A program made the position numbers and the translations under genes. 64,000 nucleotides of DNA from Flavihumibacter cheonanensis. Its GTDB lineage: Bacteria > Bacteroidota > Bacteroidia > Chitinophagales > Chitinophagaceae. The stretch lies in assembly GCF_022352215.1 (NCBI RefSeq), contig NZ_JAKRWF010000004.1, positions 310,001 through 374,000 on the forward strand, read 5' to 3'. Below the pieces are notes generated by a model. The model did not search any database. It worked only from the letters and a program-made list of their open reading frames with translations, and had not been told where the DNA came from. Shown here piece by piece: positions 1 to 64,000 of the stretch (within the stretch, counting starts at the first letter, position 1; the number at the start of each line of letters is the position of its first letter).

Positions 1-135
1 GATGGTAGCCATTTCGATTACAGTAAGTTTCAACTGTAATCAGGTTATTAAAGAATAATTCAGGTATTTGTACTCCAAAATATTCAGTAGCATCGCTATA
101 CGTTTGGAATGGAAGAGGACTCAAAATTAGCGATT
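1..135 (-). other. Left-edge stretch, possible partial reading frame
   Basis: On the minus strand one frame stays open across this whole stretch and out of the window, reading ...SPLPFQTYSDATEYFGVQ..., which looks protein-like. It has no ATG and would have to begin inside or right after the S41 peptidase 3' end. It may be the start of a downstream gene using an alternative start, or chance. The plus strand shows only short frames with early stops. Too short to decide. Confidence 0.2.
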
Positions 136-1545
136 TTAAACTTTTCGAAACTTTTCTAAATAACCATCTTTGTGCTTGATTTGAATCTCCACTACTTCGT
201 TGTTTGTATTTCTGACAAATCGTACAAACTTAAATCTTTCTGTGAGGAAAAAATCGATTGCGTCCGGAATAAGCAGTTGTCTTAAATAAAAATCATACGT
301 CATGAATAATTTATCATTTTCCAGAGTGATTACTACTTTTCTGTAATCTCCAATATAACTGGAAAAATTTCTATGGAAATAGGGCTCTCTGTTATCGATA
401 ATTGTTCGTTCCTTTTTGTAATATTTTGTCTTTACTCCAGTTGTGTCAGTATTGGGTAATAAAGCTAATCCATACGCTATTGAAAATGCACTATCAGCAC
501 TACTTTGAATATCAGGTTTAATACCTATGCCTTCAATTGAGTGATTAAAATTGTTTTCGTCAAATACTCTAATATTGGGGATGACGGCGGTAAAGTAGTT
601 ATCAAAAAATGTTTCGCAATATCCGTTGCCACCACCCGTAGTTGCTTCTCCAACTACTGTTGTGTTCTGATTAAGTAGCCTCAGTTTTTGCGTTACCAGT
701 TCGCCGGCCGAGAATGTTCTTTTGCTTGTAAGAATATATATATGTTTGGAGCCTACCAGGTTGTTTTTGATGGTAGTATCAGTGTAATATTTTCTCGGAA
801 ATTTATACTCTTTGTCACGTCCGCTTGAGTCTATTCTGAATAGAATCTCTGTTGTTATAAAATAAGCCCCTTTCGATTCAGCAAAATGAGAAGAAAATTT
901 TGCAGCATGAAAAATATTGCCACCAAGATTTTCCCTGAAATCAAGTATAATGGAGTTGGAATTTTTTAGATAAGTAAGGACGGTTTCAATGCTTATACGG
1001 TTTTTATTTACTTTTTTGTAGAAAGATGCTGATTTGAAATCTTTAATCTCTACATAACCAATATTGCCAGGTAATATTTTAATTTCTCCATAATTAAACA
1101 TATCCTGCTTCGTTCGGGCTCTATATTTTTTGTCGAATGCATCCTGTCTCCGTGTAACTTTTTTACGAAGGCGTTTCATTTTTTTTCTGCTTAGATTATC
1201 TAAGTACAAATATTTCGGATCAGTTGTCATACTTCTATGAGCTGGATCAATAATAATATGATTATCTCTGCTGACCCTTCTCAAGTCTTCGTTAATTTCA
1301 TATACAAACTCGTCCATATTTAAAGTGGAATCATACTGTCCGGTACTCAGTTTGTATTTTATAGTATCACACATGGCTTTTGCTATATTGGCATCCAGGT
1401 ATGAATTGTAGATTTTAATCGATAGATTTTCTACTAATTTGTGTTTAGTAGAATCGGTTTGGCTAAATGAGATGATGGGTATTAATATGATCACATATAA
1501 TGCAATATAAATTGAGAATGATCTTGTATTAATATTTTTATTCAT
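136..1545 (-). CDS. S41 family peptidase, exported
   Basis: A 469-residue protein with an N-terminal hydrophobic signal segment (about residues 10-28, ending near ISFSQ). The C-terminal half is an S41 (C-terminal processing protease/tricorn-like) domain: the strand LDFRENLGGN at 201-210 and the motif TFSAGE with the probable nucleophile Ser279 are typical of the family. No PDZ domain is obvious; residues 40-150 are helical and lysine/arginine-rich. The enzyme should act in the periplasm or outer membrane on protein substrates, which are unknown. A tail of about 80 residues follows the catalytic domain, as in other Bacteroidota S41 proteins. It is the last recognised gene of a minus-strand series, 11 bp behind a small lipoprotein gene. 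The family call is solid; the role is not known. Confidence 0.8.
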   Translation of the reverse strand: MNKNINTRSFSIYIALYVIILIPIISFSQTDSTKHKLVENLSIKIYNSYLDANIAKAMCDTIKYKLSTGQYDSTLNMDEFVYEINEDLRRVSRDNHIIIDPAHRSMTTDPKYLYLDNLSRKKMKRLRKKVTRRQDAFDKKYRARTKQDMFNYGEIKILPGNIGYVEIKDFKSASFYKKVNKNRISIETVLTYLKNSNSIILDFRENLGGNIFHAAKFSSHFAESKGAYFITTEILFRIDSSGRDKEYKFPRKYYTDTTIKNNLVGSKHIYILTSKRTFSAGELVTQKLRLLNQNTTVVGEATTGGGNGYCETFFDNYFTAVIPNIRVFDENNFNHSIEGIGIKPDIQSSADSAFSIAYGLALLPNTDTTGVKTKYYKKERTIIDNREPYFHRNFSSYIGDYRKVVITLENDKLFMTYDFYLRQLLIPDAIDFFLTERFKFVRFVRNTNNEVVEIQIKHKDGYLEKFRKV

Positions 1546-1556
1546 TGAAAATGAAT

Positions 1557-2012
1557 TTAAGGGTAGATAATTTTATCTATCCAATTCTTTTCGGATTTGT
1601 AATTTCTTTTGTAGATAGTTATATGATCTATTAAGCCCTGATGCTTTGCCACTTCCCTAATTTTTAGTATCGCTTTTTGATAGTCTTTACCTACAATAAA
1701 ATGAAAGTCATTTTCGACTGGAAAGTCGTTTTCAGCGAGTGTTCCTAATTTATTTGTTTCTAAGCTCCTTAATATAGCCTCATCAAGCTGTTTTTTATGA
1801 ATTTTTTTATCTTGGATGGAATCGATAAGTTCCAATTTTATATAGATAATCGAATATTCTTCCAGAATTGGTTTATCCCAGCCAATTGCCTGGTTAAGGT
1901 TTTTCGGGTATCTACTTTCGCTTTCTGTGCAGGATGAAATAAATAAAACGGTAAATAACAGTAACAGTTTTATTTTACCCAAGGAACAGCTTTTATTAAA
2001 TTTACCGGGCAT
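1557..2012 (-). CDS. Small predicted lipoprotein of unknown function
   Basis: I place the start at the ATG at 2012 (151 residues), because the protein then begins with a lysine-rich segment, a hydrophobic core (LLLLFTVLF) and a lipobox ISSC. This leaves 7 bases after the upstream membrane protein gene, while the longest frame (from 2060) would overlap it by 41 bases. The mature part is charged and shows no domain I recognise. It lies between a four-helix membrane protein and the S41 peptidase with very short gaps, so it is probably co-transcribed with both. Confidence 0.6.
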   Translation of the reverse strand: MPGKFNKSCSLGKIKLLLLFTVLFISSCTESESRYPKNLNQAIGWDKPILEEYSIIYIKLELIDSIQDKKIHKKQLDEAILRSLETNKLGTLAENDFPVENDFHFIVGKDYQKAILKIREVAKHQGLIDHITIYKRNYKSEKNWIDKIIYP

Positions 2013-2019
2013 CTGTTTA

Positions 2020-2415
2020 TTAAATGCGTTTTCTTTGTAAGCTTCGAACATAATGAACAATAAATAGAATCTGCCCTAGTACAAACGAGATAGGGATTAG
2101 TAATTCATCTTTGCTTATAATGACTGAATTGAATATCATTAAGCCATACTTCAAAAAAATTATAGCAGGTATTGTCAAAATGAAATGAACAATAAAAAAT
2201 ATCCAGTTTATTGTGCCAGTTTTTGTTGAAAGATTCCAATATGCAATAGATACTAAAAGTATTATGAGCACAACTATGGATTGCCAGATAAAGTAAGGTG
2301 GAAAAATGCTGGTATGCCAGCCAGGCACAACGGATGTAGCATAATCCAATGACAATGGGAAGAACGACAGAAATATACAAATGAATATAAGTGAAGGGAG
2401 GTATGATAACTTCAT
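2020..2415 (-). CDS. Four-helix membrane protein, unknown function
   Basis: 131 residues with four hydrophobic segments (about 6-24, 42-62, 70-90 and 103-123) and a short basic tail (LQRKRI). No charged residues sit inside the helices and no family signature was recognised. The first helix could be a signal-anchor. It lies 53 bases downstream of the 290-residue unknown gene and 7 bases before the lipoprotein gene, all on the minus strand. Confidence 0.6.
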   Translation of the reverse strand: MKLSYLPSLIFICIFLSFFPLSLDYATSVVPGWHTSIFPPYFIWQSIVVLIILLVSIAYWNLSTKTGTINWIFFIVHFILTIPAIIFLKYGLMIFNSVIISKDELLIPISFVLGQILFIVHYVRSLQRKRI

Positions 2416-2468
2416 AATGTATATTTCTAAATTACAAAAGTATCGTTAACGACTGAGCAAACATGCTA

Positions 2469-3341
2469 CTAGTTTTCTTTTAGTTTATTTAGTTGGATCT
2501 TATAATTGAATCGAAGCACTTCTTTTCCCCAAAGTGTTAGCACCTGTTCGGCTAATAATATGTTATTAACTGCTTTTACATGTAAACAGTCGTGAAATGA
2601 TTTTATATATTTCGTCCAATATTTCCCTTTAGCGTCTTTTAATAAAAAATATAATCCGGCTTCCCCAAACCTGTTTCCGGAAGACTCAAGAATCAACTCG
2701 CCATTATTACTTACTCTTGGAGTCATAAGGACGGTAGCATTCCCATTTGGTAGTGGGAAAATAGCTTTAATGCATCGTTTCCCGGAAGGTAGGGTGCTTA
2801 CTCCGTAAATTCCAGAATAAATAGGTTGGTCGCTCGATTGAATATATCGAAGCCAGCATGTATACTTTGTTTCGTTGCTTTCTGATTCTACCAGGGTGAT
2901 TATTTCACTTCTTAATTTTTGAAATGCTATTGAGTTGTTGGTGGGTAAATTTAACTGCCCCAATCTGCTACTAAATAAGCTGCTGATCAAAATTCCAAAT
3001 ACTTTGAACATTGAATTCCATTTCACAGTGAACTCAAAATCGTAGTTGGATGTTTTTTCGTAAAAATCTATTATTTGTTGGGATAATTTGGCTAGTTCAT
3101 TTTCTGATAGTTTGAGCTTATTTATTGATGGTAATAAGCCTGTATTTCTATCAGATTGAATAATTGTTAGCTTTTCTTTTGCTGCAAGCTCCGTGATAAA
3201 TTTATTGCCGGATACATTGTTTTCTCCAAAAGGACCAATTATCCAGGAATATGCTGTTGGGTCGATCTTTTTTCCAGTGGTGATAACCCATTGCTGCGTT
3301 ATCCAGTCCTGGATATTTTGCATTGGTTTTGCGAATCCCAT
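2469..3341 (-). CDS. Conserved-looking protein of unknown function, coupled to CrtA-like gene
   Basis: The start is set at the ATG at 3341 (MGFAKPMQNI..., 290 residues), because this ATG overlaps the TAA of the upstream CrtA-like gene as TAATG, a classic translational-coupling junction. A longer in-frame start at 3392 would overlap that gene by 52 bases. There is no signal peptide; one mildly hydrophobic stretch lies around residues 108-124. The C-terminal third holds compact motifs (FPLPNGNA, GEAGLYFLL, LTLWGKEVL) that look like a folded beta-rich domain. I do not recognise the family. The coupling suggests that the two proteins act together. Confidence 0.65.
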   Translation of the reverse strand: MGFAKPMQNIQDWITQQWVITTGKKIDPTAYSWIIGPFGENNVSGNKFITELAAKEKLTIIQSDRNTGLLPSINKLKLSENELAKLSQQIIDFYEKTSNYDFEFTVKWNSMFKVFGILISSLFSSRLGQLNLPTNNSIAFQKLRSEIITLVESESNETKYTCWLRYIQSSDQPIYSGIYGVSTLPSGKRCIKAIFPLPNGNATVLMTPRVSNNGELILESSGNRFGEAGLYFLLKDAKGKYWTKYIKSFHDCLHVKAVNNILLAEQVLTLWGKEVLRFNYKIQLNKLKEN

Positions 3342-4057
3342 TAGTTTTTTTGAAAATCGGTTTTTGGAATATAGTTGGATACTCCATTCCATTCACCAAA
3401 TTCTGAAATTGGTTTGAATCTCAGAGTTGTAAATTCAAAATGAAAATCTTTTCTGTCGCGTTCCTTCATGGCATTAAAATGCCTTTTAGGTTGAGGTACT
3501 TTGCTATGCCCTTGTACCATTTCAGTCATTTCTTTTAGAGATTTCCAAATTGAGAAAGTTGAAACTGTTCTGGGAAGCCTTATGGAAGCCATGGATAAGG
3601 TTGTGCCTGGGTGGTCACGGACCAGAGTTTCTACAGGTTTTCCCCAGCGAATAAATCTGGGAACTTCCATTAGTCTCATTCTGGCTAGAGTAACCGCAAC
3701 TACAGGCGAGTTGTAGTCTTCTATTTCATTTGTTTCTTTTGGTATTTTAAATTCATTAATACTGCCCCATTGGCGTAAAAATTGCAATCGGATATGCCAT
3801 CCTTTTGCCAAATCCTTTCCTAATTTCTTTTTGGTTAAGAAAGTATCGATAGCTTCTTCAGTTTCCCACTGAGCAAATAAAATTAGCTTTCTTAGTTGCA
3901 TACGCGATGGCGAAAAGATATTTGAGCCCAACGTCATTGCAGTCATGCATTCTGCATGAACTAATCCGGGTGTATTGGATGCCGTAGGAGGGAATAAAAT
4001 AGCCCGGAGTGCCGTAATATAGGATGTTGAAACGATGTGATAACTAAAAGTACTCAT
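3341..4057 (-). CDS. CrtA-like (spheroidene monooxygenase-type) protein
   Basis: 238 residues laid out as two related halves. The second half resembles the CrtA-like/dimeric alpha-beta barrel superfamily: a TLARMRL strand, then TVSTFSIWKSLKEM, then a histidine-rich helix and the end FTTLRFKPISEFGEWNG. CrtA proteins oxidise carotenoids, but more distant members have no known substrate. No other carotenoid gene is in the window, so the reaction should not be assumed. The gene directly follows the secreted 162-residue gene (its start codon abuts that gene's stop) and overlaps the next gene by one base (TAATG). The three genes form one operon. The family assignment is by motif resemblance only. 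Confidence 0.5.
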   Translation of the reverse strand: MSTFSYHIVSTSYITALRAILFPPTASNTPGLVHAECMTAMTLGSNIFSPSRMQLRKLILFAQWETEEAIDTFLTKKKLGKDLAKGWHIRLQFLRQWGSINEFKIPKETNEIEDYNSPVVAVTLARMRLMEVPRFIRWGKPVETLVRDHPGTTLSMASIRLPRTVSTFSIWKSLKEMTEMVQGHSKVPQPKRHFNAMKERDRKDFHFEFTTLRFKPISEFGEWNGVSNYIPKTDFQKN

Positions 4058-4546
4058 TTATTTTCTCAATTTTGAGTCCAAATCTCCAAGAAATATAGGT
4101 ATTTCATTTCCTTCTTCCGAGAAAAAAAAGCTTGTTCTTGAACTTCCATCCAACTCTACCATCCTTGGTGATTCATCAGCAACGATTTGTTTTATAGGAT
4201 TTGTTCCTGTGAATATGGCGGCTTTCCCCTTTAGTAGTAGAAATACTCCAAGATTAGATTTCAATAAACTGGCAAATTCAGTCTCTTTCTCAGAGACAAC
4301 ATTAATATCAATTGATGTAAGCTTATTATCTTTAATTAATGTCAATAAAAAAGTATTGTTTGTATTCAGTTTACTATCAATTTCTGAAATAGCTGAAATG
4401 ATATCGCTTTTATTCAAGTAAATGTCATAGGTGCCATTTTTTATTTTAAAATCATTAGTGGATTTTGTTTGGTTCAATTGTATTGTTTGTCCCATTGATG
4501 ATATTGATATTGTTAGGGATAACACAATTGTTAATAGATTATTCAT
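4058..4546 (-). CDS. Small exported protein, unknown function
   Basis: The start is placed at the ATG at 4546 (162 residues), giving a signal peptide with a hydrophobic core and a cleavage-like SSMGQ; a TTG seven codons upstream is possible but less likely. The mature protein has alternating beta-like strands and a hydrophobic helix (GVFLLLKGKA), with no recognised domain. It ends immediately before the CrtA-like gene, so it is the first gene of a three-gene operon. The start codon lies only 17 bases after the reconstructed stop of the decayed IS30 transposase, so any promoter must lie in or across insertion-element sequence. Confidence 0.6.
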   Translation of the reverse strand: MNNLLTIVLSLTISISSMGQTIQLNQTKSTNDFKIKNGTYDIYLNKSDIISAISEIDSKLNTNNTFLLTLIKDNKLTSIDINVVSEKETEFASLLKSNLGVFLLLKGKAAIFTGTNPIKQIVADESPRMVELDGSSRTSFFFSEEGNEIPIFLGDLDSKLRK

Positions 4547-4563
4547 TTTTTTAAAATCTAAGT

Positions 4564-5564
4564 TCAAGTAATTAGTGAAATTTTCTGTTCTAGCCCTGGT
4601 TAGGTGTTTTATAATTAAATTTTCGAACTGGTCTGTTAATTAGCAATAGTACTACTGATTTTATTTCTTCGTTTGTTACGTTGCTAAGGTCTGTCTTTTT
4701 AGGCAAGAATTGCCTAATCTGGCCAATCCGATTTGCAACAGTTCCTTTATCCTGGCTTGTATAGGGCCTGATAAAATAAGCTTGTAAAGCTTTAGAAACA
4801 TCCCTATACCCAGCAAATCCTTTTTCATTGTCAAATGTAATTGTGTGAATTGGATATTGACATTTTACAAATTTCTTAATTAGGTTCTTAGCGACGTTTT
4901 CACTGCTTCTATTGTCAAGTTTATTCAAACTTGTGAAGGGTAGCCCTATCCGTTATAACTAATAATGCACCATTATGATTTTTACCCATCATAAAGTCAA
5001 CTTCCACGTCTCCAGGTCTGCTTCGGCGATTAACAATGGAGGGACGATTTTCGATAGACCCCGGTTTGGGATAATTCCTCTTGAATCGTTTCTGGATCCT
5101 CTTTTTCGTCTACGTTTACCATTTTTTAGGGTAGTGTATAAATCTTTAAGTTGTCTGTCTTCGGCTTTGATTCCCTGTTTGCATTTCCATATCCATTGAT
5201 AAATTACTTCATGACTAATGGGGCCTTTATCTGTTTCTTTTCCAACAATACTGATGATCTCCGGAATCCACTTATTTTTTGTAAGCCTGATAGAAATCTG
5301 TTTTTTCATGCAATCAGTAAACTAAGTAAATTTCGGCTTTTTCTTGTGTCTTAAGTCGGTTTTCATTTGGGCATTGGATGCGACATAAACACTTGCTATT
5401 CGCCCACTTTTTGCCTTATTACATTTTAATTCTCTACTTATAGTAGAGGGATCGACGCCAAGCTGTTCAGCGATTTTATTATATCTAATTGCTGCTTTAA
5501 TCAAGGTTTCAATCTGGTATCTTTGTACCAAACTGAGTTGTGTGTATTTTTTTGACATAAGCAA
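4564..5564 (-). pseudogene. IS30-family transposase, decayed
   Basis: Reading from 5564, the N-terminal helix-turn-helix of an IS30 transposase is clear (YTQLSLVQRYQIETLIKAA, then VDPSTISREL). A TAG at 5322-5324 interrupts the frame after KPKFT. Near 5070 the frame shifts so that the expected SRPGDVEVDFMMGKNHNGAL is read in another frame (about 4935-5070). Near 4930 it returns to the first frame for the catalytic core end (TRPYTSQDKGTV-like and NRIGQIRQFLPKKTDL motifs). Near 4600 a further shift is needed to read the typical end LEQKISLIT with a TGA at 4564-4566. With one nonsense change and at least three frameshifts, the gene cannot make an active transposase. Confidence 0.85.
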
Positions 5565-5586
5565 TCCAAAGATTGCACTACTCAGT

Positions 5587-5624
5587 CAAATGACAAAATG
5601 ACCTCAAAATCATTTTGTCATTTG
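5587..5624. repeat. Perfect inverted repeat, 15-bp arms
   Basis: The arms caaatgacaaaatga (5587-5601) and tcattttgtcatttg (5610-5624) are exact reverse complements around an 8-base loop. They lie 23-60 bases upstream of the transposase start. The octamer ATTGCACT also occurs on both sides (5572-5579 and 5634-5641). This may be part of the IS30 end or a transcript structure that limits read-through into the transposase. Confidence 0.75.
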
Positions 5625-5777
5625 TTTTCAAAAATTGCACTTATCTGTTGAACTCAGCAAATTTATTATTAGTTCTATTTAGAATTCAAAAATTTCAAGC
5701 AATTTGAATCACTTTACAACCATGGTATAATAGATAATTCGATTGTATGTTCCGAACCTTGCCAATTTTTATTCTTT

Positions 5778-6365
5778 CTAATTATCTTCTGTGGGGGGAG
5801 GTGGTGGAAATACCATATTTGAAAATCTTGATTTCCATTTTACTTTATAGAAATCATAACTGCTGTTTTGTTTTTTTGCTCTTAGAACTTCTGTTTCTTC
5901 TTCAGTTGCCAATCGCACATTGTAGAGTTCTATTTTACGAGCTTTTAATTTCTTTAATAAATGAAAGAATACTTTATTTTGTAAAGTATCTGAAAAGGTT
6001 GCTATTTGTATATAATTAATGGACGGTTTAGGTTTATGTGTTATCGAATCTAATATTATTTCAAGGTCATCATCAGATACTAAATTCAAATCTGCAGGCA
6101 TCAGGCCAATATAATCTGGATAACTATAGTTTGCTCCAGTCGAGCAACAATTCAGTAACGAATCTTTTTTATGTAAGTACAATTCACCACTGGTGTCCAT
6201 AATAAAATTGAATTCACTATAGAATAAGTTCTTTTGCCTGTTTAAATTAGTAGTTCTGTCCTGTTGTGAAATAATATAAATGGAAGAATTATTTTCCTTG
6301 CAAGCTGTAAAGGAACCTACAATAGAAATAGCTATAAAATGAATAATAAATATTGATCTAGTCAT
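5778..6365 (-). CDS. Predicted lipoprotein, unknown function
   Basis: 195 residues starting with a hydrophobic signal and a lipobox-like FTAC at about residues 19-22, so it is probably lipid-anchored in the cell envelope. The mature part contains a cysteine pair (NCCS near residue 73) and ends in a proline-rich tail (PPPPPTEDN). No domain was recognised. It stands alone between the IS30 remnant and the DUF2625 pseudogene and shares their AT-rich composition. Confidence 0.6.
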   Translation of the reverse strand: MTRSIFIIHFIAISIVGSFTACKENNSSIYIISQQDRTTNLNRQKNLFYSEFNFIMDTSGELYLHKKDSLLNCCSTGANYSYPDYIGLMPADLNLVSDDDLEIILDSITHKPKPSINYIQIATFSDTLQNKVFFHLLKKLKARKIELYNVRLATEEETEVLRAKKQNSSYDFYKVKWKSRFSNMVFPPPPPTEDN

Positions 6366-6451
6366 ATATGGTATGATTCCAGAATTTCAGGGGTTAAATA
6401 GTACAGTGGGCTAAAAATTTCTCTAAATTCATTAATAGATATTCCTTTATT

Positions 6452-6782
6452 CTAAACGGGTAGTACCCTGTTATGTCGGGTATCTCCAGAACTTAAAATG
6501 CGTATCCAGCCATGATCAATTAGTATTCCGCCTGTTGAATAATTGATTGCTCTCTTTGGAGAACGGGTAGTTACTTGTGTTTCATAAAGTGCATCCTTTC
6601 CTTTAAGAGAACCACCAAATATAATTTCCACTTTGTTTTAGCTTCTTTTATCCATCCCTGAACAAGTGGTCATCCAGGTTCATTGATGTTAATTAATTCT
6701 TCAACGGGACGCCTGGTATTTGGGTATAGCCCTGAATGTTGATTATGACAACTATTACAACTCCAGTTAGTTTAGTCATCAT
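6452..6782 (-). pseudogene. DUF2625 family protein, decayed
   Basis: No long frame is left here, but reading the minus strand piecewise recovers a protein. It has a signal-like start at 6782, then TRRPVEELININEPG, an in-frame TGA where the family has tryptophan, PLVQGWIKEAK, a frameshift, and then VEIIFGG...LYETQVTTRSP...GGILIDHGWIRILSSGD...RVLPV with a stop at 6452. The pattern QVTTRSP ... GG(I/L)L(I/V)DHGW(I/L)RIL matches DUF2625 proteins, whose function is unknown. At least two frameshifts and one stop are needed, and the C-terminal part of the family domain is missing. Confidence 0.7.
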
Positions 6783-6819
6783 TTATTATTTAAATATTTA
6801 TTCAGAGTTTAGCATATTC

Positions 6820-7395
6820 TTAGAATACAGCAGCTTTTACTCTTACTATTTTTTCCCAATCATTACCTTTTCGGGTGTAAAACGCGATTTCTTCAGATCC
6901 ACATGTATTTCCGCAAAAATTGAGATAATAAACTAAAGCGCAGGTTCCATTTCTAAATACAATTGGTTTTATAAATTTCCAAACGCGTTTGGTTTGAGGG
7001 TATACTTGAGGTTTTTGAATTGACCGAATATTTAATAGCACTGCCCAGGCTGAATCAGCTTGAATTATTTCGGAGTTTGAAAATAGATTGGCATCCCAAA
7101 TATTTGTTCTTAGTAACTTAAGTTGGGCTAGAATATATCTAAGCTCCTTCCGAGATAGCTGAAATGTATTTGTGTCGTTGGGTTTTAGGCTACTTGAATA
7201 TTTTCTCTTCGTTAAAGATTTATGTATTTCATTATACGTATAATCTGTTAGTATTGAATCTTCATAATATATATGGTTAGTATCTTGCGTTTCCTTTATT
7301 ACGTTGTATATAATTTCTATTGCTTCATTTTTATTTTGGGATATGCACAATGAATAGCTCATAGTCATCAGTAATATGATAATGAATGATTTCAT
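6820..7395 (-). CDS. Exported protein of unknown function
   Basis: 191 residues with an N-terminal signal peptide (MKSFIIILLMTMSYSLCISQ). The mature part has a long polar helical region, then a beta-rich end with two cysteines in NFCGNTCGSEE and a terminal strand pattern (IAFYTRKGNDWEKIVRV). It is similar in style to other small envelope proteins of the block. No family was recognised. It follows the DUF2809 gene with a 10-base gap, so the two are probably co-transcribed. Confidence 0.6.
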   Translation of the reverse strand: MKSFIIILLMTMSYSLCISQNKNEAIEIIYNVIKETQDTNHIYYEDSILTDYTYNEIHKSLTKRKYSSSLKPNDTNTFQLSRKELRYILAQLKLLRTNIWDANLFSNSEIIQADSAWAVLLNIRSIQKPQVYPQTKRVWKFIKPIVFRNGTCALVYYLNFCGNTCGSEEIAFYTRKGNDWEKIVRVKAAVF

Positions 7396-7405
7396 CTAGT
7401 ACTAG

Positions 7406-7816
7406 TTATAGAAATATCGGCGATTGAATAGTTTTCCTTCTTTTTTTCACAACGTAATAGGCAATGACTACTGTCAAGATTCCTAATGTATAAGCTATTA
7501 TATCCATCCAGGCAAAAGAGTTACCTATTACAATATTTGCAATTCTTGAGTGCTTCAATCCGAGTTTGCCAACCAAATCAAAATATTGTAATGTTTCGAT
7601 TAAGTACGCAAATAATAATACTCCCGCTGCCGTCCATAAAGTGGGTATTTTCAAAAATGTCTTTACAAAGCAGAAGAGAAGGATAACAACTAAATAGTCG
7701 CCTCCGTAGGGTCTTATAAAGTTGTCATCAACATAAATAGCTATTAAGACTTCAATTAGGAATAGAAGAACAGTTGCAAGAAAGTAAAAAGGATGGAATT
7801 GAAATTTTTCTTTCAT
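7406..7816 (-). CDS. DUF2809 family membrane protein
   Basis: 136 residues from the ATG at 7816 (MKEKFQFHPF...); a longer frame from 7858 adds 14 residues that do not fit the family. Four transmembrane helices are visible. The motifs RPYGGDYLVVILLFCFVKTF, ELLQYFD-like (ETLQYFDLVGKLGL) and SFAWMDIIAYTLG match DUF2809, a family of small integral membrane proteins whose function is unknown. It heads a two-gene unit with the 191-residue exported protein. Confidence 0.8.
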   Translation of the reverse strand: MKEKFQFHPFYFLATVLLFLIEVLIAIYVDDNFIRPYGGDYLVVILLFCFVKTFLKIPTLWTAAGVLLFAYLIETLQYFDLVGKLGLKHSRIANIVIGNSFAWMDIIAYTLGILTVVIAYYVVKKRRKTIQSPIFL

Positions 7817-7939
7817 GTTCAATGCTTCGCCACATGAGTCCCATTGGCTGGGAATCACAGGACAAGTAGCAACAATATAGGCTATCCCTTAAATTCCTGC
7901 AAGCGGGAAAGCGGATTATTTCAAATATCCTACCTGCAT

Positions 7940-7970
7940 AAAAAAAGGGAAGAGCATTTCTGCTCCTCCC
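7940..7970 (-). terminator. Rho-independent terminator
   Basis: On the minus strand the stem gggaggagca/tgctcttccc (one mismatch, loop gaaa) is followed by a run of seven T (positions 7946-7940). It lies about 235 bases downstream of the beta-barrel gene, which is on the same strand, and would end its transcript before the AT-rich block. Confidence 0.65.
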
Positions 7971-8020
7971 ATTTAGCTTTTCGGATATTATTTTGTAAAT
8001 TGTTATGTTCTTTCTTTCCA

Positions 8021-8048
8021 CCCTCTTCCATTCCCCCTCTTCCATTCC
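8021..8048. repeat. 14-bp tandem repeat, two copies
   Basis: The unit ccctcttccattcc occurs twice head to tail at 8021-8034 and 8035-8048 with no difference. It lies in non-coding sequence downstream of the beta-barrel gene. No function is suggested by the sequence. Confidence 0.8.
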
Positions 8049-8204
8049 TCCCAAACGGTTCCAGAGCGCTTCACTGACGGTTCACTGACAGTTGTAGAAC
8101 GATCAAACAACTATCCCTGAACGATTCCGGATGACTGACTGGTTAGTCAACAGAAGCCGAATGGACGGTCAACTTATGCCGAATGGTCAAATGAACGTGG
8201 TTGC

Positions 8205-8924
8205 TTATCTACCTTTTTTACCATACCACATTGGAGCTTTGGTCAGGACCAGGCTGATCTGGAACCTGCCCAAACGATCCTCCGGTGCATTTGCCAAATC
8301 CTGGTTGCTCTTTCCCCTCCATTCACGATCCTGGAAACTGCCGATATATGCTGCCTGCAAACCTACTGAAGCTCCTTTTTCCTTAGGCGCGAACAGGTTC
8401 AGGCCCATACCCAGTTTGTAATTAAAAAAGGAATTGTTGAACGCCACAGGAGAAATCCCTGTTTGTACAATGGGCGATTGCAAAACATCATCAAAATTGA
8501 CATTCGAGTTATCCCGGTAGAATTTTGCCTGGTACCAATCATATCCAATACCCGCGATTGGATACAACATCACCCTATCCTGCTTTAACAGATCATATCC
8601 AAAATCAAAACCAATTCCTGCAAATCGCGTCGTGCTGCTTTGGCGGTTGCGATCCCCGCTCATGCTGCTACCTAGCGTAATATTCGACATGGAAATCACC
8701 CGGTTTCTTTCTTTCATCCAACCCAATTGCAAAACACCTGTATAATCCCGCAGATCGCGGTACTGGGGGAAATTCGCAATCCGGCTATTCAATCCGTCAA
8801 ATTCCTGGAAACCTACTCCAAGTCCAATGGTGGTCATTGGCAGGTAATTATCCCAATTTTTTTTCTTTTGTGCCATGCTGGTGCCGCTGATCAGTAGGGC
8901 GGCCGCAAATACCCATGCTTTCAT
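8205..8924 (-). CDS. Outer membrane beta-barrel protein
   Basis: 239 residues from the ATG at 8924, where a clean signal peptide begins (MKAWVFAAALLISGTSMAQ); an ATG at 8942 is the alternative. A still longer frame to 9026 would leave no room for a promoter against the divergent oxidoreductase gene. The mature part has many amphipathic strands with aromatic ends and glycines (FDFGYDLL, YPIAGIGYDWYQAKFY, GLQAAYIGSF), typical of small porin-like barrels in the outer membrane. No catalytic motif is visible. It is divergent from the amino-sugar operon and ends ahead of the terminator at 7940-7970. Confidence 0.65.
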   Translation of the reverse strand: MKAWVFAAALLISGTSMAQKKKNWDNYLPMTTIGLGVGFQEFDGLNSRIANFPQYRDLRDYTGVLQLGWMKERNRVISMSNITLGSSMSGDRNRQSSTTRFAGIGFDFGYDLLKQDRVMLYPIAGIGYDWYQAKFYRDNSNVNFDDVLQSPIVQTGISPVAFNNSFFNYKLGMGLNLFAPKEKGASVGLQAAYIGSFQDREWRGKSNQDLANAPEDRLGRFQISLVLTKAPMWYGKKGR

Positions 8925-9028
8925 ATTGTATAGTTTAACCATGCTTAACAGGTTGTTCGTGGATTGGTTCTTTTTTTTCGCTGTTTGAAGTGCCAGTTCC
9001 TGCAATTTTTGCAGATATTTAAGCAAAA

Positions 9029-10117
9029 ATGCGTCGAACGAAAGTTGCCATCCTGGGTTCCGGGTTCATTGCCGATATCCATATTGAAAGTTATCACCGC
9101 TTTGTTCCGGAAGCGGAAGTGGTTGCTGTTTACTCCCGAGATATCAAGAAAGCCCGGGACTTCGCCGATAAACACAAAATCACCCAGTTTTATGCTGATA
9201 TCGATGAACTGCTTGAAAAATCAGGCGTTGAAGTGGTGGATATCTGCCTGCCCAATTTCAAGCATTGCGAAGCTACCCTCAAAGCCGCTGCCGCCGGTAA
9301 ACATATCATCATTGAAAAACCCCTGGCCGTTACCCTCGAGGAAGCGGATTCCATGATTGAGGCCTGCAAAAAGGCCAAAGTGAAACTGATGTATGCCGAG
9401 GAACTCTGCTTTGCCCCCAAATACGAACGTGTGCGCCATATGGTGAAGGAAGGTGGGGTAGGGGATATCTACATGCTCAAGCAGGGGGAGAAACATTCTG
9501 GTCCGCATAGCGACTGGTTCTACGATAAAAATCTCTCCGGTGGAGGGGTTCTGATGGATATGGGTTGCCACGCCATAGCCTGGTTTCGCTGGATGCTCAA
9601 CAATTGCAAGGCAACCAGTGTCTATGCCACGATGGCAACTGTTTACCACAAGGGCCGCACCGTTTGCGAGGATAATTCGGTGGTGATTATCGAGTTTGAA
9701 AATGGCGTGATCGGGGTAGCAGAAAACAGCTGGGCCAAACATGGCGGTATGGATGATCGTTGTGAAGTTTATGGCACCGGCGGGGTAGTATATGCTGATC
9801 TCTTCATGGGCAATGCGGCTGTTTCCTACAGTAAACACGGTTATGGCTATGCGATGGAAAAAGCAGATACCACCATTGGCTGGAGCTTCACCATTTTCGA
9901 AGAGGTGTTCAACCAGGGTTACCCGCATGAACTAAGGCATTTCATTCAATGTGTGCAGAACGATACCCAGCCCATGGTTACCGGTGAAGATGGTCGCGCT
10001 GTGCTGGAAATCATCTATGCAGCTTATGCTTCCGCAGCAGAAGGCAAAAAGATTTACCTGCCTTTCCATCCGAAGGTGGACCGGCCCATTGATTTGTGGT
10101 TGAATGCAAAAAAATAA
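9029..10117 (+). CDS. Gfo/Idh/MocA family NAD(P)-dependent oxidoreductase
   Basis: 362 residues. The N-terminal Rossmann fold begins with VAILGSGFIADIH (residues 6-18), and the family motif EKP is at 96-98 (IIIEKPLA). The C-terminal half is the usual alpha/beta substrate domain, with GGGVLMDMGCHAIAWFRWM holding the histidine expected in the active site. These enzymes oxidise or reduce sugars, amino sugars and inositols using NAD(P). Twelve bases separate it from the NagB-like gene, so it is the first gene of an operon with NagB, ROK and acylase genes. This context suggests a sugar or amino-sugar substrate. Family certain, substrate unknown. Confidence 0.88.
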   Translation: MRRTKVAILGSGFIADIHIESYHRFVPEAEVVAVYSRDIKKARDFADKHKITQFYADIDELLEKSGVEVVDICLPNFKHCEATLKAAAAGKHIIIEKPLAVTLEEADSMIEACKKAKVKLMYAEELCFAPKYERVRHMVKEGGVGDIYMLKQGEKHSGPHSDWFYDKNLSGGGVLMDMGCHAIAWFRWMLNNCKATSVYATMATVYHKGRTVCEDNSVVIIEFENGVIGVAENSWAKHGGMDDRCEVYGTGGVVYADLFMGNAAVSYSKHGYGYAMEKADTTIGWSFTIFEEVFNQGYPHELRHFIQCVQNDTQPMVTGEDGRAVLEIIYAAYASAAEGKKIYLPFHPKVDRPIDLWLNAKK

Positions 10118-10129
10118 ACTACCTGCATT

Positions 10130-10864
10130 ATGGATATTTTCCTTGAAAAGGATTACAATACACTTTCAGCCGCTGCTGCCAAACATTTGTTATCCCTGGC
10201 GCGCAAAAAGCAATCACCCCTGGTCTGCGTGGCTTCAGGTGATAGTCCGGCTGGACTCTATCGTGAACTCATTACACAACAAAATGCCAATGAAACCGAC
10301 TCCTGGAACTTCGTCGGACTCGATGAATGGCAGGGCATGAATGCTTCGGATGAGGGTTCCTGCCAATGGCATCTTCACCAGCAATTGTTTCAACCGCTGA
10401 AAGTTGATGCCAGCCGGATCTGCTTTTTCGATGGCAGAGCTGCCTCCCTGGAAGAAGAATGCCAGCGTGTGGACCAGTTCATATCGGACCACGGGGGTAT
10501 TGATATCGCGGTGATCGGCCTGGGCTCCAATGGCCATATCGGGATGAATGAACCCCAGCGCGATCCTACCTTAACCGCTCATATCGCTGAACTGGCTCCT
10601 TCCACCATCCAAACCGCGCAGAAGTATTTTAAAAAGGAAACAACCATTACAGGCGGACTCACACTCGGCATCGCTTCCATTCTGTCTGCGAAACATATTT
10701 TTCTGATTGTTTCCGGTTCACATAAAGCGGCTATCATCAAACAGCTGATGGAATCTGAGCCTACACCCGCTTTGCCGGTTACCTGGTTGAAGAACCATCC
10801 CAATGCCTACCTCTACCTCGATGAAGCTGCCGCCAGTGAATGGAAAACATCCTCCCATGCGTAA
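10130..10864 (+). CDS. Glucosamine-6-phosphate deaminase (NagB-like)
   Basis: 244 residues of the NagB/6-phosphogluconolactonase superfamily. The phosphate-binding loop is CVASGDSPAGLY, the catalytic aspartate region is FVGLDEWQGM, and the signature GLGSNGHIGMNEP contains the ring-opening histidine and partner residues of glucosamine-6-phosphate deaminases. The expected reaction is glucosamine-6-phosphate to fructose-6-phosphate and ammonia. It is slightly shorter than typical NagB (about 260-270), so a paralogue with related specificity is possible. The last 8 bases overlap the ROK kinase start (ATG at 10857), which points to translational coupling. Confidence 0.8.
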   Translation: MDIFLEKDYNTLSAAAAKHLLSLARKKQSPLVCVASGDSPAGLYRELITQQNANETDSWNFVGLDEWQGMNASDEGSCQWHLHQQLFQPLKVDASRICFFDGRAASLEEECQRVDQFISDHGGIDIAVIGLGSNGHIGMNEPQRDPTLTAHIAELAPSTIQTAQKYFKKETTITGGLTLGIASILSAKHIFLIVSGSHKAAIIKQLMESEPTPALPVTWLKNHPNAYLYLDEAAASEWKTSSHA

Positions 10865-11696
10865 CCGACAAATAGGCATCGATATTGGCGGTACCGGTAT
10901 GAAAGCTGGTATCGTGGAGAATGGCCGCCTGCTGCAAAAGGTCGAAGAGAAAGTGCTGGCGAATGGAAGTGCTGATGAAGTAGTAGAGCAAGTGAAAGGA
11001 TTAATTCTTCGGTTAGGCCTAAACGATATAACAGGTATCGGTATTGGAATTCCGGGACTGGTAAACCCTGTTACTGGCGTGGTGTACGATGTGATGAATA
11101 TCCCGGCCTGGACAGAACTCGATCTTAAAGGCATTCTGGAAAAAGAGTTGGGAAATCCGGTTGCCCTGAACAACGATGCCAACTGTTTTGCTGCCGCGGC
11201 TTTTACCCTGCGACAATTGCGGGAGCGTACCTCTCTCCTGGGGGTTACCCTTGGTACCGGGATGGGCACCGGTATTATTTGGGAAGGTAAACTGATCTCA
11301 GGATTACATGGTGGGGCTGGAGAATTCGGACTGATTGAATACCGCGAGCAGAACATTGAATACTATGCCAGCGGCCGTTTTTTTGAAAATGTATACGGAC
11401 TCAATGGCGTTGAGGTTTACCAGAAAGCCATGCAGGGAGATCAGCGATCATTGGAGCTGTATGCCGAACTTGGTTTTCATTTTGGCAACGCGGTTAAAAC
11501 CCTGCTCTACGCACTCGATATAAATTATATTATTTTGGGAGGGTCGGTAAGTGCTGCCTGGCCCTTGTTCCGGGAAGCTACCCTGCAACAGGTGGGCGAT
11601 TTTGCCTATCGCCAGGCCCGTGAAAGCCTGGTGATTGAAACTTTGCAGGAGATGGATGCCGGTATCATTGGCGCAGCCGCCCTGGTTACTTTATAA
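10857..11696 (+). CDS. ROK family sugar kinase without the zinc motif
   Basis: The start is set at the ATG at 10857 (279 residues), where the ATP-binding phosphate-1 motif begins (GIDIGGTGMKAGIV); an upstream in-frame ATG (10803) adds residues unlike the family. NNDANC is the catalytic aspartate region and GTGMGTGII the phosphate-2 loop. The usual ROK zinc site (GExGH followed by CxCGxxGCxE) is missing: here the sequence runs GGAGEFGLIEYREQNIEYYA with no cysteine. The enzyme probably phosphorylates a hexose or N-acetyl amino sugar, feeding the coupled NagB-like deaminase. The missing zinc site may mean altered specificity. Confidence 0.8.
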   Translation: MRNRQIGIDIGGTGMKAGIVENGRLLQKVEEKVLANGSADEVVEQVKGLILRLGLNDITGIGIGIPGLVNPVTGVVYDVMNIPAWTELDLKGILEKELGNPVALNNDANCFAAAAFTLRQLRERTSLLGVTLGTGMGTGIIWEGKLISGLHGGAGEFGLIEYREQNIEYYASGRFFENVYGLNGVEVYQKAMQGDQRSLELYAELGFHFGNAVKTLLYALDINYIILGGSVSAAWPLFREATLQQVGDFAYRQARESLVIETLQEMDAGIIGAAALVTL

Positions 11697-11707
11697 CATA
11701 CACACAC

Positions 11708-13948
11708 ATGCGAAAATTAGTATTAGTCCTGCTTTGTCTTCCCTTGGGGTTATTGGCACAGCAACCAGCTGAATTGGCAAGATGGGAAAAACAGGCGGAG
11801 AACATCACCATCATCCGCGATAAGATGGGCATTCCGCATATCTATGGCAAGACAGATGCCGATGCAGTTTTCGGATTGCTCTATGTCCAATGCGAAGACG
11901 ATTTTGCCCGGGTGGAAATGAATTATATTGAAAAGCTGGGGAGATTGTCAGAGGTGCAGGGGGAGAGTAAGCTCTATGATGATCTCCTGATCCGACTGGT
12001 GATTGATGCCGAAGCCGCGCAACGTGATTATGCGAAAGCTCCGGCCTGGTTGAAAAAACTCTGTGTCGCTTTTGCGGATGGGATCAATTATTATCTCTAC
12101 AAAAATCCCCAGGTAAAAACAGCTCTCCTAAACCGCTTTGAACCCTGGTTCCCCATGTTATGGACAGATGGTAGTATTGGTGCGATCACTACGGCTGATA
12201 TCACCATGAAAGAGTTGGCTGGTTTTTACGGTGATGCATCGCCGTTAGTCGCAAGAAACATAAATGGTACTTCTCTTTCTGCGCAAGGAATCAGAGAAGG
12301 GTTGAGCACTGAAGTCGAACCAATAGAAGAGCCTCTTCCCACCGGCTCCAATGGATTTGCTATTGCTCCTGCCAAATCCGCCAGTGGCAAAGCAATGCTC
12401 TATATCAATCCCCATGTGAGTTTTTATTTTCGTCCCGAAGTGCATATGGTTTCAGAAGAAGGCCTGAATGCCTATGGGGCGGTTACCTGGGGACAGTTTT
12501 TCATCTACCAGGGATTCAATGAATACGCGGGCTGGATGCACACATCCTGTTATGTGGATGCTGCGGATTCCTATATAGAAAAAGTGGAGAAGCGTCCCTA
12601 TGGGTATGCGTATCGCTATGAAGGTAAACTTCGTCCCTTTAGAACCAAACTGATTACGATTCGCTATAAAACAGCTACGGGAACAGCAGAAAAAAACATC
12701 ACAGCCTACTTCACCCATCACGGTCCGATTATGGCGAAGCGCAACAACCAGCTCCTGAGCATGAAAGCGGATAACCGCCTGCTGGAGGGCGTAATTCAAT
12801 GTTGGCAACGAACCAAAGTAAAGGGACTCAACGATTTCAAGAAAACACTGGATCTGAAAGGCAATCTTTCCAATAGTACGGTCTATGCGGATAGAGATGG
12901 CAATATCGCTTACTGGCATGGAAACCGGATTCCGAAAAGAGATCCTTCTATCGACTGGACGCAACCTGTTGATGGAACCACCAAAGCAACCGAGTGGAAG
13001 GGGTATCATGCTATCAATGAAACCGTTCATATGGTGAACCCCTCCAATGGATGGCTGCAACATTGCAACAGCACCGCATTCCAGATTGCAGGTACCAATA
13101 GTCCGGATCCTGCAATGTTCCCTGCCTACATGGCACCTGATGGTGATAATTTTCGTGGAGTCAATGCCGTTAGGGTGCTTTCCAATCTTGCCAAACTAGA
13201 TCTAGACGCACTTATCAAAGCCGGTTATGATCCGCGTCTCGCTGCTTTTGAGGAATTGATTCCCGAGTTGGTGAAAGCATTTGACACTCAAGTGAAACCT
13301 GCTGATACCTTATATGCCTGGCTGGCCGGACCAATAGCCGTCCTCCGCAACTGGAATTACCAGGTGGATACGGCATCCATTGCAACTACGCTGGCTGTGG
13401 AATGGGGACAAAGATTATTGCCTTCCATCATGCGCGCAGGTCCCCAGGATGGCAAACCCCTGGACGCGGTGATAAAGACCCGTGCCTATATTTCGGGTAC
13501 ACCTCAGCGTGAGATGCTGCAGGCACTGTACCTGACCCTGCAGGATCTCACGCAGCGCTATGGAAAATGGCAGCTCGCCTGGGGTGGTATCAATCGCTTC
13601 CAGCGTATTTCGCCGGCAATTGATTTGCAGTTTGATGATAACAAAACCAGTTTCCCGGTTGCCTTTGCTTCCGGAACCTGGGGCATGTTGCCTTCTTATA
13701 ATAGCCGGGTTTTCCCGGGCACCCGGAACCGGTATGGGGTCCATGGGAACAGTTTCATTTGTGCTGTGGAGTTTGGTGACAAAGTGCGCGCTAAAGCCCT
13801 GCTCGCAGGTGGACAGAGTGGTGATCCGGCTTCTCCCCATTTCAACGACCAGGTAGAGGCTTACAGCAAGGGGCAGTTCCGGGAAGTACTCTTCTACAAA
13901 GATGATGTGCTGCGGAATGCGGAACGTACTTACAAGCCCGGGAGATAG
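11708..13948 (+). CDS. Penicillin acylase family Ntn hydrolase, exported
   Basis: 746 residues with a signal peptide (LVLVLLCLPLGLLAQ). The layout is that of penicillin acylase/acyl-homoserine lactone acylase precursors: an alpha region with RDKMGIPHIYG, a linker, then TGSNGFAIAP, where Ser214 would become the N-terminal nucleophile after self-cleavage, and a large beta region. Such enzymes cut amides between an acyl group and an amine in the periplasm; substrates include beta-lactams, acyl-homoserine lactones and other amides. It follows the ROK kinase gene by 11 bases, so it is probably part of the amino-sugar operon, and an N-acylated amino compound is conceivable. Substrate unproven. Confidence 0.85.
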   Translation: MRKLVLVLLCLPLGLLAQQPAELARWEKQAENITIIRDKMGIPHIYGKTDADAVFGLLYVQCEDDFARVEMNYIEKLGRLSEVQGESKLYDDLLIRLVIDAEAAQRDYAKAPAWLKKLCVAFADGINYYLYKNPQVKTALLNRFEPWFPMLWTDGSIGAITTADITMKELAGFYGDASPLVARNINGTSLSAQGIREGLSTEVEPIEEPLPTGSNGFAIAPAKSASGKAMLYINPHVSFYFRPEVHMVSEEGLNAYGAVTWGQFFIYQGFNEYAGWMHTSCYVDAADSYIEKVEKRPYGYAYRYEGKLRPFRTKLITIRYKTATGTAEKNITAYFTHHGPIMAKRNNQLLSMKADNRLLEGVIQCWQRTKVKGLNDFKKTLDLKGNLSNSTVYADRDGNIAYWHGNRIPKRDPSIDWTQPVDGTTKATEWKGYHAINETVHMVNPSNGWLQHCNSTAFQIAGTNSPDPAMFPAYMAPDGDNFRGVNAVRVLSNLAKLDLDALIKAGYDPRLAAFEELIPELVKAFDTQVKPADTLYAWLAGPIAVLRNWNYQVDTASIATTLAVEWGQRLLPSIMRAGPQDGKPLDAVIKTRAYISGTPQREMLQALYLTLQDLTQRYGKWQLAWGGINRFQRISPAIDLQFDDNKTSFPVAFASGTWGMLPSYNSRVFPGTRNRYGVHGNSFICAVEFGDKVRAKALLAGGQSGDPASPHFNDQVEAYSKGQFREVLFYKDDVLRNAERTYKPGR

Positions 13949-13950
13949 CT

Positions 13951-13977
13951 CACCCGTCCGGTGCCACCGGACGGGTG
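13951..13977. repeat. 27-bp palindromic repeat, copy 1
   Basis: The arms cacccgtccggtg (13951-13963) and caccggacgggtg (13965-13977) are exact reverse complements around a single C. It starts 2 bases after the acylase stop codon. An identical copy lies at 57494-57520 after rimM. It is a strong hairpin without a T-run, so it looks like a REP-type dispersed palindrome or an mRNA 3'-end stabiliser rather than a standard terminator. Confidence 0.85.
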
Positions 13978-14052
13978 AGGGAATTGATGAGGCTAAAAAT
14001 AAATTTAGGTGCATCTAATTATTTTGGATGATTTGGATTATTTTTATACGCC

Positions 14053-14877
14053 ATGAAGCAACTAGAACAATTCCTAACCGAAATCGGGCCTGTATGGGCG
14101 GCCCTTATAGCAACAACATTTACCTGGCTGGTTACTGCCGCCGGCGCCTCCCTGGTATTCTTTTTCAAAACCATCAAACGCAGTGTATTTGATGCCATGC
14201 TCGGCTTTACGGGCGGGGTGATGGTAGCCGCCAGCTTTTGGTCGCTGCTGGCACCCAGCATTGAATATTCAGAGAAACTCTATCCCGATTTTCCCTGGAT
14301 GCCCGCAGCTGTGGGCTTCCTGGTCGGCGCTCTCTTTATCTTTTCTCTCGACAAATTCATGCCCCACCTGCATATCAATTTTGGAGAGGATGAATCCGAG
14401 GGGATGAAAACCAAATGGCATAAAACTACCCTGCTGTTATTGGCCATCACGTTGCACAATATTCCGGAAGGCCTCGCGGTTGGTGTACTCTTTGGCGCTG
14501 CCTCAATTGGCGCCGGGGAACAACTGATTCCTGCAGCCATCGCCCTGGCATTTGGTATCGGATTGCAGAACTTCCCCGAAGGTATGGCAGTTGCTATGCC
14601 ACTGCGCAGACATGGCGTAAGCAGGGCCAAGAGTTTCTGGTATGGTCAGCTCTCCGCGATTGTTGAACCGGTTGCCGGCGTATTGGGAGCTGTGGCTGTG
14701 ATTTATATGGAACCTGTGTTACCCTTCGCCCTCGCCTTCGCTGCCGGTGCCATGATCTATGTGGTGGTGGAAGAAGTGATCCCAGAAACCCAGCGGGATA
14801 AATTCACCGATGTAGCAGTGCTCGGGTTCATCGGCGGCTTTGTGGTGATGATGGTGCTGGATGTGGCCCTTGGCTAA
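14053..14877 (+). CDS. ZIP family metal transporter
   Basis: 274 residues with about eight transmembrane helices. The two metal-binding signatures of ZIP transporters are present: ITLHNIPEGLAVG in helix 4 and GLQNFPEGMAVAMPL in helix 5. The loop between helices 3 and 4 has histidines and acids (MPHLHINFGEDESEG). Family members import zinc or other divalent cations into the cytoplasm; ZupT and GufA are relatives. It lies alone after the 27-bp palindrome, 75 bases from the DUF6132 gene. No regulatory site was recognised. Confidence 0.88.
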   Translation: MKQLEQFLTEIGPVWAALIATTFTWLVTAAGASLVFFFKTIKRSVFDAMLGFTGGVMVAASFWSLLAPSIEYSEKLYPDFPWMPAAVGFLVGALFIFSLDKFMPHLHINFGEDESEGMKTKWHKTTLLLLAITLHNIPEGLAVGVLFGAASIGAGEQLIPAAIALAFGIGLQNFPEGMAVAMPLRRHGVSRAKSFWYGQLSAIVEPVAGVLGAVAVIYMEPVLPFALAFAAGAMIYVVVEEVIPETQRDKFTDVAVLGFIGGFVVMMVLDVALG

Positions 14878-14946
14878 GTCCGCTGGGTAACTATTATCAC
14901 ATTCGGTTAACACCAATTCCTGCAACTTTACCAAAATGCCGTTGCT

Positions 14947-15168
14947 ATGATCAAATCATTTATACTGAAAAACAAGTTGATGTTGTTGGGAGTTCTCCTC
15001 GGAGGAATTGCAGGATATCTTTACTATCACTTTATCGGGTGTGTGACCGGTACCTGCGCCATCACTTCCAAACCCCTGAACAGCACGGTTTATTTTGCCG
15101 TGATGGGAGGGTTAGGCTTTAGTATGCTGAAAAAAAGTGAGAAGTCAGACGTGAGAAGTGAGAAGTGA
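14947..15168 (+). CDS. DUF6132 family small membrane protein
   Basis: 73 residues with two transmembrane helices (about 9-29 and 45-62) joined by GCVTGTCAITSKPLNSTVY, the conserved cysteine-containing loop of DUF6132 proteins. The role is unknown; in Bacteroidota such proteins often sit near sulfur-related genes, and a DsrE-type protein follows here. The C-terminal codons (from 15137) are formed by heptamer repeats, and the TGA stop lies inside a repeat unit, so the tail KKSEKSDVRSEK is probably repeat-derived rather than selected. Confidence 0.7.
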   Translation: MIKSFILKNKLMLLGVLLGGIAGYLYYHFIGCVTGTCAITSKPLNSTVYFAVMGGLGFSMLKKSEKSDVRSEK

Positions 15169-15171
15169 GAA
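15137..15171. repeat. Tandem heptamer array GTGAGAA/GTCAGAC
   Basis: Five heptamers head to tail: gtgagaa, gtcagac, gtgagaa, gtgagaa, gtgagaa. The array covers the 3' end and stop codon of the DUF6132 gene. The same type of unit recurs at 15628-15695 and 56948-56975. Confidence 0.8.
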
Positions 15172-15180
15172 AGACGAAAC

Positions 15181-15210
15181 ACCGAAAGAATAACCACCGA
15201 AAGAATAACT
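15181..15210. repeat. 15-bp tandem repeat, two copies
   Basis: accgaaagaataacc (15181-15195) is followed directly by accgaaagaataact (15196-15210), differing only in the last base. It fills most of the gap between the DUF6132 and DsrE genes. Confidence 0.75.
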
Positions 15211-15214
15211 AAAC

Positions 15215-15631
15215 ATGAAACAACTCACTATACTGGCAGTTCTACTTTTATCAGTTATCAATGGTGCAGTTGCACAAACAGCAGAACCGAAGCACAAACT
15301 GGTGATGCAGTTAAATACCAGTGATACCCTGATCTGGAAGGGACTCATGAACAACCTCAAAAATCTCAAAGCAGGTTGGGGTGATTCCGTGAAAGTAGAA
15401 GTAGTGGTGCATGGTGCGGGTGTTCAGTTTATGATGAAAGACAAAACCACCCAGGCCGATAAAATCGCGCAGTTTAAAAAAATGGGTATTGAATTCGTTG
15501 TTTGCGAAAACACCTTGCGCGAACGCAATGTTTCCAAAGATCAACTCCTTCCCGAAGCCGGCTTCGTTAAAATGGGAGTGGGTGAAATTATATTGAAACA
15601 GGAGGCGGGCTGGAGCTATATAAAACTGTGA
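15215..15631 (+). CDS. DsrE family protein, exported
   Basis: 138 residues with a signal peptide ending near GAVAQ, so the protein is probably periplasmic. The mature domain has the DsrE/DsrF-like alternating fold: KLVMQLNTSD, then a helix (IWKGLMNNLKNL), VEVVVHGAGVQFMM, and a cysteine in VVCENTLRERNV. DsrE proteins of the cytoplasm take part in sulfur transfer; the exported Bacteroidota versions have no proven role. It follows DUF6132 by 46 bases of repeat-rich DNA, and its TGA stop lies in the first unit of another heptamer array. Confidence 0.75.
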   Translation: MKQLTILAVLLLSVINGAVAQTAEPKHKLVMQLNTSDTLIWKGLMNNLKNLKAGWGDSVKVEVVVHGAGVQFMMKDKTTQADKIAQFKKMGIEFVVCENTLRERNVSKDQLLPEAGFVKMGVGEIILKQEAGWSYIKL

Positions 15632-15695
15632 GATGTCAGACGTGAGATGTCAGACGCATGGACCGCCGTCTCACGTCTCACGTCTGACGTCTCAC
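15628..15695. terminator. Hairpin built of inverted heptamer arrays
   Basis: Four heptamers of the GTGAGAT/GTCAGAC type (15628-15655) face four reverse-complement units GTCTCAC/GTCTGAC (15668-15695). Together they form arms of 29 bases with one mismatch and two wobble pairs, and an 11-base... loop of about ten bases between them. It sits between the convergent DsrE and YpfJ genes and is followed by only four T. It probably acts as a bidirectional transcript end, but its repeat composition makes it unusual. Confidence 0.6.
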
Positions 15696-15701
15696 TTTTC
15701 C

Positions 15702-16544
15702 TCACCTCAACCTCGCATCATTAAACGTATCTCCCTGCCTGATATCCCCCGACTCATAACCTCTCTTAAACCAGTACATCCGTTGCTCCGATGTGCCATG
15801 GGTAAAGGACTCCGGAACGATATAACCCTGGGCCTGTTTCTGTAACCTATCATCACCAATCGCATTGGCAGCCCGCATGGCTTCCTCAATATCATTGGCA
15901 TCCAGTAGGTTCTTATTCGCAGTATGATGCGCCCATACACCGGCAAGGAAATCCGCCTGCAATTCCAGCATCACCGAATACTTGTTGTACTCTTCCTGGC
16001 TCACCTGCTGACGGATCTGCGCCAGCTTCTGTGTTGTGCCCAATAAGGTCTGGATATGGTGACCCACTTCATGCGATACTACATAGGCCATCGCAAAATC
16101 ACCTGGCGCCCCAAAACGCTGGGAGAGTTCATCGTAAAAGGAGAGATCTATGTATAATTTCTGATCACCCGGACAATAAAATGGTCCACTTGCCGCACTC
16201 GCAGAACCACAGGCAGATTGCACCGCACCACTAAAAAGCACCAGGGTTGGCTCCCGGTATTGTGATCCATTCTCTGCAAATACTTTATTCCATACATCCT
16301 CTGTTTCAGCCAGCACTACTTTCACAAAACTTGCCAGCTCATCCTCCCGCGCTTTGGCCTCCGCACTCATCGGAGCACTGCTGCCTCCTGGTGCCTGCAG
16401 TTGCGATACATCCACATCTCCACCCAAAAACAGGTTGAATAATAGGGCAATGATGCCAAGGATGCCGCCTCCGATAGCTACAGGTCCGGCCATTCCTCTA
16501 CGATCTTCTACATTTCCGCTTTCGCGTCTTCCTTGCCAGCGCAT
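15702..16544 (-). CDS. Neutral zinc metallopeptidase (YpfJ family)
   Basis: 280 residues with one N-terminal transmembrane helix (about 22-42) after a basic, soluble start (MRWQGRRES). The catalytic zinc motif is SHEVGHHIQ, followed by ELQADFLAGVWAHH with the third ligand. The C-terminal region FTHGTSEQRMYWFKRGYESG is the family's conserved end. The YpfJ/neutral zinc metallopeptidase family is widespread, anchored in the inner membrane, with unknown substrates. It is convergent with the DsrE gene and separated from it by the large heptamer hairpin. Confidence 0.85.
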   Translation of the reverse strand: MRWQGRRESGNVEDRRGMAGPVAIGGGILGIIALLFNLFLGGDVDVSQLQAPGGSSAPMSAEAKAREDELASFVKVVLAETEDVWNKVFAENGSQYREPTLVLFSGAVQSACGSASAASGPFYCPGDQKLYIDLSFYDELSQRFGAPGDFAMAYVVSHEVGHHIQTLLGTTQKLAQIRQQVSQEEYNKYSVMLELQADFLAGVWAHHTANKNLLDANDIEEAMRAANAIGDDRLQKQAQGYIVPESFTHGTSEQRMYWFKRGYESGDIRQGDTFNDARLR

Positions 16545-16678
16545 AGGTTGTTATTTACGAACAAATTAAGGAGAAATCGCATACGAATTGTGACGAGCTT
16601 TGAATATTTTATAACGCATTTCAACCAAGTCATTTGGTTACAATTGAATATTTTTAGCACTTTTTAGAAAGAACCAAC

Positions 16679-18958
16679 ATGAAACAACTGAAATGGTATG
16701 TTACCCTTTCGATCAACCTGCTTGCATCGATTGTTATTGCCCAATCCCTTCAACCTGTAGACTATGTGAACCCTCTGATGGGTACCCAATCATTGTTCAG
16801 CCTCTCCAATGGGAATACCTATCCCGCTATCGCACGCCCCTGGGGCATGAATTTCTGGACCCCCCAAACCGGTAAAATGGGCGATGGCTGGGCCTATGTG
16901 TACACTGCGGATAAAATTCGCGGTTTCAAACAAACCCATCAGCCTTCTCCCTGGATGAACGACTATGGTCAGTTTGCTATCATGCCGGTTACCGGATCAC
17001 TGGTGTTTGATCAGAACAAAAGAGCCAGTTGGTTCTCCCACAAAGCAGAAACCGTATCCCCCGATTATTACAGTGTGTACCTGGCCGATTATGATGTGAC
17101 TACCGAAATCACGGCCACCGAAAGAGCTGCACAGTTTCGGTTCACGTTTCCCAAATCAGATAGCTCCTTCCTCGTGATTGATGCGTTTGATAAAGGTTCT
17201 TATGTAAAAATTCTTCCCAACGAAAAAAGAATCATTGGTTATACTACCAAAAACAGTGGGGGAGTACCCGCTAATTTCAAAAACTATTTTGTACTCGAGT
17301 TCGATCAGCCCTTCACGATCGCCTATACCTGGCACGATTCGGTGCTGGTGAAAAATCAGTTGGAAATGAAAGCCGATCATGCCGGTGCAGTAGTTGGTTT
17401 CAAAACCGTAAAGGGACAAAAAATCAATCTGAAAGTAGCTTCTTCTTTCATCAGCGATGAGCAGGCCCTGCTCAACCTGCAGCGTGAAATTGGAAAAGAA
17501 TCCTTTGATCAAACACGGCAATCATCCCGCAAAATCTGGAATGAAACCCTCGGTAAAGTAAAAGCAGAAGGTGGTACGGATGAACAACTGCGTACCTTTT
17601 ATTCCTGCCTCTATCGTACGGTTTGTTTCCCGCAGAAACATTATGAATACGATGCGAACAACAAGATCGTGCATTACAGTCCGTATAACGGAGAAGTGTT
17701 GCCTGGCTACATGTACGCCGGCACCGGTTTCTGGGATACGTTCCGCGCACTCTATCCCTTGCTGAATTTGCTCTATCCTTCTATCAATAAGGAAATGCAG
17801 GAGGGACTCATCAACGATTTCAAAGAAGGTGGTTTTCTTCCGGAGTGGAGCAGTCCGGGTTTCAGAAATGTAATGGTGGGCAACAACTCTGCTTCTGTTG
17901 TGTCAGATGCCTACATGAAAGGACTTCGCGGATACGATATCAATAAGCTATACGAAGCACTTTTACATGGTGCGAATAATGAAGGTCCATTGGATGCAGT
18001 GGGCAGAAAAGGAGTGAACTATTACAATGAACTTGGTTATGTTCCCTATGATGTAAAGATCAATGAGAATGCAGCCCGCACGTTGGAATATGCCTATGAT
18101 GATTTCACCATCTGGCAACTGGCCAAAGCATTGAATCGGCCGAAAGAAGAGATCGCATTGTATGAAAAGCGCATGCTGAATTATCGTAATCTCTTTGATC
18201 CCGAAACCAAACTGATGCGCGGTAAAAACAAGGATGGCAAATTCCAGTCGCCATTCAATCCCTTAAAATGGGGCGATGCGTTCACTGAAGGAAATAGCTG
18301 GCATTATAGCTGGAGTGTGTTTCATGATATACAGGGACTCATCAACCTAATGGGAGGTGCAACTACCTTCGTGAATATGCTCGACTCCGTATTTGTGATG
18401 CCACCCCTTTTTGATGATAGCTATTATGGATTTCCGATTCACGAAATCCGCGAAATGCAGATCATGAACATGGGACAGTATGCACATGGCAACCAGCCCA
18501 TCCAGCATATGCCTTATCTCTACAATTATGCCGGTCAGCCCTGGAAAACACAGTATTGGGTACGCGAAGTAATGAACCGCATGTACAAACCAACGCCGGA
18601 TGGTTATTGCGGTGATGAAGACAATGGCCAGACTTCCGCCTGGTATGTTTTCTCCGCCATGGGATTTTATCCTGTTTGTCCGGGTACCGATCAGTATGTG
18701 TTGGGAACTCCGCTTTTTAAAAAAATGACCCTCCAATTGGAAAATGGAAAGTTGGTTACGATACAGGCTCCAGCTAATTCCGCTTCCAACAAATATGTGC
18801 GGGAAATCAAATGGAATGGTATAATCAATCCCAATACCTATCTAAAACACGGCGATCTCCTGAAAGGCGGTTCCCTTCAGTTCAGCATGCAGGCAACTCC
18901 GGATAAAAAAAGAGGAACAGATAAAAAGACCTTCCCTTATTCTTATTCTTCAAACTAA
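16679..18958 (+). CDS. GH92 family alpha-mannosidase, exported
   Basis: 759 residues with a signal peptide ending near IVIAQ. The GH92 hallmarks are visible: VNPLMGTQSLFSLSNGNTYP at the N-terminus, GTGFWDTFRALYPLL in the catalytic domain and GDEDNGQTSAWYVFSAMGFY near the C-terminus. GH92 enzymes are calcium-dependent exo-alpha-mannosidases that trim N-glycans or mannans from the non-reducing end, usually in the periplasm of Bacteroidota. The next gene, 5 bases downstream, is a GH125 mannosidase, so the two make a small mannose-glycan operon. The linkage specificity cannot be read here. Confidence 0.92.
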   Translation: MKQLKWYVTLSINLLASIVIAQSLQPVDYVNPLMGTQSLFSLSNGNTYPAIARPWGMNFWTPQTGKMGDGWAYVYTADKIRGFKQTHQPSPWMNDYGQFAIMPVTGSLVFDQNKRASWFSHKAETVSPDYYSVYLADYDVTTEITATERAAQFRFTFPKSDSSFLVIDAFDKGSYVKILPNEKRIIGYTTKNSGGVPANFKNYFVLEFDQPFTIAYTWHDSVLVKNQLEMKADHAGAVVGFKTVKGQKINLKVASSFISDEQALLNLQREIGKESFDQTRQSSRKIWNETLGKVKAEGGTDEQLRTFYSCLYRTVCFPQKHYEYDANNKIVHYSPYNGEVLPGYMYAGTGFWDTFRALYPLLNLLYPSINKEMQEGLINDFKEGGFLPEWSSPGFRNVMVGNNSASVVSDAYMKGLRGYDINKLYEALLHGANNEGPLDAVGRKGVNYYNELGYVPYDVKINENAARTLEYAYDDFTIWQLAKALNRPKEEIALYEKRMLNYRNLFDPETKLMRGKNKDGKFQSPFNPLKWGDAFTEGNSWHYSWSVFHDIQGLINLMGGATTFVNMLDSVFVMPPLFDDSYYGFPIHEIREMQIMNMGQYAHGNQPIQHMPYLYNYAGQPWKTQYWVREVMNRMYKPTPDGYCGDEDNGQTSAWYVFSAMGFYPVCPGTDQYVLGTPLFKKMTLQLENGKLVTIQAPANSASNKYVREIKWNGIINPNTYLKHGDLLKGGSLQFSMQATPDKKRGTDKKTFPYSYSSN

Positions 18959-18963
18959 CAAAC

Positions 18964-20397
18964 ATGGCAAGCAGAAGAAAATTTATACAACAGAGTGCGG
19001 TAGCAGCAGCAGGATGGGCGCTTTTGCCCTCCACTAGTTGGGCAATCAGCAAGAATGGATTTGAAAGCAAACGGCCACCCTTAGCCGAACGTAATTTCAC
19101 CAGTGAGGCAGTGGAAGCAACGATCCAGCGCGTGAAGAAGCAAATAGCAGATCCGGAACTGGCCTGGTTATTTGAAAACTGTTTCCCAAATACGTTGGAC
19201 ACTACCGTTGAGTTGGAAATCATAAATGGCAAGCCTGATACTTATGTGATCACCGGTGATATTGATGCCATGTGGCTGCGCGATAGCACCGCGCAGGTGT
19301 GGCCTTATCTGCCTTTAATCAAAGAAGATAAAAAATTGCAGACCCTGATCGCAGGTGTGCTCAACCGGCAGAAACATTGCATTCAACTGGATCCCTATGC
19401 GAATGCGTTTTACAAGGATGTAACGAAGGAGAGTGAGTGGAAATCTGATATCACGGCTATGAAACCGGGTATACATGAACGTAAGTGGGAGATTGACAGC
19501 CTTTGTTATCCCATCCGACTGGCTTATCATTACTGGAAACTTTCAGGTGATACTTCTGTGCTGGATGCAGAATGGGTGAATACCATCCGCCTTACTGTGA
19601 AAACGTTTAAAGAGCAGCAGCGTAAAAATGGTGATGGCCCTTATACTTTCCAGCGTACTACTTCCTGGGCTACGGATGGCGTTCCCATCAGCGGTTATGG
19701 ATACCCGGTAAAACCAGTTGGATTGATCTGCTCTACGTTTCGTCCCAGTGATGATGCTACCTTATTTCAGTTTCTGATCCCTTCCAATTTCTTTGCTGTG
19801 ATCAGTTTGAAACAGGCAGCAGAGATCCTGAACACATTAAAACTGGATGCAGCGCTTGCAGCAGAATGTGCGGCGCTTGCTGCTGAAGTGGAGAAAGCCC
19901 TGCAGCAATATGCGGTTGTGAGTCATGCTAAATTTGGAAAGGTCTACGCCTTTGAAGTGAATGGATTTGGAAGTTATCATTTGATGGATGATGCCAATGT
20001 ACCGAGTCTCTTATCACTTCCTTACCTGGGTGCAGTGAAGCCGGGTGATCCGGTATATGCAGCTACACGGCGCTATATCTTATCAACTGAAAATCCGTTC
20101 TTCTTCAAGGGCAAGGCGGCAGAAGGTATTGGCGGTCCGCATGGCGGGAATTATACCATCTGGCCGATGAGTATCATCATGCGCGGAATCACTTCCAATG
20201 ATCCTGCCGAAGTGAAAAAATGCCTGCAGATGCTGAAAGCAACACATGCGGATACCGGTTTCATGCATGAAGCTTTTCATAAGGATGATGCCACCAAATT
20301 CACACGCAAATGGTTTGCCTGGGCGAATACCTTATTTGGAGAACTGGTATTGCACACGCATAAAAAGTACCCGGCCATATTGGCTGCAAAACTATAA
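18964..20397 (+). CDS. GH125 family exo-alpha-1,6-mannosidase
   Basis: 477 residues. The N-terminus MASRRKFIQQSAVAAAGWAL has a twin-arginine motif and an alanine-rich segment ending near TSWA, so export through the Tat pathway as a folded protein is likely. The GH125 signature GDIDAMWLRDSTAQVWPYL is present, as are GGPHGGNYTIWPM and EAFHKDDATKFTRKWFAWAN. GH125 enzymes remove alpha-1,6-linked mannose from N-glycans and similar structures. It follows the GH92 gene by 5 bases and is followed 2 bases later by a GNAT gene, so the three are co-transcribed. Confidence 0.92.
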   Translation: MASRRKFIQQSAVAAAGWALLPSTSWAISKNGFESKRPPLAERNFTSEAVEATIQRVKKQIADPELAWLFENCFPNTLDTTVELEIINGKPDTYVITGDIDAMWLRDSTAQVWPYLPLIKEDKKLQTLIAGVLNRQKHCIQLDPYANAFYKDVTKESEWKSDITAMKPGIHERKWEIDSLCYPIRLAYHYWKLSGDTSVLDAEWVNTIRLTVKTFKEQQRKNGDGPYTFQRTTSWATDGVPISGYGYPVKPVGLICSTFRPSDDATLFQFLIPSNFFAVISLKQAAEILNTLKLDAALAAECAALAAEVEKALQQYAVVSHAKFGKVYAFEVNGFGSYHLMDDANVPSLLSLPYLGAVKPGDPVYAATRRYILSTENPFFFKGKAAEGIGGPHGGNYTIWPMSIIMRGITSNDPAEVKKCLQMLKATHADTGFMHEAFHKDDATKFTRKWFAWANTLFGELVLHTHKKYPAILAAKL

Positions 20398-20399
20398 CT

Positions 20400-20849
20400 G
20401 TGGATGAACTTCAATTGGTCAAACCGGTTTCAACAGATTTTGAAGCTTTGACGGAACTCTGGGAAGCGTCTGTCAGAGCCACGCATGATTTCTTACCGGA
20501 ATCCGACATTCAATATTTCAAACCACTGGTGCGGGATCAATTCCTCGCATCAGTGGATTTGCATGCTTTACAGGATGCATCCGGGCGTTTTCATGGATTT
20601 CTCGGCGTGCTGGATGGCAAGATTGAAATGTTGTTTGTGGATCCTGAAAGCAGGGGTAATGGATGTGGCAAGCGTTTGCTGCAAATCGCATTGGAACAAT
20701 TGCAGGCATACGACCTGGATGTGAATGAACAGAACCCGCAAGCGGTAGGCTTTTACCAGAAAATGGGATTTGAAGTAGTGGGTCGGTCGCCGGTGGATGG
20801 CATGGGTAAACCTTATCCACTGCTGCACATGAAATACCGCGGAAAATAA
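20400..20849 (+). CDS. GNAT family acetyltransferase
   Basis: 149 residues beginning with a GTG codon 2 bases after the GH125 stop. It has the GNAT fold: a central strand GKIEMLFVDPESRGNGCGKRL with the acetyl-CoA pyrophosphate loop (RGNGCG), followed by LDVNEQNPQAVGFYQKMGFE. It is similar to small YjaB/ElaA-like acetyltransferases; the acceptor is unknown. Its stop codon is immediately next to the end of trmD on the other strand, with no intergenic base. Confidence 0.85.
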   Translation: MDELQLVKPVSTDFEALTELWEASVRATHDFLPESDIQYFKPLVRDQFLASVDLHALQDASGRFHGFLGVLDGKIEMLFVDPESRGNGCGKRLLQIALEQLQAYDLDVNEQNPQAVGFYQKMGFEVVGRSPVDGMGKPYPLLHMKYRGK

Positions 20850-21527
20850 TCAGCTGTCCAGCAAATCGGGCCTTTTTTGTTCGGTTCGCTGGACAGCCTG
20901 TTCATAGCGCCATTCGTCTACTTTTTTCAGGTCACCACTGAGCAGGATCTCGGGCACTTTCCAGCCCCTGAAATCTGCGGGTCTTGTATATACAGGCGGT
21001 GCCAGCAGGTTATCCTGGAAGGAATCTGTGAGGGCGGAGGTTTCATCGTTCAATACCCCGGGAAGTAATCTTCCAACAGCATCTACCAAAACAGCCGCGG
21101 CCAGCTCTCCACCACTGAGTACATAATCGCCGATGGAAATTTCCATGGTTACAAAATGATCCCGGATCCGTTGGTCGATGCCTTTATAATGTCCGCAGAT
21201 AATAATCAGGTTGCCCATCAGGGAAAGGCGGTTGGCGATTTTTTGAGAAAATCGTTCACCATCCGGGGTCATATAAATTACCTGTTCATAGGGGCGTTCG
21301 GCTTTTAATTGTTCTATCGCTTTGGCCAGGGGTTCGCACATCATCACCATTCCGGCTCCTCCACCATATTGATAATCATCCACTTGTCCGTATTCATTCA
21401 CTGCCCACTGGCGCAGGTGATGCACCACAACCTCAAGGATGCCCTTTGTTTGAGCCCTTTTCATGATGGAGTGATTCAACGGACTTTCCAGCAATTCAGG
21501 CACTACCGATATGATATCAATTCGCAT
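20850..21527 (-). CDS. trmD: tRNA (guanine-N1-)-methyltransferase TrmD
   Basis: 225 residues with the SPOUT-class TrmD fold. Visible markers are [23 protein letters not shown] at the N-terminus (shown in part: [10 protein letters not shown]), [31 protein letters not shown] and [14 protein letters not shown], the knot region that binds S-adenosylmethionine. It methylates G37 next to the anticodon to keep the reading frame. In many bacteria trmD is in one operon with rpsP and rimM; here those genes are 36 kb away at 56.4-57.5 kb. The gene ends exactly where the GNAT gene ends on the opposite strand. Confidence 0.95.
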
Positions 21528-21589
21528 TTGGCAAAGATATTGGTTACATTTATCAACTTTGTGGCAACGAAGTAGAGGGACCCAAGATT

Positions 21590-22522
21590 ATGTATCGAAT
21601 ACTATTCATTTTACTACTGGTGGGGTACGGACTGGCTTGTAACAGATCCAATGACACCCTGCCGAAAATCAGGCTCACCTATAGTGATTCCCTGTACTTC
21701 AAAGTACCTGGTACGGCGCAATCGACAGATCCGGTTACCAGACCTGCGGAAGCCGGTTATTTTAAAGCCATTCCCTTGGGATTGGCAATAGATAGCCTGA
21801 CCGGTCGCATTAATATCACCGAAAGTGAAGGTGGTATCCGGTATAAAATATTCTATATCAGCGACGACCAGGAAACCGTGTTGGATAGCGCCAAACTGGT
21901 AGTTTCGGGTATTGATTACCGGGATAGTATTTACAATCTGTCTACAGCCGGCCTCTTATTTGCAACACCTATTTACAATGCAGATCCTACTGCTGTTTTG
22001 CCCTGTGCGGATGATGATGACGATGACGATGATGATGATCCCACTAATCCGGATGATGACGACGATTGTGAGTTTGATGAAAAAGATACCGATGATGATG
22101 GTGATGATGATCTGCCTGGGGTTAATGGAGATGGCTGTAAGGTAGATGTGGACAATGGTGTGATCGACCTGGCAGGCAGTTTTGCTGATGGGTTCCTGGG
22201 TAATAACCCGACCAATGGAACCACCCGCGATTTTGAATTTTTCTATCGTATAACGGATGCCAGTAACCGAAACCTGCAAGCTATTACCGTACGCTTTTAT
22301 TATTTCAATACAGCTGCTGATATTCCTGCGAGTCTGAGGGCTGAACTGGGTAACAGGGATGCACAGGCGCGGGATGTATTGATGCGGAATCGGGATCGCT
22401 TTATTCAGGCTTCCCTGATGGCCACTACCGGTTTTAACAGGAGTGAAGACCTGATGCGCCTGGCAAGGGATATTACAAGTCGCCCTAAAAGACCCCCCAT
22501 CATTATCCTGGTAGGCCGCTAA
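21590..22522 (+). CDS. Acidic lipoprotein with poly-aspartate tract
   Basis: 310 residues with a lipoprotein signal (LLLVGYGLAC, Cys17). Residues 30-130 are beta-rich. The middle (about 141-185) is extremely acidic, with ten aspartates in a row, then DDDDDCEFDEKDTDDDGDDD and NGDGCKVDVDNG, resembling calcium-binding DxDxDG loops. The C-terminal part has strands and a helix (RAELGNRDAQARDVLMRNRD). No family was recognised. It is followed 37 bases later by the TPR-CHAT gene on the same strand and is probably co-transcribed with it, which makes it a candidate partner or substrate of the protease. This last point is inference. Confidence 0.6.
   Translation: MYRILFILLLVGYGLACNRSNDTLPKIRLTYSDSLYFKVPGTAQSTDPVTRPAEAGYFKAIPLGLAIDSLTGRINITESEGGIRYKIFYISDDQETVLDSAKLVVSGIDYRDSIYNLSTAGLLFATPIYNADPTAVLPCADDDDDDDDDDPTNPDDDDDCEFDEKDTDDDGDDDLPGVNGDGCKVDVDNGVIDLAGSFADGFLGNNPTNGTTRDFEFFYRITDASNRNLQAITVRFYYFNTAADIPASLRAELGNRDAQARDVLMRNRDRFIQASLMATTGFNRSEDLMRLARDITSRPKRPPIIILVGR
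22010..22039 (+). repeat. (GAY)10 microsatellite inside the acidic lipoprotein gene
   Basis: Ten consecutive aspartate codons, mostly GAT with GAC at units 4 and 6. Such a trinucleotide tract is prone to length change by slippage without breaking the frame. More GAY codons follow at 22052-22067 and 22085-22111. Confidence 0.85.
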
Positions 22523-22559
22523 GCCGGGAGATTTTGTAGTTTCGGGACTCCTAAGAAAC

Positions 22560-25316
22560 ATGCCAAGAAGTTTCCAGTTGTTTGGAGTCCTGTTGTTGTT
22601 GCTGCTGATCTGGAAGGGATTTTCCCAGTCGAATCAGCAGGCAGCTGAGCCTGCTTACTGGTACCAGCAAGCCGAAAAAAACTATGCTGCGGAAAATCCT
22701 ACCGGAACTACAGATAGTATTGCATTAGCTGCGTATGAAAAGGCCATTCAGTTGTTTTTACCAACTGCACCACGCAATGCTAAAGCCGGTGATGCTATGA
22801 TCAAGCGAGGGAATATCTTCCAGGGGCAGCGTGCATTTGCCAAAGCGCAGCAAGAATATCATCGGGCTATGGACTGGTTTCGTAGCTATGGAGCTGATAG
22901 CCTGTTGTTTTACCAGGCCAGTTTGCACCTGGGTTCCAATTTCTACTATACCTATGGTATTGACAGTGCCCGGTATTACCTGGAGCAGGCAGCTCGATTG
23001 GCTTTGAATCATACTGACTACCCCGACCAGGAAGTGCTCTACAACTCCCTGGGTGCTTTGTATTTTCAGAGTTCCAATTTTCTGCAGGCAGCCAATTATT
23101 TTGAGAAAGCCAGGATGTTATTGGATCCGGCTGCTCCTGAATACCGGGAAACCTTTGATGGTTTCTCCAACAATATCGCTTTCTGCGAGTCGGCATTGGG
23201 AAATTATGAAGAAGCACTTTCCATCTACCGGACCCTGTTGAAAGATGCCTATATTAATAACCGGGTTATTCAAAATATCGGGCACCTCTATTATGAGAAA
23301 AATGAACCGGATAGCGCGCTTAGGTATTTTCAACAAGTGGTTCCCAATGCCACCAATGCAACGGTTCGGATGTACCAGGAGATGGCAAGAATATACCTGG
23401 ACAAAAACCAACCTGATCAGAGTCGGGGTTTACTTGATAAAGCGGATAGCCTAAACCGTTTGCTGGGTGAAAGTCCCAGGGAGAAAGCAGTCAACCTGCT
23501 GCTCAGAAGCCGGCTTTTGGCAAGCAGCCAAAATTATCCGGAGGCACTGCAGTACCTTGAACAAGCAGCCGCCGGTATCAATGAAGACCTGGCTCCCTTA
23601 GTTTTGTTTGAGATCCATGAACAAAAAAGCGGCATTTACCTGTTGCGGCATAAACAGACAAATGCTACCGCTGACCTGAAAGCAGGTGCCCTTGCCTTAC
23701 TGAAAGCTATTCGCCTTGCTTCCTATATCCGAAGCAACTATGATAATGATGAAGCGAAATTGTTTTTTAACCGAAGCAGGGAAGCGATTTACTGGAAAGC
23801 GGCTGAAGCTGTTTACAACTGGTATGCACAAACGAAAGAGCAGGAAGCGCTGGAATCTTTTTTCGAACTGGAAGAAGCCTACAAAGGATCAGTATTAAAT
23901 GACCAGTTACGCCAGGCAAGGGAACGCTCTGCAATAAATCCCGGGCAGTCGCCATTGCTGGCAAAGGAATTTGAACTGAGGCAAACCCTTGCTTATTATT
24001 CTTCTCTGCTCAACACACTAACAGATGCAGAGGAAAAGGCCCGGATCGAAGGAGAGCTGATTTCTACCAAAGTTGCATTATCCCGTGTGCAGCAGGACTT
24101 GAATGCAGGTTTCAATGAAAGTAGCCTGGAGGATTCGGTATATGGCCTATCTGTTTTTCAACAGCGATTAGGAGGAAAGCAGGCAGTACTTAGTTTTCTG
24201 CAAACGGATGCTGCTTTATTCCGCTTCTTGATAAGACCTGGCACTATACAATTGGATCGGATACCGGTAACAGTAGCGCTAAGAGAGAGAGTTCAACATT
24301 TCATCAGTTCCCTGCATACCCAGCAGGAAGGGCTTCGTTACCAGGGAAACCAGGATGGTTATTATTTATACCAGGTATTACTGCAACCCCTGGAAGGGGA
24401 GCTGAAAAAACTCGAGTCCTGTACTATTCTGGTGGATGGCTACCTGCACCTCGTACCATTTGAAGCCTTGCCAGTAACGCAGGCAACGAACCGCTATTTG
24501 TTGCAAGACCTTACCATCAGTTATCATCTTTCCTTTGACCAGGTATATCAACAGCGTAAACCTGCAATAGCGAATGGGAAGGATAGTTCCTGGATGAGTT
24601 TTGCACCCTACGCGGAGGAGGATCCCTTAATCAGAAAAACCGGGCTGGCGGTGCTGCCTTTTTCTACCAGTGAAACCGGTAAGTCGGGCAGTGAATTGGC
24701 AATTGTAAAATCCGAAGCAACTAAAGCAGCTTTTCTAAGTTTGGGAGGCAGTAAAAAGATTCTGCATATAGCTAGTCATGCTGCTGCCAACAGGGAAGGC
24801 AATGGAGATTCCTGGATCAAGTTTTATCCGGAACAACCAGATTCTGTGCTGGGGTACACCCTGTTTCTACCTGAAATCTATCCGTTACCACTCAAAAACA
24901 CAGAGCTGGTCATTCTGAGTGCCTGTGAATCGGCCAGTGGCATTGCCGCTTCCGGCGAAGGTTTGCTGAGTTTATCGAGGGCTTTTTTATATGCTGGTGC
25001 AAACGGTGTGATTGCTTCTCTATGGAAATCGGAGGACCTGGTAACGGCCTACCTTATCCGAAAATTCAGGGAAAGCATCAGTTCAGGACTACCAGTGGAG
25101 AAGGCCCTGCAACAAGCAAAATTAAATTTGTTATCCGATCCTGAAATACCGGTTCAGTTTAAACAACCCAATTATTGGGCACACCTGGTTTATATTGGTA
25201 ATTGCTCTCCTGGTAAGTCAACCGGCAACTTTATCTGGTGGATCTTAGCTGGATCAGGAGCAGTTGTGTTAACAGTTTATTTTTTACGTAAAAGCGCTTC
25301 CAGTTCTTCTAACTGA
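22560..25316 (+). CDS. TPR-CHAT domain protease, exported and membrane-anchored
   Basis: 918 residues. A signal-like N-terminus (LLLLLLIWKGFSQ) is followed by repeated TPR-type helix pairs over about residues 25-420 (for example YNSLGALYFQSSNFLQAANYF, shown shortened: LGALYFQSSNFLQAANYF), a helical linker, and a CHAT domain in the last 300 residues. The caspase-type dyad is visible: His740 in LHIASHA and Cys789 in VILSACES, followed by GEGLLSLSRAFLYAGA. A transmembrane helix at 891-909 and a short basic/serine tail end the protein. With this layout the TPR and CHAT parts lie outside the cytoplasm. Its last 40 bases overlap the 3' end of the sigma-linked TPR gene on the other strand. Confidence 0.85.
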   Translation: MPRSFQLFGVLLLLLLIWKGFSQSNQQAAEPAYWYQQAEKNYAAENPTGTTDSIALAAYEKAIQLFLPTAPRNAKAGDAMIKRGNIFQGQRAFAKAQQEYHRAMDWFRSYGADSLLFYQASLHLGSNFYYTYGIDSARYYLEQAARLALNHTDYPDQEVLYNSLGALYFQSSNFLQAANYFEKARMLLDPAAPEYRETFDGFSNNIAFCESALGNYEEALSIYRTLLKDAYINNRVIQNIGHLYYEKNEPDSALRYFQQVVPNATNATVRMYQEMARIYLDKNQPDQSRGLLDKADSLNRLLGESPREKAVNLLLRSRLLASSQNYPEALQYLEQAAAGINEDLAPLVLFEIHEQKSGIYLLRHKQTNATADLKAGALALLKAIRLASYIRSNYDNDEAKLFFNRSREAIYWKAAEAVYNWYAQTKEQEALESFFELEEAYKGSVLNDQLRQARERSAINPGQSPLLAKEFELRQTLAYYSSLLNTLTDAEEKARIEGELISTKVALSRVQQDLNAGFNESSLEDSVYGLSVFQQRLGGKQAVLSFLQTDAALFRFLIRPGTIQLDRIPVTVALRERVQHFISSLHTQQEGLRYQGNQDGYYLYQVLLQPLEGELKKLESCTILVDGYLHLVPFEALPVTQATNRYLLQDLTISYHLSFDQVYQQRKPAIANGKDSSWMSFAPYAEEDPLIRKTGLAVLPFSTSETGKSGSELAIVKSEATKAAFLSLGGSKKILHIASHAAANREGNGDSWIKFYPEQPDSVLGYTLFLPEIYPLPLKNTELVILSACESASGIAASGEGLLSLSRAFLYAGANGVIASLWKSEDLVTAYLIRKFRESISSGLPVEKALQQAKLNLLSDPEIPVQFKQPNYWAHLVYIGNCSPGKSTGNFIWWILAGSGAVVLTVYFLRKSASSSSN

Positions 25317-26029
25317 TCTGCCTGCACTTTTTCAAAGTACAAGTGTTGCGGATCCTGTTTGATGGCCCTGAACAATTCCAAAGCTTTGTCAGTAGCTCCT
25401 GCTTTCAGGTAGGCGAGTGCTCCGTAAAACTGGGCTTCATCGCGGAAAGCAGGTGATGCTGCATTATCCAGGATGCGTTCAAAACTCAAAGTAGCAGCCG
25501 TCCAATTTTTCATTTCCATATAACTGAGACCAGCATAAAAATGGGAACTGTTATCAACTGGTTTGGTAGCTTCATAGACAGTAACTAATTCCTGGTAAGC
25601 GCCTTTTTTGTATAAGGCAGTGAGGTCAGCTGCTTTTTCCTGTGACCGGAAAACCGGTGCCTGGTAAGGCTGATATACCTCTGCATAGAGCTGGTCTGCA
25701 TTCATTGTATTTCCGGACTGCCAGAAATAGATACCCACCGCCAGCAAGAGGGAAGCTGCCATACCAATCCATTTGAGCCGGCCCATCCAGATCAGTTTCC
25801 TGTCGGCATGAATGGAGTTGTTTTCATTTAGAAACTGCTCGTGCAAGATTCCTACCTGTGCAATGATAGGGGCCCTTTCAAGAAAGGACTGGGCAGCGCG
25901 GTGGAGTTGGATCTCTTTTTCCAGTTCCTGCTCATTTAATGAGGGTGCCTGCTTTTGCAGCCAGTCGCGTGTGATGGTGCCTGTTGTATACTCATCTAGC
26001 AAATGATCTATGTGTAAATCAGGATTCAT
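25277..26029 (-). CDS. Membrane TPR protein coupled to ECF sigma factor (putative anti-sigma factor)
   Basis: 250 residues. The N-terminal 80 residues are helical and soluble, one transmembrane helix spans about 86-103 after a basic stretch (DRKLIWMGRLKW), and the C-terminal 140 residues contain TPR-like repeats (HFYAGLSYMEMKNWTAATL, then FYGALAYLKAGATDKALEL). The positive charges before the helix suggest the N-terminus is in the cytoplasm and the TPRs outside. The start overlaps the sigma gene stop by 11 bases, so the two are translated together. Position and topology fit an anti-sigma factor, though no zinc-finger motif (HxxxCxxC) is visible. The 3' end overlaps the TPR-CHAT gene. Confidence 0.65.
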   Translation of the reverse strand: MNPDLHIDHLLDEYTTGTITRDWLQKQAPSLNEQELEKEIQLHRAAQSFLERAPIIAQVGILHEQFLNENNSIHADRKLIWMGRLKWIGMAASLLLAVGIYFWQSGNTMNADQLYAEVYQPYQAPVFRSQEKAADLTALYKKGAYQELVTVYEATKPVDNSSHFYAGLSYMEMKNWTAATLSFERILDNAASPAFRDEAQFYGALAYLKAGATDKALELFRAIKQDPQHLYFEKVQADQLEELEALLRKK

Positions 26030-26645
26030 GGGCGTCGAGGTTTTTAAGTTGTTGAAGAATGGTTGGGTTTTTTGAGAGCATTTCTTTCAATGCTTTCATG
26101 CATTTGGATTTTTTATTTCGTAAAGCCTGCTCACTTGCAAAGGATACTTTATCCAATAACTCTCGCATCGACAGTTTTTCATAATAGAAACCCATCAGGA
26201 TGGCTTTACATACTGAACCGATCGAATTAAAGAGCTGTAGCCAGGTTTTCTGCAATTCCTTATTGAAGATCCTTGCTTCGGTTGACTCAATCGTAGGGGA
26301 AGCCTGCTGAAATACCTGTTGCCGCCTGTTCCTGCGTTCGCTGCTCCTGATTTCTTCCAGCCAGAGGTTCTTGGCTATTCCGAAGAGGTAGGATTTGATA
26401 CTGCTATCACCTTTGAATTTACCTGCCCTTGCCGCCTCAATAAATACCAGGATGGATTCCTGGAAAATATCTGCCGCTTCCTCCTGTGCTGCTCCTTTGG
26501 TTCTTAAAAAAGCGGTCAGCATTTCAAAATAGCTGTTATACAGTTCTTTCACCGGCCGGTTGATATCAGCCTGCTGTAAGGCGATCACCAGTTCCATATC
26601 TGGTGTTCGCTGTTCATTTCCTCCCGATTTATACGCTATCTGCAT
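26019..26645 (-). CDS. RNA polymerase sigma factor, ECF type
   Basis: 208 residues with region 2 (about 20-95: ELYNSYFEMLTAFLRTKG, AADIFQESILVFIE, SIKSYLFGIAKNLWLEEIR) and region 4 (about 130-195: ICKAILMGFYY-like VCKAILMGFYYEKLSMREL, then a helix-turn-helix with ALRNKKSKCMKAL). Region 3 is absent, as in ECF sigma factors. An in-frame ATG at residue 17 is an alternative start. The gene overlaps the membrane TPR gene by 11 bases and is convergent with the TPR-CHAT gene beyond it. Target promoters are unknown. Confidence 0.85.
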   Translation of the reverse strand: MQIAYKSGGNEQRTPDMELVIALQQADINRPVKELYNSYFEMLTAFLRTKGAAQEEAADIFQESILVFIEAARAGKFKGDSSIKSYLFGIAKNLWLEEIRSSERRNRRQQVFQQASPTIESTEARIFNKELQKTWLQLFNSIGSVCKAILMGFYYEKLSMRELLDKVSFASEQALRNKKSKCMKALKEMLSKNPTILQQLKNLDAHES

Positions 26646-26694
26646 CTTGATCCTGCTTTTTTACCTAACAATAAGGCTGACTCCTGGTTTAATA

Positions 26695-26719
26695 GGGAGG
26701 CTGACTGTGCCAGCCTCCC
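26695..26719 (-). terminator. Hairpin between ABC exporter and sigma operons
   Basis: The arms gggaggctg (26695-26703) and cagcctccc (26711-26719) pair exactly around a 7-base loop. It lies between the end of the ABC ATPase gene (26804) and the sigma gene start (26645), both on the minus strand. There is no clear T-run on either strand, so it may be an inefficient terminator or an mRNA-stabilising hairpin. Confidence 0.4.
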
Positions 26720-26803
26720 GGGTTCTTTATAAGGATATAGGAGTGTGGACTGTTTGATATTGGTTGTTGCAGCCTTGGAAAATGTAACCAGTTTTGGAAA
26801 AAA

Positions 26804-27484
26804 TTATTGCCGGATAATCCTGCCATCCTCCATTTCAATGATCCGGTTGGTTCGTTCCGCAAATTCCGGGTCATGGGTTACGATGAGCAGGCTCTGGTTG
26901 AATTCCTGGGCCAGCTGCTGAAAAGTGGAGAATACGATTTCGCTGTTCCGCTTGTCCAGGTTGCCGGTGGGCTCATCTCCCATAATGATAGCAGGCTCAT
27001 TGATCATGGCACGCGCAATGGCAACCCGTTGTTTTTCACCTCCTGATAATTGCCGGGGGTTCTTTTCTGCCAGTTTGCTGATATCAAGCGTTTTTAGTAA
27101 GAAATGTGCCCGGTCTTTTAATGCTGCTTCCGGCTTTTTGGCCAGCTTCCTGGCGGGCAGTAAAATATTCTCCAACACCGTGAATTCATTGAGCAGGTAA
27201 TGGAACTGGAATACAAATCCGATTTTTTCATTGCGCACCGCCGCCAGTTCTTTTTCTTTCAGTCCTGTCATTTTTTGTTCGTCGACATACAATTCTCCCT
27301 GGTAATCTGTATCCATGGTAGAGAGGATATAGAGCAGGGTGGATTTACCGCAACCCGATTTGCCAATCACCGATACAAATTCCCCCGCCTTTACCTGGAA
27401 ATTGATGTCTTTAAGTACATCAAATTTTACCGGGTCGTAAAACTGTTTGTAAATATGTTTTGCTTCTAGTATGACGGAGTTCAT
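26804..27484 (-). CDS. ABC transporter ATP-binding protein (MacB/LolD type)
   Basis: 226 residues. Walker A is [16 protein letters not shown], the signature [15 protein letters not shown], Walker [13 protein letters not shown], and the switch histidine is in [11 protein letters not shown]. This set and the length match the LolD/MacB/FtsE group, which powers mechanotransmission-type exporters. The gene is the last of three (adaptor, permease, ATPase) and starts 1 base after the permease stop. The complex probably exports a lipid, peptide or small molecule from the inner membrane; the cargo is unknown. Confidence 0.9.
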
Positions 27485-27485
27485 A

Positions 27486-28745
27486 TTATTTGCCTCTGAT
27501 GATTACAACCGGATCCACTCTGCTGGCTTTTTTCGCCGGGAAGTATCCTGCCAGATAAGTAGTGATCAGTGAAAATGCACTGCCTATGAAATAATAGACC
27601 GGATTATAATTGATGGGATAGGTTGTTACGGTTGGTAATGCTGCTGTATTGAAAGGAATCTGATCGATCAATGAGGATAATAAATAGCCCATGAGCAAGC
27701 CCGTTAGTCCGCCAAAAATGCCTATTCCAAGTGCAATCATAATAAAGATCCGGTTCACATCCTTTCCGGAAAAACCGGTTGCTTTCAGTATGGCAATGGA
27801 GTCCATCTTTTCATAGATCATCATGTTCAGGATATTGTAAATACCAAACCCGGCTACCACCAATAGCGTGATGCCTACTGCATACGAGATGATATTCCGA
27901 ACAGAGGTTCCTGTTTCAAATTGCGAATTGGCGGTTTGAATATCTTCCGCGTCGATCTCAAATACTTTATTGAATTCTTTCGCCATCTTTGGCGCCTGGT
28001 TGATATCGTTCAGCTTCACCTGGATATCTGTTACATAGCTATTGGGTTTGCCCATGATTTTCTGAACCGTAGTCAGGGATGCAAAACTTTGGGTTTTATC
28101 CAGCTCCTGTAAACCGGATTGAAAATGCCCTACTACTTTTAAGCGGAACTGTTCTCCTGATGAGGTTGTTAACTGCACCACATCTCCGATATCGGCCAAT
28201 AGCTTATCAGCCAGTCCTTTCCCCAGGATAATGCTGTTTGCCACATTTTTGAGATCGGATGCCTGTCCTTTTACAACATAATCGGTAAAGAAAAACAGGC
28301 GGCTTTCTGCTTCCACATCTACTCCATATACAACACCTGTTATTTCGAGGTTACCTTCGTTGAAGAACACCTGGCTGGTTATTTTGGGGGCAATGCCGAG
28401 CACGCGCGGGTCTTGTGTTATGCGTTGCATGATGGCTCCGCTGTTATAAATTTCCTGGCGACTGTTTCCTGACTTTACAGAATGTATGATGTGGTAATAC
28501 GACTGATATTCTGCTGCCTTCTGCACAGGTTGGATGCTATCCGGCCGAATCTCATTAAACAGGCGGACATGCGGTGTTCTGTTGATAACAAGTCCGTCCA
28601 ATAATTTATTCAGTCCCGTCATAAAACTCAGCAGCGTGATGAACATCGTGATGCTAAAGGTTACGCCAATGGCAGCCACCAGGGTTTGTTTCCATCGCGC
28701 CATCAGCAATGCATAGGCAATTTTTAGTATGAGCGGCTTACTCAT
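27486..28745 (-). CDS. ABC transporter permease, FtsX/MacB type
   Basis: 419 residues with one N-terminal transmembrane helix (about 21-44), a large periplasmic domain (about 50-280) and three C-terminal helices (about 285-310, 330-358, 385-405), the four-helix layout of the MacB/LolC/FtsX superfamily. GFGIYNILNMMIYEKMDSIA is the conserved stretch after the second helix. The gene overlaps the adaptor gene by 4 bases (ATGA junction) and is followed by its ATPase 1 base later. It forms the membrane part of the exporter. Confidence 0.88.
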   Translation of the reverse strand: MSKPLILKIAYALLMARWKQTLVAAIGVTFSITMFITLLSFMTGLNKLLDGLVINRTPHVRLFNEIRPDSIQPVQKAAEYQSYYHIIHSVKSGNSRQEIYNSGAIMQRITQDPRVLGIAPKITSQVFFNEGNLEITGVVYGVDVEAESRLFFFTDYVVKGQASDLKNVANSIILGKGLADKLLADIGDVVQLTTSSGEQFRLKVVGHFQSGLQELDKTQSFASLTTVQKIMGKPNSYVTDIQVKLNDINQAPKMAKEFNKVFEIDAEDIQTANSQFETGTSVRNIISYAVGITLLVVAGFGIYNILNMMIYEKMDSIAILKATGFSGKDVNRIFIMIALGIGIFGGLTGLLMGYLLSSLIDQIPFNTAALPTVTTYPINYNPVYYFIGSAFSLITTYLAGYFPAKKASRVDPVVIIRGK

Positions 28746-29833
28746 TGTAGGGGATCAACCAGTTTATCAGATGCGGTAATGCCTTCCAGTATTTCAACTT
28801 TCTTATAATCTTTAAGTCCGGTTACTACTTTTCTTTTTTCTTTGTTTTCAAGTAACACAAAGGAATCTTGCACCAGGTAGTTCCTTGGTATGGTCAGGGT
28901 CTTTGCTTTGGTTTGAATTACAATATTCGCTTCAGCTGACAGGTTGGGATACAGTTTCTCGGGTGCTTTTTCAAATGCGGCTTCCACGAGGAAACTCCGG
29001 GTTCTTTCATCCATAATGGGATCAATTCTCGTAAGGCTTGCTTCAAATACTTCTCCTTTGTAACTGTCCAGTGTTACAATTATTTTTTGACCGGTTTTGA
29101 TTTTGGCAATATCATATTCATCCACCAGCAATTCGATTATGAAATTGTCTGCATCTCCCATTGTGGCGATGGCTTGTTGCGGATTGACAGTTTCTCCTTT
29201 TTCTTTCAGCAGTTTATAAACTTTACCATCCGACTCACTTTTGATGATATAATCATTTTGCTGGGTGCTGGTGATCTGTAATTGTTTTCTTGCCTGTTGC
29301 GCATTGAATCTTATCTGCCTTTCCAGTTCATCGTAACGGCGCCGGGTGGATTCTACATTGCTGGCAGCATTTTCCATGGCAAGTTCCCGCTGCTCCAGTT
29401 CATTCCGGGTGCCGATTCCCTGGTTCCATAATTCCTGCTGGCGTTTGTAAAGAGAAGAATCCGTTTTGAATTTACTGATAGCAAAATCAAGAGAAGCTTT
29501 CAGCTCTTTTAACCGGTTGCGATTGTTCTCCTCTGCTGAATAGTTGGCAGCCAACTGGGCGTTTTCTCTGTTTAGTCGAACCAGGTCATTGTTGATTTTA
29601 TAAATGGGACTGCCTTTCTTCACCAGGTCTCCTTCATTTACGAGCACTTCTTCGATGATGCCGCTAACGGTGGAGTACAACTGGTATTGGTTGCGGGTTT
29701 TTATGGTGCCAGAGGCATATACCGATTCAGTTATGCCTTCCTCTGTCGGCTGAATCAGGTTTTCCTGATTGGAGCAACTGGAAAATACTGGTAATAACAG
29801 GAGTAGAAATGCCGGAAAAGGAGTTAGTTTCAT
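28742..29833 (-). CDS. Periplasmic adaptor lipoprotein (HlyD/MacA family)
   Basis: 363 residues with a lipoprotein signal (LLLLPVFSSC, Cys20). The domain order of membrane fusion proteins is visible: a first half-lipoyl motif (SGIIEEVLVNEGDLVKKGSP), a long coiled-coil hairpin (about 90-195), the second half-lipoyl part (IIKSESDGKVYKLLKEKGE), and beta-barrel and membrane-proximal domains. It should link the permease to an outer membrane channel, but no TolC homologue is in the operon. First gene of the exporter operon, divergent from the PD40 gene with a 46-base shared upstream region. Confidence 0.88.
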   Translation of the reverse strand: MKLTPFPAFLLLLLPVFSSCSNQENLIQPTEEGITESVYASGTIKTRNQYQLYSTVSGIIEEVLVNEGDLVKKGSPIYKINNDLVRLNRENAQLAANYSAEENNRNRLKELKASLDFAISKFKTDSSLYKRQQELWNQGIGTRNELEQRELAMENAASNVESTRRRYDELERQIRFNAQQARKQLQITSTQQNDYIIKSESDGKVYKLLKEKGETVNPQQAIATMGDADNFIIELLVDEYDIAKIKTGQKIIVTLDSYKGEVFEASLTRIDPIMDERTRSFLVEAAFEKAPEKLYPNLSAEANIVIQTKAKTLTIPRNYLVQDSFVLLENKEKRKVVTGLKDYKKVEILEGITASDKLVDPLQ

Positions 29834-29879
29834 GCTATCCGGAAAATTTGTGTCGGATAAAATTAGGTTTCCTTTCTAA

Positions 29880-30773
29880 ATGATCCTTATGTTTTTACCG
29901 AATCTGATCCTGTTTAGCGTGTTTTTTTCTGATCCACAGGTTCCACAGCAGGTGCTGGACAACAAAATTAATACGGCTGCTTATGAACGCGACCTGGCCA
30001 TCTCTCCGGATGGGCGGGATGTTTTTTTTACCAGGCAGGGGACTGACTGGAAGGATCAAACGATCTGGCATTTATCGAAATTGCAGGATGGCAGCTGGAC
30101 GGAAGCAAAGCCTGCTCCCTTTAGTGGCAGGTTTCGTGATTTGGAACCATTTTTCGCACCTGATGGAAAACGCCTGTTTTTTGCTTCGGGACGTCCAAAG
30201 CCGGGAAGAACAGGTGAAGATGTGGATATCTGGATGGTAGAGCGACTGCCAACTGGCTGGTCGGAGCCCATTCATCTGGGACCAGCCATCAATTCTGAAA
30301 AAGATGAGTATTATCCTTCCGTAACAAAAGAAGGGCATCTGTATTTTACGTCAGAAAGGATAGGTGGCCCTGGTAAGGAAGATATTTACAGGGCGGAATA
30401 CAAGAATGGTAATTGGTTACCGGCCAAAGCGTTGGATACAGGTGTAAATTCTGCCTATTATGAATTCAATGCCTATGTTTCACCGGATGAATCCCTGTTG
30501 ATTTTTACTTCCTATGGAAGAGCCGATGATATGGGCAGGGGTGATCTCTATATGAGTATCCGAAATCCAGCTGGTTATTGGGAGCCCGCTAAAAACATGA
30601 AATCAGTGAATTCTGCAGACCTGGATTATTGCCCTTTTATATCCCCGGATGGGAAGACTCTTTATTATACAAGTGAAAAAGCAGGCAAAAAAAATGGCAA
30701 CATTTTCATGTTGCCCTTCGAGACCCTGAAATTTCAACTTATAAACTCTCTGACTGAATCAGGTACTGAGTAG
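29880..30773 (+). CDS. PD40/TolB-like beta-propeller protein, exported
   Basis: 297 residues with a hydrophobic N-terminus (FLPNLILFSVFF) that acts as signal or anchor. At least four WD40-like PD40 blades are visible from the repeated pattern SPDG-x-x-(V/L)-(F/Y)-(F/Y): ISPDGRDVFFTRQG, FAPDGKRLFFASG, VTKEGHLYFTSER, VSPDESLLIFTSYG and ISPDGKTLYYTSEK. Such propellers usually bind partners in the periplasm or at the outer membrane; no enzyme motif is seen. The last 35 bases overlap the 3' end of the T9SS cargo gene on the opposite strand. Confidence 0.8.
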   Translation: MILMFLPNLILFSVFFSDPQVPQQVLDNKINTAAYERDLAISPDGRDVFFTRQGTDWKDQTIWHLSKLQDGSWTEAKPAPFSGRFRDLEPFFAPDGKRLFFASGRPKPGRTGEDVDIWMVERLPTGWSEPIHLGPAINSEKDEYYPSVTKEGHLYFTSERIGGPGKEDIYRAEYKNGNWLPAKALDTGVNSAYYEFNAYVSPDESLLIFTSYGRADDMGRGDLYMSIRNPAGYWEPAKNMKSVNSADLDYCPFISPDGKTLYYTSEKAGKKNGNIFMLPFETLKFQLINSLTESGTE

Positions 30774-31998
30774 AATACTGCTTTCCACAAGTGAAACGCA
30801 CTACATATACACCAGCAGCCAGCGTTTTGGTGTTCAGGTCCATCTGAACGCCATTGGAAGTATCGTTAATTTTTTTGATCAGCTCTCCTTTCTCGTTGAA
30901 GATCTCAACTGAGATCTGCTTTTGCTGCCAGGCCAGGGGAGTCAGCAATACAGTAGAACCGGTTTGAGGATCGATGCTCAGTTCGGTAGGGATGAAATCA
31001 TCTTTCTTATCCATAGCTACCATCTTAACTGAAGAGTATTCGAAGTTACCTTCCATGTCGCGGGTGCGAAGGCGATAGAATACTGCACCCATAGTAGTAG
31101 CAGATTTGCTTTCATCTTTGAACTGGTACAATCCACCTTTTGGCATGTTAGCACGATTGAAGCGGGCAACCTCACGGAACACTTCACCATCCACACTCTT
31201 CTCAATGCTGATATCCTGCAGTTTTTCCTGAGTAGGACAAGACCAGGCCAGCTCAATGATATCGGTTTGCATACGGGCCTGGAAACCTACGATATGAGGC
31301 ATGTAAACAGTAGCCAGATCAGGAGTAGAATTCTTCAGTTCAATTTTGTACTGAGCGCGACCAGCCCACTCATTGTTATTGCGATTAACACCCAGCTTAA
31401 CACGAATCGTAGTAATATTTTTATTTACGATGCTGATTTTTTCGCTGCTGGTATTTTGCTTACCCCATTTGTTTTCAGCGCGGTAACCACTGTTAGCGGC
31501 AGAGATCATCAGGGAAGTAATTTCGTTGTCATATACCACTTTACTTCCATATCCAAGGTAACACTCTGCAAATTCGTGCGCAGCACCGTAGTTATTCAAA
31601 CCAGAAACGGAAGTAGTGATTTCCGGCATGCTATAACCATTGGGCTGATCCAGGGGTTGGTTATTATTTACGAAAGTAAAGCTGAACTCGATCCAGGAAG
31701 GACCATTGATACCTGCGTATTCAACCTCTGGCTGAAATATAGAAGCGTTATTATTTGTATTGTGATGAAGTTGCTTCAGCACTACACCCGGAGTGATATT
31801 TTCAATTTTAACGATGCAATCAGCTTCTGCTTTTCCGAATGCATTCTTGGTAACAGAAGAAAACCGGTACATGGCTCCACGCTGTCCGGCTGCACCGCTT
31901 TCCAGCTTATAGTTGGTGAAAGAGATATCCTGTGCGGATACTTCAGTTGTGAAGAGACTTGCCAGGAAAGCCAGCAAAAAAAGGTACGAAGTTTTCAT
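30739..31998 (-). CDS. Secreted protein with T9SS type A sorting domain
   Basis: 419 residues with a signal peptide ending near TEVSAQ. The N-terminal 230 residues are beta-rich and of unknown fold. A fibronectin-like segment follows (IIELAWSCPTQEKLQDISIE, then YRLRTRDMEGNFEYSSV). The last 80 residues are a type 9 secretion C-terminal domain: VEIFNEKGELIKKIND followed by LAAGVYVVRFTCGKQ and a final strand. The protein should cross the outer membrane by the T9SS and be attached or released at the surface. A likely promoter is at 32094-32124. The 3' end overlaps the PD40 gene by 35 bases. Confidence 0.8.
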   Translation of the reverse strand: MKTSYLFLLAFLASLFTTEVSAQDISFTNYKLESGAAGQRGAMYRFSSVTKNAFGKAEADCIVKIENITPGVVLKQLHHNTNNNASIFQPEVEYAGINGPSWIEFSFTFVNNNQPLDQPNGYSMPEITTSVSGLNNYGAAHEFAECYLGYGSKVVYDNEITSLMISAANSGYRAENKWGKQNTSSEKISIVNKNITTIRVKLGVNRNNNEWAGRAQYKIELKNSTPDLATVYMPHIVGFQARMQTDIIELAWSCPTQEKLQDISIEKSVDGEVFREVARFNRANMPKGGLYQFKDESKSATTMGAVFYRLRTRDMEGNFEYSSVKMVAMDKKDDFIPTELSIDPQTGSTVLLTPLAWQQKQISVEIFNEKGELIKKINDTSNGVQMDLNTKTLAAGVYVVRFTCGKQYSTQYLIQSESL

Positions 31999-32048
31999 AA
32001 TTCTACTTTGGGATGATGCTGGTTTTCTTAGGATCTTGATTTTTGTTT

Positions 32049-32314
32049 GCTAAGTGGTTTTTTGTAGGCATCCTGGATTTTCGATCAACAATACAAAGAT
32101 CATCACGGACTTCGGAAAATACAAGTGGGCATGGGGTTTTTTCGATAAATGGGCGAAAAACGCAAGTGTTTGTCCTCGAATCACGCTTTTTTGGAAGATA
32201 TTATCGTAGAATCCCTATGCGGGTTTGGGAGTTTTCCGGAATTTTGGGGCAGGAACACACTCCATAAAAACACTTATCTGTAAAATTACGGGGTGTATCA
32301 GTAAACCACTTAGC
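32049..32314. repeat. 12-bp inverted repeat pair, 242 bp apart
   Basis: GCTAAGTGGTTT at 32049-32060 and its exact reverse complement AAACCACTTAGC at 32303-32314 bracket the divergent promoter region. They could be operators for one regulator acting on both genes, or the ends of a small non-coding element. Confidence 0.7.
32094..32124 (-). promoter_or_regulatory. Bacteroidota-type promoter for the T9SS cargo gene
   Basis: On the minus strand TTG (32124-32122) is followed after 20 bases by GATCTTTG (32101-32094), which matches the -7 consensus TAnnTTTG at all fixed positions but one. It is about 95 bases upstream of the gene start at 31998. Confidence 0.45.
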
Positions 32315-32341
32315 AGCTAAGTATTTGCCTTATTTTCGAGT

Positions 32342-33910
32342 ATGTTCAAAGAGAACCCGCTTCCTATTATACTATTCAGTATCGCCGTTATTGGTGCTAC
32401 TGCCTTTATGCAGTACCAGCAACCTGAATATAGTTTTTTTGATGGTGGATATATTATCGCCATTTTATTGACCATCTTTTTAAAGGACGATCTGTATACC
32501 CGCATCTTTGGTGTTACTGGTTTGATATTCACCATTATCTCAGTTTATTATCCCAATGCAGCAGAGCCGGATGTTCAGATCTGGATGCAGCATATTTTTT
32601 CTGCAGTGGTAATTGTGATGACAATGACTCTTGTCATTTATCTGAAGCGCTTATACCGAAGCCTGGAGAGAGAGGAGCGCCAGGTGAATGCGCTTTTTGA
32701 ACATGCTACGGAAGGAATAATTCTTACTAATGGAAAGGGTCAGATTATTTTGGTGAATCCGGAAGCTGAACGATTGTTCGGCTATGAAAAACATGAGTTG
32801 CTTAACCAAACGATTGAATTACTAATACCCAAGCGCCTGCATAACAAGCATGAACATAGCAGGGCAGAATTCTATAAAAACCCGGGCAACCGGAAAATGG
32901 GACAGGGGCGTGATCTGTTTGCCAAACGCAAAGATGGTTCTGAATTTCCGGTGGAAATCAGCCTAAGTCATTTCAGTGATAAAAAAGGACAGTATGTAAT
33001 TGCCTTTATCATTGATATTACGCAACGTAAAGAGGCAGAGAAAAAATTATTACATCAAAAAGAACAACTGGAAAGTATTACCAATGATGTACGCAAGCTG
33101 AATACGGAACTGGAAACCAAAGTGGAAGAGCGCACACTGATTCTTAAAGAAGCTTTGCATGAACTGGAACGCTCGCAATTGGAATTGGAAGATGCACTTA
33201 ACAAGGAAAAAGAGTTAAATGAAATCAAATCCAGGTTTGTATCGATGGCCTCTCATGAATTCCGCACACCATTAAGTACCATATTATCTTCTGCAACCCT
33301 GATCAGTCGGTACCAGCAGGGAGAGGAGCAACCGCAAAGAGAAAAACATGTCAAGCGGGTAAAAGATGCTGTAAAACACCTGAACGATCTGCTGGAAGAC
33401 TTTCTGTCTTTTGGAAAACTGGAAGAAGGAAAAGTGGAAACCAAACTGGAACCTGTAAACCTGGCTCAATTGCTGGAAGAAGTGGAAGATGAATTGAAAC
33501 CTTCCATGAAAGAAGGACAATCATTCAACCGGGATATTCCGGAAACCATCACCTGCACCACGGATAAGCGATTAATGAAACATACATTGATCAACATCCT
33601 GAGTAATGCGATTAAATTTTCAGATCCGGGTAAATCCATTCATGTGCGAATGGTACAGGACAACGGGCGTTTAACCATTTCCGTGAAAGATGAAGGAATT
33701 GGGGTTGCAAAAGAAGACCAGGAATATTTATTTGATAGTTTTTTCCGGGCCAAGAATGCGTTCAATATTCAGGGTACCGGTTTGGGGCTACATATTGTAA
33801 AGCGTTACATGAACCTCCTCGGTGGTGATATCCGGTTTGAAAGTGAATTGAATCAGGGGACTACAGTTATTGTATCTGTACCCTGTAGTTCTATTAATGG
33901 CAATCAATAG
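32342..33910 (+). CDS. Membrane PAS-domain histidine kinase
   Basis: 522 residues. Four hydrophobic segments occupy about 8-102, then a PAS domain (about 113-230), a coiled coil, the phosphoacceptor helix with His305 in MASHEFRTPLSTI, and a catalytic domain with DEGIGVAKED and GTGLGLHIVKRYM. The PAS domain belongs to the sequence group that includes FixL: His170 and Arg190 fall where FixL has its haem ligand and oxygen-contact arginine, with the same 20-residue spacing; many PAS domains not known to bind haem share them. No receiver domain is attached. It is convergent with the cbb3 operon (17-base overlap with the SafE-like gene) and could pair with the receiver-CRP regulator at 42818. Confidence 0.88.
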   Translation: MFKENPLPIILFSIAVIGATAFMQYQQPEYSFFDGGYIIAILLTIFLKDDLYTRIFGVTGLIFTIISVYYPNAAEPDVQIWMQHIFSAVVIVMTMTLVIYLKRLYRSLEREERQVNALFEHATEGIILTNGKGQIILVNPEAERLFGYEKHELLNQTIELLIPKRLHNKHEHSRAEFYKNPGNRKMGQGRDLFAKRKDGSEFPVEISLSHFSDKKGQYVIAFIIDITQRKEAEKKLLHQKEQLESITNDVRKLNTELETKVEERTLILKEALHELERSQLELEDALNKEKELNEIKSRFVSMASHEFRTPLSTILSSATLISRYQQGEEQPQREKHVKRVKDAVKHLNDLLEDFLSFGKLEEGKVETKLEPVNLAQLLEEVEDELKPSMKEGQSFNRDIPETITCTTDKRLMKHTLINILSNAIKFSDPGKSIHVRMVQDNGRLTISVKDEGIGVAKEDQEYLFDSFFRAKNAFNIQGTGLGLHIVKRYMNLLGGDIRFESELNQGTTVIVSVPCSSINGNQ

Positions 33911-34601
33911 CAGCGCCCCTGGCTGATTCCAAAACCGGACTAATATAGGGAATGCCCAGGTTCAGTCCCCTTAGTATTAATAATACACCCATTACCGCAA
34001 TTACATAAGGTGTCAGTTGTTTCATACGGTTACGAAGGCTGATGCTGGCAAGGTGCCCGAACCAGTTCAATGCAAGAAGCGCAGGCAGTGTGCCCAATCC
34101 GAAAGCCGCCATAAAGAAAACTCCATCTGTTAATTGGTTGGTACTGAGTGCGCCTGCAATGGCAAGATATACCATACCGCAGGGTAATAATCCATTTGCC
34201 ATTCCCAGCAGGAAAAAACTGCCGGATCGCTGGTCTTTCAACAAGCTGCTCATGGTATTCAGCAGCCGGGTTTGTAATCGTGTGATCCAGCCGGGTTGTA
34301 TCCTGGTTTTCTGCTGCATGTATTGGATCAGGAGAAATAAAACCAATACTCCGAGAAGAATGGAGAACCATCGCTGAACTCCTGCCAGGTATACCTGTCT
34401 GCCTAACAACCCGAAGATCGCACCAAGTGCACTGTATGTAGTGATTCTACCCAGGTGATAACTTAGTGTTGATCCCATCCGGAGAATGGGAGAGAGGTGT
34501 TGTACTGGTAGCGCAAATGCAATAGGACCACACATCCCTACGCAGTGAAAACTGCTGATGAGCCCCAGGCTAAGTGCACCTATGATCAGTTCCCAGGTCA
34601 T
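33894..34601 (-). CDS. SafE/TauE-like membrane protein of the cbb3 operon
   Basis: 235 residues with six or so transmembrane helices. The N-terminus ALSLGLISSFHCVGMCGPIA, with two cysteines, and the later GLLPCGMVYLAIAGAL match the sulfite exporter TauE/SafE family members (DsbD-like) that end many cco operons and are thought to help copper or redox supply to the oxidase. Its ATG overlaps the FixH stop (TAATG), so it is coupled to the operon. It is the last gene, and its 3' end overlaps the histidine kinase gene by 17 bases. Confidence 0.82.
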   Translation of the reverse strand: MTWELIIGALSLGLISSFHCVGMCGPIAFALPVQHLSPILRMGSTLSYHLGRITTYSALGAIFGLLGRQVYLAGVQRWFSILLGVLVLFLLIQYMQQKTRIQPGWITRLQTRLLNTMSSLLKDQRSGSFFLLGMANGLLPCGMVYLAIAGALSTNQLTDGVFFMAAFGLGTLPALLALNWFGHLASISLRNRMKQLTPYVIAVMGVLLILRGLNLGIPYISPVLESARGAAIDCH

Positions 34602-35047
34602 TACTGTAAGTTCATAAAGTTTTCCTGGTAATAAGCCTTGTCATTCGCCTGCCATTTAAATTTCAGTTTATAGGCGGCAGGAAGGATGCTTTTACCAATC
34701 TCAATTGATTGCTGTCCGCTAGCATCAGGTTGCAGGTCAAGTACAGTGTCTTTATCAGAATCAGACGGACAATAAAAAACAATTTGTCCCGATTGAACAA
34801 TGCCTTTCATCTCGGTCGGCATCTGAATTTTCAGTATTTTATCGCGATAGCTTAACTGAATCGCAGCTGTTAAATTGGCTGCATTGGTTCGTGCATCAAT
34901 AACCTCCTGATAAGCCAGTTCCTCTTTATAATAATCTTTGGAAACCAGTTCGAATTCTGTTTTTACACTCATATAAATCAGCGTGCCCATGAGCAATCCG
35001 AAAGCGATGAAAACCAGTACTAGTTTATGTCCAAAATTAAGTGCCAT
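34601..35047 (-). CDS. ccoH: FixH/CcoH family cbb3 assembly protein
   Basis: 148 residues with one N-terminal transmembrane helix (about 9-28) and a periplasmic beta-rich domain. VSKDYYKEELAYQEVIDAR after the helix is the family signature of FixH proteins (residues just after the membrane). CcoH is needed for stable assembly of the cbb3 oxidase. It follows ccoG by 4 bases and shares one base with the SafE-like gene. Confidence 0.85.
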   Translation of the reverse strand: MALNFGHKLVLVFIAFGLLMGTLIYMSVKTEFELVSKDYYKEELAYQEVIDARTNAANLTAAIQLSYRDKILKIQMPTEMKGIVQSGQIVFYCPSDSDKDTVLDLQPDASGQQSIEIGKSILPAAYKLKFKWQANDKAYYQENFMNLQ

Positions 35048-35051
35048 AGTT

Positions 35052-36470
35052 TTATTGGGTTACAGGTCCTAAAAAAGTTGTTTTTACCTGGTCGATCCGT
35101 TCATTGCCTCTGTACAATCCAAGTTGCAAAATATTTTTACGATCGTGGATAGCAGTGCGTGGTAATATGATGAAGAAGGATCCGGATCCCTGTCCTTCTT
35201 TTTTCACCACAATGGGTCCGCCTCCAATGATTTCCACTTTGCCCTGCTGGTCTTCCAGCTTGATTGTAAGTGGTACCTCCTCCATGGTTTTATTCGCTAC
35301 CTTGATATTATAGAGATTCGATACGCTGTCAGTTCCTCTTTCCTGGAATAACATTCCGGGTGTTCTCATGATGGTGGCATCCACATCTTTTCTTGTAATC
35401 AGAAGGGTAGATAAAATTACCACTAAAACCAGCAATAAAGCAGTGTATAATTTCATCCGGGTGGTATACTTTAATGGCTCGCGATTCGCGATTCCATTTT
35501 CAGATGCATAGCGGATCAGTCCCCTTGGACGACCAATCTTGTCCATGATATTATCACAGGCATCAATACAAGCAGTACAGTTTACACATTCCAGTTGTGT
35601 GCCATTGCGGATGTCAATACCAGTGGGACAAACCTTTACACATTGCAAACAATCAATACAGTCTCCGAGTGACAGTTCTTCCTTGTCTTTCAGTTTTCCC
35701 CTGGGCTCACCTCTTTTATAGTCATAAGCAACAATCATGGAGTTGCGGTCGAGCAATACGCCCTGGAGTCTTCCATACGGACAAACAACTGTACATACCT
35801 GTTCCCTGAAAAATGCATATACTCCATAAAAAACAGCGGAGAAGAGCATAAGGGAAAGCAGCCCAAGAAAGTGCTCAGACACCGGTTCGGTAATAATTTT
35901 CCAGAGTTCTTTAATACCGATGATATAGGCCAGGAAAAAATTGGCAATGATAAAAGACATCAAAAAGAATACTACATGTTTGGTTGTCTTTTTGACAATT
36001 TTTTCTGTAGTCCAGGAGGCTTTTGCGAGCAGGCGCTGTTCAGATGCATCTCCTTCTATCAGGTATTCAATTTTTCGGAATACCATCTCCATGAATATGG
36101 TCTGCGGGCAAATCCATCCGCAAAACAACCGGCCAAATGCTGCGGTAAATAGAACAATGAAAATAACAAAGCTTACCATCGTAAGGCCAAAGATGAAAAA
36201 GTCCTGCGGCCAGAAAACGACTCCAAATAAAATGAATTTAGCTTCCGGAATATTAAAGAGAATGAGGGGCCGTCCATTCACATGAATGAAGGGTATGATA
36301 AGGAAAATAGCAAAGAATAACCAACTTACATAGTTTCTCCAGCTGGTAAACCTGCCTTTGGGTTTTTGTGCAAAAATCCATTTACGTTTACCAGATTTAT
36401 CAACTGTCGCAATTCGGTCGCGAAAACTTTCCTCTTCTTCTTTTTCTATTTTCCCTTTTACCTCACTCAT
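35052..36470 (-). CDS. ccoG: Cytochrome c oxidase accessory protein CcoG (FixG)
   Basis: 472 residues with about five transmembrane helices. Two 4Fe-4S ferredoxin motifs are visible: CIDCLQCVKVCPTGID and CVNCTACIDACD. RLFCGWICPQTIFMEM and EQVCTVVCPYGRLQG add membrane-near cysteine motifs. The C-terminal 110 residues form an Ig-like periplasmic domain. CcoG acts in copper reduction/delivery during cbb3 oxidase assembly. It lies 11 bases after ccoP and 4 bases before ccoH. Length and motif order match the family fully. Confidence 0.93.
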   Translation of the reverse strand: MSEVKGKIEKEEEESFRDRIATVDKSGKRKWIFAQKPKGRFTSWRNYVSWLFFAIFLIIPFIHVNGRPLILFNIPEAKFILFGVVFWPQDFFIFGLTMVSFVIFIVLFTAAFGRLFCGWICPQTIFMEMVFRKIEYLIEGDASEQRLLAKASWTTEKIVKKTTKHVVFFLMSFIIANFFLAYIIGIKELWKIITEPVSEHFLGLLSLMLFSAVFYGVYAFFREQVCTVVCPYGRLQGVLLDRNSMIVAYDYKRGEPRGKLKDKEELSLGDCIDCLQCVKVCPTGIDIRNGTQLECVNCTACIDACDNIMDKIGRPRGLIRYASENGIANREPLKYTTRMKLYTALLLVLVVILSTLLITRKDVDATIMRTPGMLFQERGTDSVSNLYNIKVANKTMEEVPLTIKLEDQQGKVEIIGGGPIVVKKEGQGSGSFFIILPRTAIHDRKNILQLGLYRGNERIDQVKTTFLGPVTQ

Positions 36471-36481
36471 GAATAACGGAT

Positions 36482-37669
36482 TTAGTTAGTAGCGCTTGAT
36501 ACGGAAGTAGAATCCACAATACTTGCCGGCTTTACTGAATCTCCAGCTGCCGGAGCTTCTTCTTTATACAAGTCCCCCTGTTTTTCTTTCGGGTTGGGAG
36601 GATTGCTTCCGTGAATGGATTTGATAAAGCTGCTGATTTGCGCCATTTTAACCGGACTCAGGTCTTCCTGCCAGGAGCGCATGCCTTTTTCAGGTACACC
36701 ATACTTAATGGTTTTGAAAATATCATTGATAGAACCTCCATGCAACCAGTAGTCATCAGTGAGGTTCGGACCTACAGTACCTTCACCCTGTTTGCCATGA
36801 CAGGCAGCACAATTCGTGATATAAAGAGCCTGACCAGCTGCTATGCCGGCAGCATCCATCATTACTACTGAATTCTCATCAATATTATTTGCTGCTTTTT
36901 TCAGGTATTCTTCTTTCTGCTTTTCAGCTATGGCCATTTCACGGTTGAACTCTTCAATGGAAGATGGACCGGTATGGGTAACATGGAATCTCCACAGGTA
37001 AATCACAGCGAAAATGATGCAGAGATAGAACCCATATAACCACCAGGGTGGAAGCCGGTTGTCCAGTTCACGGATACCATCGTAATCATGTCCCAGGTCG
37101 ATATCAGCTTCCTGTTCAACCGGTTTGAATTTATTGAATTTTGACCACCAGCTTTCTTTTGGTTTTGCCGGAACCACCACTTCTTTGGTAATACCCGCAC
37201 TTGCCATTTCAGCTCTGATCAATAACCTCAGGTTATACAACAGATAGAGAATGGCGATAAGCTCAACTGCAATCACACCGGTTAAAAAGTAGAAGGTAAT
37301 TGAATCCATGCCACCAATTTGACTTGGACCGGTGGTTGCAGCTGCATCCTGTGCACCAGCACTGTTAGATCCAAGTAAAAATCCAAGAATCAGCGCTGAA
37401 ACGATTCCTGATTTTGCTTTACGATACCTACTGATGAATACATCTGCTGCTCCATTTACTACCCATGCAAGCAGGATAATGATCAATGCCAGCACTGCAA
37501 TGATGATCAGCAGGGTTACAGCCAATGGATTCTCCATACTGCTCACAGGCGCTGGACCGGATGCTCCTTTTGCCAGGGCCGGAAGAGAAAAGGCCAGTAA
37601 GCCGGATAGGATCAGCAAGATGCTGCCGGCTTTTTGTTTATGTTGACGTATGCTTTGAAAAAAACACAT
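36482..37669 (-). CDS. ccoP: cbb3 oxidase subunit III (CcoP), single-haem type
   Basis: 395 residues from the ATG at 37669; the longer frame from 37708 would overlap ccoQ. Three hydrophobic segments lie in the first half, with alanine/glycine-rich loops, and then the CcoP core DNRLPPWWLYGFYLCIIFAV. Only one haem c motif is present, CAACHGKQGEGTVGPNL, with the distal methionine probably in PEKGMRSW. Proteobacterial CcoP normally has two CxxCH motifs, so this is the shortened electron-transfer form. The end is a low-complexity tail rich in A, S, D and K. It passes electrons to the CcoO part of the oxidase. Confidence 0.87.
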   Translation of the reverse strand: MCFFQSIRQHKQKAGSILLILSGLLAFSLPALAKGASGPAPVSSMENPLAVTLLIIIAVLALIIILLAWVVNGAADVFISRYRKAKSGIVSALILGFLLGSNSAGAQDAAATTGPSQIGGMDSITFYFLTGVIAVELIAILYLLYNLRLLIRAEMASAGITKEVVVPAKPKESWWSKFNKFKPVEQEADIDLGHDYDGIRELDNRLPPWWLYGFYLCIIFAVIYLWRFHVTHTGPSSIEEFNREMAIAEKQKEEYLKKAANNIDENSVVMMDAAGIAAGQALYITNCAACHGKQGEGTVGPNLTDDYWLHGGSINDIFKTIKYGVPEKGMRSWQEDLSPVKMAQISSFIKSIHGSNPPNPKEKQGDLYKEEAPAAGDSVKPASIVDSTSVSSATN

Positions 37670-37691
37670 AGTGATTGATTTAGCGGTTAGT

Positions 37692-37859
37692 CTAGTTTCT
37701 GTTATCAAGCGGAATCCGGCTTATTTCGTCGATCATGTTTTTATCAGCTTTGATCGACCAGATCAAAACCAGTAAAAAGAATACACCAAATATGAGCAGG
37801 GAAGCCAGTCCGTATATACTGATCCCTGATATCGACTCTAAATAGTTTATGAATTTCAT
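37692..37859 (-). CDS. ccoQ: Small CcoQ-like subunit of cbb3 oxidase
   Basis: A 55-residue protein: MKFINYLESISGISIYGLAS, one transmembrane helix (about 17-35), then WSIKADKNMIDEISRIPL. Small size, single helix and position between ccoNO and ccoP are those of CcoQ/FixQ, which stabilises the complex. The start ATG is at 37859 and the TAG stop at 37692, 22 bases before the ccoP start. It is separated from ccoNO by a heptamer-rich spacer. Confidence 0.75.
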   Translation of the reverse strand: MKFINYLESISGISIYGLASLLIFGVFFLLVLIWSIKADKNMIDEISRIPLDNRN

Positions 37860-37860
37860 A

Positions 37861-37938
37861 TTCTTACTTTTTCACTTTTTTCAAATTTTTCACCTCTTTC
37901 ACTTTTCACCTCTTTCACTTTTCACCTTTCACCTTTCA
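37861..37938 (-). repeat. GTGAAA-type heptamer repeats between ccoNO and ccoQ
   Basis: On the minus strand the spacer after ccoNO reads as units GTGAAAG, GTGAAAG, GTGAAAA, GTGAAAGAG, GTGAAAA, GTGAAAGAG, GTGAAAAA. The ccoNO stop codon TGA lies inside the first unit. Units are mainly 7 bases with some of 9. Confidence 0.75.
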
Positions 37939-40041
37939 CTTCTTTATATCCGTTCCCATCCTTTGCAAATAAGCAATCAGCGCCACGATCTCATCATGCT
38001 TATCTACTTCAATCTTTTCCATTTTCAGATTGATGCGGATGGCATTGGCCTGCGTATTCAGTTCCTTGTTGGCAATATTCGCATAGTCCTTCTCGTAAGG
38101 AACACCCAGGGTTTGCATGGCTTTGATCATTTTCGGAGTCAGTGTGGTATCAATTTTATCTTCAAATAACCAGGGGTAGGCAGGCATAATTGAACCCGGA
38201 CTCATACTGGTGGGATCCAGCATGTGGTTGTAGTGCCAGCTATCGGGGTATTTTCCACCTTCACGTGCCAGATCGGGACCGGTTCTTTTAGATCCCCACT
38301 GGAATGGGTGATCGTATACGAACTCACCAGCTTTACTGTATTCACCATAACGGGCTACTTCATCACGGAAGGGGCGGATCATCTGGCTGTGACAGGTATA
38401 ACAACCTTCCCGCACATAGATATCACGACCGTGCAGTTCAAGTGGTGTATACGGTTTTACACTGCTGATGGTGGGCACATTTGATTTCACCAGGAAGGCA
38501 GGTACAAATTCCAGCACACCACCAATAGCAACTGCTACAAAACTCCATACCAGCATCTGGATAGGGCGTTTTTCAATCCAGCGGTGCCAGTGTTCCTTAC
38601 CATGGGTTTTGATCTCTGCAGGCAATGGTGCAGCTTCTGCAGCTTCGTTATCAACAAAGCTACCAGCCTTGATGGTTTTGTATAGGTTGTAAACCATCAC
38701 CAGTGCACCCGCGAGGTAGAGGGTACCACCAATGCTACGAGTGATATACATCGGAATGATATGCGTAACAGTTTCCAGGAACTGGAACTTCAGTTGTCCT
38801 TCTTCTGTGAATTGTTTCCACATCATGCTCTGTGCAAAACCTGCCCAGTACATCGGGATGGCATATAACACAATACCAATGGTTCCAATCCAGAAGTGCG
38901 TTCCTGCCAGTTTCTTGGAATAAAGCGGTGTGTTATACATTCTGGGGATTAGCCAGTAGAGAACTCCAAAGGTCAGGAAGCCGTTCCAGCCAAGTGCACC
39001 CACGTGTACGTGTGCCACAATCCAATCGCTGAAGTGTGCAATGGCATTCACATTTTTCAAACTCAGCATCGGTCCTTCAAAGGTGGCCATACCATAGCAG
39101 GTTACTGCCACAACAAGGAACTTCAATACAGGTTCTTCTCTCACTTTGTCCCAGGCACCACGAAGGGTAAACAAACCGTTCAGCATGCCACCCCAGGAAG
39201 GTGCGATCAGCATAACGGAGAAGACTACCCCAAGAGACTGTGCCCAGTCGGGTAAGGCGGTATATAACAGGTGGTGCGGACCTGCCCAGATATAAATAAA
39301 GATCAATGCCCAGAAGTGGATGATGGAAAGCCGGTAAGAGTATACCGGGCGATTCGCTGCCTTCGGCAGGAAGTAATACATGAGTCCGAGATAAGGCGTA
39401 GTCAGGAAGAAGGCCACCGCATTGTGACCATACCACCATTGTACCAGGGCATCCTGAACACCTGCATACCAACTGTAACTTTTAAACAGGCTGATAGGTA
39501 ATTCAAAACTGTTTACAATGTGAAGCATCGCAACGGTAACCCAGGTAGCGATATAAAACCAGATGGCTACGTAGAGATGACTTTCTCTTCTTTTAAGAAT
39601 CGTACCGAACATGTTGATACCAAATACCACCCAAATCAGGGTAATGGCGATATCAATAGGCCATTCCAGCTCCGCATATTCCTTACCGGTAGTATAACCG
39701 GCCCAGAGTGTTAATGCTGCAGCAACAATTATACCCTGCCAGCCCCAGAAATGGATCTTGCTGAGCAGATCGCTGAACATTCTGGCCTTACAGAGGCGCT
39801 GTAATGAGTAATAAACACCCATAAAAATACCGTTGCCTACAAAGGCAAAAATCACGGCATTCGTGTGTACAGGGCGCATTCTTCCAAATGTGGTTGGTGC
39901 AAAGTCAAGGTTGATGGCCGGATAATAAAGGGCAATGGCGGCCCATAATCCCGCCAGCATGCCTACAATACCCCATGTAATGGTTGCAAAGGCAAACCAT
40001 TTCACGATTTTGTTGTCGTAACTGAATTGTTCAATCTGCAT
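37936..40041 (-). CDS. ccoNO: Fused cbb3 cytochrome oxidase subunits I and II (CcoN-CcoO)
   Basis: 701 residues. Residues 1-about 475 are CcoN, the haem-copper subunit with twelve transmembrane helices; GPHHLLYTALPDWAQSLG and VHVGALGWNGFLTFGVLYW include metal-ligand histidines. After a linker, a helix (about 505-525) and a CcoO domain follow, with GRDIYVREGCYTCHSQMIRP (haem c) and SPGSIMPAYPWLF. Separate genes are the rule in Proteobacteria; the fusion is common in Bacteroidota. The enzyme reduces oxygen to water with high affinity and pumps protons. It lies 20 bases after ccoS. Confidence 0.93.
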   Translation of the reverse strand: MQIEQFSYDNKIVKWFAFATITWGIVGMLAGLWAAIALYYPAINLDFAPTTFGRMRPVHTNAVIFAFVGNGIFMGVYYSLQRLCKARMFSDLLSKIHFWGWQGIIVAAALTLWAGYTTGKEYAELEWPIDIAITLIWVVFGINMFGTILKRRESHLYVAIWFYIATWVTVAMLHIVNSFELPISLFKSYSWYAGVQDALVQWWYGHNAVAFFLTTPYLGLMYYFLPKAANRPVYSYRLSIIHFWALIFIYIWAGPHHLLYTALPDWAQSLGVVFSVMLIAPSWGGMLNGLFTLRGAWDKVREEPVLKFLVVAVTCYGMATFEGPMLSLKNVNAIAHFSDWIVAHVHVGALGWNGFLTFGVLYWLIPRMYNTPLYSKKLAGTHFWIGTIGIVLYAIPMYWAGFAQSMMWKQFTEEGQLKFQFLETVTHIIPMYITRSIGGTLYLAGALVMVYNLYKTIKAGSFVDNEAAEAAPLPAEIKTHGKEHWHRWIEKRPIQMLVWSFVAVAIGGVLEFVPAFLVKSNVPTISSVKPYTPLELHGRDIYVREGCYTCHSQMIRPFRDEVARYGEYSKAGEFVYDHPFQWGSKRTGPDLAREGGKYPDSWHYNHMLDPTSMSPGSIMPAYPWLFEDKIDTTLTPKMIKAMQTLGVPYEKDYANIANKELNTQANAIRINLKMEKIEVDKHDEIVALIAYLQRMGTDIKK

Positions 40042-40061
40042 ACAGGTTGCTGTTTATCGGT

Positions 40062-40226
40062 TTATTGTTCGGAACTTTTTTTAGAGGGTTTGTCATCAAA
40101 TAAAATGCGCATTGGGGGGGAGTATTCATCTTCGTACTGTCCATTTTTTACACTCCAGATAAAACCAAACAGAAAGAGCGCAGCTACTGCGATGCTTGCT
40201 ATCAGGAGTAATATGATTACAGCCAT
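40062..40226 (-). CDS. ccoS: cbb3-type oxidase assembly protein CcoS
   Basis: 54 residues: MAVIILLLIASIAVAALFLF as the single transmembrane helix, then GFIWSVKNGQYEDEYSPPMR and a charged tail. The pattern W(S/A)VKxGQ(Y/F)(E/D)DxxxPxxRIL is the CcoS hallmark. CcoS is required to insert copper and haem cofactors into the oxidase. It lies between ccoI (81-base gap) and ccoNO (20-base gap). Confidence 0.88.
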   Translation of the reverse strand: MAVIILLLIASIAVAALFLFGFIWSVKNGQYEDEYSPPMRILFDDKPSKKSSEQ

Positions 40227-40307
40227 TTATAAAAATTTTTGGTAAAAGTAGCAGGTGACGTTGCGGGTGGTTATGATCACCCTCAGCGTTTTTTATGATT
40301 TTGATCA

Positions 40308-42689
40308 CTATAACTTCAGTTTACGGGCATACAGGTTAGATGCACCGTAGGTTAGTAGTATAATACTGATAGAACTGGAGGGCATGAGGATGGCGGCAAT
40401 CAATGGCGACAAATCTCCCTGCACGGCAAAATAGAGCCCAATTATATTATAGATGATACTCATAACAAAGCTTGCCATCACCACCTGCCTGTTTCCTTTG
40501 GCCAGTTGTAAAAACCGGTCGAGTTTCCCCAGGGAGGCAGCATTCAGGATGCCGTCGCTGGCTGGGGTGAAGCTGTTGGAGTTTTCAGCTATCGCTATTC
40601 CCATATTACTTTCCTGCAGGGCGATGGCATCATTCAATCCGTCGCCCACCATCATTAGCTTTTTACCTTTTTCCTTTTCGATTTCTATATAGCGGAGTTT
40701 GTCCTGTGGCTGCTGATTAAAAAGCAGGATGGATTTCTTTCCGGCCATTCTTTCCAGCTCGGGTCTTTCTGCATCATTATCGCCTGAAATTACTGCGAGT
40801 TCATAATCGGGCCGGATACGCGCCAGTAAAGCGTTTACCTCTTCCCGGTAGAAATTATGAAACTGGAAATAACCTTTCACCTGGTTATCCACGGATACAT
40901 ATACCCGCGTTCCGGAGCTCAGATTTTTCATACCGGTGATGAATGACTGCGAACCCAGGGCATAGCGGGTTCCATAGATCCAGCCTTCCAGGCCCTTCCC
41001 AATTCTCTCCCTGAACTGATCAACCGGTTTGCGATGTTGCCCCAGGTGTTGTATGAGTGCTCTGCTAAGGGGGTGACGGCTCCCATTGGCCAGAGAAGCA
41101 AGTGCAATAAGGTCGCTATCGCTTAATGGATCTCCTTCATATTCCACCGCATGTCTGGTGGTGGTGGTAAGGGTGCCTGTTTTATCAAATACAATCTGGT
41201 CGATCGCCGCCATTTCTTCTATCGCCTGGGCATTGCGCAGATAGAGGCCATTGCGTGAAAATATCCGCAAAATGGTTCCATTCGTAAATGTGTTGGAGAG
41301 TAATAACGCACAGGGACAAGCGATAATTAAAATAGCTGTTACTGCCGGCCAGATTTTGGAAGAGTCCTGTGCCCACCAGTAAAGTGCAGTTACAATAGCA
41401 ATCGTAAATACGATATAAGTAAAATACCGGCTCAGCAGGTGTACAAAGGACACACCTTTTTCTTCCGGCTGTTTTTCAGCCTGGTTCCAGAGCCGGGTCA
41501 GGTAACTCTGGGCTACTTCCTTAATGGTTAGCAGTTCAATGGTCCCGGCTGTCTGTTTGCCCCCGGCATAAATAATTTCCCCTACTTCCTTCAAAACAGG
41601 AATGGATTCACCGGTTACAAAACTGTAATCGATATAGGCCCTCCCTCTGGTCAGGATACCATCAGCCGGAATCAGTTCATCCTGGTGAATGAGCAGGGTA
41701 TCGCCCGGTTTGATTTGAGGAAGTGCGGTTGGTATTTCCTTATCGTTTTTTAAAACTGTTACCGCAATGGGGAAATAAGAAGTATAATCGCGCTCAAAGG
41801 AAAGCGACTGGTAGGTTTTGTCCTGTAACACCCGGCCAATCAGCATGAAAAAAACGATACCGGCAAAGGAGTCAAAATAACCTCCACCCGTATCGGTCAA
41901 TACTTCCACCACGCTCCGGAAAAAGGTTACCCAAATGGCGAGCACAATAGGAGCATCAATATTCAGGAACCTGTGTTTCAGACTTATCCAGGCGCTGTTA
42001 TAAAAGGGCTGCGCACTGAATAGTAATACCGGCAATGCGAGGATCAGGTTGAGATAACGGAATGCGTATTGCAGGTTTTTTTCCGCGTGTTCGAGTCCGA
42101 GGTACTCCGGGAAACTCATCAGCATGATATTGGCAAAACAGAAGCCCGCCACACCCAATTGATAAATCATGGTGCGCGGTATACGCGGTTTTGCCTTATT
42201 GAGTTGTTGCAGGGAAATATAGGGTTCGTAACCAATACTGGTCAGCAGTTCGGCTACCCCTCTCAGTGAGATCTTGGTGTGGTCAAATATTACATCCACC
42301 TCTTTTCGGGTGAACTGCACCGTTACCTTGATTACACCGGTATGTATTTTGTGCAAATTTTCCAGGAGGTAGAGGCAGGAACTGCAATGGATATGCGGGA
42401 GGTAGAAATTGACATGTGTATTGGTGGAGTCCTTGAAATGAATCAGCTGCTGCTCAATGCCCGGATCTTCCAGGAAAGCAAATTTGTCTTTGCGCACTTG
42501 GATACGCTGACTTAGCCCGGGATTCTTGTTTAGATCGTAGTACTCACAGAGCTCATGCTGGTTCAGCAACTGGTACACCATTTTGCAGCCTTCACAGCAG
42601 AAACTTTTGTCTTCAAAAGGGATGATGGTTTCAGCACAGGTTTCACCACAGTGATAACAGCTGATTTGTTCCTGTAATTTGGTAGCCAA
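40308..42689 (-). CDS. ccoI: Copper-transporting P-type ATPase CcoI (FixI)
   Basis: 793 residues. The N-terminus has a cysteine cluster (CYHCGETC and FCCEGCKMVYQLL), followed by a heavy-metal domain with HIHCSSCLYLLENL. The ATPase core has the A-domain TGES, IIACPCALLLSN with the CPC metal site, the phosphorylation motif DKTGTLT, and MVGDGLNDAIAL. These are the marks of P1B copper ATPases of the FixI group, which supply copper for cbb3 oxidase. It is the first gene of the oxidase operon, divergent from the receiver-CRP regulator; the 128-base region between them should hold both promoters. Confidence 0.92.
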   Translation of the reverse strand: MATKLQEQISCYHCGETCAETIIPFEDKSFCCEGCKMVYQLLNQHELCEYYDLNKNPGLSQRIQVRKDKFAFLEDPGIEQQLIHFKDSTNTHVNFYLPHIHCSSCLYLLENLHKIHTGVIKVTVQFTRKEVDVIFDHTKISLRGVAELLTSIGYEPYISLQQLNKAKPRIPRTMIYQLGVAGFCFANIMLMSFPEYLGLEHAEKNLQYAFRYLNLILALPVLLFSAQPFYNSAWISLKHRFLNIDAPIVLAIWVTFFRSVVEVLTDTGGGYFDSFAGIVFFMLIGRVLQDKTYQSLSFERDYTSYFPIAVTVLKNDKEIPTALPQIKPGDTLLIHQDELIPADGILTRGRAYIDYSFVTGESIPVLKEVGEIIYAGGKQTAGTIELLTIKEVAQSYLTRLWNQAEKQPEEKGVSFVHLLSRYFTYIVFTIAIVTALYWWAQDSSKIWPAVTAILIIACPCALLLSNTFTNGTILRIFSRNGLYLRNAQAIEEMAAIDQIVFDKTGTLTTTTRHAVEYEGDPLSDSDLIALASLANGSRHPLSRALIQHLGQHRKPVDQFRERIGKGLEGWIYGTRYALGSQSFITGMKNLSSGTRVYVSVDNQVKGYFQFHNFYREEVNALLARIRPDYELAVISGDNDAERPELERMAGKKSILLFNQQPQDKLRYIEIEKEKGKKLMMVGDGLNDAIALQESNMGIAIAENSNSFTPASDGILNAASLGKLDRFLQLAKGNRQVVMASFVMSIIYNIIGLYFAVQGDLSPLIAAILMPSSSISIILLTYGASNLYARKLKL

Positions 42690-42817
42690 TTCTTTTCAGG
42701 TTTTGTGCGCTAAACTAATTCTGTACAGACGGCCTAGGGGTGAGTTGGCTCAGCGCTGGAACTGATTTTTCTCAATGACCGCATTTTCGTTTATTTGGGG
42801 AATCAACCAATGCAGGC

Positions 42818-43873
42818 ATGAAACATATATTAATCATTGATGATCATACCGAAATCAGGGAAAACATAGCAGAAATCCTGATGCTGGGGGGCTATAAAAC
42901 CACCACTGCCGAAAACGGGAAAAAAGGGGTGGAGCTGGCACTTCAGCTTAAACCCGACCTGGTGGTATGCGATATCATGATGCCGGAACTGGATGGTTAT
43001 GGAGTGCTGCACCTGCTGCGCAAAAACCCTGATACGGAACATATTCCCTTTATATTCCTTACTGCTAAAGTGGAGAGAAGCGATTTTCGCAAGGGAATGG
43101 AAATGGGCGCCGATGATTTTATCACCAAACCCTTTGATGATATTGAACTGTTGAATGCCATTGAAGTAAGGCTTAAAAAACAGGATATCCTGCACCAGAA
43201 ATACGCCGTTGGAGAAGAAGGGGTGAATGAACTGATGCAGGATTTGCAGGAGTCGGGTATGATTAAACTCGACCCCGCTGATTATGAAACTGTCCATTTT
43301 GCCAAACGCCAGCAGATCTATGGAGAAGGGAAGCGCCCCAAGTACCTGTATTATGTAAAATCAGGAAAAGTAAAAGCCTATCGCCTGCACGAAGACGGTA
43401 AAGAATACATCACCAATTTATACAGTGCCGGCGATTATTTTGGATACATCGCTTTGCTGGAAAATGGCTCCTATGAAGATCATGCGGAAGTGCTGGAAGA
43501 TGCAGAGCTTGCCCTGATTCCGAAGGAAGATTTTATTCAGGCGGTTTTTAATGATATGACCATTGCGGGAAAATTCATCCGGCTCATTTCACAGAATGTA
43601 AAGGAGAAGGAAGACCGGCTGCTTCACTTGGCCTATGATTCCCTGCGCAAGCGGGTAGCCAAAGCGCTGGTGGATATTCATCATAAATTTAATGGGGAGG
43701 AAGTCCCGACTCCATTGGATATTCCCAGGGAAGATATTGCCCAATATGTGGGCACCGCCACCGAATCGCTGATCCGCACCTTAAGTGATTTTAAGTCGGA
43801 GAAACTAATTGAAATAAAAGAAGGCAAGATCCGGATTACGGACCTTGCCAAATTGAGTAATCTATTGTACTAA
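42818..43873 (+). CDS. Receiver-CRP/FNR fusion transcription regulator
   Basis: 351 residues. Residues 1-120 are a CheY-like receiver with the acidic pair in IIDDH, the phosphoacceptor Asp52 in VVCDIMMPE and the lysine in TKPFDD. A CRP-type sensor domain follows (about 145-265: YYVKSGKVKAYRL, LYSAGDYFGYIALLENG) and a winged helix-turn-helix (about 275-345: IPREDIAQYVGTATESLIRTL). The fusion means that phosphorylation could directly control a CRP-like dimer. No FNR-type cysteine cluster is seen. Divergent from the cbb3 operon, so a likely regulator of it; the kinase at 32342 is a candidate partner. It ends directly against the next minus-strand gene. Confidence 0.88.
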   Translation: MKHILIIDDHTEIRENIAEILMLGGYKTTTAENGKKGVELALQLKPDLVVCDIMMPELDGYGVLHLLRKNPDTEHIPFIFLTAKVERSDFRKGMEMGADDFITKPFDDIELLNAIEVRLKKQDILHQKYAVGEEGVNELMQDLQESGMIKLDPADYETVHFAKRQQIYGEGKRPKYLYYVKSGKVKAYRLHEDGKEYITNLYSAGDYFGYIALLENGSYEDHAEVLEDAELALIPKEDFIQAVFNDMTIAGKFIRLISQNVKEKEDRLLHLAYDSLRKRVAKALVDIHHKFNGEEVPTPLDIPREDIAQYVGTATESLIRTLSDFKSEKLIEIKEGKIRITDLAKLSNLLY

Positions 43874-44293
43874 TTAATCCTCGCCGCGACTTAATTCAAA
43901 ATCGGGTGTAGGGGATTTTGTGCCGTTTTCAGAGGGAGTCGAAATTTCCCGTCCGTGTTCATTTTGTTGCCCCAGCGACCATTGGTCAGTCATCGTGGTT
44001 TCCAGCCACAGGTTTCCTGATTTCCTGAATACCTGGGCAGCGATTCCAAACCGGTTCATCAGAGTTTGTTCAAAAGCTGCAACTGTCATGGATGGCTGAA
44101 TCTCCAGCTGGCCTTCCTCCCGTATAGTTAGCTCTTCCAGTAACTGTCCGTTCCTGATCATTTTGCTGGCAGAAGAACCTTCTTCCACAGCATGGCCACG
44201 TTTGAAGAATTCAATTTTAAGAAATGGAAACAGGGAATTAAAGTCCTGCTGTATTTCCTTAAAGGTTCGGGTTTTATTGATCCGGATGGTCAT
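43874..44293 (-). CDS. Protein of unknown function downstream of Hsp20
   Basis: 139 residues without a signal or membrane helix. It starts with MTIRINKTRTFKEIQQDFNS and has a central FFKRGHAVEEGSSASKMI, then a tail rich in T, S, P, E. The middle part (LEIQPSMTVAAFEQTLMNRF, GIAAQVFRKSGNLWLET) looks like a conserved alpha/beta fold, but I do not recognise the family. It follows the Hsp20 gene by 21 bases and is probably co-transcribed with it; its stop codon abuts the stop of the receiver-CRP gene. Confidence 0.6.
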   Translation of the reverse strand: MTIRINKTRTFKEIQQDFNSLFPFLKIEFFKRGHAVEEGSSASKMIRNGQLLEELTIREEGQLEIQPSMTVAAFEQTLMNRFGIAAQVFRKSGNLWLETTMTDQWSLGQQNEHGREISTPSENGTKSPTPDFELSRGED

Positions 44294-44314
44294 TGGGGTG
44301 ATTTAATAGTTTTC

Positions 44315-44731
44315 TTAATAGATGAACACATCTACTTCCCCGCTGTCGATGGCAGCTTCATTTCTTGGGATGTGTAAAACAAGTTCACCGTTGATATAAC
44401 TGGCTTGGGTTAGCGCTGTGTCTGCATCTTCGGGTAATCCAAAGGTTCTCTCCCAGGCAGAGTAATTGTATTCAAAGTCGGATTTTCCTACTGCTTCCCG
44501 GGTCTCTTCCTTCTTTCCGCTAATAACAAGTTCTTTACCACTGGCATGGATCTGGAAGCAGGGGCGATCCATTCCAGGCACTGCCAGCCGGATTACATAT
44601 TCCTCCGCATTTTCTGATACGTTGGCGGCGGGAACCCAACTGGTAGTTTTTCTTCTGCGCTCAGTTGCATTTTCCAGCGCAAAGAGAGGCCTGCTCAGGC
44701 GATGATTTCTTTTTGAGGTAGCTGCTGTCAT
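44315..44731 (-). CDS. Small heat shock protein Hsp20
   Basis: 138 residues from the ATG at 44731 (a longer frame to 44773 is possible). The alpha-crystallin domain spans about 42-138: NAEEYVIRLAVPGMDRPCFQ, GKELVISGKKEE, YSAWERTFGLPEDADTALTQ and GELVLHIPRNE. This is a chaperone that holds unfolding proteins. The C-terminal I-x-I motif is not clear; the protein ends VDVFIY. It heads a two-gene unit with the unknown 139-residue protein. Confidence 0.85.
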   Translation of the reverse strand: MTAATSKRNHRLSRPLFALENATERRRKTTSWVPAANVSENAEEYVIRLAVPGMDRPCFQIHASGKELVISGKKEETREAVGKSDFEYNYSAWERTFGLPEDADTALTQASYINGELVLHIPRNEAAIDSGEVDVFIY

Positions 44732-44847
44732 AAACTGTGGTTTTTGATATGAGCGGAAATTATCATGCCACAAATCTAGCAGCTCAGTTAAGTTTAGTTT
44801 ATGACCTGTATTGGAGGAGAATATGACTTTGCTCAGTTGTGATGGGT

Positions 44848-45222
44848 TTACTCACCAGTAAACTCATCCAGATCGCGGCGGTCTTTTTTGGTGGGACGGC
44901 CTGTTTTGCTCAATCGTTTGCCGGTATAAAAGCTGGCCGCCTGGAACTGGATTCTTTCCAGTTCCTCCGGTGGTGTCAGATCTTCATAATGTTTGATGGC
45001 TTCGGGATAGGCAACCCGGTTTTCCAGTAGAGCTGTTACTTTTATTACCCATTTCCGGGCTTCCGTCCGGATTTCATATTCATCTCCCACAACTACTGAT
45101 CGCGATGCTTTTACAGATACCCCATTCAATTTCACCCGACCCTTGTCAAGCGCTTCAGCAGCCAGTCCCCGGGTCTTGAAAATCCGGATGGCCCAGAGAT
45201 ATTTATCAATTCGAACCTTCAT
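44848..45222 (-). CDS. S4-domain RNA-binding protein (HslR/Hsp15-like)
   Basis: 124 residues beginning with the S4 domain: MKVRIDKYLWAIRIFKTRGL, AAEALDKGRVKLNGVSVKAS, GDEYEI. A basic C-terminal tail (GKRLSKTGRPTKKDRRDLDE) follows, as in Hsp15, which binds 50S subunits carrying nascent chains after heat shock. The start overlaps the end of the M20 dipeptidase gene by 17 bases, so the two are co-expressed. The nearby Hsp20 gene gives a weak stress context. Confidence 0.85.
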   Translation of the reverse strand: MKVRIDKYLWAIRIFKTRGLAAEALDKGRVKLNGVSVKASRSVVVGDEYEIRTEARKWVIKVTALLENRVAYPEAIKHYEDLTPPEELERIQFQAASFYTGKRLSKTGRPTKKDRRDLDEFTGE

Positions 45223-46588
45223 TGCTTACTTCAGACAAATACTGGTGGAAATAGGGTATGGTTTCAATGCCTTTGTAAAAGTTCGCGAGATCATATTTCT
45301 CGTTGGGAGAGTGCAGATTATCACTATCCAGCCCAAATCCAAGGAAAATAATCTTCAGTCCCAATTCCTTTTCAAACAATGCACAGATGGGAATACTGCC
45401 GCCACCGCGCACCGGGATCGGAGATTTGCCAAAGGTAGTTTCAATCGCTTTTGCAGCAGCCCGGTATTCCTTTGAATCGATCGGGGTCATATAAGGCTCA
45501 CCTCCGTGATGTAAACTCGCTTTTACAGTTACATAGGGTGGTGCAATCGTCTGCAGGTGGTTAATCAGCAGATCGGTTATTTTATTGGAGTCCTGGTTGG
45601 GTACCAGGCGACAGGAGATTTTCGCAAAGGCTTTGGAAGGTAACACCGTTTTGGCTCCTTCACCGGTATAACCTCCCCAGATGCCATTGAGTTCCAGGGT
45701 GGGACGAATACCCGTGCGTTCATTGGTGGTAAATCCTTTTTCACCCCAGAGTTCAGCAACACCGAGGTCCTGTTTGTACTCCTGCTCATCAAATGGAGCT
45801 TCCGCCATCAGGTTACGCTCTGCGGGAGTAGCTTCTACTACATCCTCATAAAATCCGGGTATAGTGATATGATTGTTCTCATCGTGCAAAGAGGCAATCA
45901 TTTTTGCCAGGATGGTAATCGGATTGGCAACCGCACCTCCATAAACACCACTGTGCAGGTCACGATTCGGTCCGGTTACTTCTACTTCAATATAGGAGAG
46001 TCCGCGTACGCCAATATCAATTGAAGGAGTATCCAGGCTGATCATAGCCGTATCAGAAATCAGGATCACATCCGCCTTTAACAACTCTTTATTTTCTTTT
46101 ACAAAATCAGCGAGGTTGGGCGAACCTACTTCCTCTTCGCCCTCAATTAGAAATTTGATATTGGTAGGAAGGCTTCCAGATTGCACCATCACTTCGAGTG
46201 CCTTCACATGCATATAAAACTGGCCCTTATCATCACAAGCACCACGAGCATAAATTTTTCCATCCTTGATAACCGGCTCAAAGGGACCGCTATTCCAGAG
46301 TTCCAGAGGATCGGGTGGCTGCACATCATAGTGGCCATATACCAGGACAGTGGGTTTTGCAGGATCCGTGATGAGCTCACCATAAACTATGGGATGCCCC
46401 TTAGTCGGATAGAGCTCTGCTTTTGAAGCACCGGCTGCCAGCAAACTGGCTTTCACTGCTTCGGCGCAGTTAACCATATCGGCTTTGTTTTCAGAACGCG
46501 CACTGATACTGGGGATTCTCAACAGATCAAGCAGTTCCTGTAAAAAACGATCCTGATGTTGGTCCTGGTAGTTTTTCCAATCTTTCAT
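45206..46588 (-). CDS. M20 family dipeptidase
   Basis: 460 residues from the ATG at 46588 (MKDWKNYQDQHQDRF); an upstream in-frame start at 46690 would run into the CDF gene. Metal-binding motifs of M20 are visible: VLVYGHYDVQPPDPLE with the first histidine and aspartate, GACDDKGQFYMH, the catalytic pair in LIEGEEEVGSPNL, and ISDTAMIS. The dimerisation (lid) domain lies in the middle. Members hydrolyse dipeptides in the cytoplasm with two zinc or manganese ions. No signal peptide. 23 bases separate it from the CDF gene upstream; it overlaps the S4 gene. Confidence 0.9.
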   Translation of the reverse strand: MKDWKNYQDQHQDRFLQELLDLLRIPSISARSENKADMVNCAEAVKASLLAAGASKAELYPTKGHPIVYGELITDPAKPTVLVYGHYDVQPPDPLELWNSGPFEPVIKDGKIYARGACDDKGQFYMHVKALEVMVQSGSLPTNIKFLIEGEEEVGSPNLADFVKENKELLKADVILISDTAMISLDTPSIDIGVRGLSYIEVEVTGPNRDLHSGVYGGAVANPITILAKMIASLHDENNHITIPGFYEDVVEATPAERNLMAEAPFDEQEYKQDLGVAELWGEKGFTTNERTGIRPTLELNGIWGGYTGEGAKTVLPSKAFAKISCRLVPNQDSNKITDLLINHLQTIAPPYVTVKASLHHGGEPYMTPIDSKEYRAAAKAIETTFGKSPIPVRGGGSIPICALFEKELGLKIIFLGFGLDSDNLHSPNEKYDLANFYKGIETIPYFHQYLSEVSNEGSN

Positions 46589-46611
46589 ATGCTCCAATTT
46601 GCGCCACGAAT

Positions 46612-47628
46612 TTAGGCGGTTTTGGGCAAAGCAGCAGAACCCGTGGAAAGCTGGTGTTTCTGGTTGGATAGGATATTGTCCAGGGTCCACTCCACTTTTC
46701 GCTCAAAAGCATGCTTCCGGACCAGGCAATCGGTTTTGGTGCAGATCGGGCAGGAGAAGTCGAGGCAGCCATCCGAGTGAACAAAGAGTTCAATGCTGTC
46801 ACCCAATTCCATTCTGATTTTTTCACTAAGTGCGTCTACTTCCTTGTGTGCTTCATGCACATTGAGGTACCAGGGTACTGTAAGATGACAATCCACATGC
46901 AGGATACTACCGTACTTGATCACCCGAAGATTGTGCAGATCTACCCAATTCGTCTGGCGGTGTTGGTTGAGGTGGGTCACCATGGTGTTTAGTAAGGCTC
47001 TGTCTGCTTCGTCCATGATGCCTGCCAGGGAAGCCCTCAAAATTTTATAACCGGTATAGATGATAAAAAAGCTGAACAATAAGGCGACAATAGTATCGAG
47101 CATCTGCCATTCGGTAATCCAGATAAGTAGTATGCCCAACAAAATGCCAATGGTTGAAAACGTATCAGATTGCAAATGTTTGCCACTGGCAATCAAAGCA
47201 AGAGAATTGTTTTTCTTTCCCTTTTTTATGGCGATGGCACCCATGATAAAATTTACGGCACCAGCAATGGCAACCAGTATCATACCCTTATCAAGTGAAT
47301 GCAGGGAGGTAGGTTCGATAAACTGTTGAATACATTCGTATATGATAAACAGTCCGGCTACCAGGATCAGGGTTCCTTCCACGGCCGCTGAAATAAATTC
47401 AGCTTTCCCATGTCCATACGGATGATCCAGGTCCCGGGGTTTAGCTGCCACATAGAGACTGTACAATCCGATGAAACCGGAAATTACATTTACCGTGCTT
47501 TCCAGCGCATCTGTAAGGATAGCAACAGAATGGGTGATATAATAGGCAGCCATTTTCAGTGCAAATAGGATAACGGCCACCAGTACCACCCACTGCTGAA
47601 TCCGAAAATTTTCTTTTTGAAGCTGCAT
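46612..47628 (-). CDS. Cation diffusion facilitator (CDF) metal exporter
   Basis: 338 residues with six transmembrane helices. TM2 has SVAILTDALESTVNVISG and the loop DHPYGHGKAEFISAAVEG, typical of CDF proteins. The cytoplasmic C-terminal domain (about 215-290) is followed by a cysteine-containing tail with CLDFSCPICTKTDC, an extra cluster that may bind metal. CDF proteins export zinc, iron or manganese by proton exchange. It is the first of three minus-strand genes (CDF, dipeptidase, S4). The cysteine tail is unusual for the family and could serve regulation. Confidence 0.88.
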   Translation of the reverse strand: MQLQKENFRIQQWVVLVAVILFALKMAAYYITHSVAILTDALESTVNVISGFIGLYSLYVAAKPRDLDHPYGHGKAEFISAAVEGTLILVAGLFIIYECIQQFIEPTSLHSLDKGMILVAIAGAVNFIMGAIAIKKGKKNNSLALIASGKHLQSDTFSTIGILLGILLIWITEWQMLDTIVALLFSFFIIYTGYKILRASLAGIMDEADRALLNTMVTHLNQHRQTNWVDLHNLRVIKYGSILHVDCHLTVPWYLNVHEAHKEVDALSEKIRMELGDSIELFVHSDGCLDFSCPICTKTDCLVRKHAFERKVEWTLDNILSNQKHQLSTGSAALPKTA

Positions 47629-47763
47629 GCGGCTTTGTTTGATTGAATTCAGTCGCGATAAAGATAGACTTATTAATTCGGGACTTTCAGGCCGTTACAT
47701 TTTTTTGATCAGGAACACGGGTTAGGGAATAATATGTAATTTGTTAAACAAAATGATTGCGCC

Positions 47764-48579
47764 ATGCCAGTTCTGAACCTTCCTTCCCTCGACAATGAAA
47801 TACCTGTTTCCGCTGAGGATATTCTTTCATTTCGTAAAAATGGACACCTGCATGTGAAAGGATTGCTGAGTGCCGATGAGTTATCTGTTTACAGGACTGC
47901 GATCAATGATGCGGCCTATCGGTATAATACAGAAACAAGGGATATGAAGGACCGGGATACTTATGGAAAGGCATTTCTGCAGATCATGAATTTATGGGAG
48001 GTGGATGAGGCAGTTAAAAAATTCACTCTGGCTAGAAGATTTGCAAAAATGGCGGCCAGTTTGTTGGGAGTAGAACGTGTTCGTTTGTACCACGACCAGG
48101 CATTGTATAAAGAAGCAGGAGGCGGACATACACCCTGGCACCAGGATCAGTATTACTGGCCACTGGATACCACCAATACCATCACTATGTGGATGCCTTT
48201 GATTCCGATTTCAGAAGAGATGGGAATGCTGACTTTTGCATCTGGTTCTCATACCGCCGGAGAAGTTGACAACCTGGCAATCTCTGATGAATCTGACAAA
48301 GTACTTCAATCTTACATCAACGAAAAGAACTATCCTGTAACCAGGCCCTCTTTTATGGAAGGTGGTGATGCCAGTTGGCACTATGGCTGGACATTACATG
48401 CCGCTCCTGGAAATAATTCTGACGCAACCCGTGAAGTAATGACCATTATTTATTTCGCTGATGGAGCTACTGTTACTGCTCCCAAAAACCAGCACCAGGA
48501 AAATGACCGCCAACGATGGTTAGGAGGTATTGAACCTGGTGAATTAGCTGCATCGCCTTTAAATCCCTTAATACATTAA
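47764..48579 (+). CDS. Phytanoyl-CoA dioxygenase (PhyH) family oxygenase
   Basis: 271 residues with the double-stranded beta-helix of Fe(II)/2-oxoglutarate oxygenases. The iron ligands are the H-x-D of TPWHQDQYYWPL and a later histidine in HYGWTLHAAPGNNSDATREV, whose arginine would bind 2-oxoglutarate. PhyH-like enzymes hydroxylate diverse small molecules, so the substrate is open. The GH2 gene follows after 21 bases on the same strand, so the two are probably co-transcribed, hinting at a modified glycoside or a natural product. Confidence 0.85.
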   Translation: MPVLNLPSLDNEIPVSAEDILSFRKNGHLHVKGLLSADELSVYRTAINDAAYRYNTETRDMKDRDTYGKAFLQIMNLWEVDEAVKKFTLARRFAKMAASLLGVERVRLYHDQALYKEAGGGHTPWHQDQYYWPLDTTNTITMWMPLIPISEEMGMLTFASGSHTAGEVDNLAISDESDKVLQSYINEKNYPVTRPSFMEGGDASWHYGWTLHAAPGNNSDATREVMTIIYFADGATVTAPKNQHQENDRQRWLGGIEPGELAASPLNPLIH

Positions 48580-48600
48580 CCCCTCTACAACTAATTTGAA

Positions 48601-50451
48601 ATGACCTTAAAACACTGGTTCAGTAGCCTGATCGGAATTGTATTTTTTTTAGTTACTGCCGCACAAGAGTCCTGGAAGCCGGCCGGTACTAAAATCAAAA
48701 CGGACTGGTCGGAAAAATTAGACATTGCTAATCCGCATGCTGAATATCCCCGTCCTCACCTGGTCCGAAACAACTGGACCAATTTAAATGGATTCTGGAA
48801 CTATGCGCTGCAGGAAAGAACAAAAGAGGAAAAACCAGCTTCTTTTGATGGAAAAATCCTGGTACCATTTGCAATTGAATCCAGTTTGTCGGGCGTTGGT
48901 AAAACAGTTGGAAAAGATAAGCTGCTGTGGTATGAGAGAAGTTTTACACTTCCATCGACTTTTAAAGGGAAAAAGGTGATGCTTCATTTTGGGGCTGTCG
49001 ACTGGCAATGCGAAGTTTTTGTAAATGATGTAAGTGTTGGTACACACCAGGGTGGATATGATCCCTTTAGTTTTGATATTTCAAAAGCATTAACAAAAAA
49101 AGGCAACCAGCGTATCCTTGTAAGGGTGTGGGATCCTACAGACGATGGCCCTCAGCCAAGAGGTAAGCAGGTTAAAAATCCGGAAGGTATCTGGTATACA
49201 CCGGTTACAGGCATCTGGCAAACGGTTTGGCTGGAGGCTGTGCCGGAAACCTATATCACAGGAACCCGGCAAACTCCTGATATTGATGCCAAACAGGTTA
49301 AGATAGAAACTTCGGTTGCCAATGCCCGTGCCGGAGATCAGGTATTGATTACTGCCTATGATGGTCAGACAAAACTGGCAGAACAACTCACAAATGCAGG
49401 TGGTGCTGCAACTCTTACTATAGAGAACCCACGTTTATGGTCACCCGAAAATCCGGTTCTGTATGATTTAAAGATATCACTCTTAAGAAATGGCAAACCG
49501 GTGGATGCTGTTAGCTCTTATTTTGCCATGCGTAAAATATCCATGGAAAAAGATGCGAGTGGAATTCAACGCATGTTGCTGAACAATGAGTTTGTATTTC
49601 AATACGGGCCGCTTGACCAGGGCTGGTGGCCGGATGGTTTATATACTGCACCAACAGATGAGGCGTTGAAATTTGATATCATCAAAACCAAAGAGATGGG
49701 CTTCAACATGATCCGTAAACATGTGAAAGTGGAGCCAGCTCGCTGGTACTATCATTGTGACAAGGCAGGTATGCTGGTTTGGCAGGATATGCCCAGCGGC
49801 GATATGGGAAACAGTTGGGAAATGCGTCCGGGTATCTATGGAAAAGCAACTGATAAAAACAGGACACCCGAATCAGAAGCAATATTCAAAACGGAGTGGA
49901 AGGAAATTATGCAGGACTTCTACAATTTCCCTTCGATTGTAGTATGGGTACCGTTTAATGAGGCATGGGGACAATTTAAGACTGCTGAAATAGTGAACTG
50001 GACCATGAAGCAAGATCCTACTCGCCTGGTAAACACAGCAAGCGGTGGAAATTTTGAACCGGTTGGGCATATTATTGATTTGCACAATTACCCCGAGCCA
50101 CTTATACCAGAACCCAGCTTATTTGGGGCGGATAGGATTCTCGTATTGGGTGAATTTGGTGGCCTGGGTTTACCGGTAGAAGGACATACCTGGCAGGACA
50201 AAAACAATTGGGGATATCAAAGTTTCAAAAACAAAGAGGACCTGTACAAGCGATATGCTGAATTTATTTCGGTGATACCACATTACATTGAAAAAGGACT
50301 TTCTGCTGCTGTTTATACCCAAACAACAGATGTGGAAGTTGAAACGAATGGATTGATGACCTATGATCGGAAAATCATGAAATTCTCACCGGCAGCATTA
50401 AATCAACTGCACCAACAACTCTATAATAAAGGACTCGTTAAAATGAAATAA
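48601..50451 (+). CDS. GH2 family glycoside hydrolase, exported
   Basis: 616 residues with a signal peptide ending near LVTAAQ. GH2 layout: an N-terminal sugar-binding domain (about 60-210: LLWYERSFTLP, HFGAVDWQCEVFVND), an Ig-like domain, and a TIM barrel. The acid/base is Glu454 in VPFNEAWGQF and the nucleophile Glu518 in LVLGEFGG. GH2 includes beta-galactosidases, beta-glucuronidases and beta-mannosidases; the sequence does not tell which. It is rather short for the family, lacking C-terminal domains. A strong terminator begins at its stop codon. Confidence 0.88.
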   Translation: MTLKHWFSSLIGIVFFLVTAAQESWKPAGTKIKTDWSEKLDIANPHAEYPRPHLVRNNWTNLNGFWNYALQERTKEEKPASFDGKILVPFAIESSLSGVGKTVGKDKLLWYERSFTLPSTFKGKKVMLHFGAVDWQCEVFVNDVSVGTHQGGYDPFSFDISKALTKKGNQRILVRVWDPTDDGPQPRGKQVKNPEGIWYTPVTGIWQTVWLEAVPETYITGTRQTPDIDAKQVKIETSVANARAGDQVLITAYDGQTKLAEQLTNAGGAATLTIENPRLWSPENPVLYDLKISLLRNGKPVDAVSSYFAMRKISMEKDASGIQRMLLNNEFVFQYGPLDQGWWPDGLYTAPTDEALKFDIIKTKEMGFNMIRKHVKVEPARWYYHCDKAGMLVWQDMPSGDMGNSWEMRPGIYGKATDKNRTPESEAIFKTEWKEIMQDFYNFPSIVVWVPFNEAWGQFKTAEIVNWTMKQDPTRLVNTASGGNFEPVGHIIDLHNYPEPLIPEPSLFGADRILVLGEFGGLGLPVEGHTWQDKNNWGYQSFKNKEDLYKRYAEFISVIPHYIEKGLSAAVYTQTTDVEVETNGLMTYDRKIMKFSPAALNQLHQQLYNKGLVKMK

Positions 50452-50488
50452 ATAAAAAGGCCGGTTTCACTTAACCGGCCTTTTTATT
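50451..50488. terminator. Bidirectional rho-independent terminator
   Basis: The arms aataaaaaggccggtt (50451-50466) and aaccggcctttttatt (50473-50488) pair perfectly over 16 bases around a 6-base loop, with A-run and T-run on both sides. It lies between the convergent GH2 and superoxide dismutase genes and can stop transcription in both directions. Confidence 0.92.
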
Positions 50489-51252
50489 TATTTCATGGCT
50501 GTTTCATATCGGGTAGCCACATAGTCCCAGTTTACCAAGCTCCACCAGTTGTCGACATAATCGGCGCGCTTGTTCTGGTATTTCAGGTAATAGGCATGTT
50601 CCCAAACATCAATTCCCAACAAAGGAATTCCCTGGGTGCCTGCTACCGGCATCAGGGGATTGTCCTGGTTGGGTGTAGATGTTACAATCAGTTGTTTGTC
50701 CTTCATTAGTATCAGCCATGCCCAACCGCTACCAAAGCGGGATTTGGCAGACTCGGAAAACACGGATTTGAAATTAGCGAAGGAGTTAAACTTACCTTCA
50801 ATCGCACTCAAGAGGGTGCCTTCTGGTTTATTATCGGTTCTTGCAGCGCGCATGGATTTCCAGAAAAGTTCATGGTTATAATGCCCGCCGGCATTGTTGC
50901 GCATCTTCTCTGAATATTTTTTAATGTTCATCAAAACATCCTCAACCGGTTTGCCTCTGTCTACCCCTTCTGCAACTGCTGCATCGTTCAGGTTCTTTGC
51001 ATATCCGGCTGCGTGTTTTGTATGGTGAATTTCCATGGTGCGGGCATCAATGGCCGGTTCCAGTGCACTGTAGGAATAGGGGAGTGGAGCCTGCTCAAAC
51101 CCGGTGCGGAAAGGATTGTTTCCACTGCTTTGAGCCGTTTTGCAGGAGCTCAATAATCCACTTCCAATGAAACTGCCTCCAATGCCTAAGGCTAGAGAAG
51201 CTTTTGAAGTGGTGGTCAAAAATTCTCGGCGTGATTGGGAAATCTTTTTCAT
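50488..51252 (-). CDS. Exported Fe/Mn superoxide dismutase lipoprotein
   Basis: 254 residues. The N-terminus holds a twin-arginine-like motif (QSRREFLTT), a hydrophobic segment and a lipobox LLSSC (Cys at about 37), so the enzyme is probably a Tat-exported lipoprotein. The SOD domain (about 50-250) has metal ligands in EIHHTKHAAGY, GGHYNHELFWKSM and GIDVWEHAYYLKY. It converts superoxide to peroxide and oxygen. Fe/Mn SODs are usually cytoplasmic, so the export signal is notable. It is 16 bases after the LptF/G-type permease gene, and its end touches the terminator stem. Confidence 0.88.
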   Translation of the reverse strand: MKKISQSRREFLTTTSKASLALGIGGSFIGSGLLSSCKTAQSSGNNPFRTGFEQAPLPYSYSALEPAIDARTMEIHHTKHAAGYAKNLNDAAVAEGVDRGKPVEDVLMNIKKYSEKMRNNAGGHYNHELFWKSMRAARTDNKPEGTLLSAIEGKFNSFANFKSVFSESAKSRFGSGWAWLILMKDKQLIVTSTPNQDNPLMPVAGTQGIPLLGIDVWEHAYYLKYQNKRADYVDNWWSLVNWDYVATRYETAMK

Positions 51253-51268
51253 ACCAGTGTTGTTTATT

Positions 51269-52717
51269 TTATTGCGGCTGGACAGCTCCGCTTTTTTTAT
51301 TGAACCGGCTGAGAAAAGGGCGCAACCGGCGAAATGTCCTGTAATAAAATTCTTTGTTGAACAATTGTGAATCCCGCATAGCCTTATACGTTAGAAATAC
51401 TCCAATTGGCACCAGCACAAAGGTAGCCAGCCAGATACCATATATGGGTGCCATCACATCTTCTTTCACAAACTTCTTACCGAAATTATTCAGCAGAAAG
51501 AAAATCACGAAAAAGATTACTGCGAAAACCAATGGAGTACCGATGCCTCCTTTACGAATAATAGATCCAAGCGGAGCACCGATCAGGAATAAGACAAAGC
51601 AGGCGATCGACATGGAAAATTTTTCATGCCAGGCCATTTTGTGCAAACGCAAACTTTTCATCCGGTTCTGGTAATCGGTCTTTGTGATTTCAAGCGAACT
51701 TTTTACTATCGAGAGCTGTGATAATACCCTGTCGTTCATGGAAGAGTGCAAACTGTCGGGGATGATATCCCGTAAGGAATCAGCAGTAGCTTTGGTAGTG
51801 AGTGGTGTATAGGCCGTATCCATGTATTTGTAAAACTGCACATACATACCAATTTCATCAGATACCTTCTTTCTAAAAATCGTATGTACTTTACTGAGAG
51901 AATCAATGGCTCCATCCAATTGCCGTACACTTAGCATCTGGTAATTATCTTTGAACAGACTATCTTCTGTTTTATTAAAGGATAAGGAACTTAAATCAAA
52001 CACTTTTTTAAATTCCTTAAAGCCCAACCGGATATACTCTGTGTTCGTGTTAACCCTGCTTCCTCTTTCCGTATATCTCCATCCATCCATCAGTTTGAAT
52101 TCAAGGAAACGTTTGTCATCTGACACCCGCATAATTCCTTTATTCGCAATGATGATATTATCCTGCAGGTTGTAGTCTTTTTCAAAGATGATGATTTCCC
52201 GAAGCGTACTGTCATCTTTCTCTTTCTTACCTACTTTGATGGAATAACCGGGAATATTGGTATAAAAAGAACCTTCCCTTAAATCAAATGCTGGCTTTTT
52301 ATTGATGATATCATATTTCAGCCGGTTCAATTTAAGGTTGGATACCGGTAACAGGTAGTTATTAAACAGGAAGGCAACACCACTCAGGATCAATGCTACC
52401 ACCATGATCGGACGCATAAATCGCAACAAAGGAATACCGGCAGATTTAATAGCCACCAGCTCAAAGGTTTCACCCAGATTGCCAAAAGTCATAATAGAAG
52501 ACAACAGTACAGCCAGTGGAAGGGCCAACGGCACAACGGTTGCTGCAACATAAAGAATGGCTTCTCCGATGGTTACAAGATCCAGTCCCTTACCTACAAA
52601 ATCATCAATGTACAACCAGAAAAACTGAAGTACGAGCACAAAAAGGGTGATAAAAAAAGTGGCAATAAAAGGCCCTACAAATGCCTTCAGAATGAGTTTA
52701 TCTAATTTTTTTATCAC
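51269..52717 (-). CDS. LptF/LptG family permease
   Basis: 482 residues with three N-terminal and three C-terminal transmembrane helices around a large periplasmic domain, the layout of YjgP/YjgQ proteins. GNLGETFELVAIKSAGIPLLRFM is the conserved cytoplasmic coupling helix (quoted part: LVAIKSAGIPLLRFM). With LptB, LptF and LptG extract lipopolysaccharide from the inner membrane. In Bacteroidota one or more such proteins are scattered away from other lpt genes, as here. Whether it is LptF or LptG cannot be stated. Divergent from the small gene at 52754. Confidence 0.85.
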   Translation of the reverse strand: MIKKLDKLILKAFVGPFIATFFITLFVLVLQFFWLYIDDFVGKGLDLVTIGEAILYVAATVVPLALPLAVLLSSIMTFGNLGETFELVAIKSAGIPLLRFMRPIMVVALILSGVAFLFNNYLLPVSNLKLNRLKYDIINKKPAFDLREGSFYTNIPGYSIKVGKKEKDDSTLREIIIFEKDYNLQDNIIIANKGIMRVSDDKRFLEFKLMDGWRYTERGSRVNTNTEYIRLGFKEFKKVFDLSSLSFNKTEDSLFKDNYQMLSVRQLDGAIDSLSKVHTIFRKKVSDEIGMYVQFYKYMDTAYTPLTTKATADSLRDIIPDSLHSSMNDRVLSQLSIVKSSLEITKTDYQNRMKSLRLHKMAWHEKFSMSIACFVLFLIGAPLGSIIRKGGIGTPLVFAVIFFVIFFLLNNFGKKFVKEDVMAPIYGIWLATFVLVPIGVFLTYKAMRDSQLFNKEFYYRTFRRLRPFLSRFNKKSGAVQPQ

Positions 52718-52753
52718 AGTTCTCCGGAAGATTTCTGACTACCTTTATTTTCT

Positions 52754-53350
52754 ATGGACCGCGTAAAATTACAGTTTTCCAAAGAGGAATCGGTACTACT
52801 GACTGATCCTGCATTTATTTTAACGAAGAATAGGATCCTGGCCCGGATTTCAGATATGATGGGAGCCGTCAGTGATGAAGAAGTGAAGATAGCAGGTTTG
52901 CTGAGGGAACAACTGCCTCCGGAAGTATTTCAGTTTCCGCCGAAGTTATCACGTGGGGAACAATATCAGCAACTGCCCTGGCTGATGCTGGATTTTCCAA
53001 GAGTTTTCCAGGAACCCGATCAATTGGCGATACGGCAGTTCTTCTGGTGGGGAAAACTGTTTTCTTCAACGCTGGTGGTTAGCGGTCGCCATAAGGAAAC
53101 AGTACTCAACTCGAACCTCCTACAATGGCCCGACCTGTATATCTGCGTACATGCATCTCCGTGGGAAAATCATTTTGAAGCAGATAATGCACAACTGATA
53201 AGTTCCCTTTCAGATGAAAAGTACCGGTCAATATGTAAAAAGGAATTCCTCAAGCTTGCCTTTCAACTTCCCGTGGAAAATTGGGAGCAGGCGCCTGAAT
53301 TTTTTATCCGGTCTTATTCCAGTTGGATGCAGTTATTGGTTCGGCCTTAG
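52754..53350 (+). CDS. Conserved-looking protein of unknown function
   Basis: 198 residues without a signal or membrane helix. It has many aromatic residues and motifs such as LPWLMLDFPRVFQ, RQFFWWGKLFSSTLVVSG and WPDLYICVHASPWENHF, which suggest a compact globular protein. I do not recognise the family. It starts 37 bases from the LptF/G gene (divergent) and its last 4 bases overlap the end of the START-like gene (convergent). Confidence 0.65.
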   Translation: MDRVKLQFSKEESVLLTDPAFILTKNRILARISDMMGAVSDEEVKIAGLLREQLPPEVFQFPPKLSRGEQYQQLPWLMLDFPRVFQEPDQLAIRQFFWWGKLFSSTLVVSGRHKETVLNSNLLQWPDLYICVHASPWENHFEADNAQLISSLSDEKYRSICKKEFLKLAFQLPVENWEQAPEFFIRSYSSWMQLLVRP

Positions 53351-53727
53351 TTACCCAGGCGGTGAAACAGGTCTTTAACCTGGTAGCCCCAAAGCTGGCT
53401 TTGATCCTTAATTTCCTTCTTCTCGGCAAAATCATTGATCACCAGTATGGTTTGGTTGGTTACTTCTGATTTCTCAATCCGAAATTCAAAAAATTCTTCT
53501 TTGGGTGCATGCAGCCAGTGAAAACGGATGAAACTATTCTCCTCACTTTCCAAAACTTCAGCTTTATCTACGGAACCATTCCAGGAAAAACTGAATACCT
53601 GATCCCTTTCATCCACTTTGTCAGCAAACCATTCCTGCAATCCGGCCGGGGTGCTCAAAAACTCATACAATATGGAAGGTGAACACCTGACAGGATATTC
53701 TAACGTATACATTTGTTTCTTACTCAT
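53347..53727 (-). CDS. START-like/SRPBCC domain protein
   Basis: 126 residues forming one helix-grip domain: YPVRCSPSILYEFLSTPAGL, QEWFADKVDERD, FSFSWNGSVDKAEVLESEEN, and a final amphipathic helix. The pattern TPAGLQEWFAD is typical of AHSA1/START-like proteins. These small proteins bind hydrophobic ligands or partner proteins; the ligand is unknown. It is transcribed towards the unknown gene and overlaps it by 4 bases. Confidence 0.78.
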   Translation of the reverse strand: MSKKQMYTLEYPVRCSPSILYEFLSTPAGLQEWFADKVDERDQVFSFSWNGSVDKAEVLESEENSFIRFHWLHAPKEEFFEFRIEKSEVTNQTILVINDFAEKKEIKDQSQLWGYQVKDLFHRLGN

Positions 53728-54042
53728 CTCCAGTTCAAATCTGTCTTTAGGAATACAATCAATGCAATGTTAGAAAATTAAATGACACAGTAAAATAATC
53801 CGCCAAGTATTTTTTGTTAAAGAGGAGAGGGTTTAAAATTGAACAGGCTACCCGTGAAAACACTGGGATTCAGCAATTTAACCTCCGGAATTTTGGAAAT
53901 CGAATACCTCCAGCCTAATTTCAGTCGTTCCAATAGGGAACGCAAACTGAATTTTAATACAAGAAAATTCTTATTTGTACGTTTCTCTATTGCATTAAAC
54001 TACTTAACCTCTAGAAAAAAACCTAAAACCACACCTATGAGT

Positions 54043-54912
54043 ATGCGGCAATTAAAGATTTCCAAATCGATCACGAACAGGGAATCTCAGAGTCTGGAAA
54101 AATACCTCCAGGAAATAGGTAAGGTGGAACTTATCGGTCCTGAAGAAGAAGTACGGCTCGCCCGGCTTATTAAACAAGGTGATCAGCGCGCACTCGACCG
54201 CCTGACAAGGGCAAACCTGCGTTTCGTGGTTTCGGTATCCAAACAATACCAGAACCAGGGACTTTCCCTTCCCGACCTTATCAATGAAGGAAACCTGGGA
54301 CTGATCAAAGCTGCCCAGCGCTTCGATGAAACCCGTGGTTTTAAGTTTATTTCCTATGCGGTTTGGTGGATTCGTCAAAGTATTCTGCAGGCATTGGCTG
54401 AACAAAGCCGGATAGTACGCCTGCCCCTTAATAAGGTTGGACTGACCAACCGGATCCAGAAAGCCTTCTCCCACCTGGAGCAGGAATTCGAAAGAGAGCC
54501 TTCTGCCGAAGAGGTTGCTACTTTCCTGGAAATGGATACCGATGAAGTAGCTGCCAGTCTCAGTATGTCATCCCGCCATGTTAGCATGGATACCCCTCTT
54601 TCCGATGGGGAAGACAATACCATGATGGATGTGATGGAAAACCCTAATGCAGATCGTACTGATAAAGCCGTTGAGCATGATGAGAGCCTCCGGATGGAAC
54701 TGGATCGCTCCATGCAGGTGCTGACCGAACGTCAGAAAGAGGTGATCTGTTATTTCTTTGGTATCGGGGTGGATCATCCCATGAGCCTGGAAGATATCGG
54801 CGAAAAGTTTAATCTTACCCGCGAACGGGTTCGCCAGATCAAGGATAAAGCCATTACCAAACTCAAAACAAACTCCAGATCGCAACAGTTGCGCACTTAC
54901 CTGGGCGCTTAA
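54043..54912 (+). CDS. rpoD: Primary sigma factor RpoD (SigA), Bacteroidota type
   Basis: 289 residues from the ATG at 54043 ([20 protein letters not shown]); an ATG two codons upstream is possible. The frame stays open back to 53839, but that stretch is low in coding character and probably the 5' leader. It has a short region 1.2, region 2 ([21 protein letters not shown], then [11 protein letters not shown]), region 3, and region 4 ending [23 protein letters not shown]. It lacks the acidic region 1.1, as in other Bacteroidota. It directs transcription from TTTG/TAnnTTTG promoters such as that of rpsP. A terminator follows. Confidence 0.93.
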
Positions 54913-54943
54913 TCAATTGCATCCAATATATTTGCATTCCGAT

Positions 54944-54975
54944 TTAAGGTGAACATTAGTTCACCTTAATTTTTT
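54944..54975 (+). terminator. Rho-independent terminator after rpoD
   Basis: The arms ttaaggtgaac (54944-54954) and gttcaccttaa (54959-54969) pair exactly around the loop atta, followed by six T (54970-54975). It separates rpoD from ffh, which starts 19 bases later, so ffh either depends on read-through or has a promoter within this stretch (TATATTTG at 54927-54934 fits a -7 element without a clear -33). Confidence 0.85.
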
Positions 54976-54993
54976 GGGTGAAAATTGACCAAT

Positions 54994-56322
54994 ATGTTTG
55001 AATCATTAAGCGAACGGCTCGAATCAGCCTTTAAACAGATCAAAGGCGAAGGACGGATTACCGAACTCAATGTGGCGGCCACAGTAAAAGATATTCGCCG
55101 TGCCCTGGTGGATGCCGACGTAAACTATAAAATCGCCAAGGAATTTACTGATAAGATCAAGGATAAAGCCATGGGAGAAAAGGTACTCACAGCTGTGAGT
55201 CCTGGTCAACTTATGGTGAAAATCGTAAAGGATGAGCTGGCCGAACTGATGGGTGGTACAGAGGCTGAACTAAACGCCAAGGGCAACCCGGCAGTGATCC
55301 TGATAGCCGGTCTCCAGGGTTCTGGTAAAACCACGTTCAGTGGCAAGCTGGCCAATTACCTGAAATCAAAGAAATTTTCTCCCCTCCTCGTGGCGGCAGA
55401 TATCTACCGTCCGGCTGCGATTGACCAGTTAAAAGTGCTGGGTGGCCAAATTGGTGTGGAAGTATTCAGTGAACCGGAGAATAAAGATGCGGTGGACATT
55501 GCCCGCAAGGCAGTTGCCCAGGCTCGCACCCTCAACAAAAATGTAGTAATCATCGATACCGCCGGCCGTTTGGCTGTGGATGAGGCGATGATGACAGAAG
55601 TTAGTAATATCAAAGCAGCCGTAAATCCCCAGGAAATTCTTTTTGTGGTGGATTCCATGACCGGTCAGGATGCCGTAAACACTGCCAAGGCCTTCAATGA
55701 TCGCCTGGATTTTTCGGGGGTGGTGCTGACCAAATTGGATGGTGATACCCGCGGTGGTGCTGCACTTTCGATCAAGTACACGGTTAACAAGCCGATTAAA
55801 TTTATCTCCTCGGGAGAAAAACTAGACACCCTCGATGTATTTTATCCCGAGCGGATGGCTCAGCGAATCCTGGGGATGGGTGATATTACCACCCTGGTAG
55901 AACGCGCCCAGGCCCAGTTTGATGAAGCCGAAGCCAAAAAACTGGAAAAGAAAATCCGGAAGAATCAGTTTGATTTTGAGGACTTTAAGCAGCAACTGGA
56001 GCAGATCAAGAAGATGGGTAATATCAAAGACCTGTTAGGCATGATTCCCGGTGTGGGAAAGGCCATTAAAGATATTGATATCAGCGATGACGCCTTTAAA
56101 GGCATTGAAGCCATGATCAACTCAATGACTCCCTTCGAACGCGCCAACCCGGATGTGATTGATGGTAGTCGCCGCAAGCGCATTGCCAAAGGCAGTGGCA
56201 AGGACCTGACCGAAGTAAATGCCTTCATGAAGCAATTTGAGCAAATGAAGGAAATGATGAAGATGATGAATAAAATGCCGATGGGGCGGATGCCGGGATT
56301 GGGAGGTTTCGGTCGGCGTTAA
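54994..56322 (+). CDS. ffh: Signal recognition particle protein Ffh
   Basis: 442 residues from the ATG at 54994 ([13 protein letters not shown]); a TTG three codons upstream is less likely. N domain (1-90), GTPase G domain with [41 protein letters not shown], and the methionine-rich M domain (about 310-442) that binds 4.5S RNA and signal sequences, ending [20 protein letters not shown]. It targets membrane and secreted proteins to the translocon with FtsY. It stands directly after the rpoD terminator and before the rpsP promoter, so it is a single-gene unit. Confidence 0.96.
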
Positions 56323-56351
56323 TCTTTTACAATTACTTAATTATTATTAAG

Positions 56352-56382
56352 TTTGTTCATATCGTTCGGATTGTTAATTTTG
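56352..56382 (+). promoter_or_regulatory. Consensus Bacteroidota promoter of rpsP
   Basis: TTTG at 56352-56355, a spacer of 19 bases, and TAATTTTG at 56375-56382 match the Bacteroidota consensus TTTG-N19-TAnnTTTG at every fixed position. The expected transcription start is near 56389, about 50 bases before the rpsP ATG. The best promoter in the window. Confidence 0.85.
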
Positions 56383-56438
56383 CAGTCCGTTTATTTTTTG
56401 AAACCCTATTTGTTCACGCATTTAAATGTCTATTTACG

Positions 56439-56882
56439 ATGCCAGTTAAAATGAGATTGCAGCGTCACGGCTCCAAGAAAAGACCCTTCTACTTTATAGT
56501 AGTGGCGGACGCCCGTGCACCAAGAGATGGTAAATTCATCCAGAAAATCGGTACTTACAATCCCCTCACTGTTCCTGCTACGATCCAGTTGGACCGTCAG
56601 CGTGCGCTTGATTGGCTGCACAAGGGAGCTGAGCCTACGGATACTGTACGCCGAATCCTGTCTTTCAAAGGAGTTCTGTACCTGAAGCACCTGCTGCGTG
56701 GAGTTAAACTGGGCTTGTTCGATGACGTGACTGCTATGCAGAAATTTGAAGTTTGGCATAAGGAGCACGAAGCACAATTGAAGAAGCGCAGTGACGAACA
56801 CCGCAAGCAACGCCAGGTGCGTCGTTTCCCTAACCAGGGAGCACGCCGCCCACAGCCTCGTCAGCAGGAAGGTGGAGAATAA
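56439..56882 (+). CDS. rpsP: Ribosomal protein S16
   Basis: 147 residues. The S16 domain covers about 1-85: [61 protein letters not shown]. The remaining 60 residues are a basic, glutamine/arginine-rich extension ([20 protein letters not shown]) typical of Bacteroidota S16. It binds 16S rRNA in the 30S subunit. It is driven by the promoter at 56352 and closed by the terminator at 56907, so it is a separate unit from rimM. Confidence 0.96.
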
Positions 56883-56906
56883 TTGAATAGTCCAGCTCAT
56901 TCATAC

Positions 56907-56937
56907 AAATCCCGGTAGTACCCCTACCGGGATTTTT
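56907..56937 (+). terminator. Rho-independent terminator after rpsP
   Basis: The arms aaatcccggtag (56907-56918) and ctaccgggattt (56924-56935) pair exactly around the loop taccc and run into five T (56933-56937). It lies 24 bases after the rpsP stop and before rimM. Confidence 0.9.
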
Positions 56938-56947
56938 CTCTTAACGA

Positions 56948-56975
56948 GTCTCACGTCTCACATCTCACATCTCAC
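56948..56975. repeat. Tandem heptamers abutting the rimM start codon
   Basis: Four units: gtctcac, gtctcac, atctcac, atctcac, ending directly at the rimM ATG (56976). They are reverse complements of the GTGAGAY units at 15.1-15.7 kb. The array fills the whole leader between the rpsP terminator and rimM, so no usual ribosome-binding or promoter element fits there. Confidence 0.8.
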
Positions 56976-57488
56976 ATGAAATACAACTCCATTGGTAAAC
57001 TGGTAGCCGCTCATGGCATCTCCGGCGAACTCATCCTCAAACATGCCCTGGGTAAAAAGACTTCCTTAAAAGGACTGGAAACCCTCTTTATTGAGTTGCG
57101 AAAGGGTGAATTGCTGCCGTATTTTATTGTGTCTGCCAAAGCGAAGAATGAGCAGGAGATTATCCTGCAACTGGAAGGAGTTACTACACGAGAAGCTGCA
57201 CAGAAACTGGTTAGTAAGGAATGCTGGTTAACAGAAGATGCCTTTCAGCAATATGCTGCGGCTCATGCTTCGATTTCTTTTCTTGGTTTTACTATTTTCA
57301 ATGGAAACGAAGACCTCGGCGAAGTGCTGGAGGTAATTGAGCAGCCCCACCAGGTGCTCTGCCGAATTGATCTGAATGGTAAGGAGGCCCTGCTGCCGGT
57401 GCACCAGGACAGCCTCCTGGAGGTAGATCCCCGAAAAAAAATCCTCCGTGTCCAACTCCCGGATGGCCTCCTGGATATTTATCGCTAA
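56976..57488 (+). CDS. rimM: 16S rRNA processing protein RimM
   Basis: 170 residues with the RimM N-terminal beta-barrel (YNSIGKLVAAHGISGELILK, and TTREAAQKLVSKECWL) and the C-terminal PRC-barrel (FNGNEDLGEVLEVIEQPHQV, GKEALLPVHQDSLLEVD, LPDGLLDIYR at the end). RimM binds S19 and helps 30S maturation. The usual downstream partner trmD is not here but at 20.8 kb. The gene is preceded by heptamer repeats and followed 5 bases later by a copy of the 27-bp palindrome. Confidence 0.93.
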   Translation: MKYNSIGKLVAAHGISGELILKHALGKKTSLKGLETLFIELRKGELLPYFIVSAKAKNEQEIILQLEGVTTREAAQKLVSKECWLTEDAFQQYAAAHASISFLGFTIFNGNEDLGEVLEVIEQPHQVLCRIDLNGKEALLPVHQDSLLEVDPRKKILRVQLPDGLLDIYR

Positions 57489-57493
57489 CCCCT

Positions 57494-57520
57494 CACCCGT
57501 CCGGTGCCACCGGACGGGTG
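57494..57520. repeat. 27-bp palindromic repeat, copy 2
   Basis: Identical to the copy at 13951-13977: arms cacccgtccggtg (57494-57506) and caccggacgggtg (57508-57520) around one C. It lies between the convergent rimM and DinB genes, 5 bases after the rimM stop and 5 bases before the DinB gene end. Confidence 0.85.
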
Positions 57521-57525
57521 AAGGA

Positions 57526-58101
57526 TTAGCCGATCGCAACGGGCAGGCGGCCCAGCAATTGTTCAATTTGCACCCAGTGGCGCTGGTTGTGGGCAGTGAT
57601 GAACATCAATACATCGCCCAAACGTAACCGGATAAAGGAAGCTATACTGATGGGAACCCGAATGGCCTGGATATCCTTCTGACGCGCTTTCTCCAGGATC
57701 AACAGAAATTTCCGTTGCCACTGTAAAAACTCACCTACCACTTTTTCTTTGTCAAGGTCGGCAGAAGGGGAATGACTTTTCATCGCCTTCATTTTGTTTT
57801 TTACCTGCCCTTGTTGAGGTAACATGCTCCTGGTAAAATATCCACCCAACCATCCCGGTTGAAAATGAGTGCGTGCCGGTTCGGTTGATTTTTCCAGCAG
57901 CCTGTCAATCAGTGGAATATAATACCGGTAATAGGTGTTGAGATGCTCCAGCACCTGCAGGGTGTTCCACCTTCCTGCACCATCGTTTGCTTCCAGTAGT
58001 TCTAGTGGTGTATGCTGGCCAATGGCTTCCACTTCGTTCAGGAGATAAAGTCCCTCTTCTTTCAATGTCTGCAACAGTTCTGCTGCTATCAATGCTTTCA
58101 T
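57526..58101 (-). CDS. DinB family protein
   Basis: 191 residues forming a four-helix bundle of the DinB/YfiT-like type. The possible metal-binding histidines are in WNTLQVLEHLNTYYRYYIP and near the C-terminus in FITAHNQRHWVQIEQLL. Some DinB members are thiol-dependent transferases (bacillithiol or mycothiol); most have no known role. It is convergent with rimM and separated by 64 bases from the Crp-family gene upstream on the same strand. Confidence 0.82.
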   Translation of the reverse strand: MKALIAAELLQTLKEEGLYLLNEVEAIGQHTPLELLEANDGAGRWNTLQVLEHLNTYYRYYIPLIDRLLEKSTEPARTHFQPGWLGGYFTRSMLPQQGQVKNKMKAMKSHSPSADLDKEKVVGEFLQWQRKFLLILEKARQKDIQAIRVPISIASFIRLRLGDVLMFITAHNQRHWVQIEQLLGRLPVAIG

Positions 58102-58165
58102 GTAGATTAATTTTTCACAAAACTATCCGCCTGCCACTTCCTGAATCTTTGCCTGGACCAAGATT

Positions 58166-58759
58166 TTAGCCCAATCGGATCGTCCCCAGTAATTTACTGA
58201 AAGTAGTGGCATCAATTCCAAGGTAGGAAGCGAGGTATTTATGAGGAACCAGTTGTAAAATATGCGGACTCCTTTTCAGCAGGGTCCTGAATTTCTCTTC
58301 CGCAGAATACACCATTAATTCAATCTGCCTTTCCAATATGCCACTGGTGGTAAAGGCCAACGCCTTGTACATTGCTTCCGCAATGGAGGGATGCTGTAAC
58401 CTGCATTCTTCCACCTGACGGTATGATGCCCTTAAAAACTGACTACTGGTAAGTGTTTCCAGGTAATAGCGGGAGGGTTGTTGCAGCAAAAAAGAATCAA
58501 TGATACCAGAAAAGGAGCCAGGGTAGGTAAAGACTACTGTTGCTTCTTTCTGATCGTGCAGATGAAATCCACGTTGTACCCCTTCAATCACCCAATATAA
58601 ATATCTCTCCACTTCTCCTGCAGCTGTTACTACTTCTTTTCGTTTATACGAAGCCGTTGACCAGATCGCCTGAAAGTCCAGCCAGGCAGTTTCCTCAATC
58701 GGATGTATAGCCGAAAGTTGCTGGTGCATTTTTTCGAGTGCTGCTGCTTTGTCTTTCAT
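58166..58759 (-). CDS. Crp/Fnr family transcriptional regulator
   Basis: 197 residues: an N-terminal cyclic-nucleotide-binding-like barrel (about 30-120: VTAAGEVERYLYWVIEGVQR, VVFTYPGSFSGIIDSF) and a C-terminal helix-turn-helix region (LVPHKYLASYLGIDATTFSK). No FNR cysteine cluster is seen. Such regulators in Bacteroidota often lack a known ligand. Its ATG overlaps the stop of the preceding 156-residue gene (ATGA), so the two proteins are made together. Confidence 0.85.
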   Translation of the reverse strand: MKDKAAALEKMHQQLSAIHPIEETAWLDFQAIWSTASYKRKEVVTAAGEVERYLYWVIEGVQRGFHLHDQKEATVVFTYPGSFSGIIDSFLLQQPSRYYLETLTSSQFLRASYRQVEECRLQHPSIAEAMYKALAFTTSGILERQIELMVYSAEEKFRTLLKRSPHILQLVPHKYLASYLGIDATTFSKLLGTIRLG

Positions 58760-59226
58760 TTCATATCCGATTGAATAAAGTCGGCAGCCAGTTTCAAGCG
58801 ATAGTATAAATTACTCAACATGAGTGCCGTATTGTTTCTAAGTTGACTAACAGTTCCACCATTCATTTTTTGCAGGGTTCTGACTTCCTCCAGCTTTTCA
58901 TCAATCTTGTCGAAGAGTTGATCCAGGGTCCAGCCTATATATCGTTTGTTGCGATCTTCTTTTATATGGTAAGGTTCAATTTTGCCAGCTTTGAGTTTAC
59001 TGAATTTAAAATTTGCTTTGATCGCAGCTTTGATGGCTTCGTTGTTCAGGTGTTGTATAATGGTATCTTCCGGAAACTGATTCATGTATCCATTTTTAAA
59101 CACATTCAGATTGTGTTGCAGTTCCCGCAACAACTCTCTTTTTTGAACATCATTTGTTTTGGATCGGTCCTGTAAGAAACTGATTAATTTTTCCAAGGGA
59201 CCTAATCCGGCTTTTAACCATTCCAT
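58756..59226 (-). CDS. Helical protein of unknown function coupled to Crp-family gene
   Basis: 156 residues, predicted mostly helical, with no signal peptide or membrane helix. Notable stretches are LISFLQDRSKTNDVQKRELL, RNKRYIGWTLDQLFDKIDEK and NNTALMLSNLYYRLKLAADF. I do not recognise the family. It precedes the Crp-family gene with a 4-base ATGA overlap and is divergent from the ECF sigma gene at 59352. It may form part of the regulator's signalling, but the sequence gives no mechanism. Confidence 0.65.
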   Translation of the reverse strand: MEWLKAGLGPLEKLISFLQDRSKTNDVQKRELLRELQHNLNVFKNGYMNQFPEDTIIQHLNNEAIKAAIKANFKFSKLKAGKIEPYHIKEDRNKRYIGWTLDQLFDKIDEKLEEVRTLQKMNGGTVSQLRNNTALMLSNLYYRLKLAADFIQSDMK

Positions 59227-59321
59227 TGATTAAGTATTCAATTTTTGTGATTCTTGCCTGCTTTAATCGAATAATGATAATTTCTTAAAATTAAATCAAT
59301 AAATTAGAACGCGTATAAGTA

Positions 59322-59329
59322 TAGGTTTG
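59322..59329 (+). promoter_or_regulatory. Possible -7 element of the ECF sigma gene
   Basis: TAGGTTTG matches the Bacteroidota -7 consensus TAnnTTTG and lies 22 bases before the start codon at 59352. No clear TTTG is found at the expected -33 distance, so this is a partial match. Confidence 0.35.
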
Positions 59330-59351
59330 CACGATTTAAAGAGAGCGCCGT

Positions 59352-59894
59352 ATGTTGACAAATCTGAAAGAAGGGGACCACCAGGCATTTACAGATGCCT
59401 ATGACAGATGGAAACAAAAGGTCTATCATTATTGCCTGAAACGCACGCAGGATCCGGAAGCAGCTAAAGATCTCACCCAACAGAGTTTTATCAAACTCTG
59501 GCGCTACCGGCGGCAGTTGGACGAAGCCATCAGCTTTGAGCGGCAGTTATTTCAGAAAGTACGCCAGGTATACTTGGACTGGTTAAAAAAGGAAGCACAG
59601 TACCGCAAACATTTCAGTACCACCCAGGAAGCAAACGATCAGTCTGGCATTTATCAGATGAATCCTGAATTACGGTCCTCCCTGTCCGCAGCACTGAACC
59701 AGCTACCTGAAAAAAGAAAAAAGATATTTGAGCTCAAACACATACATGGTTACTCTTACAAAGAAATAGCAGATGCACTTGGCATATCAATAAAAACAGT
59801 TGACAATCAGTTACTGAAGGCAGTTAGTGATTTGAGAAAATCACTGAGCAGTTCTCAGTTTGTGCTTTTTTACATTTTATTTTTCTTTGAATAG
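59352..59894 (+). CDS. ECF sigma factor of a SusC/FecR system
   Basis: 180 residues with sigma region 2 (ATDAYDRWKQKVYHYCLKR-like start, PEAAKDLTQQSFIKLWRYR) and region 4 (LNQLPEKRKKIFELKHIHGY, SYKEIADALGISIKTVDNQL). The protein ends in a hydrophobic stretch (FVLFYILFFFE), unusual for a cytoplasmic sigma factor and possibly a membrane contact. It starts the standard order sigma, FecR, SusC: the anti-sigma gene follows 11 bases later, and the SusC gene after that. It should be released when a glycan signal reaches the outer membrane transporter. Confidence 0.88.
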   Translation: MLTNLKEGDHQAFTDAYDRWKQKVYHYCLKRTQDPEAAKDLTQQSFIKLWRYRRQLDEAISFERQLFQKVRQVYLDWLKKEAQYRKHFSTTQEANDQSGIYQMNPELRSSLSAALNQLPEKRKKIFELKHIHGYSYKEIADALGISIKTVDNQLLKAVSDLRKSLSSSQFVLFYILFFFE

Positions 59895-59905
59895 GGAGAT
59901 CGCTA

Positions 59906-61366
59906 TTGCCGCGCGTACATATTGGTACGCTTATCACTGATTTGAACAAAAAAGCACTCATACAAAAATTTCTCAACAACGAGGCGAATGCTGCAGAAGC
60001 TGTTGAAGCGCAACAGTACCTTCAGGAAAATCCCGGGTTGTTGGATGAATTGCTCCCCCAATCAGAATGGAACGATCTCATAGAACAACCCATTCCACTG
60101 GATGTGGAAGCATCTATCCGAAAGGAAGTGCTTACCTCTACCAAACCCTTCCGAATACCTGTTCATGTAAAACAATGGGCAGTTGCTGCATCCGTTTTGA
60201 CTGCCATTGTATGCCTTTTTGTAGTCAACAAAAACCAAACTACGCAACCTTCTTTAGCAGTTACTCCAATCGATGTACCTGTTAAGCAGCGCTTATTTGA
60301 TACGCTCATCAATACTGGTAAGGGCCAGTTGGCTGTTGTGCTGGATGATGGCTCGAAAGTTCAACTTTTCGGTCACTCGAGCCTGGTAGTACCCGTTTCA
60401 ATGAAGGATAGCAGGGAATTGCAATTGTATGGCAAAGCCATATTCCACGTAACAAAAAATCCGAAACTTCCATTTACGGTGATATCCGGCTCCATCAGCA
60501 CTACTGCGCTTGGTACGGTATTTCTTGTTGATGCTACATCCAATCAATCCACCATACAGGTTGCATTATATGAAGGGAAAGTGGTTGTAAAACCAATTGA
60601 TTATGCACTTGATTTTGAGGATACTTACCTAATTCCCGGACAACAATGCAGCGTCAACCGAGAGGCTGGCAGTATGTATGTATCAAGCATTCCGCAATTC
60701 GCCATCAGAACCATACCAGCTCCCAAAGCAATGCAGTCAGCAATTGAAGCTGACCCATTAACACTCAATTTTGTAAAAATTCCCTTGCGTAAGGTTTTTG
60801 AAAATCTGGAACGGCGATTTGGGAAATCTATTCGGCTGGATACCTCTCTTATTCAATCCAACCTCTTTACGGGTAGTTTTAATGAAGAGGATTCGCTCCT
60901 TCAAATACTTCAGGTTATTGGTACCATGAATGATTTGCAGGTAATACAGGAATCAACCGGATATGCATTAATAAAAACGGATGCAAGTAGAACATTACCT
61001 ATATCCACTGAAACTGATTTCATAGCCGGTTTGCTTACTGCACACAGCAATGCTGAAATGGATTTGAAGCCGGTACTGAAGACAGAATTGATCAATAAGC
61101 CAGTACCTGTTACTAGTAGCATTACAAAAACTTCCGATGGCGAAAACTTCAGGAAAATGACGTTGGCTGACCTGTTTGATCACCTTCAGCAAAAACATAA
61201 AATTCGAATAATCTATAACAAGGAACAGATTCAGGGATTATTTTTCACCGGCACTATCCCAGATGATCAGTCCTATATCAATATGCTTCAGGTCATTTGC
61301 CGGATGAATGAATTGAAGCTGCATAAAATGAAACGTGGTATTTATTCCGTAGAGCCAGGAAGATAA
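59906..61366 (+). CDS. FecR-type anti-sigma factor with two DUF4974 domains
   Basis: 486 residues from a TTG at 59906; a TTG at 59942 (NKKALIQKFL) is as likely, and there is no nearby ATG. The order is an N-terminal cytoplasmic sigma-binding segment, a transmembrane helix (about 90-108), a FecR domain (about 135-260: TGKGQLAVVLDDGSKVQL, FHVTKNPKLPFTVISG), then two DUF4974 domains (about 290-355: KIPLRKVFENLERRFGK; and 412-482: TLADLFDHLQQKHKIRI). One DUF4974 is usual. It transmits the signal from SusC to the sigma factor. Confidence 0.88.
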   Translation: MPRVHIGTLITDLNKKALIQKFLNNEANAAEAVEAQQYLQENPGLLDELLPQSEWNDLIEQPIPLDVEASIRKEVLTSTKPFRIPVHVKQWAVAASVLTAIVCLFVVNKNQTTQPSLAVTPIDVPVKQRLFDTLINTGKGQLAVVLDDGSKVQLFGHSSLVVPVSMKDSRELQLYGKAIFHVTKNPKLPFTVISGSISTTALGTVFLVDATSNQSTIQVALYEGKVVVKPIDYALDFEDTYLIPGQQCSVNREAGSMYVSSIPQFAIRTIPAPKAMQSAIEADPLTLNFVKIPLRKVFENLERRFGKSIRLDTSLIQSNLFTGSFNEEDSLLQILQVIGTMNDLQVIQESTGYALIKTDASRTLPISTETDFIAGLLTAHSNAEMDLKPVLKTELINKPVPVTSSITKTSDGENFRKMTLADLFDHLQQKHKIRIIYNKEQIQGLFFTGTIPDDQSYINMLQVICRMNELKLHKMKRGIYSVEPGR

Positions 61367-61409
61367 ATAGGCTCATTAAAGTAAGAAACATATATCAAAG
61401 CATACGACT

Positions 61410-64000
61410 ATGAACGTAGAACTACATCGTCTCCGGGTGTTGGGGATATTCTTATTGCTGTTCCTGTTCCAGTCGCAATCAGGAATTGCGCAAAACAGGT
61501 TGCTTACCGGAACCGTACTGGACGATAAAGGTGCAGTCCTTTCCAATGTAACCGTTACAGCCATAAATACCCTGGATACTACCCAGCAATACACTACTAT
61601 TACCGATGGCAAAGGAATTTTTTCTTTGCCACAATTAAAGCCCGGTGCATCCTATCATTTTCGGTTCAGTTATGTAGGGTATACACCCTATAATGTTAAT
61701 AATTTTCTTATCCGTGAAGGTGAGAATAATTCAATTATGGTTCGGTTGCAACCTGCCCTTAAAGGACTCGACGAGGTAGTATTGGTAGGATATGGTACAC
61801 AGAAAAAAATCAACCTTAGTGGTGCGGTTCAGCAGGTAGCTGGAGATGATCTCAGAGATCGTCCGGTTACCAATATGACTTCTTTATTGCAGGGTGTAAT
61901 TCCCAACCTGAACATTCGTGTAGCCAGTGGAACACCCGGGCAAATGGGTAGTATCAACATTCGTGGTGCCTCTTCTATCAGCGGATCCAATGCAGTTTCT
62001 CAGGAACCACTGGTAATCATTGATGGGGTTCCAGGTACATTGGATCGGTTGAACCCGGAAGAAGTAGAAAGTATAAGTGTTCTGAAAGATGCTTCGGTTG
62101 CTGCTATTTATGGTGCACGAGGTGCTTTTGGTGTGATACTCGTTACTACCAAAACAGGTAAGGCAGGTAAAACCCAATTACGCTATAATAATAACTTCGG
62201 TTACTCCACACCCACAGTTAGTACTAATTTTCTTACCAATGGATACGACTGGATGCGAATCAACGATGCCGCACTGGCACATGTAGGTGGTTATTCAGGA
62301 TATACCGAACGTGATTACCAGGAACTCTATGCACGGCGCAACGACAGAACAGAAGATCCCTCCCGCCCATGGGTAACTGTTCAGAATAGAAATGGAAAAG
62401 ATCAATATGTCTATTATGGTAACTACGACTGGTGGGATATCATGTTTACAGATTGGCAGGCAGGACAAAATCATAACCTCTCTATCAGCGGAGGTAGTGA
62501 AAATATATCCTACATGATTAATGGTAACCTTAAAACCAGGGATGGTATCATGCGAATGAATACTGATAAATACAGTTCAAAAACTCTTCGTACCAAAATA
62601 ACTGCAAAAATCAATCCCTGGTTGCGGATTTCAAACAACACCAATTTCTATTCCAACCGATATGCCTACCAGGGTAGGGAAGGTGGTGGTTCTGCCAACT
62701 TTATTCATGTGAACGTGCATGCTTCTCCTGCTTATGCACCTTTTAATCCGGATGGTACTGCCTCTTACAGAACGGGCCTGAATAATTATGATATTGGAGA
62801 TGGAATTTTTGCTATGTTAATTAATGGCAATACGCGCGGAGAAGATCGAAAATATGAGATCACTACGATTAATGAAGTGGCTATTCAGCCAATGAAAGGG
62901 TGGAATATCATTGGTAACTACAGTTATAACTTATATACTGATCCAGGTTGGTACAGACAAACAGCCGCCAGCTATTCCCTGTACCCGGGTGTAGTGGAAA
63001 CCGCCCCCAAATACAGCGTGGATATGCTGAAAGAAATGCAGCAGATGAATCATCGTCATGTAGTGAATATTTATTCTGATTATACCAAAAGTTTTAACAG
63101 GATTCATAACATTAAACTCTTGGCTGGTTATAACCAGGAACTACATATCGATAAACGTATACGGGGCGAACGAAACAATCTAAGTTCTGATGAATTGAAT
63201 GATCTGAATCTCGGAACCGGTGATCAGCGCGTATTTGGTGGTTCTTCAGAAATGGCATTGGTAGGAATTTTCTATCGCATTAATTATGATTATAAAGGAA
63301 AATACATTTTTGAAACCAATGGACGTTATGATGGCTCTTCCCGATTCCCCAAAAAAGACAGATGGGGTTTCTTCCCCTCCATGTCTGTTGCCTGGAGAGT
63401 AAGTGAAGAAAATTTCTTTGAACCGCTTCGTGGAGTTGTCAGTGATTTCAAGCTGAGAGGTTCCATCGGTTCATTGGGCAACCAGCAGATCAGCAGTCGT
63501 TACCCTTACATCTCTTCTATGAATCCCGGTGTGGCGGATTATATCCTTGATGGGCAAAGAGCGAACTATTACAATCCGGCAAACCCGGTGTCTGCAACAC
63601 TAACATGGGAAACTGCTACTACCTATAATGGCGGTGTAGATGTTTCCTTCTTTAAAAACCGGTTGAACATCAGCTTTGATAAATACGTTCGCATTACCGA
63701 TAATATTCTTGGTGCAGGTGTAAAAATCCCCAACGTATATGGAGCAACCCAGCCCCTTGAAAACGTAGCAACATTGGAAACAAAAGGATTTGAACTGGCC
63801 ATTAATTACCGGAATAAACTGGTGCTCGGTAATAAACCTCTTTCCTATAGTTTTAATGTTGCCTTAAGTGATAACCGTTCCTTTGTAAAAGAAATTAACA
63901 ATCCAACGGCACTTACCTATAGCCTGTATAAAGGAAAAGAAATCGGCGAAATCTGGGGATATATCACAGATGGTTTCTTCAAGACAGATGCAGAAGCCAA
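61410..64000 (+). CDS. SusC/RagA family TonB-dependent outer membrane protein, partial
   Basis: Open from the ATG at 61410 to the window end (863 codons; the C-terminus is missing). A signal peptide (LLLFLFQSQSGIAQ) is followed by a carboxypeptidase-like regulatory domain (about 30-110: LTGTVLDDKGAVLSNVTVTA), a TonB-box-like LDEVVLVGYGTQKK, and a plug domain with the SusC signature IYGARGAFGVILVTTKTGK. The rest is beta-barrel. SusC proteins import oligosaccharides or peptides with a SusD partner, which should lie just beyond the edge. It is the outer part of the sigma/FecR signalling chain. Confidence 0.93.
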   Translation, partial: MNVELHRLRVLGIFLLLFLFQSQSGIAQNRLLTGTVLDDKGAVLSNVTVTAINTLDTTQQYTTITDGKGIFSLPQLKPGASYHFRFSYVGYTPYNVNNFLIREGENNSIMVRLQPALKGLDEVVLVGYGTQKKINLSGAVQQVAGDDLRDRPVTNMTSLLQGVIPNLNIRVASGTPGQMGSINIRGASSISGSNAVSQEPLVIIDGVPGTLDRLNPEEVESISVLKDASVAAIYGARGAFGVILVTTKTGKAGKTQLRYNNNFGYSTPTVSTNFLTNGYDWMRINDAALAHVGGYSGYTERDYQELYARRNDRTEDPSRPWVTVQNRNGKDQYVYYGNYDWWDIMFTDWQAGQNHNLSISGGSENISYMINGNLKTRDGIMRMNTDKYSSKTLRTKITAKINPWLRISNNTNFYSNRYAYQGREGGGSANFIHVNVHASPAYAPFNPDGTASYRTGLNNYDIGDGIFAMLINGNTRGEDRKYEITTINEVAIQPMKGWNIIGNYSYNLYTDPGWYRQTAASYSLYPGVVETAPKYSVDMLKEMQQMNHRHVVNIYSDYTKSFNRIHNIKLLAGYNQELHIDKRIRGERNNLSSDELNDLNLGTGDQRVFGGSSEMALVGIFYRINYDYKGKYIFETNGRYDGSSRFPKKDRWGFFPSMSVAWRVSEENFFEPLRGVVSDFKLRGSIGSLGNQQISSRYPYISSMNPGVADYILDGQRANYYNPANPVSATLTWETATTYNGGVDVSFFKNRLNISFDKYVRITDNILGAGVKIPNVYGATQPLENVATLETKGFELAINYRNKLVLGNKPLSYSFNVALSDNRSFVKEINNPTALTYSLYKGKEIGEIWGYITDGFFKTDAEA

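Follow-up and report, generated by a model that had tools for sequence, protein, structure and literature searches.

The window, a 64,000-nucleotide stretch of Flavihumibacter cheonanensis DNA, contains two operons that probably form a self-contained envelope-signal circuit, in which a periplasmic CHAT protease would act as the site-1 protease that cuts an anti-sigma factor at R128 and frees an ECF sigma factor. Four genes make up the locus:

21590 to 22522, forward strand: lipoprotein gene, directly upstream of the CHAT gene
22560 to 25316, forward strand: TPR-CHAT protease gene (918 amino acids; signal-like N terminus, TPR solenoid, caspase-like CHAT domain at residues 603 to 881, C-terminal membrane helix)
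25277 to 26029, reverse strand: TPR membrane protein gene, encoding the probable anti-sigma factor (N-terminal helical domain at residues 1 to 76, one membrane helix, periplasmic linker, TPR domain)
26019 to 26645, reverse strand: ECF sigma factor gene

The original prediction for this DNA had described the locus correctly and in correct detail. Gene coordinates give the 11-base overlap of the sigma and TPR genes and the 40-base overlap of the CHAT and TPR 3′ ends; the His740/Cys789 dyad, signal-like N terminus, and C-terminal membrane helix of the CHAT protein were borne out by sequence, hydropathy, and an AlphaFold2 model; and the one-helix membrane protein with a TPR region has its helix at residues 85 to 107 in the model. 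Gene starts were taken as the longest frame, and a simple hydropathy rule served to call export signals. The description of the locus as CRISPR-independent also holds. Cas profiles gave no match over cut-off in the four locus proteins (the check covered these four, not every gene in the window), a RAMP-family search of the whole genome found no match, and the CHAT protein failed membership in the type III-E Csx29 family (22.5 bits versus an NCBIfam cut-off of 300). A type III-E CRISPR origin of the locus was ruled out by this low score and the lack of a RAMP-family match. PADLOC returned no match at E values up to 1 for the CHAT protein, lipoprotein, or TPR protein, and only a weak NsnC match for the sigma factor (E value of 0.011), which was disregarded.

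The CHAT protein meets the test for PF12770 (Pfam CHAT, 2.3e-44; 152.4 bits versus a cut-off of 24), with the His/Cys dyad present. Four of its codons matter below:

24777 to 24779, forward strand: catalytic H740, within HIASHA
24924 to 24926, forward strand: catalytic C789, within SACES
24672 to 24674, forward strand: E705, which covaries with Arg/Met in the partner protein
25035 to 25037, forward strand: D826, a second covarying acidic residue, first of helix 826 to 841

Loss of the dyad in homologs would have counted against the original prediction, and it was kept in nearly every partnered CHAT examined: 32/32 Arg-partnered and 13/13 Met-partnered proteins in the discovery set, 69/69 held-out named proteins, and 35/36 class-wide proteins, the exception (L293) being one whose aligned stretch stops before the Cys. 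Placement of the CHAT domain in the cytoplasm would also have refuted the prediction. Hydropathy identified hydrophobic stretches at residues 5 to 21 and 891 to 907, and the AlphaFold2 model has helices at 3 to 22 and 889 to 915. The C-terminal stretch was present in 72 of 75 window-type CHATs over 850 amino acids, and in 68 of those 72, Lys and Arg were more common after it than before it. In TPR proteins of relatives, Lys and Arg were more common before the helix than after it in 61 of 64. The signals for the two proteins agree, do not place CHAT in the cytoplasm, and together with the hydrophobic stretches suggest that both the CHAT and TPR domains are periplasmic.

The ECF sigma factor meets TIGR02937 (54.2 bits versus a cut-off of 42.9), and its coupled neighbor has the attributes of a membrane anti-sigma factor: an ECF-coupled gene, a single helix, and an N terminus that is cytoplasmic by charge in relatives. 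Anti-sigma-type N termini occur in the wider TPR family at E values up to 0.5, with zf-HC2 in 26 of 51 members (best E value, 0.0016) and RseA_N in 8 of 51 (best, 0.00039). The window's own TPR protein gave no anti-sigma domain match at E values up to 1, and Foldseek found no match to it under an E value of 0.001, those listed resembling TPR proteins. It is nonetheless a probable anti-sigma factor, with sigma binding inferred. Because the TPR-family profile matched 181 of 197 class genomes versus CHAT in only 65, the family is wider than the CHAT module.

A candidate scissile bond lies in this protein's periplasmic linker:

25643 to 25648, reverse strand: codons of R128 and S129, identified by conservation and without cleavage data

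The Arg at this site is near-invariant, is replaced by Met in other lineages, and lies a median of 25 residues past the membrane helix. Arg or Met occupied the column in 127 of 136 CHAT-linked proteins versus 0 of 18 whose genomes had no CHAT match (E values up to 1e-10 or 1e-3); a relaxed reading of ±3 columns gave 126/136 versus 1/18. In 124 of these 127 proteins, Gly, Ser, Asp, Asn, or Ala comes next, and the model (mean pLDDT of 89, about 80 at the site) places R128 in a coil at residues 119 to 133. The CHAT-less sample has several constraints: 12 of the 18 rows come from a single family (f65), one genome (G095) is 89% complete, two rows (L308 and L310) have no adjoining sigma gene in the available stretch, and four (L316, L318, L023, and L030) are longer proteins. 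Where CHAT was found only elsewhere in the genome, the site held Arg or Met in 14 of 15 class-set rows and in none of five f65 rows, the latter having been set apart post hoc, after their sequences were known. The best reading of this pattern is that R128|S129 would be the bond cut by CHAT; no cleavage has been demonstrated.

The identity of the linker residue also tracked a residue in the protease. In the discovery set, Glu705 was found in 31 of 32 Arg-partnered CHATs versus 0 of 13 Met-partnered ones, and in the held-out class-wide set, in 21 of 21 Arg-partnered versus 0 of 12 Met-, Leu-, or Lys-partnered ones (one of the 12 is a gap), where column 705 ranked first of 379 CHAT columns for covariation. 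Named held-out proteins had Glu705 in 68 of 69 CHATs, and all 58 partners had Arg, which was read from the column in 56 and by eye in 2. Both types can occupy one genome, as in G008 (L069 with Met; L070 and L071 with Arg) and G014 (L079 with Met; L080 with Arg). Exceptions were two Arg partners whose CHATs have Gly or Ser at 705 (L188 and L138) and three Val-partnered CHATs that keep Glu705 (L288, L329, and L334). A tree, from which twelve near-duplicate or long rows, all but 5 named held-out rows, and three trait columns were left out, implied 8 Arg/Met–705 switches (bootstrap, 8 to 9), 4 of them forced by supported branches. Independent pairs on the tree mostly gave 4 changes in the same direction and 0 in the opposite one, and the sign test was not significant (median p of 0.125). 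A reading of E705 and D826 as the caspase S1 pair (MALT1, caspase-1) is no more than a lead, and a place for E705 in the S1 pocket is suggested without coordinates. In an alignment read by eye, the Csx29 counterpart of separase's Arg-binding Asp falls at position 830, one helix turn past D826, whereas column 705 is a gap in Csx29. The original prediction of CHAT as a site-1 protease in sigma control is supported, and more strongly than it was at first, because the conserved candidate cut site is absent where CHAT is absent and covaries with a CHAT column.

A promoter-like motif, GGTTACA-N16-CAAC, precedes both operons:

21542 to 21568, forward strand: motif 48 bases before the lipoprotein-CHAT genes
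26763 to 26789, reverse strand: motif upstream of the sigma gene, 144 bases from the ATG taken as its start

The strict motif occurs twice in the genome, once before each operon of the locus and nowhere else. Because the pattern was drawn from these two sites, only its uniqueness is informative. GGTTACA alone, which occurs 13 times in the window, was found upstream of lipoprotein genes in 38 of 70 regions and of sigma genes in 50 of 62, versus 40 of 582 control regions. Use of the motif as a promoter by this sigma factor is an inference from sequence, without transcription data.

Components, linkage, topology signals, site conservation, covariation, and the shared motif are what the sequences provide; sigma binding, cleavage, the site-2 step, promoter use, and the trigger are inferred from them, with no cleavage, binding, or transcription measured. 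The cytoplasmic N terminus of the anti-sigma factor would hold the ECF sigma factor, leaving its TPR domain in the periplasm, and TPR-CHAT would be anchored in the same inner membrane with its protease on the periplasmic side. Upon a signal, CHAT would cut the exposed linker on the C-terminal side of R128, a position some 25 residues from the membrane that is Met in sister lineages, and the stub would pass to a general site-2 protease, releasing the sigma factor. An M50 peptidase is encoded (one PF02163 match in the genome, 1.6e-53), which is a weak test of this step because the family was also matched in all 14 control genomes. Freed sigma factor could then activate two operons, its own and that of the lipoprotein and CHAT, from the promoter they share, which would make the switch self-reinforcing. 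A possible role for the lipoprotein, whose C-terminal tail is conserved, is as sensor or as ligand of the CHAT TPR region.

The motif common to both operons would also fit CHAT as an output, with the sigma factor released by other means and inducing the lipoprotein-CHAT operon so that CHAT cuts other envelope or surface proteins. We consider this unlikely, as it leaves unexplained why the linker residue tracks both the presence of CHAT and CHAT residue 705. The Arg/Met linker could instead be a docking site, with CHAT and the anti-sigma factor joined in a sensing complex and nothing cut; TPR domains are present in both partners, and conservation alone cannot separate docking from cutting. The dyad is, however, intact in nearly all partnered CHATs examined, and the site resembles a scissile bond, with a small residue after the Arg or Met and an exposed coil around it. 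Docking alone is improbable.

The lipoprotein gene upstream of CHAT is a part of the unit that the original prediction had omitted. Its product has a lipobox with C17 (by eye), an Ig-like stretch, an Asp-rich linker, and a conserved C-terminal RPPxIxI tail; in 70 of 71 relatives, RP[PA] falls among the final 16 residues. Of 79 named window-type loci (from the best 80 of 357 relatives), 72 have the gene ahead of CHAT, and it is directly upstream of 17 of the 126 CHAT genes in the relatives set. Adjacency and shared direction in window-type loci could make this lipoprotein the main substrate of CHAT, a disfavored and very unlikely reading: many sigma-linked CHATs have no adjoining lipoprotein, and the only Arg invariant among 14 aligned lipoproteins, R301, precedes Pro, a poor P1′ residue.

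The linkage called for by the original prediction is conserved: in relatives, the lipoprotein and TPR-CHAT genes again face the genes for an ECF sigma factor and a TPR membrane protein. An ECF sigma gene lay within three genes of 45 of 54 membrane-anchored CHATs versus 12 of 36 unanchored ones (Fisher p of 1.9e-6), leaving out CHAT genes under 400 amino acids, one locus overlapping another (L087, with L088), and edge cases near contig ends without a visible sigma gene (9 anchored, 20 unanchored); counting edge cases as unlinked gave 45/63 and 12/56. The regions fetched covered 120 CHAT places, not all of them. Eleven named loci lacked a TPR gene, and three of these (L197, L252, and L255) show 4 to 6 more genes, still with none. 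The layout is above chance, since it recurs across genera and families and a second copy (L062) is present in the same genome. That the genes are neighbors by chance or shared ancestry, without joint function, is already hard to keep and scarcely credible: Bacteroidota often carry TPR, ECF, and CHAT genes, yet the linkage appears in convergent, co-directional, and divergent layouts over many families, far above the ECF density of this genome (35 matches over cut-off in 4.84 Mb).

More tentatively, such loci may represent a Bacteroidota class of ECF circuits with periplasmic CHAT site-1 proteases, in which the cut residue (Arg, or Met/Leu) and pocket (Glu705 or non-acidic) change together and insulate circuits within one cell, and from this older, CRISPR-free switch the protease-sigma module of type III-E CRISPR systems would have branched off into the cytoplasm; this remains a possibility rather than an expectation. 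Recognized class I anti-sigma domains adjoin only 6% of ECFs in Bacteroidetes versus 32% across all phyla, and other modes of control were suspected there (PMC7406223). The CHAT switch is a candidate answer, with a named bond, for some Bacteroidetes ECFs that lack a recognized anti-sigma factor. If this is true, CHAT proteases would have a part in sigma control that needs no CRISPR system; the sigma branch of Craspase might have its background here, and the proteases and their substrates would form a natural set of pairs matched for Arg or Met.

Among the matches listed in the open literature, no paper described CHAT with an ECF/anti-sigma pair in Bacteroidota. The closest known systems are the Craspase (Csx29–Csx30) of type III-E systems and the Myxococcus anti-sigma factor DdvA. 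Craspase is similar in pairing a TPR-CHAT protease and His/Cys dyad with a substrate that inhibits a sigma factor (CASP-sigma/RpoE) (PMC10028731, PMC9729208). Csx29 chains were among the top Foldseek matches to the CHAT model (TM-score by query, 0.32 to 0.43) and match a CHAT-only profile in a PDB search. Csx29 cuts Csx30 between 427 and 429 (PMC10028731), or after L407 in a second report, where Csx29 has Lys in place of separase's Arg-binding Asp (PMC9729208). Cutting survived every single alanine change in Csx30 and was stopped only by deletion of M427 (PMC10028731). A CHAT therefore need not depend on P1, and this result, together with the f65 rows, slightly lowers our confidence in the best reading. 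Csx29 is RNA-guided and bound to gRAMP/Cas7-11, and by inference cytoplasmic, whereas the CHAT here is exported and membrane-anchored, is paired with an inhibitor that is a TPR-containing membrane protein, and has Arg rather than Met/Leu as its predicted P1. In other cells a CRISPR protease does much the same internally; here, a caspase-like protease would cut the holder of the sigma factor from the periplasmic side of the inner membrane. The ECF54 group also has CHAT genes near its ECF genes, and proteolytic control was proposed for it; its model member, from Geodermatophilus, is proposed to act without an anti-sigma factor, and CHAT is mentioned among several kinds of peptidase (PMC8999054).

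DdvA (PDB 8rot and 8rw5), the transmembrane anti-sigma factor for the Myxococcus xanthus ECF DdvS, was the first Foldseek match by E value, with a low TM-score of 0.26, and the best PDB match of the CHAT-only profile. Its PDB titles and chain name (“CHAT domain-containing protein”) point to the same use of a transmembrane anti-sigma factor in ECF control, and suggest that CHAT and anti-sigma factor are fused in DdvA, in contrast to the separate genes here (22560 to 25316 and 25277 to 26029), one of whose products has a candidate cut site. A CHAT-only alignment was used because a full-length search of the PDB was swamped by TPR proteins. In the RseA-DegS-RseP envelope stress switch, a membrane anti-sigma factor undergoes a periplasmic site-1 cut and is handed to a site-2 peptidase. 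This switch is cited in PMC10028731, and its membrane anti-sigma scheme resembles the one proposed here, down to the RseA_N matches in 8/51 TPR-family members. The circuit in the window would differ in using a caspase-like CHAT rather than DegS as the site-1 protease, and in an anti-sigma factor that carries a TPR domain.

Four genes make up the TPR-CHAT locus. The gene map, Pfam, and ECF scoring agreed with the original prediction of its genes, and a lipoprotein gene was added as a further member:

21590-22522, plus strand: lipoprotein gene (gene map of the window)
22560-25316, plus strand: TPR-CHAT gene (gene map; Pfam CHAT, 2.3e-44)
25277-26029, minus strand: TPR membrane protein gene (gene map; TPRs by Pfam)
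26019-26645, minus strand: ECF sigma factor gene (ECF model, 54.2 bits versus a cutoff of 42.9)

Pfam found TPR matches in both TPR proteins of this unit, and the CHAT His/Cys dyad, predicted to be intact, was present as H740/C789. Among the best 80 of 357 relatives, the closest named CHAT was that of Flavihumibacter fluminis (Chitinophagaceae), at 92% identity, from which a Flavihumibacter origin of the window was inferred as probable. The proposal that CHAT acts on the membrane TPR protein to free the sigma factor was supported by gene linkage, a candidate cut-site residue, and covariation; cleavage itself was not shown. Next to the sigma gene and in its orientation (26804-29833) lie genes that, judged by sequence, encode an ABC transporter and a membrane-fusion-like protein; two other loci (L065 and L071) carry equal-sized genes at the matching position.

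Linkage was first surveyed in 99 genomes, including that of the window, where TPR protein matches occurred in 38 and CHAT matches in 47. Around CHAT genes, 120 regions were fetched and mapped with purpose-built profiles, giving 126 CHAT genes with the window's own. Excluding contig-end cases, an ECF sigma gene lay within three genes of 45/54 CHATs with a C-terminal helix versus 12/36 without (p = 1.9e-6). At distances of one to six genes, sigma genes occupied 8/180, 35/179, 15/172, 2/128, 2/80, and 0/43 places; the window genome has 35 ECF matches above the cutoff. Modules were convergent (as in the window), codirectional (sigma-TPR-CHAT), or divergent. A second convergent unit of CHAT, TPR membrane protein, and sigma gene occurs in the window's own genome (L062, C164:108782-121621), without a lipoprotein, with an Arg-type TPR protein (TVRGE) and a sigma gene under the ECF cutoff (32.5 bits).

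An independent scan of named genomes (357 relatives, best 80 retained) gave 79 loci, 69 of them outside the first set, and a TPR protein was visible in 58 of these 69. Among the other 11, the stretch stopped within two genes past CHAT in 7, the TPR gene was split in two pieces in L232, and no TPR gene was found in L197, L252, and L255 despite four to six further visible genes. In a class-wide draw of 197 genomes, CHAT was present in 65 (E up to 1e-10) and the TPR profile matched 181, many partially or weakly; membership of the TPR family therefore extends beyond the module. Sixty regions from this draw placed the module in other families as well, with 27 TPR proteins sharing a stretch with CHAT. 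Linkage was conserved across the first, named, and class-wide sets.

Several loci were unusual. In L259, a contig assigned to Beijerinckiaceae carries a unit resembling those of Chitinophagaceae, perhaps through a binning mix-up. Seven very long CHAT proteins (1,750 to 1,819 amino acids; L068, L081, L086, L089, L091, L109, and L124) had no signal or C-terminal helix by the hydropathy rule and no sigma gene within the stretch. A 1,360-amino-acid CHAT-like protein (L157) has Pro and Ala at the expected His and Cys and is likely inactive.

The TPR protein is a probable anti-sigma factor; its gene overlaps the sigma gene and encodes a single membrane helix. Among 51 TPR family members, anti-sigma domains were detected as zf-HC2 in 26 and RseA_N in 8 (E up to 0.5); the window protein itself had no Pfam match to either reaching E = 1. 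Charges flanking the helices predict a cytoplasmic N terminus and periplasmic TPR part for this protein and a periplasmic CHAT domain, in agreement with the expectation that both lie on one side of the membrane.

GGTTACA was found upstream of 50/62 sigma genes and 38/70 lipoprotein genes versus 40/582 other genes in the same loci. In the window it precedes both operons with identical spacing to CAAC; alone, it occurs 13 times there versus a shuffle mean of 6.7. The strict pattern GGTTACATTTN{12,14}CAAC, derived from the same two window sites, matched only those sites in the 4.84-Mb genome, and its reversed control matched once in 4.84 Mb. Because both operons share the motif, the sigma factor probably drives both, an inference from sequence alone.

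The lipoprotein gene lies upstream of CHAT in 72/79 named loci. In most relatives its product has RPP and then hydrophobic residues at the C terminus, with RP[PA] among the final 16 residues in 70/71. This tail resembles a peptide made for binding, and the lipoprotein may, by inference from sequence, serve the TPR region of CHAT as its ligand or brake. An extra gene of 236 to 322 amino acids lies between the TPR gene and CHAT in 25/79 named loci (e.g., L195, next to 11680-12444), on the sigma gene's strand; 24/25 cluster by BLAST, and a crude pattern found a lipobox in 14/25. The linker of the window lipoprotein (21590-22522) carries an Asp run, possibly metal binding; of 14 aligned relatives, the more distant ones lack this stretch.

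When the TPR proteins were aligned, a single position between the membrane helix and the TPR domain stood out as conserved, holding Arg or Met with a small residue after it; a structural model places this candidate cut site within coil. The discovery set (n = 46) had 32 Arg, 12 Met, and 2 gaps, both gaps paired with CHATs lacking export signals (L072 and L111), and the held-out named set had Arg in 58/58 (56 by column, 2 by eye). In a single alignment of all sets, Arg or Met occupied the site in 127/136 CHAT-linked proteins versus 0/18 from genomes without a CHAT match. Where CHAT was present only elsewhere in the genome, the result was mixed, with 14/15 in the class set and 0/5 in one family, f65. 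CHAT-linked proteins of f65 had Arg or Met in 7/9 and Val in 2, while its 12 CHAT-less proteins mostly retained the DPGLP-like Met-type frame with the Met itself gone; as judged from these alignments, this family is a natural experiment on cut-site residue versus CHAT presence.

CHAT columns were ranked by how well they separated Arg-partnered from Met-partnered proteins in the discovery set, with D826 and E705 on top. In the class-wide test set, E705 came first of 379 columns, telling CHATs with an Arg partner (n = 21) apart from those with a Met, Leu, or Lys partner (n = 12); D826 came fourth. Exceptions were Arg partners without Glu (L188 and L138) and Val partners with Glu705 retained (L288, L329, and L334); in L329 (genome G291) and L334 (G296), CHAT lies 5 to 6 kb from the TPR gene and pairing is uncertain. 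Glu705 is probably the older state, since it is common in CHATs with no TPR partner in sight (40/55 unanchored, 12/24 anchored). A tree built without the trait columns gave eight partner-type switches (bootstrap, 8 to 9), or four when only supported branches counted; independent pairs were all concordant, with none opposed, but at n = 4 were too few for significance. The interpretation is supported and made more specific, down to a single bond and a single candidate pocket residue with cleavage inferred, and the module is worth a direct test.

No report of a Bacteroidota CHAT/TPR/ECF sigma module was found among the matches listed from the open literature. For ECF54, nearby CHAT genes, no anti-sigma, and proposed proteolytic control are described in a review (PMC8999054). 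According to PMC9729208, separase relies on D2151 to cut after Arg, the counterpart of D2151 in one studied Csx29 is Lys, and Csx30 of one system is cut after L407. Csx30 of another system is cut between 427 and 429, and deletion of M427 abolishes cutting while no single alanine change does so (PMC10028731). By E-value, the best Foldseek matches of the CHAT model were DdvA (TM-score, 0.26), Csx29 structures (0.32 to 0.43), and human separase (~0.28). DdvA is a Myxococcus transmembrane anti-sigma whose chain name says CHAT, which by analogy suggests an earlier joining of CHAT with ECF control. In the window module, CHAT and the probable anti-sigma are separate proteins, with matched candidate cut-site and pocket residues.
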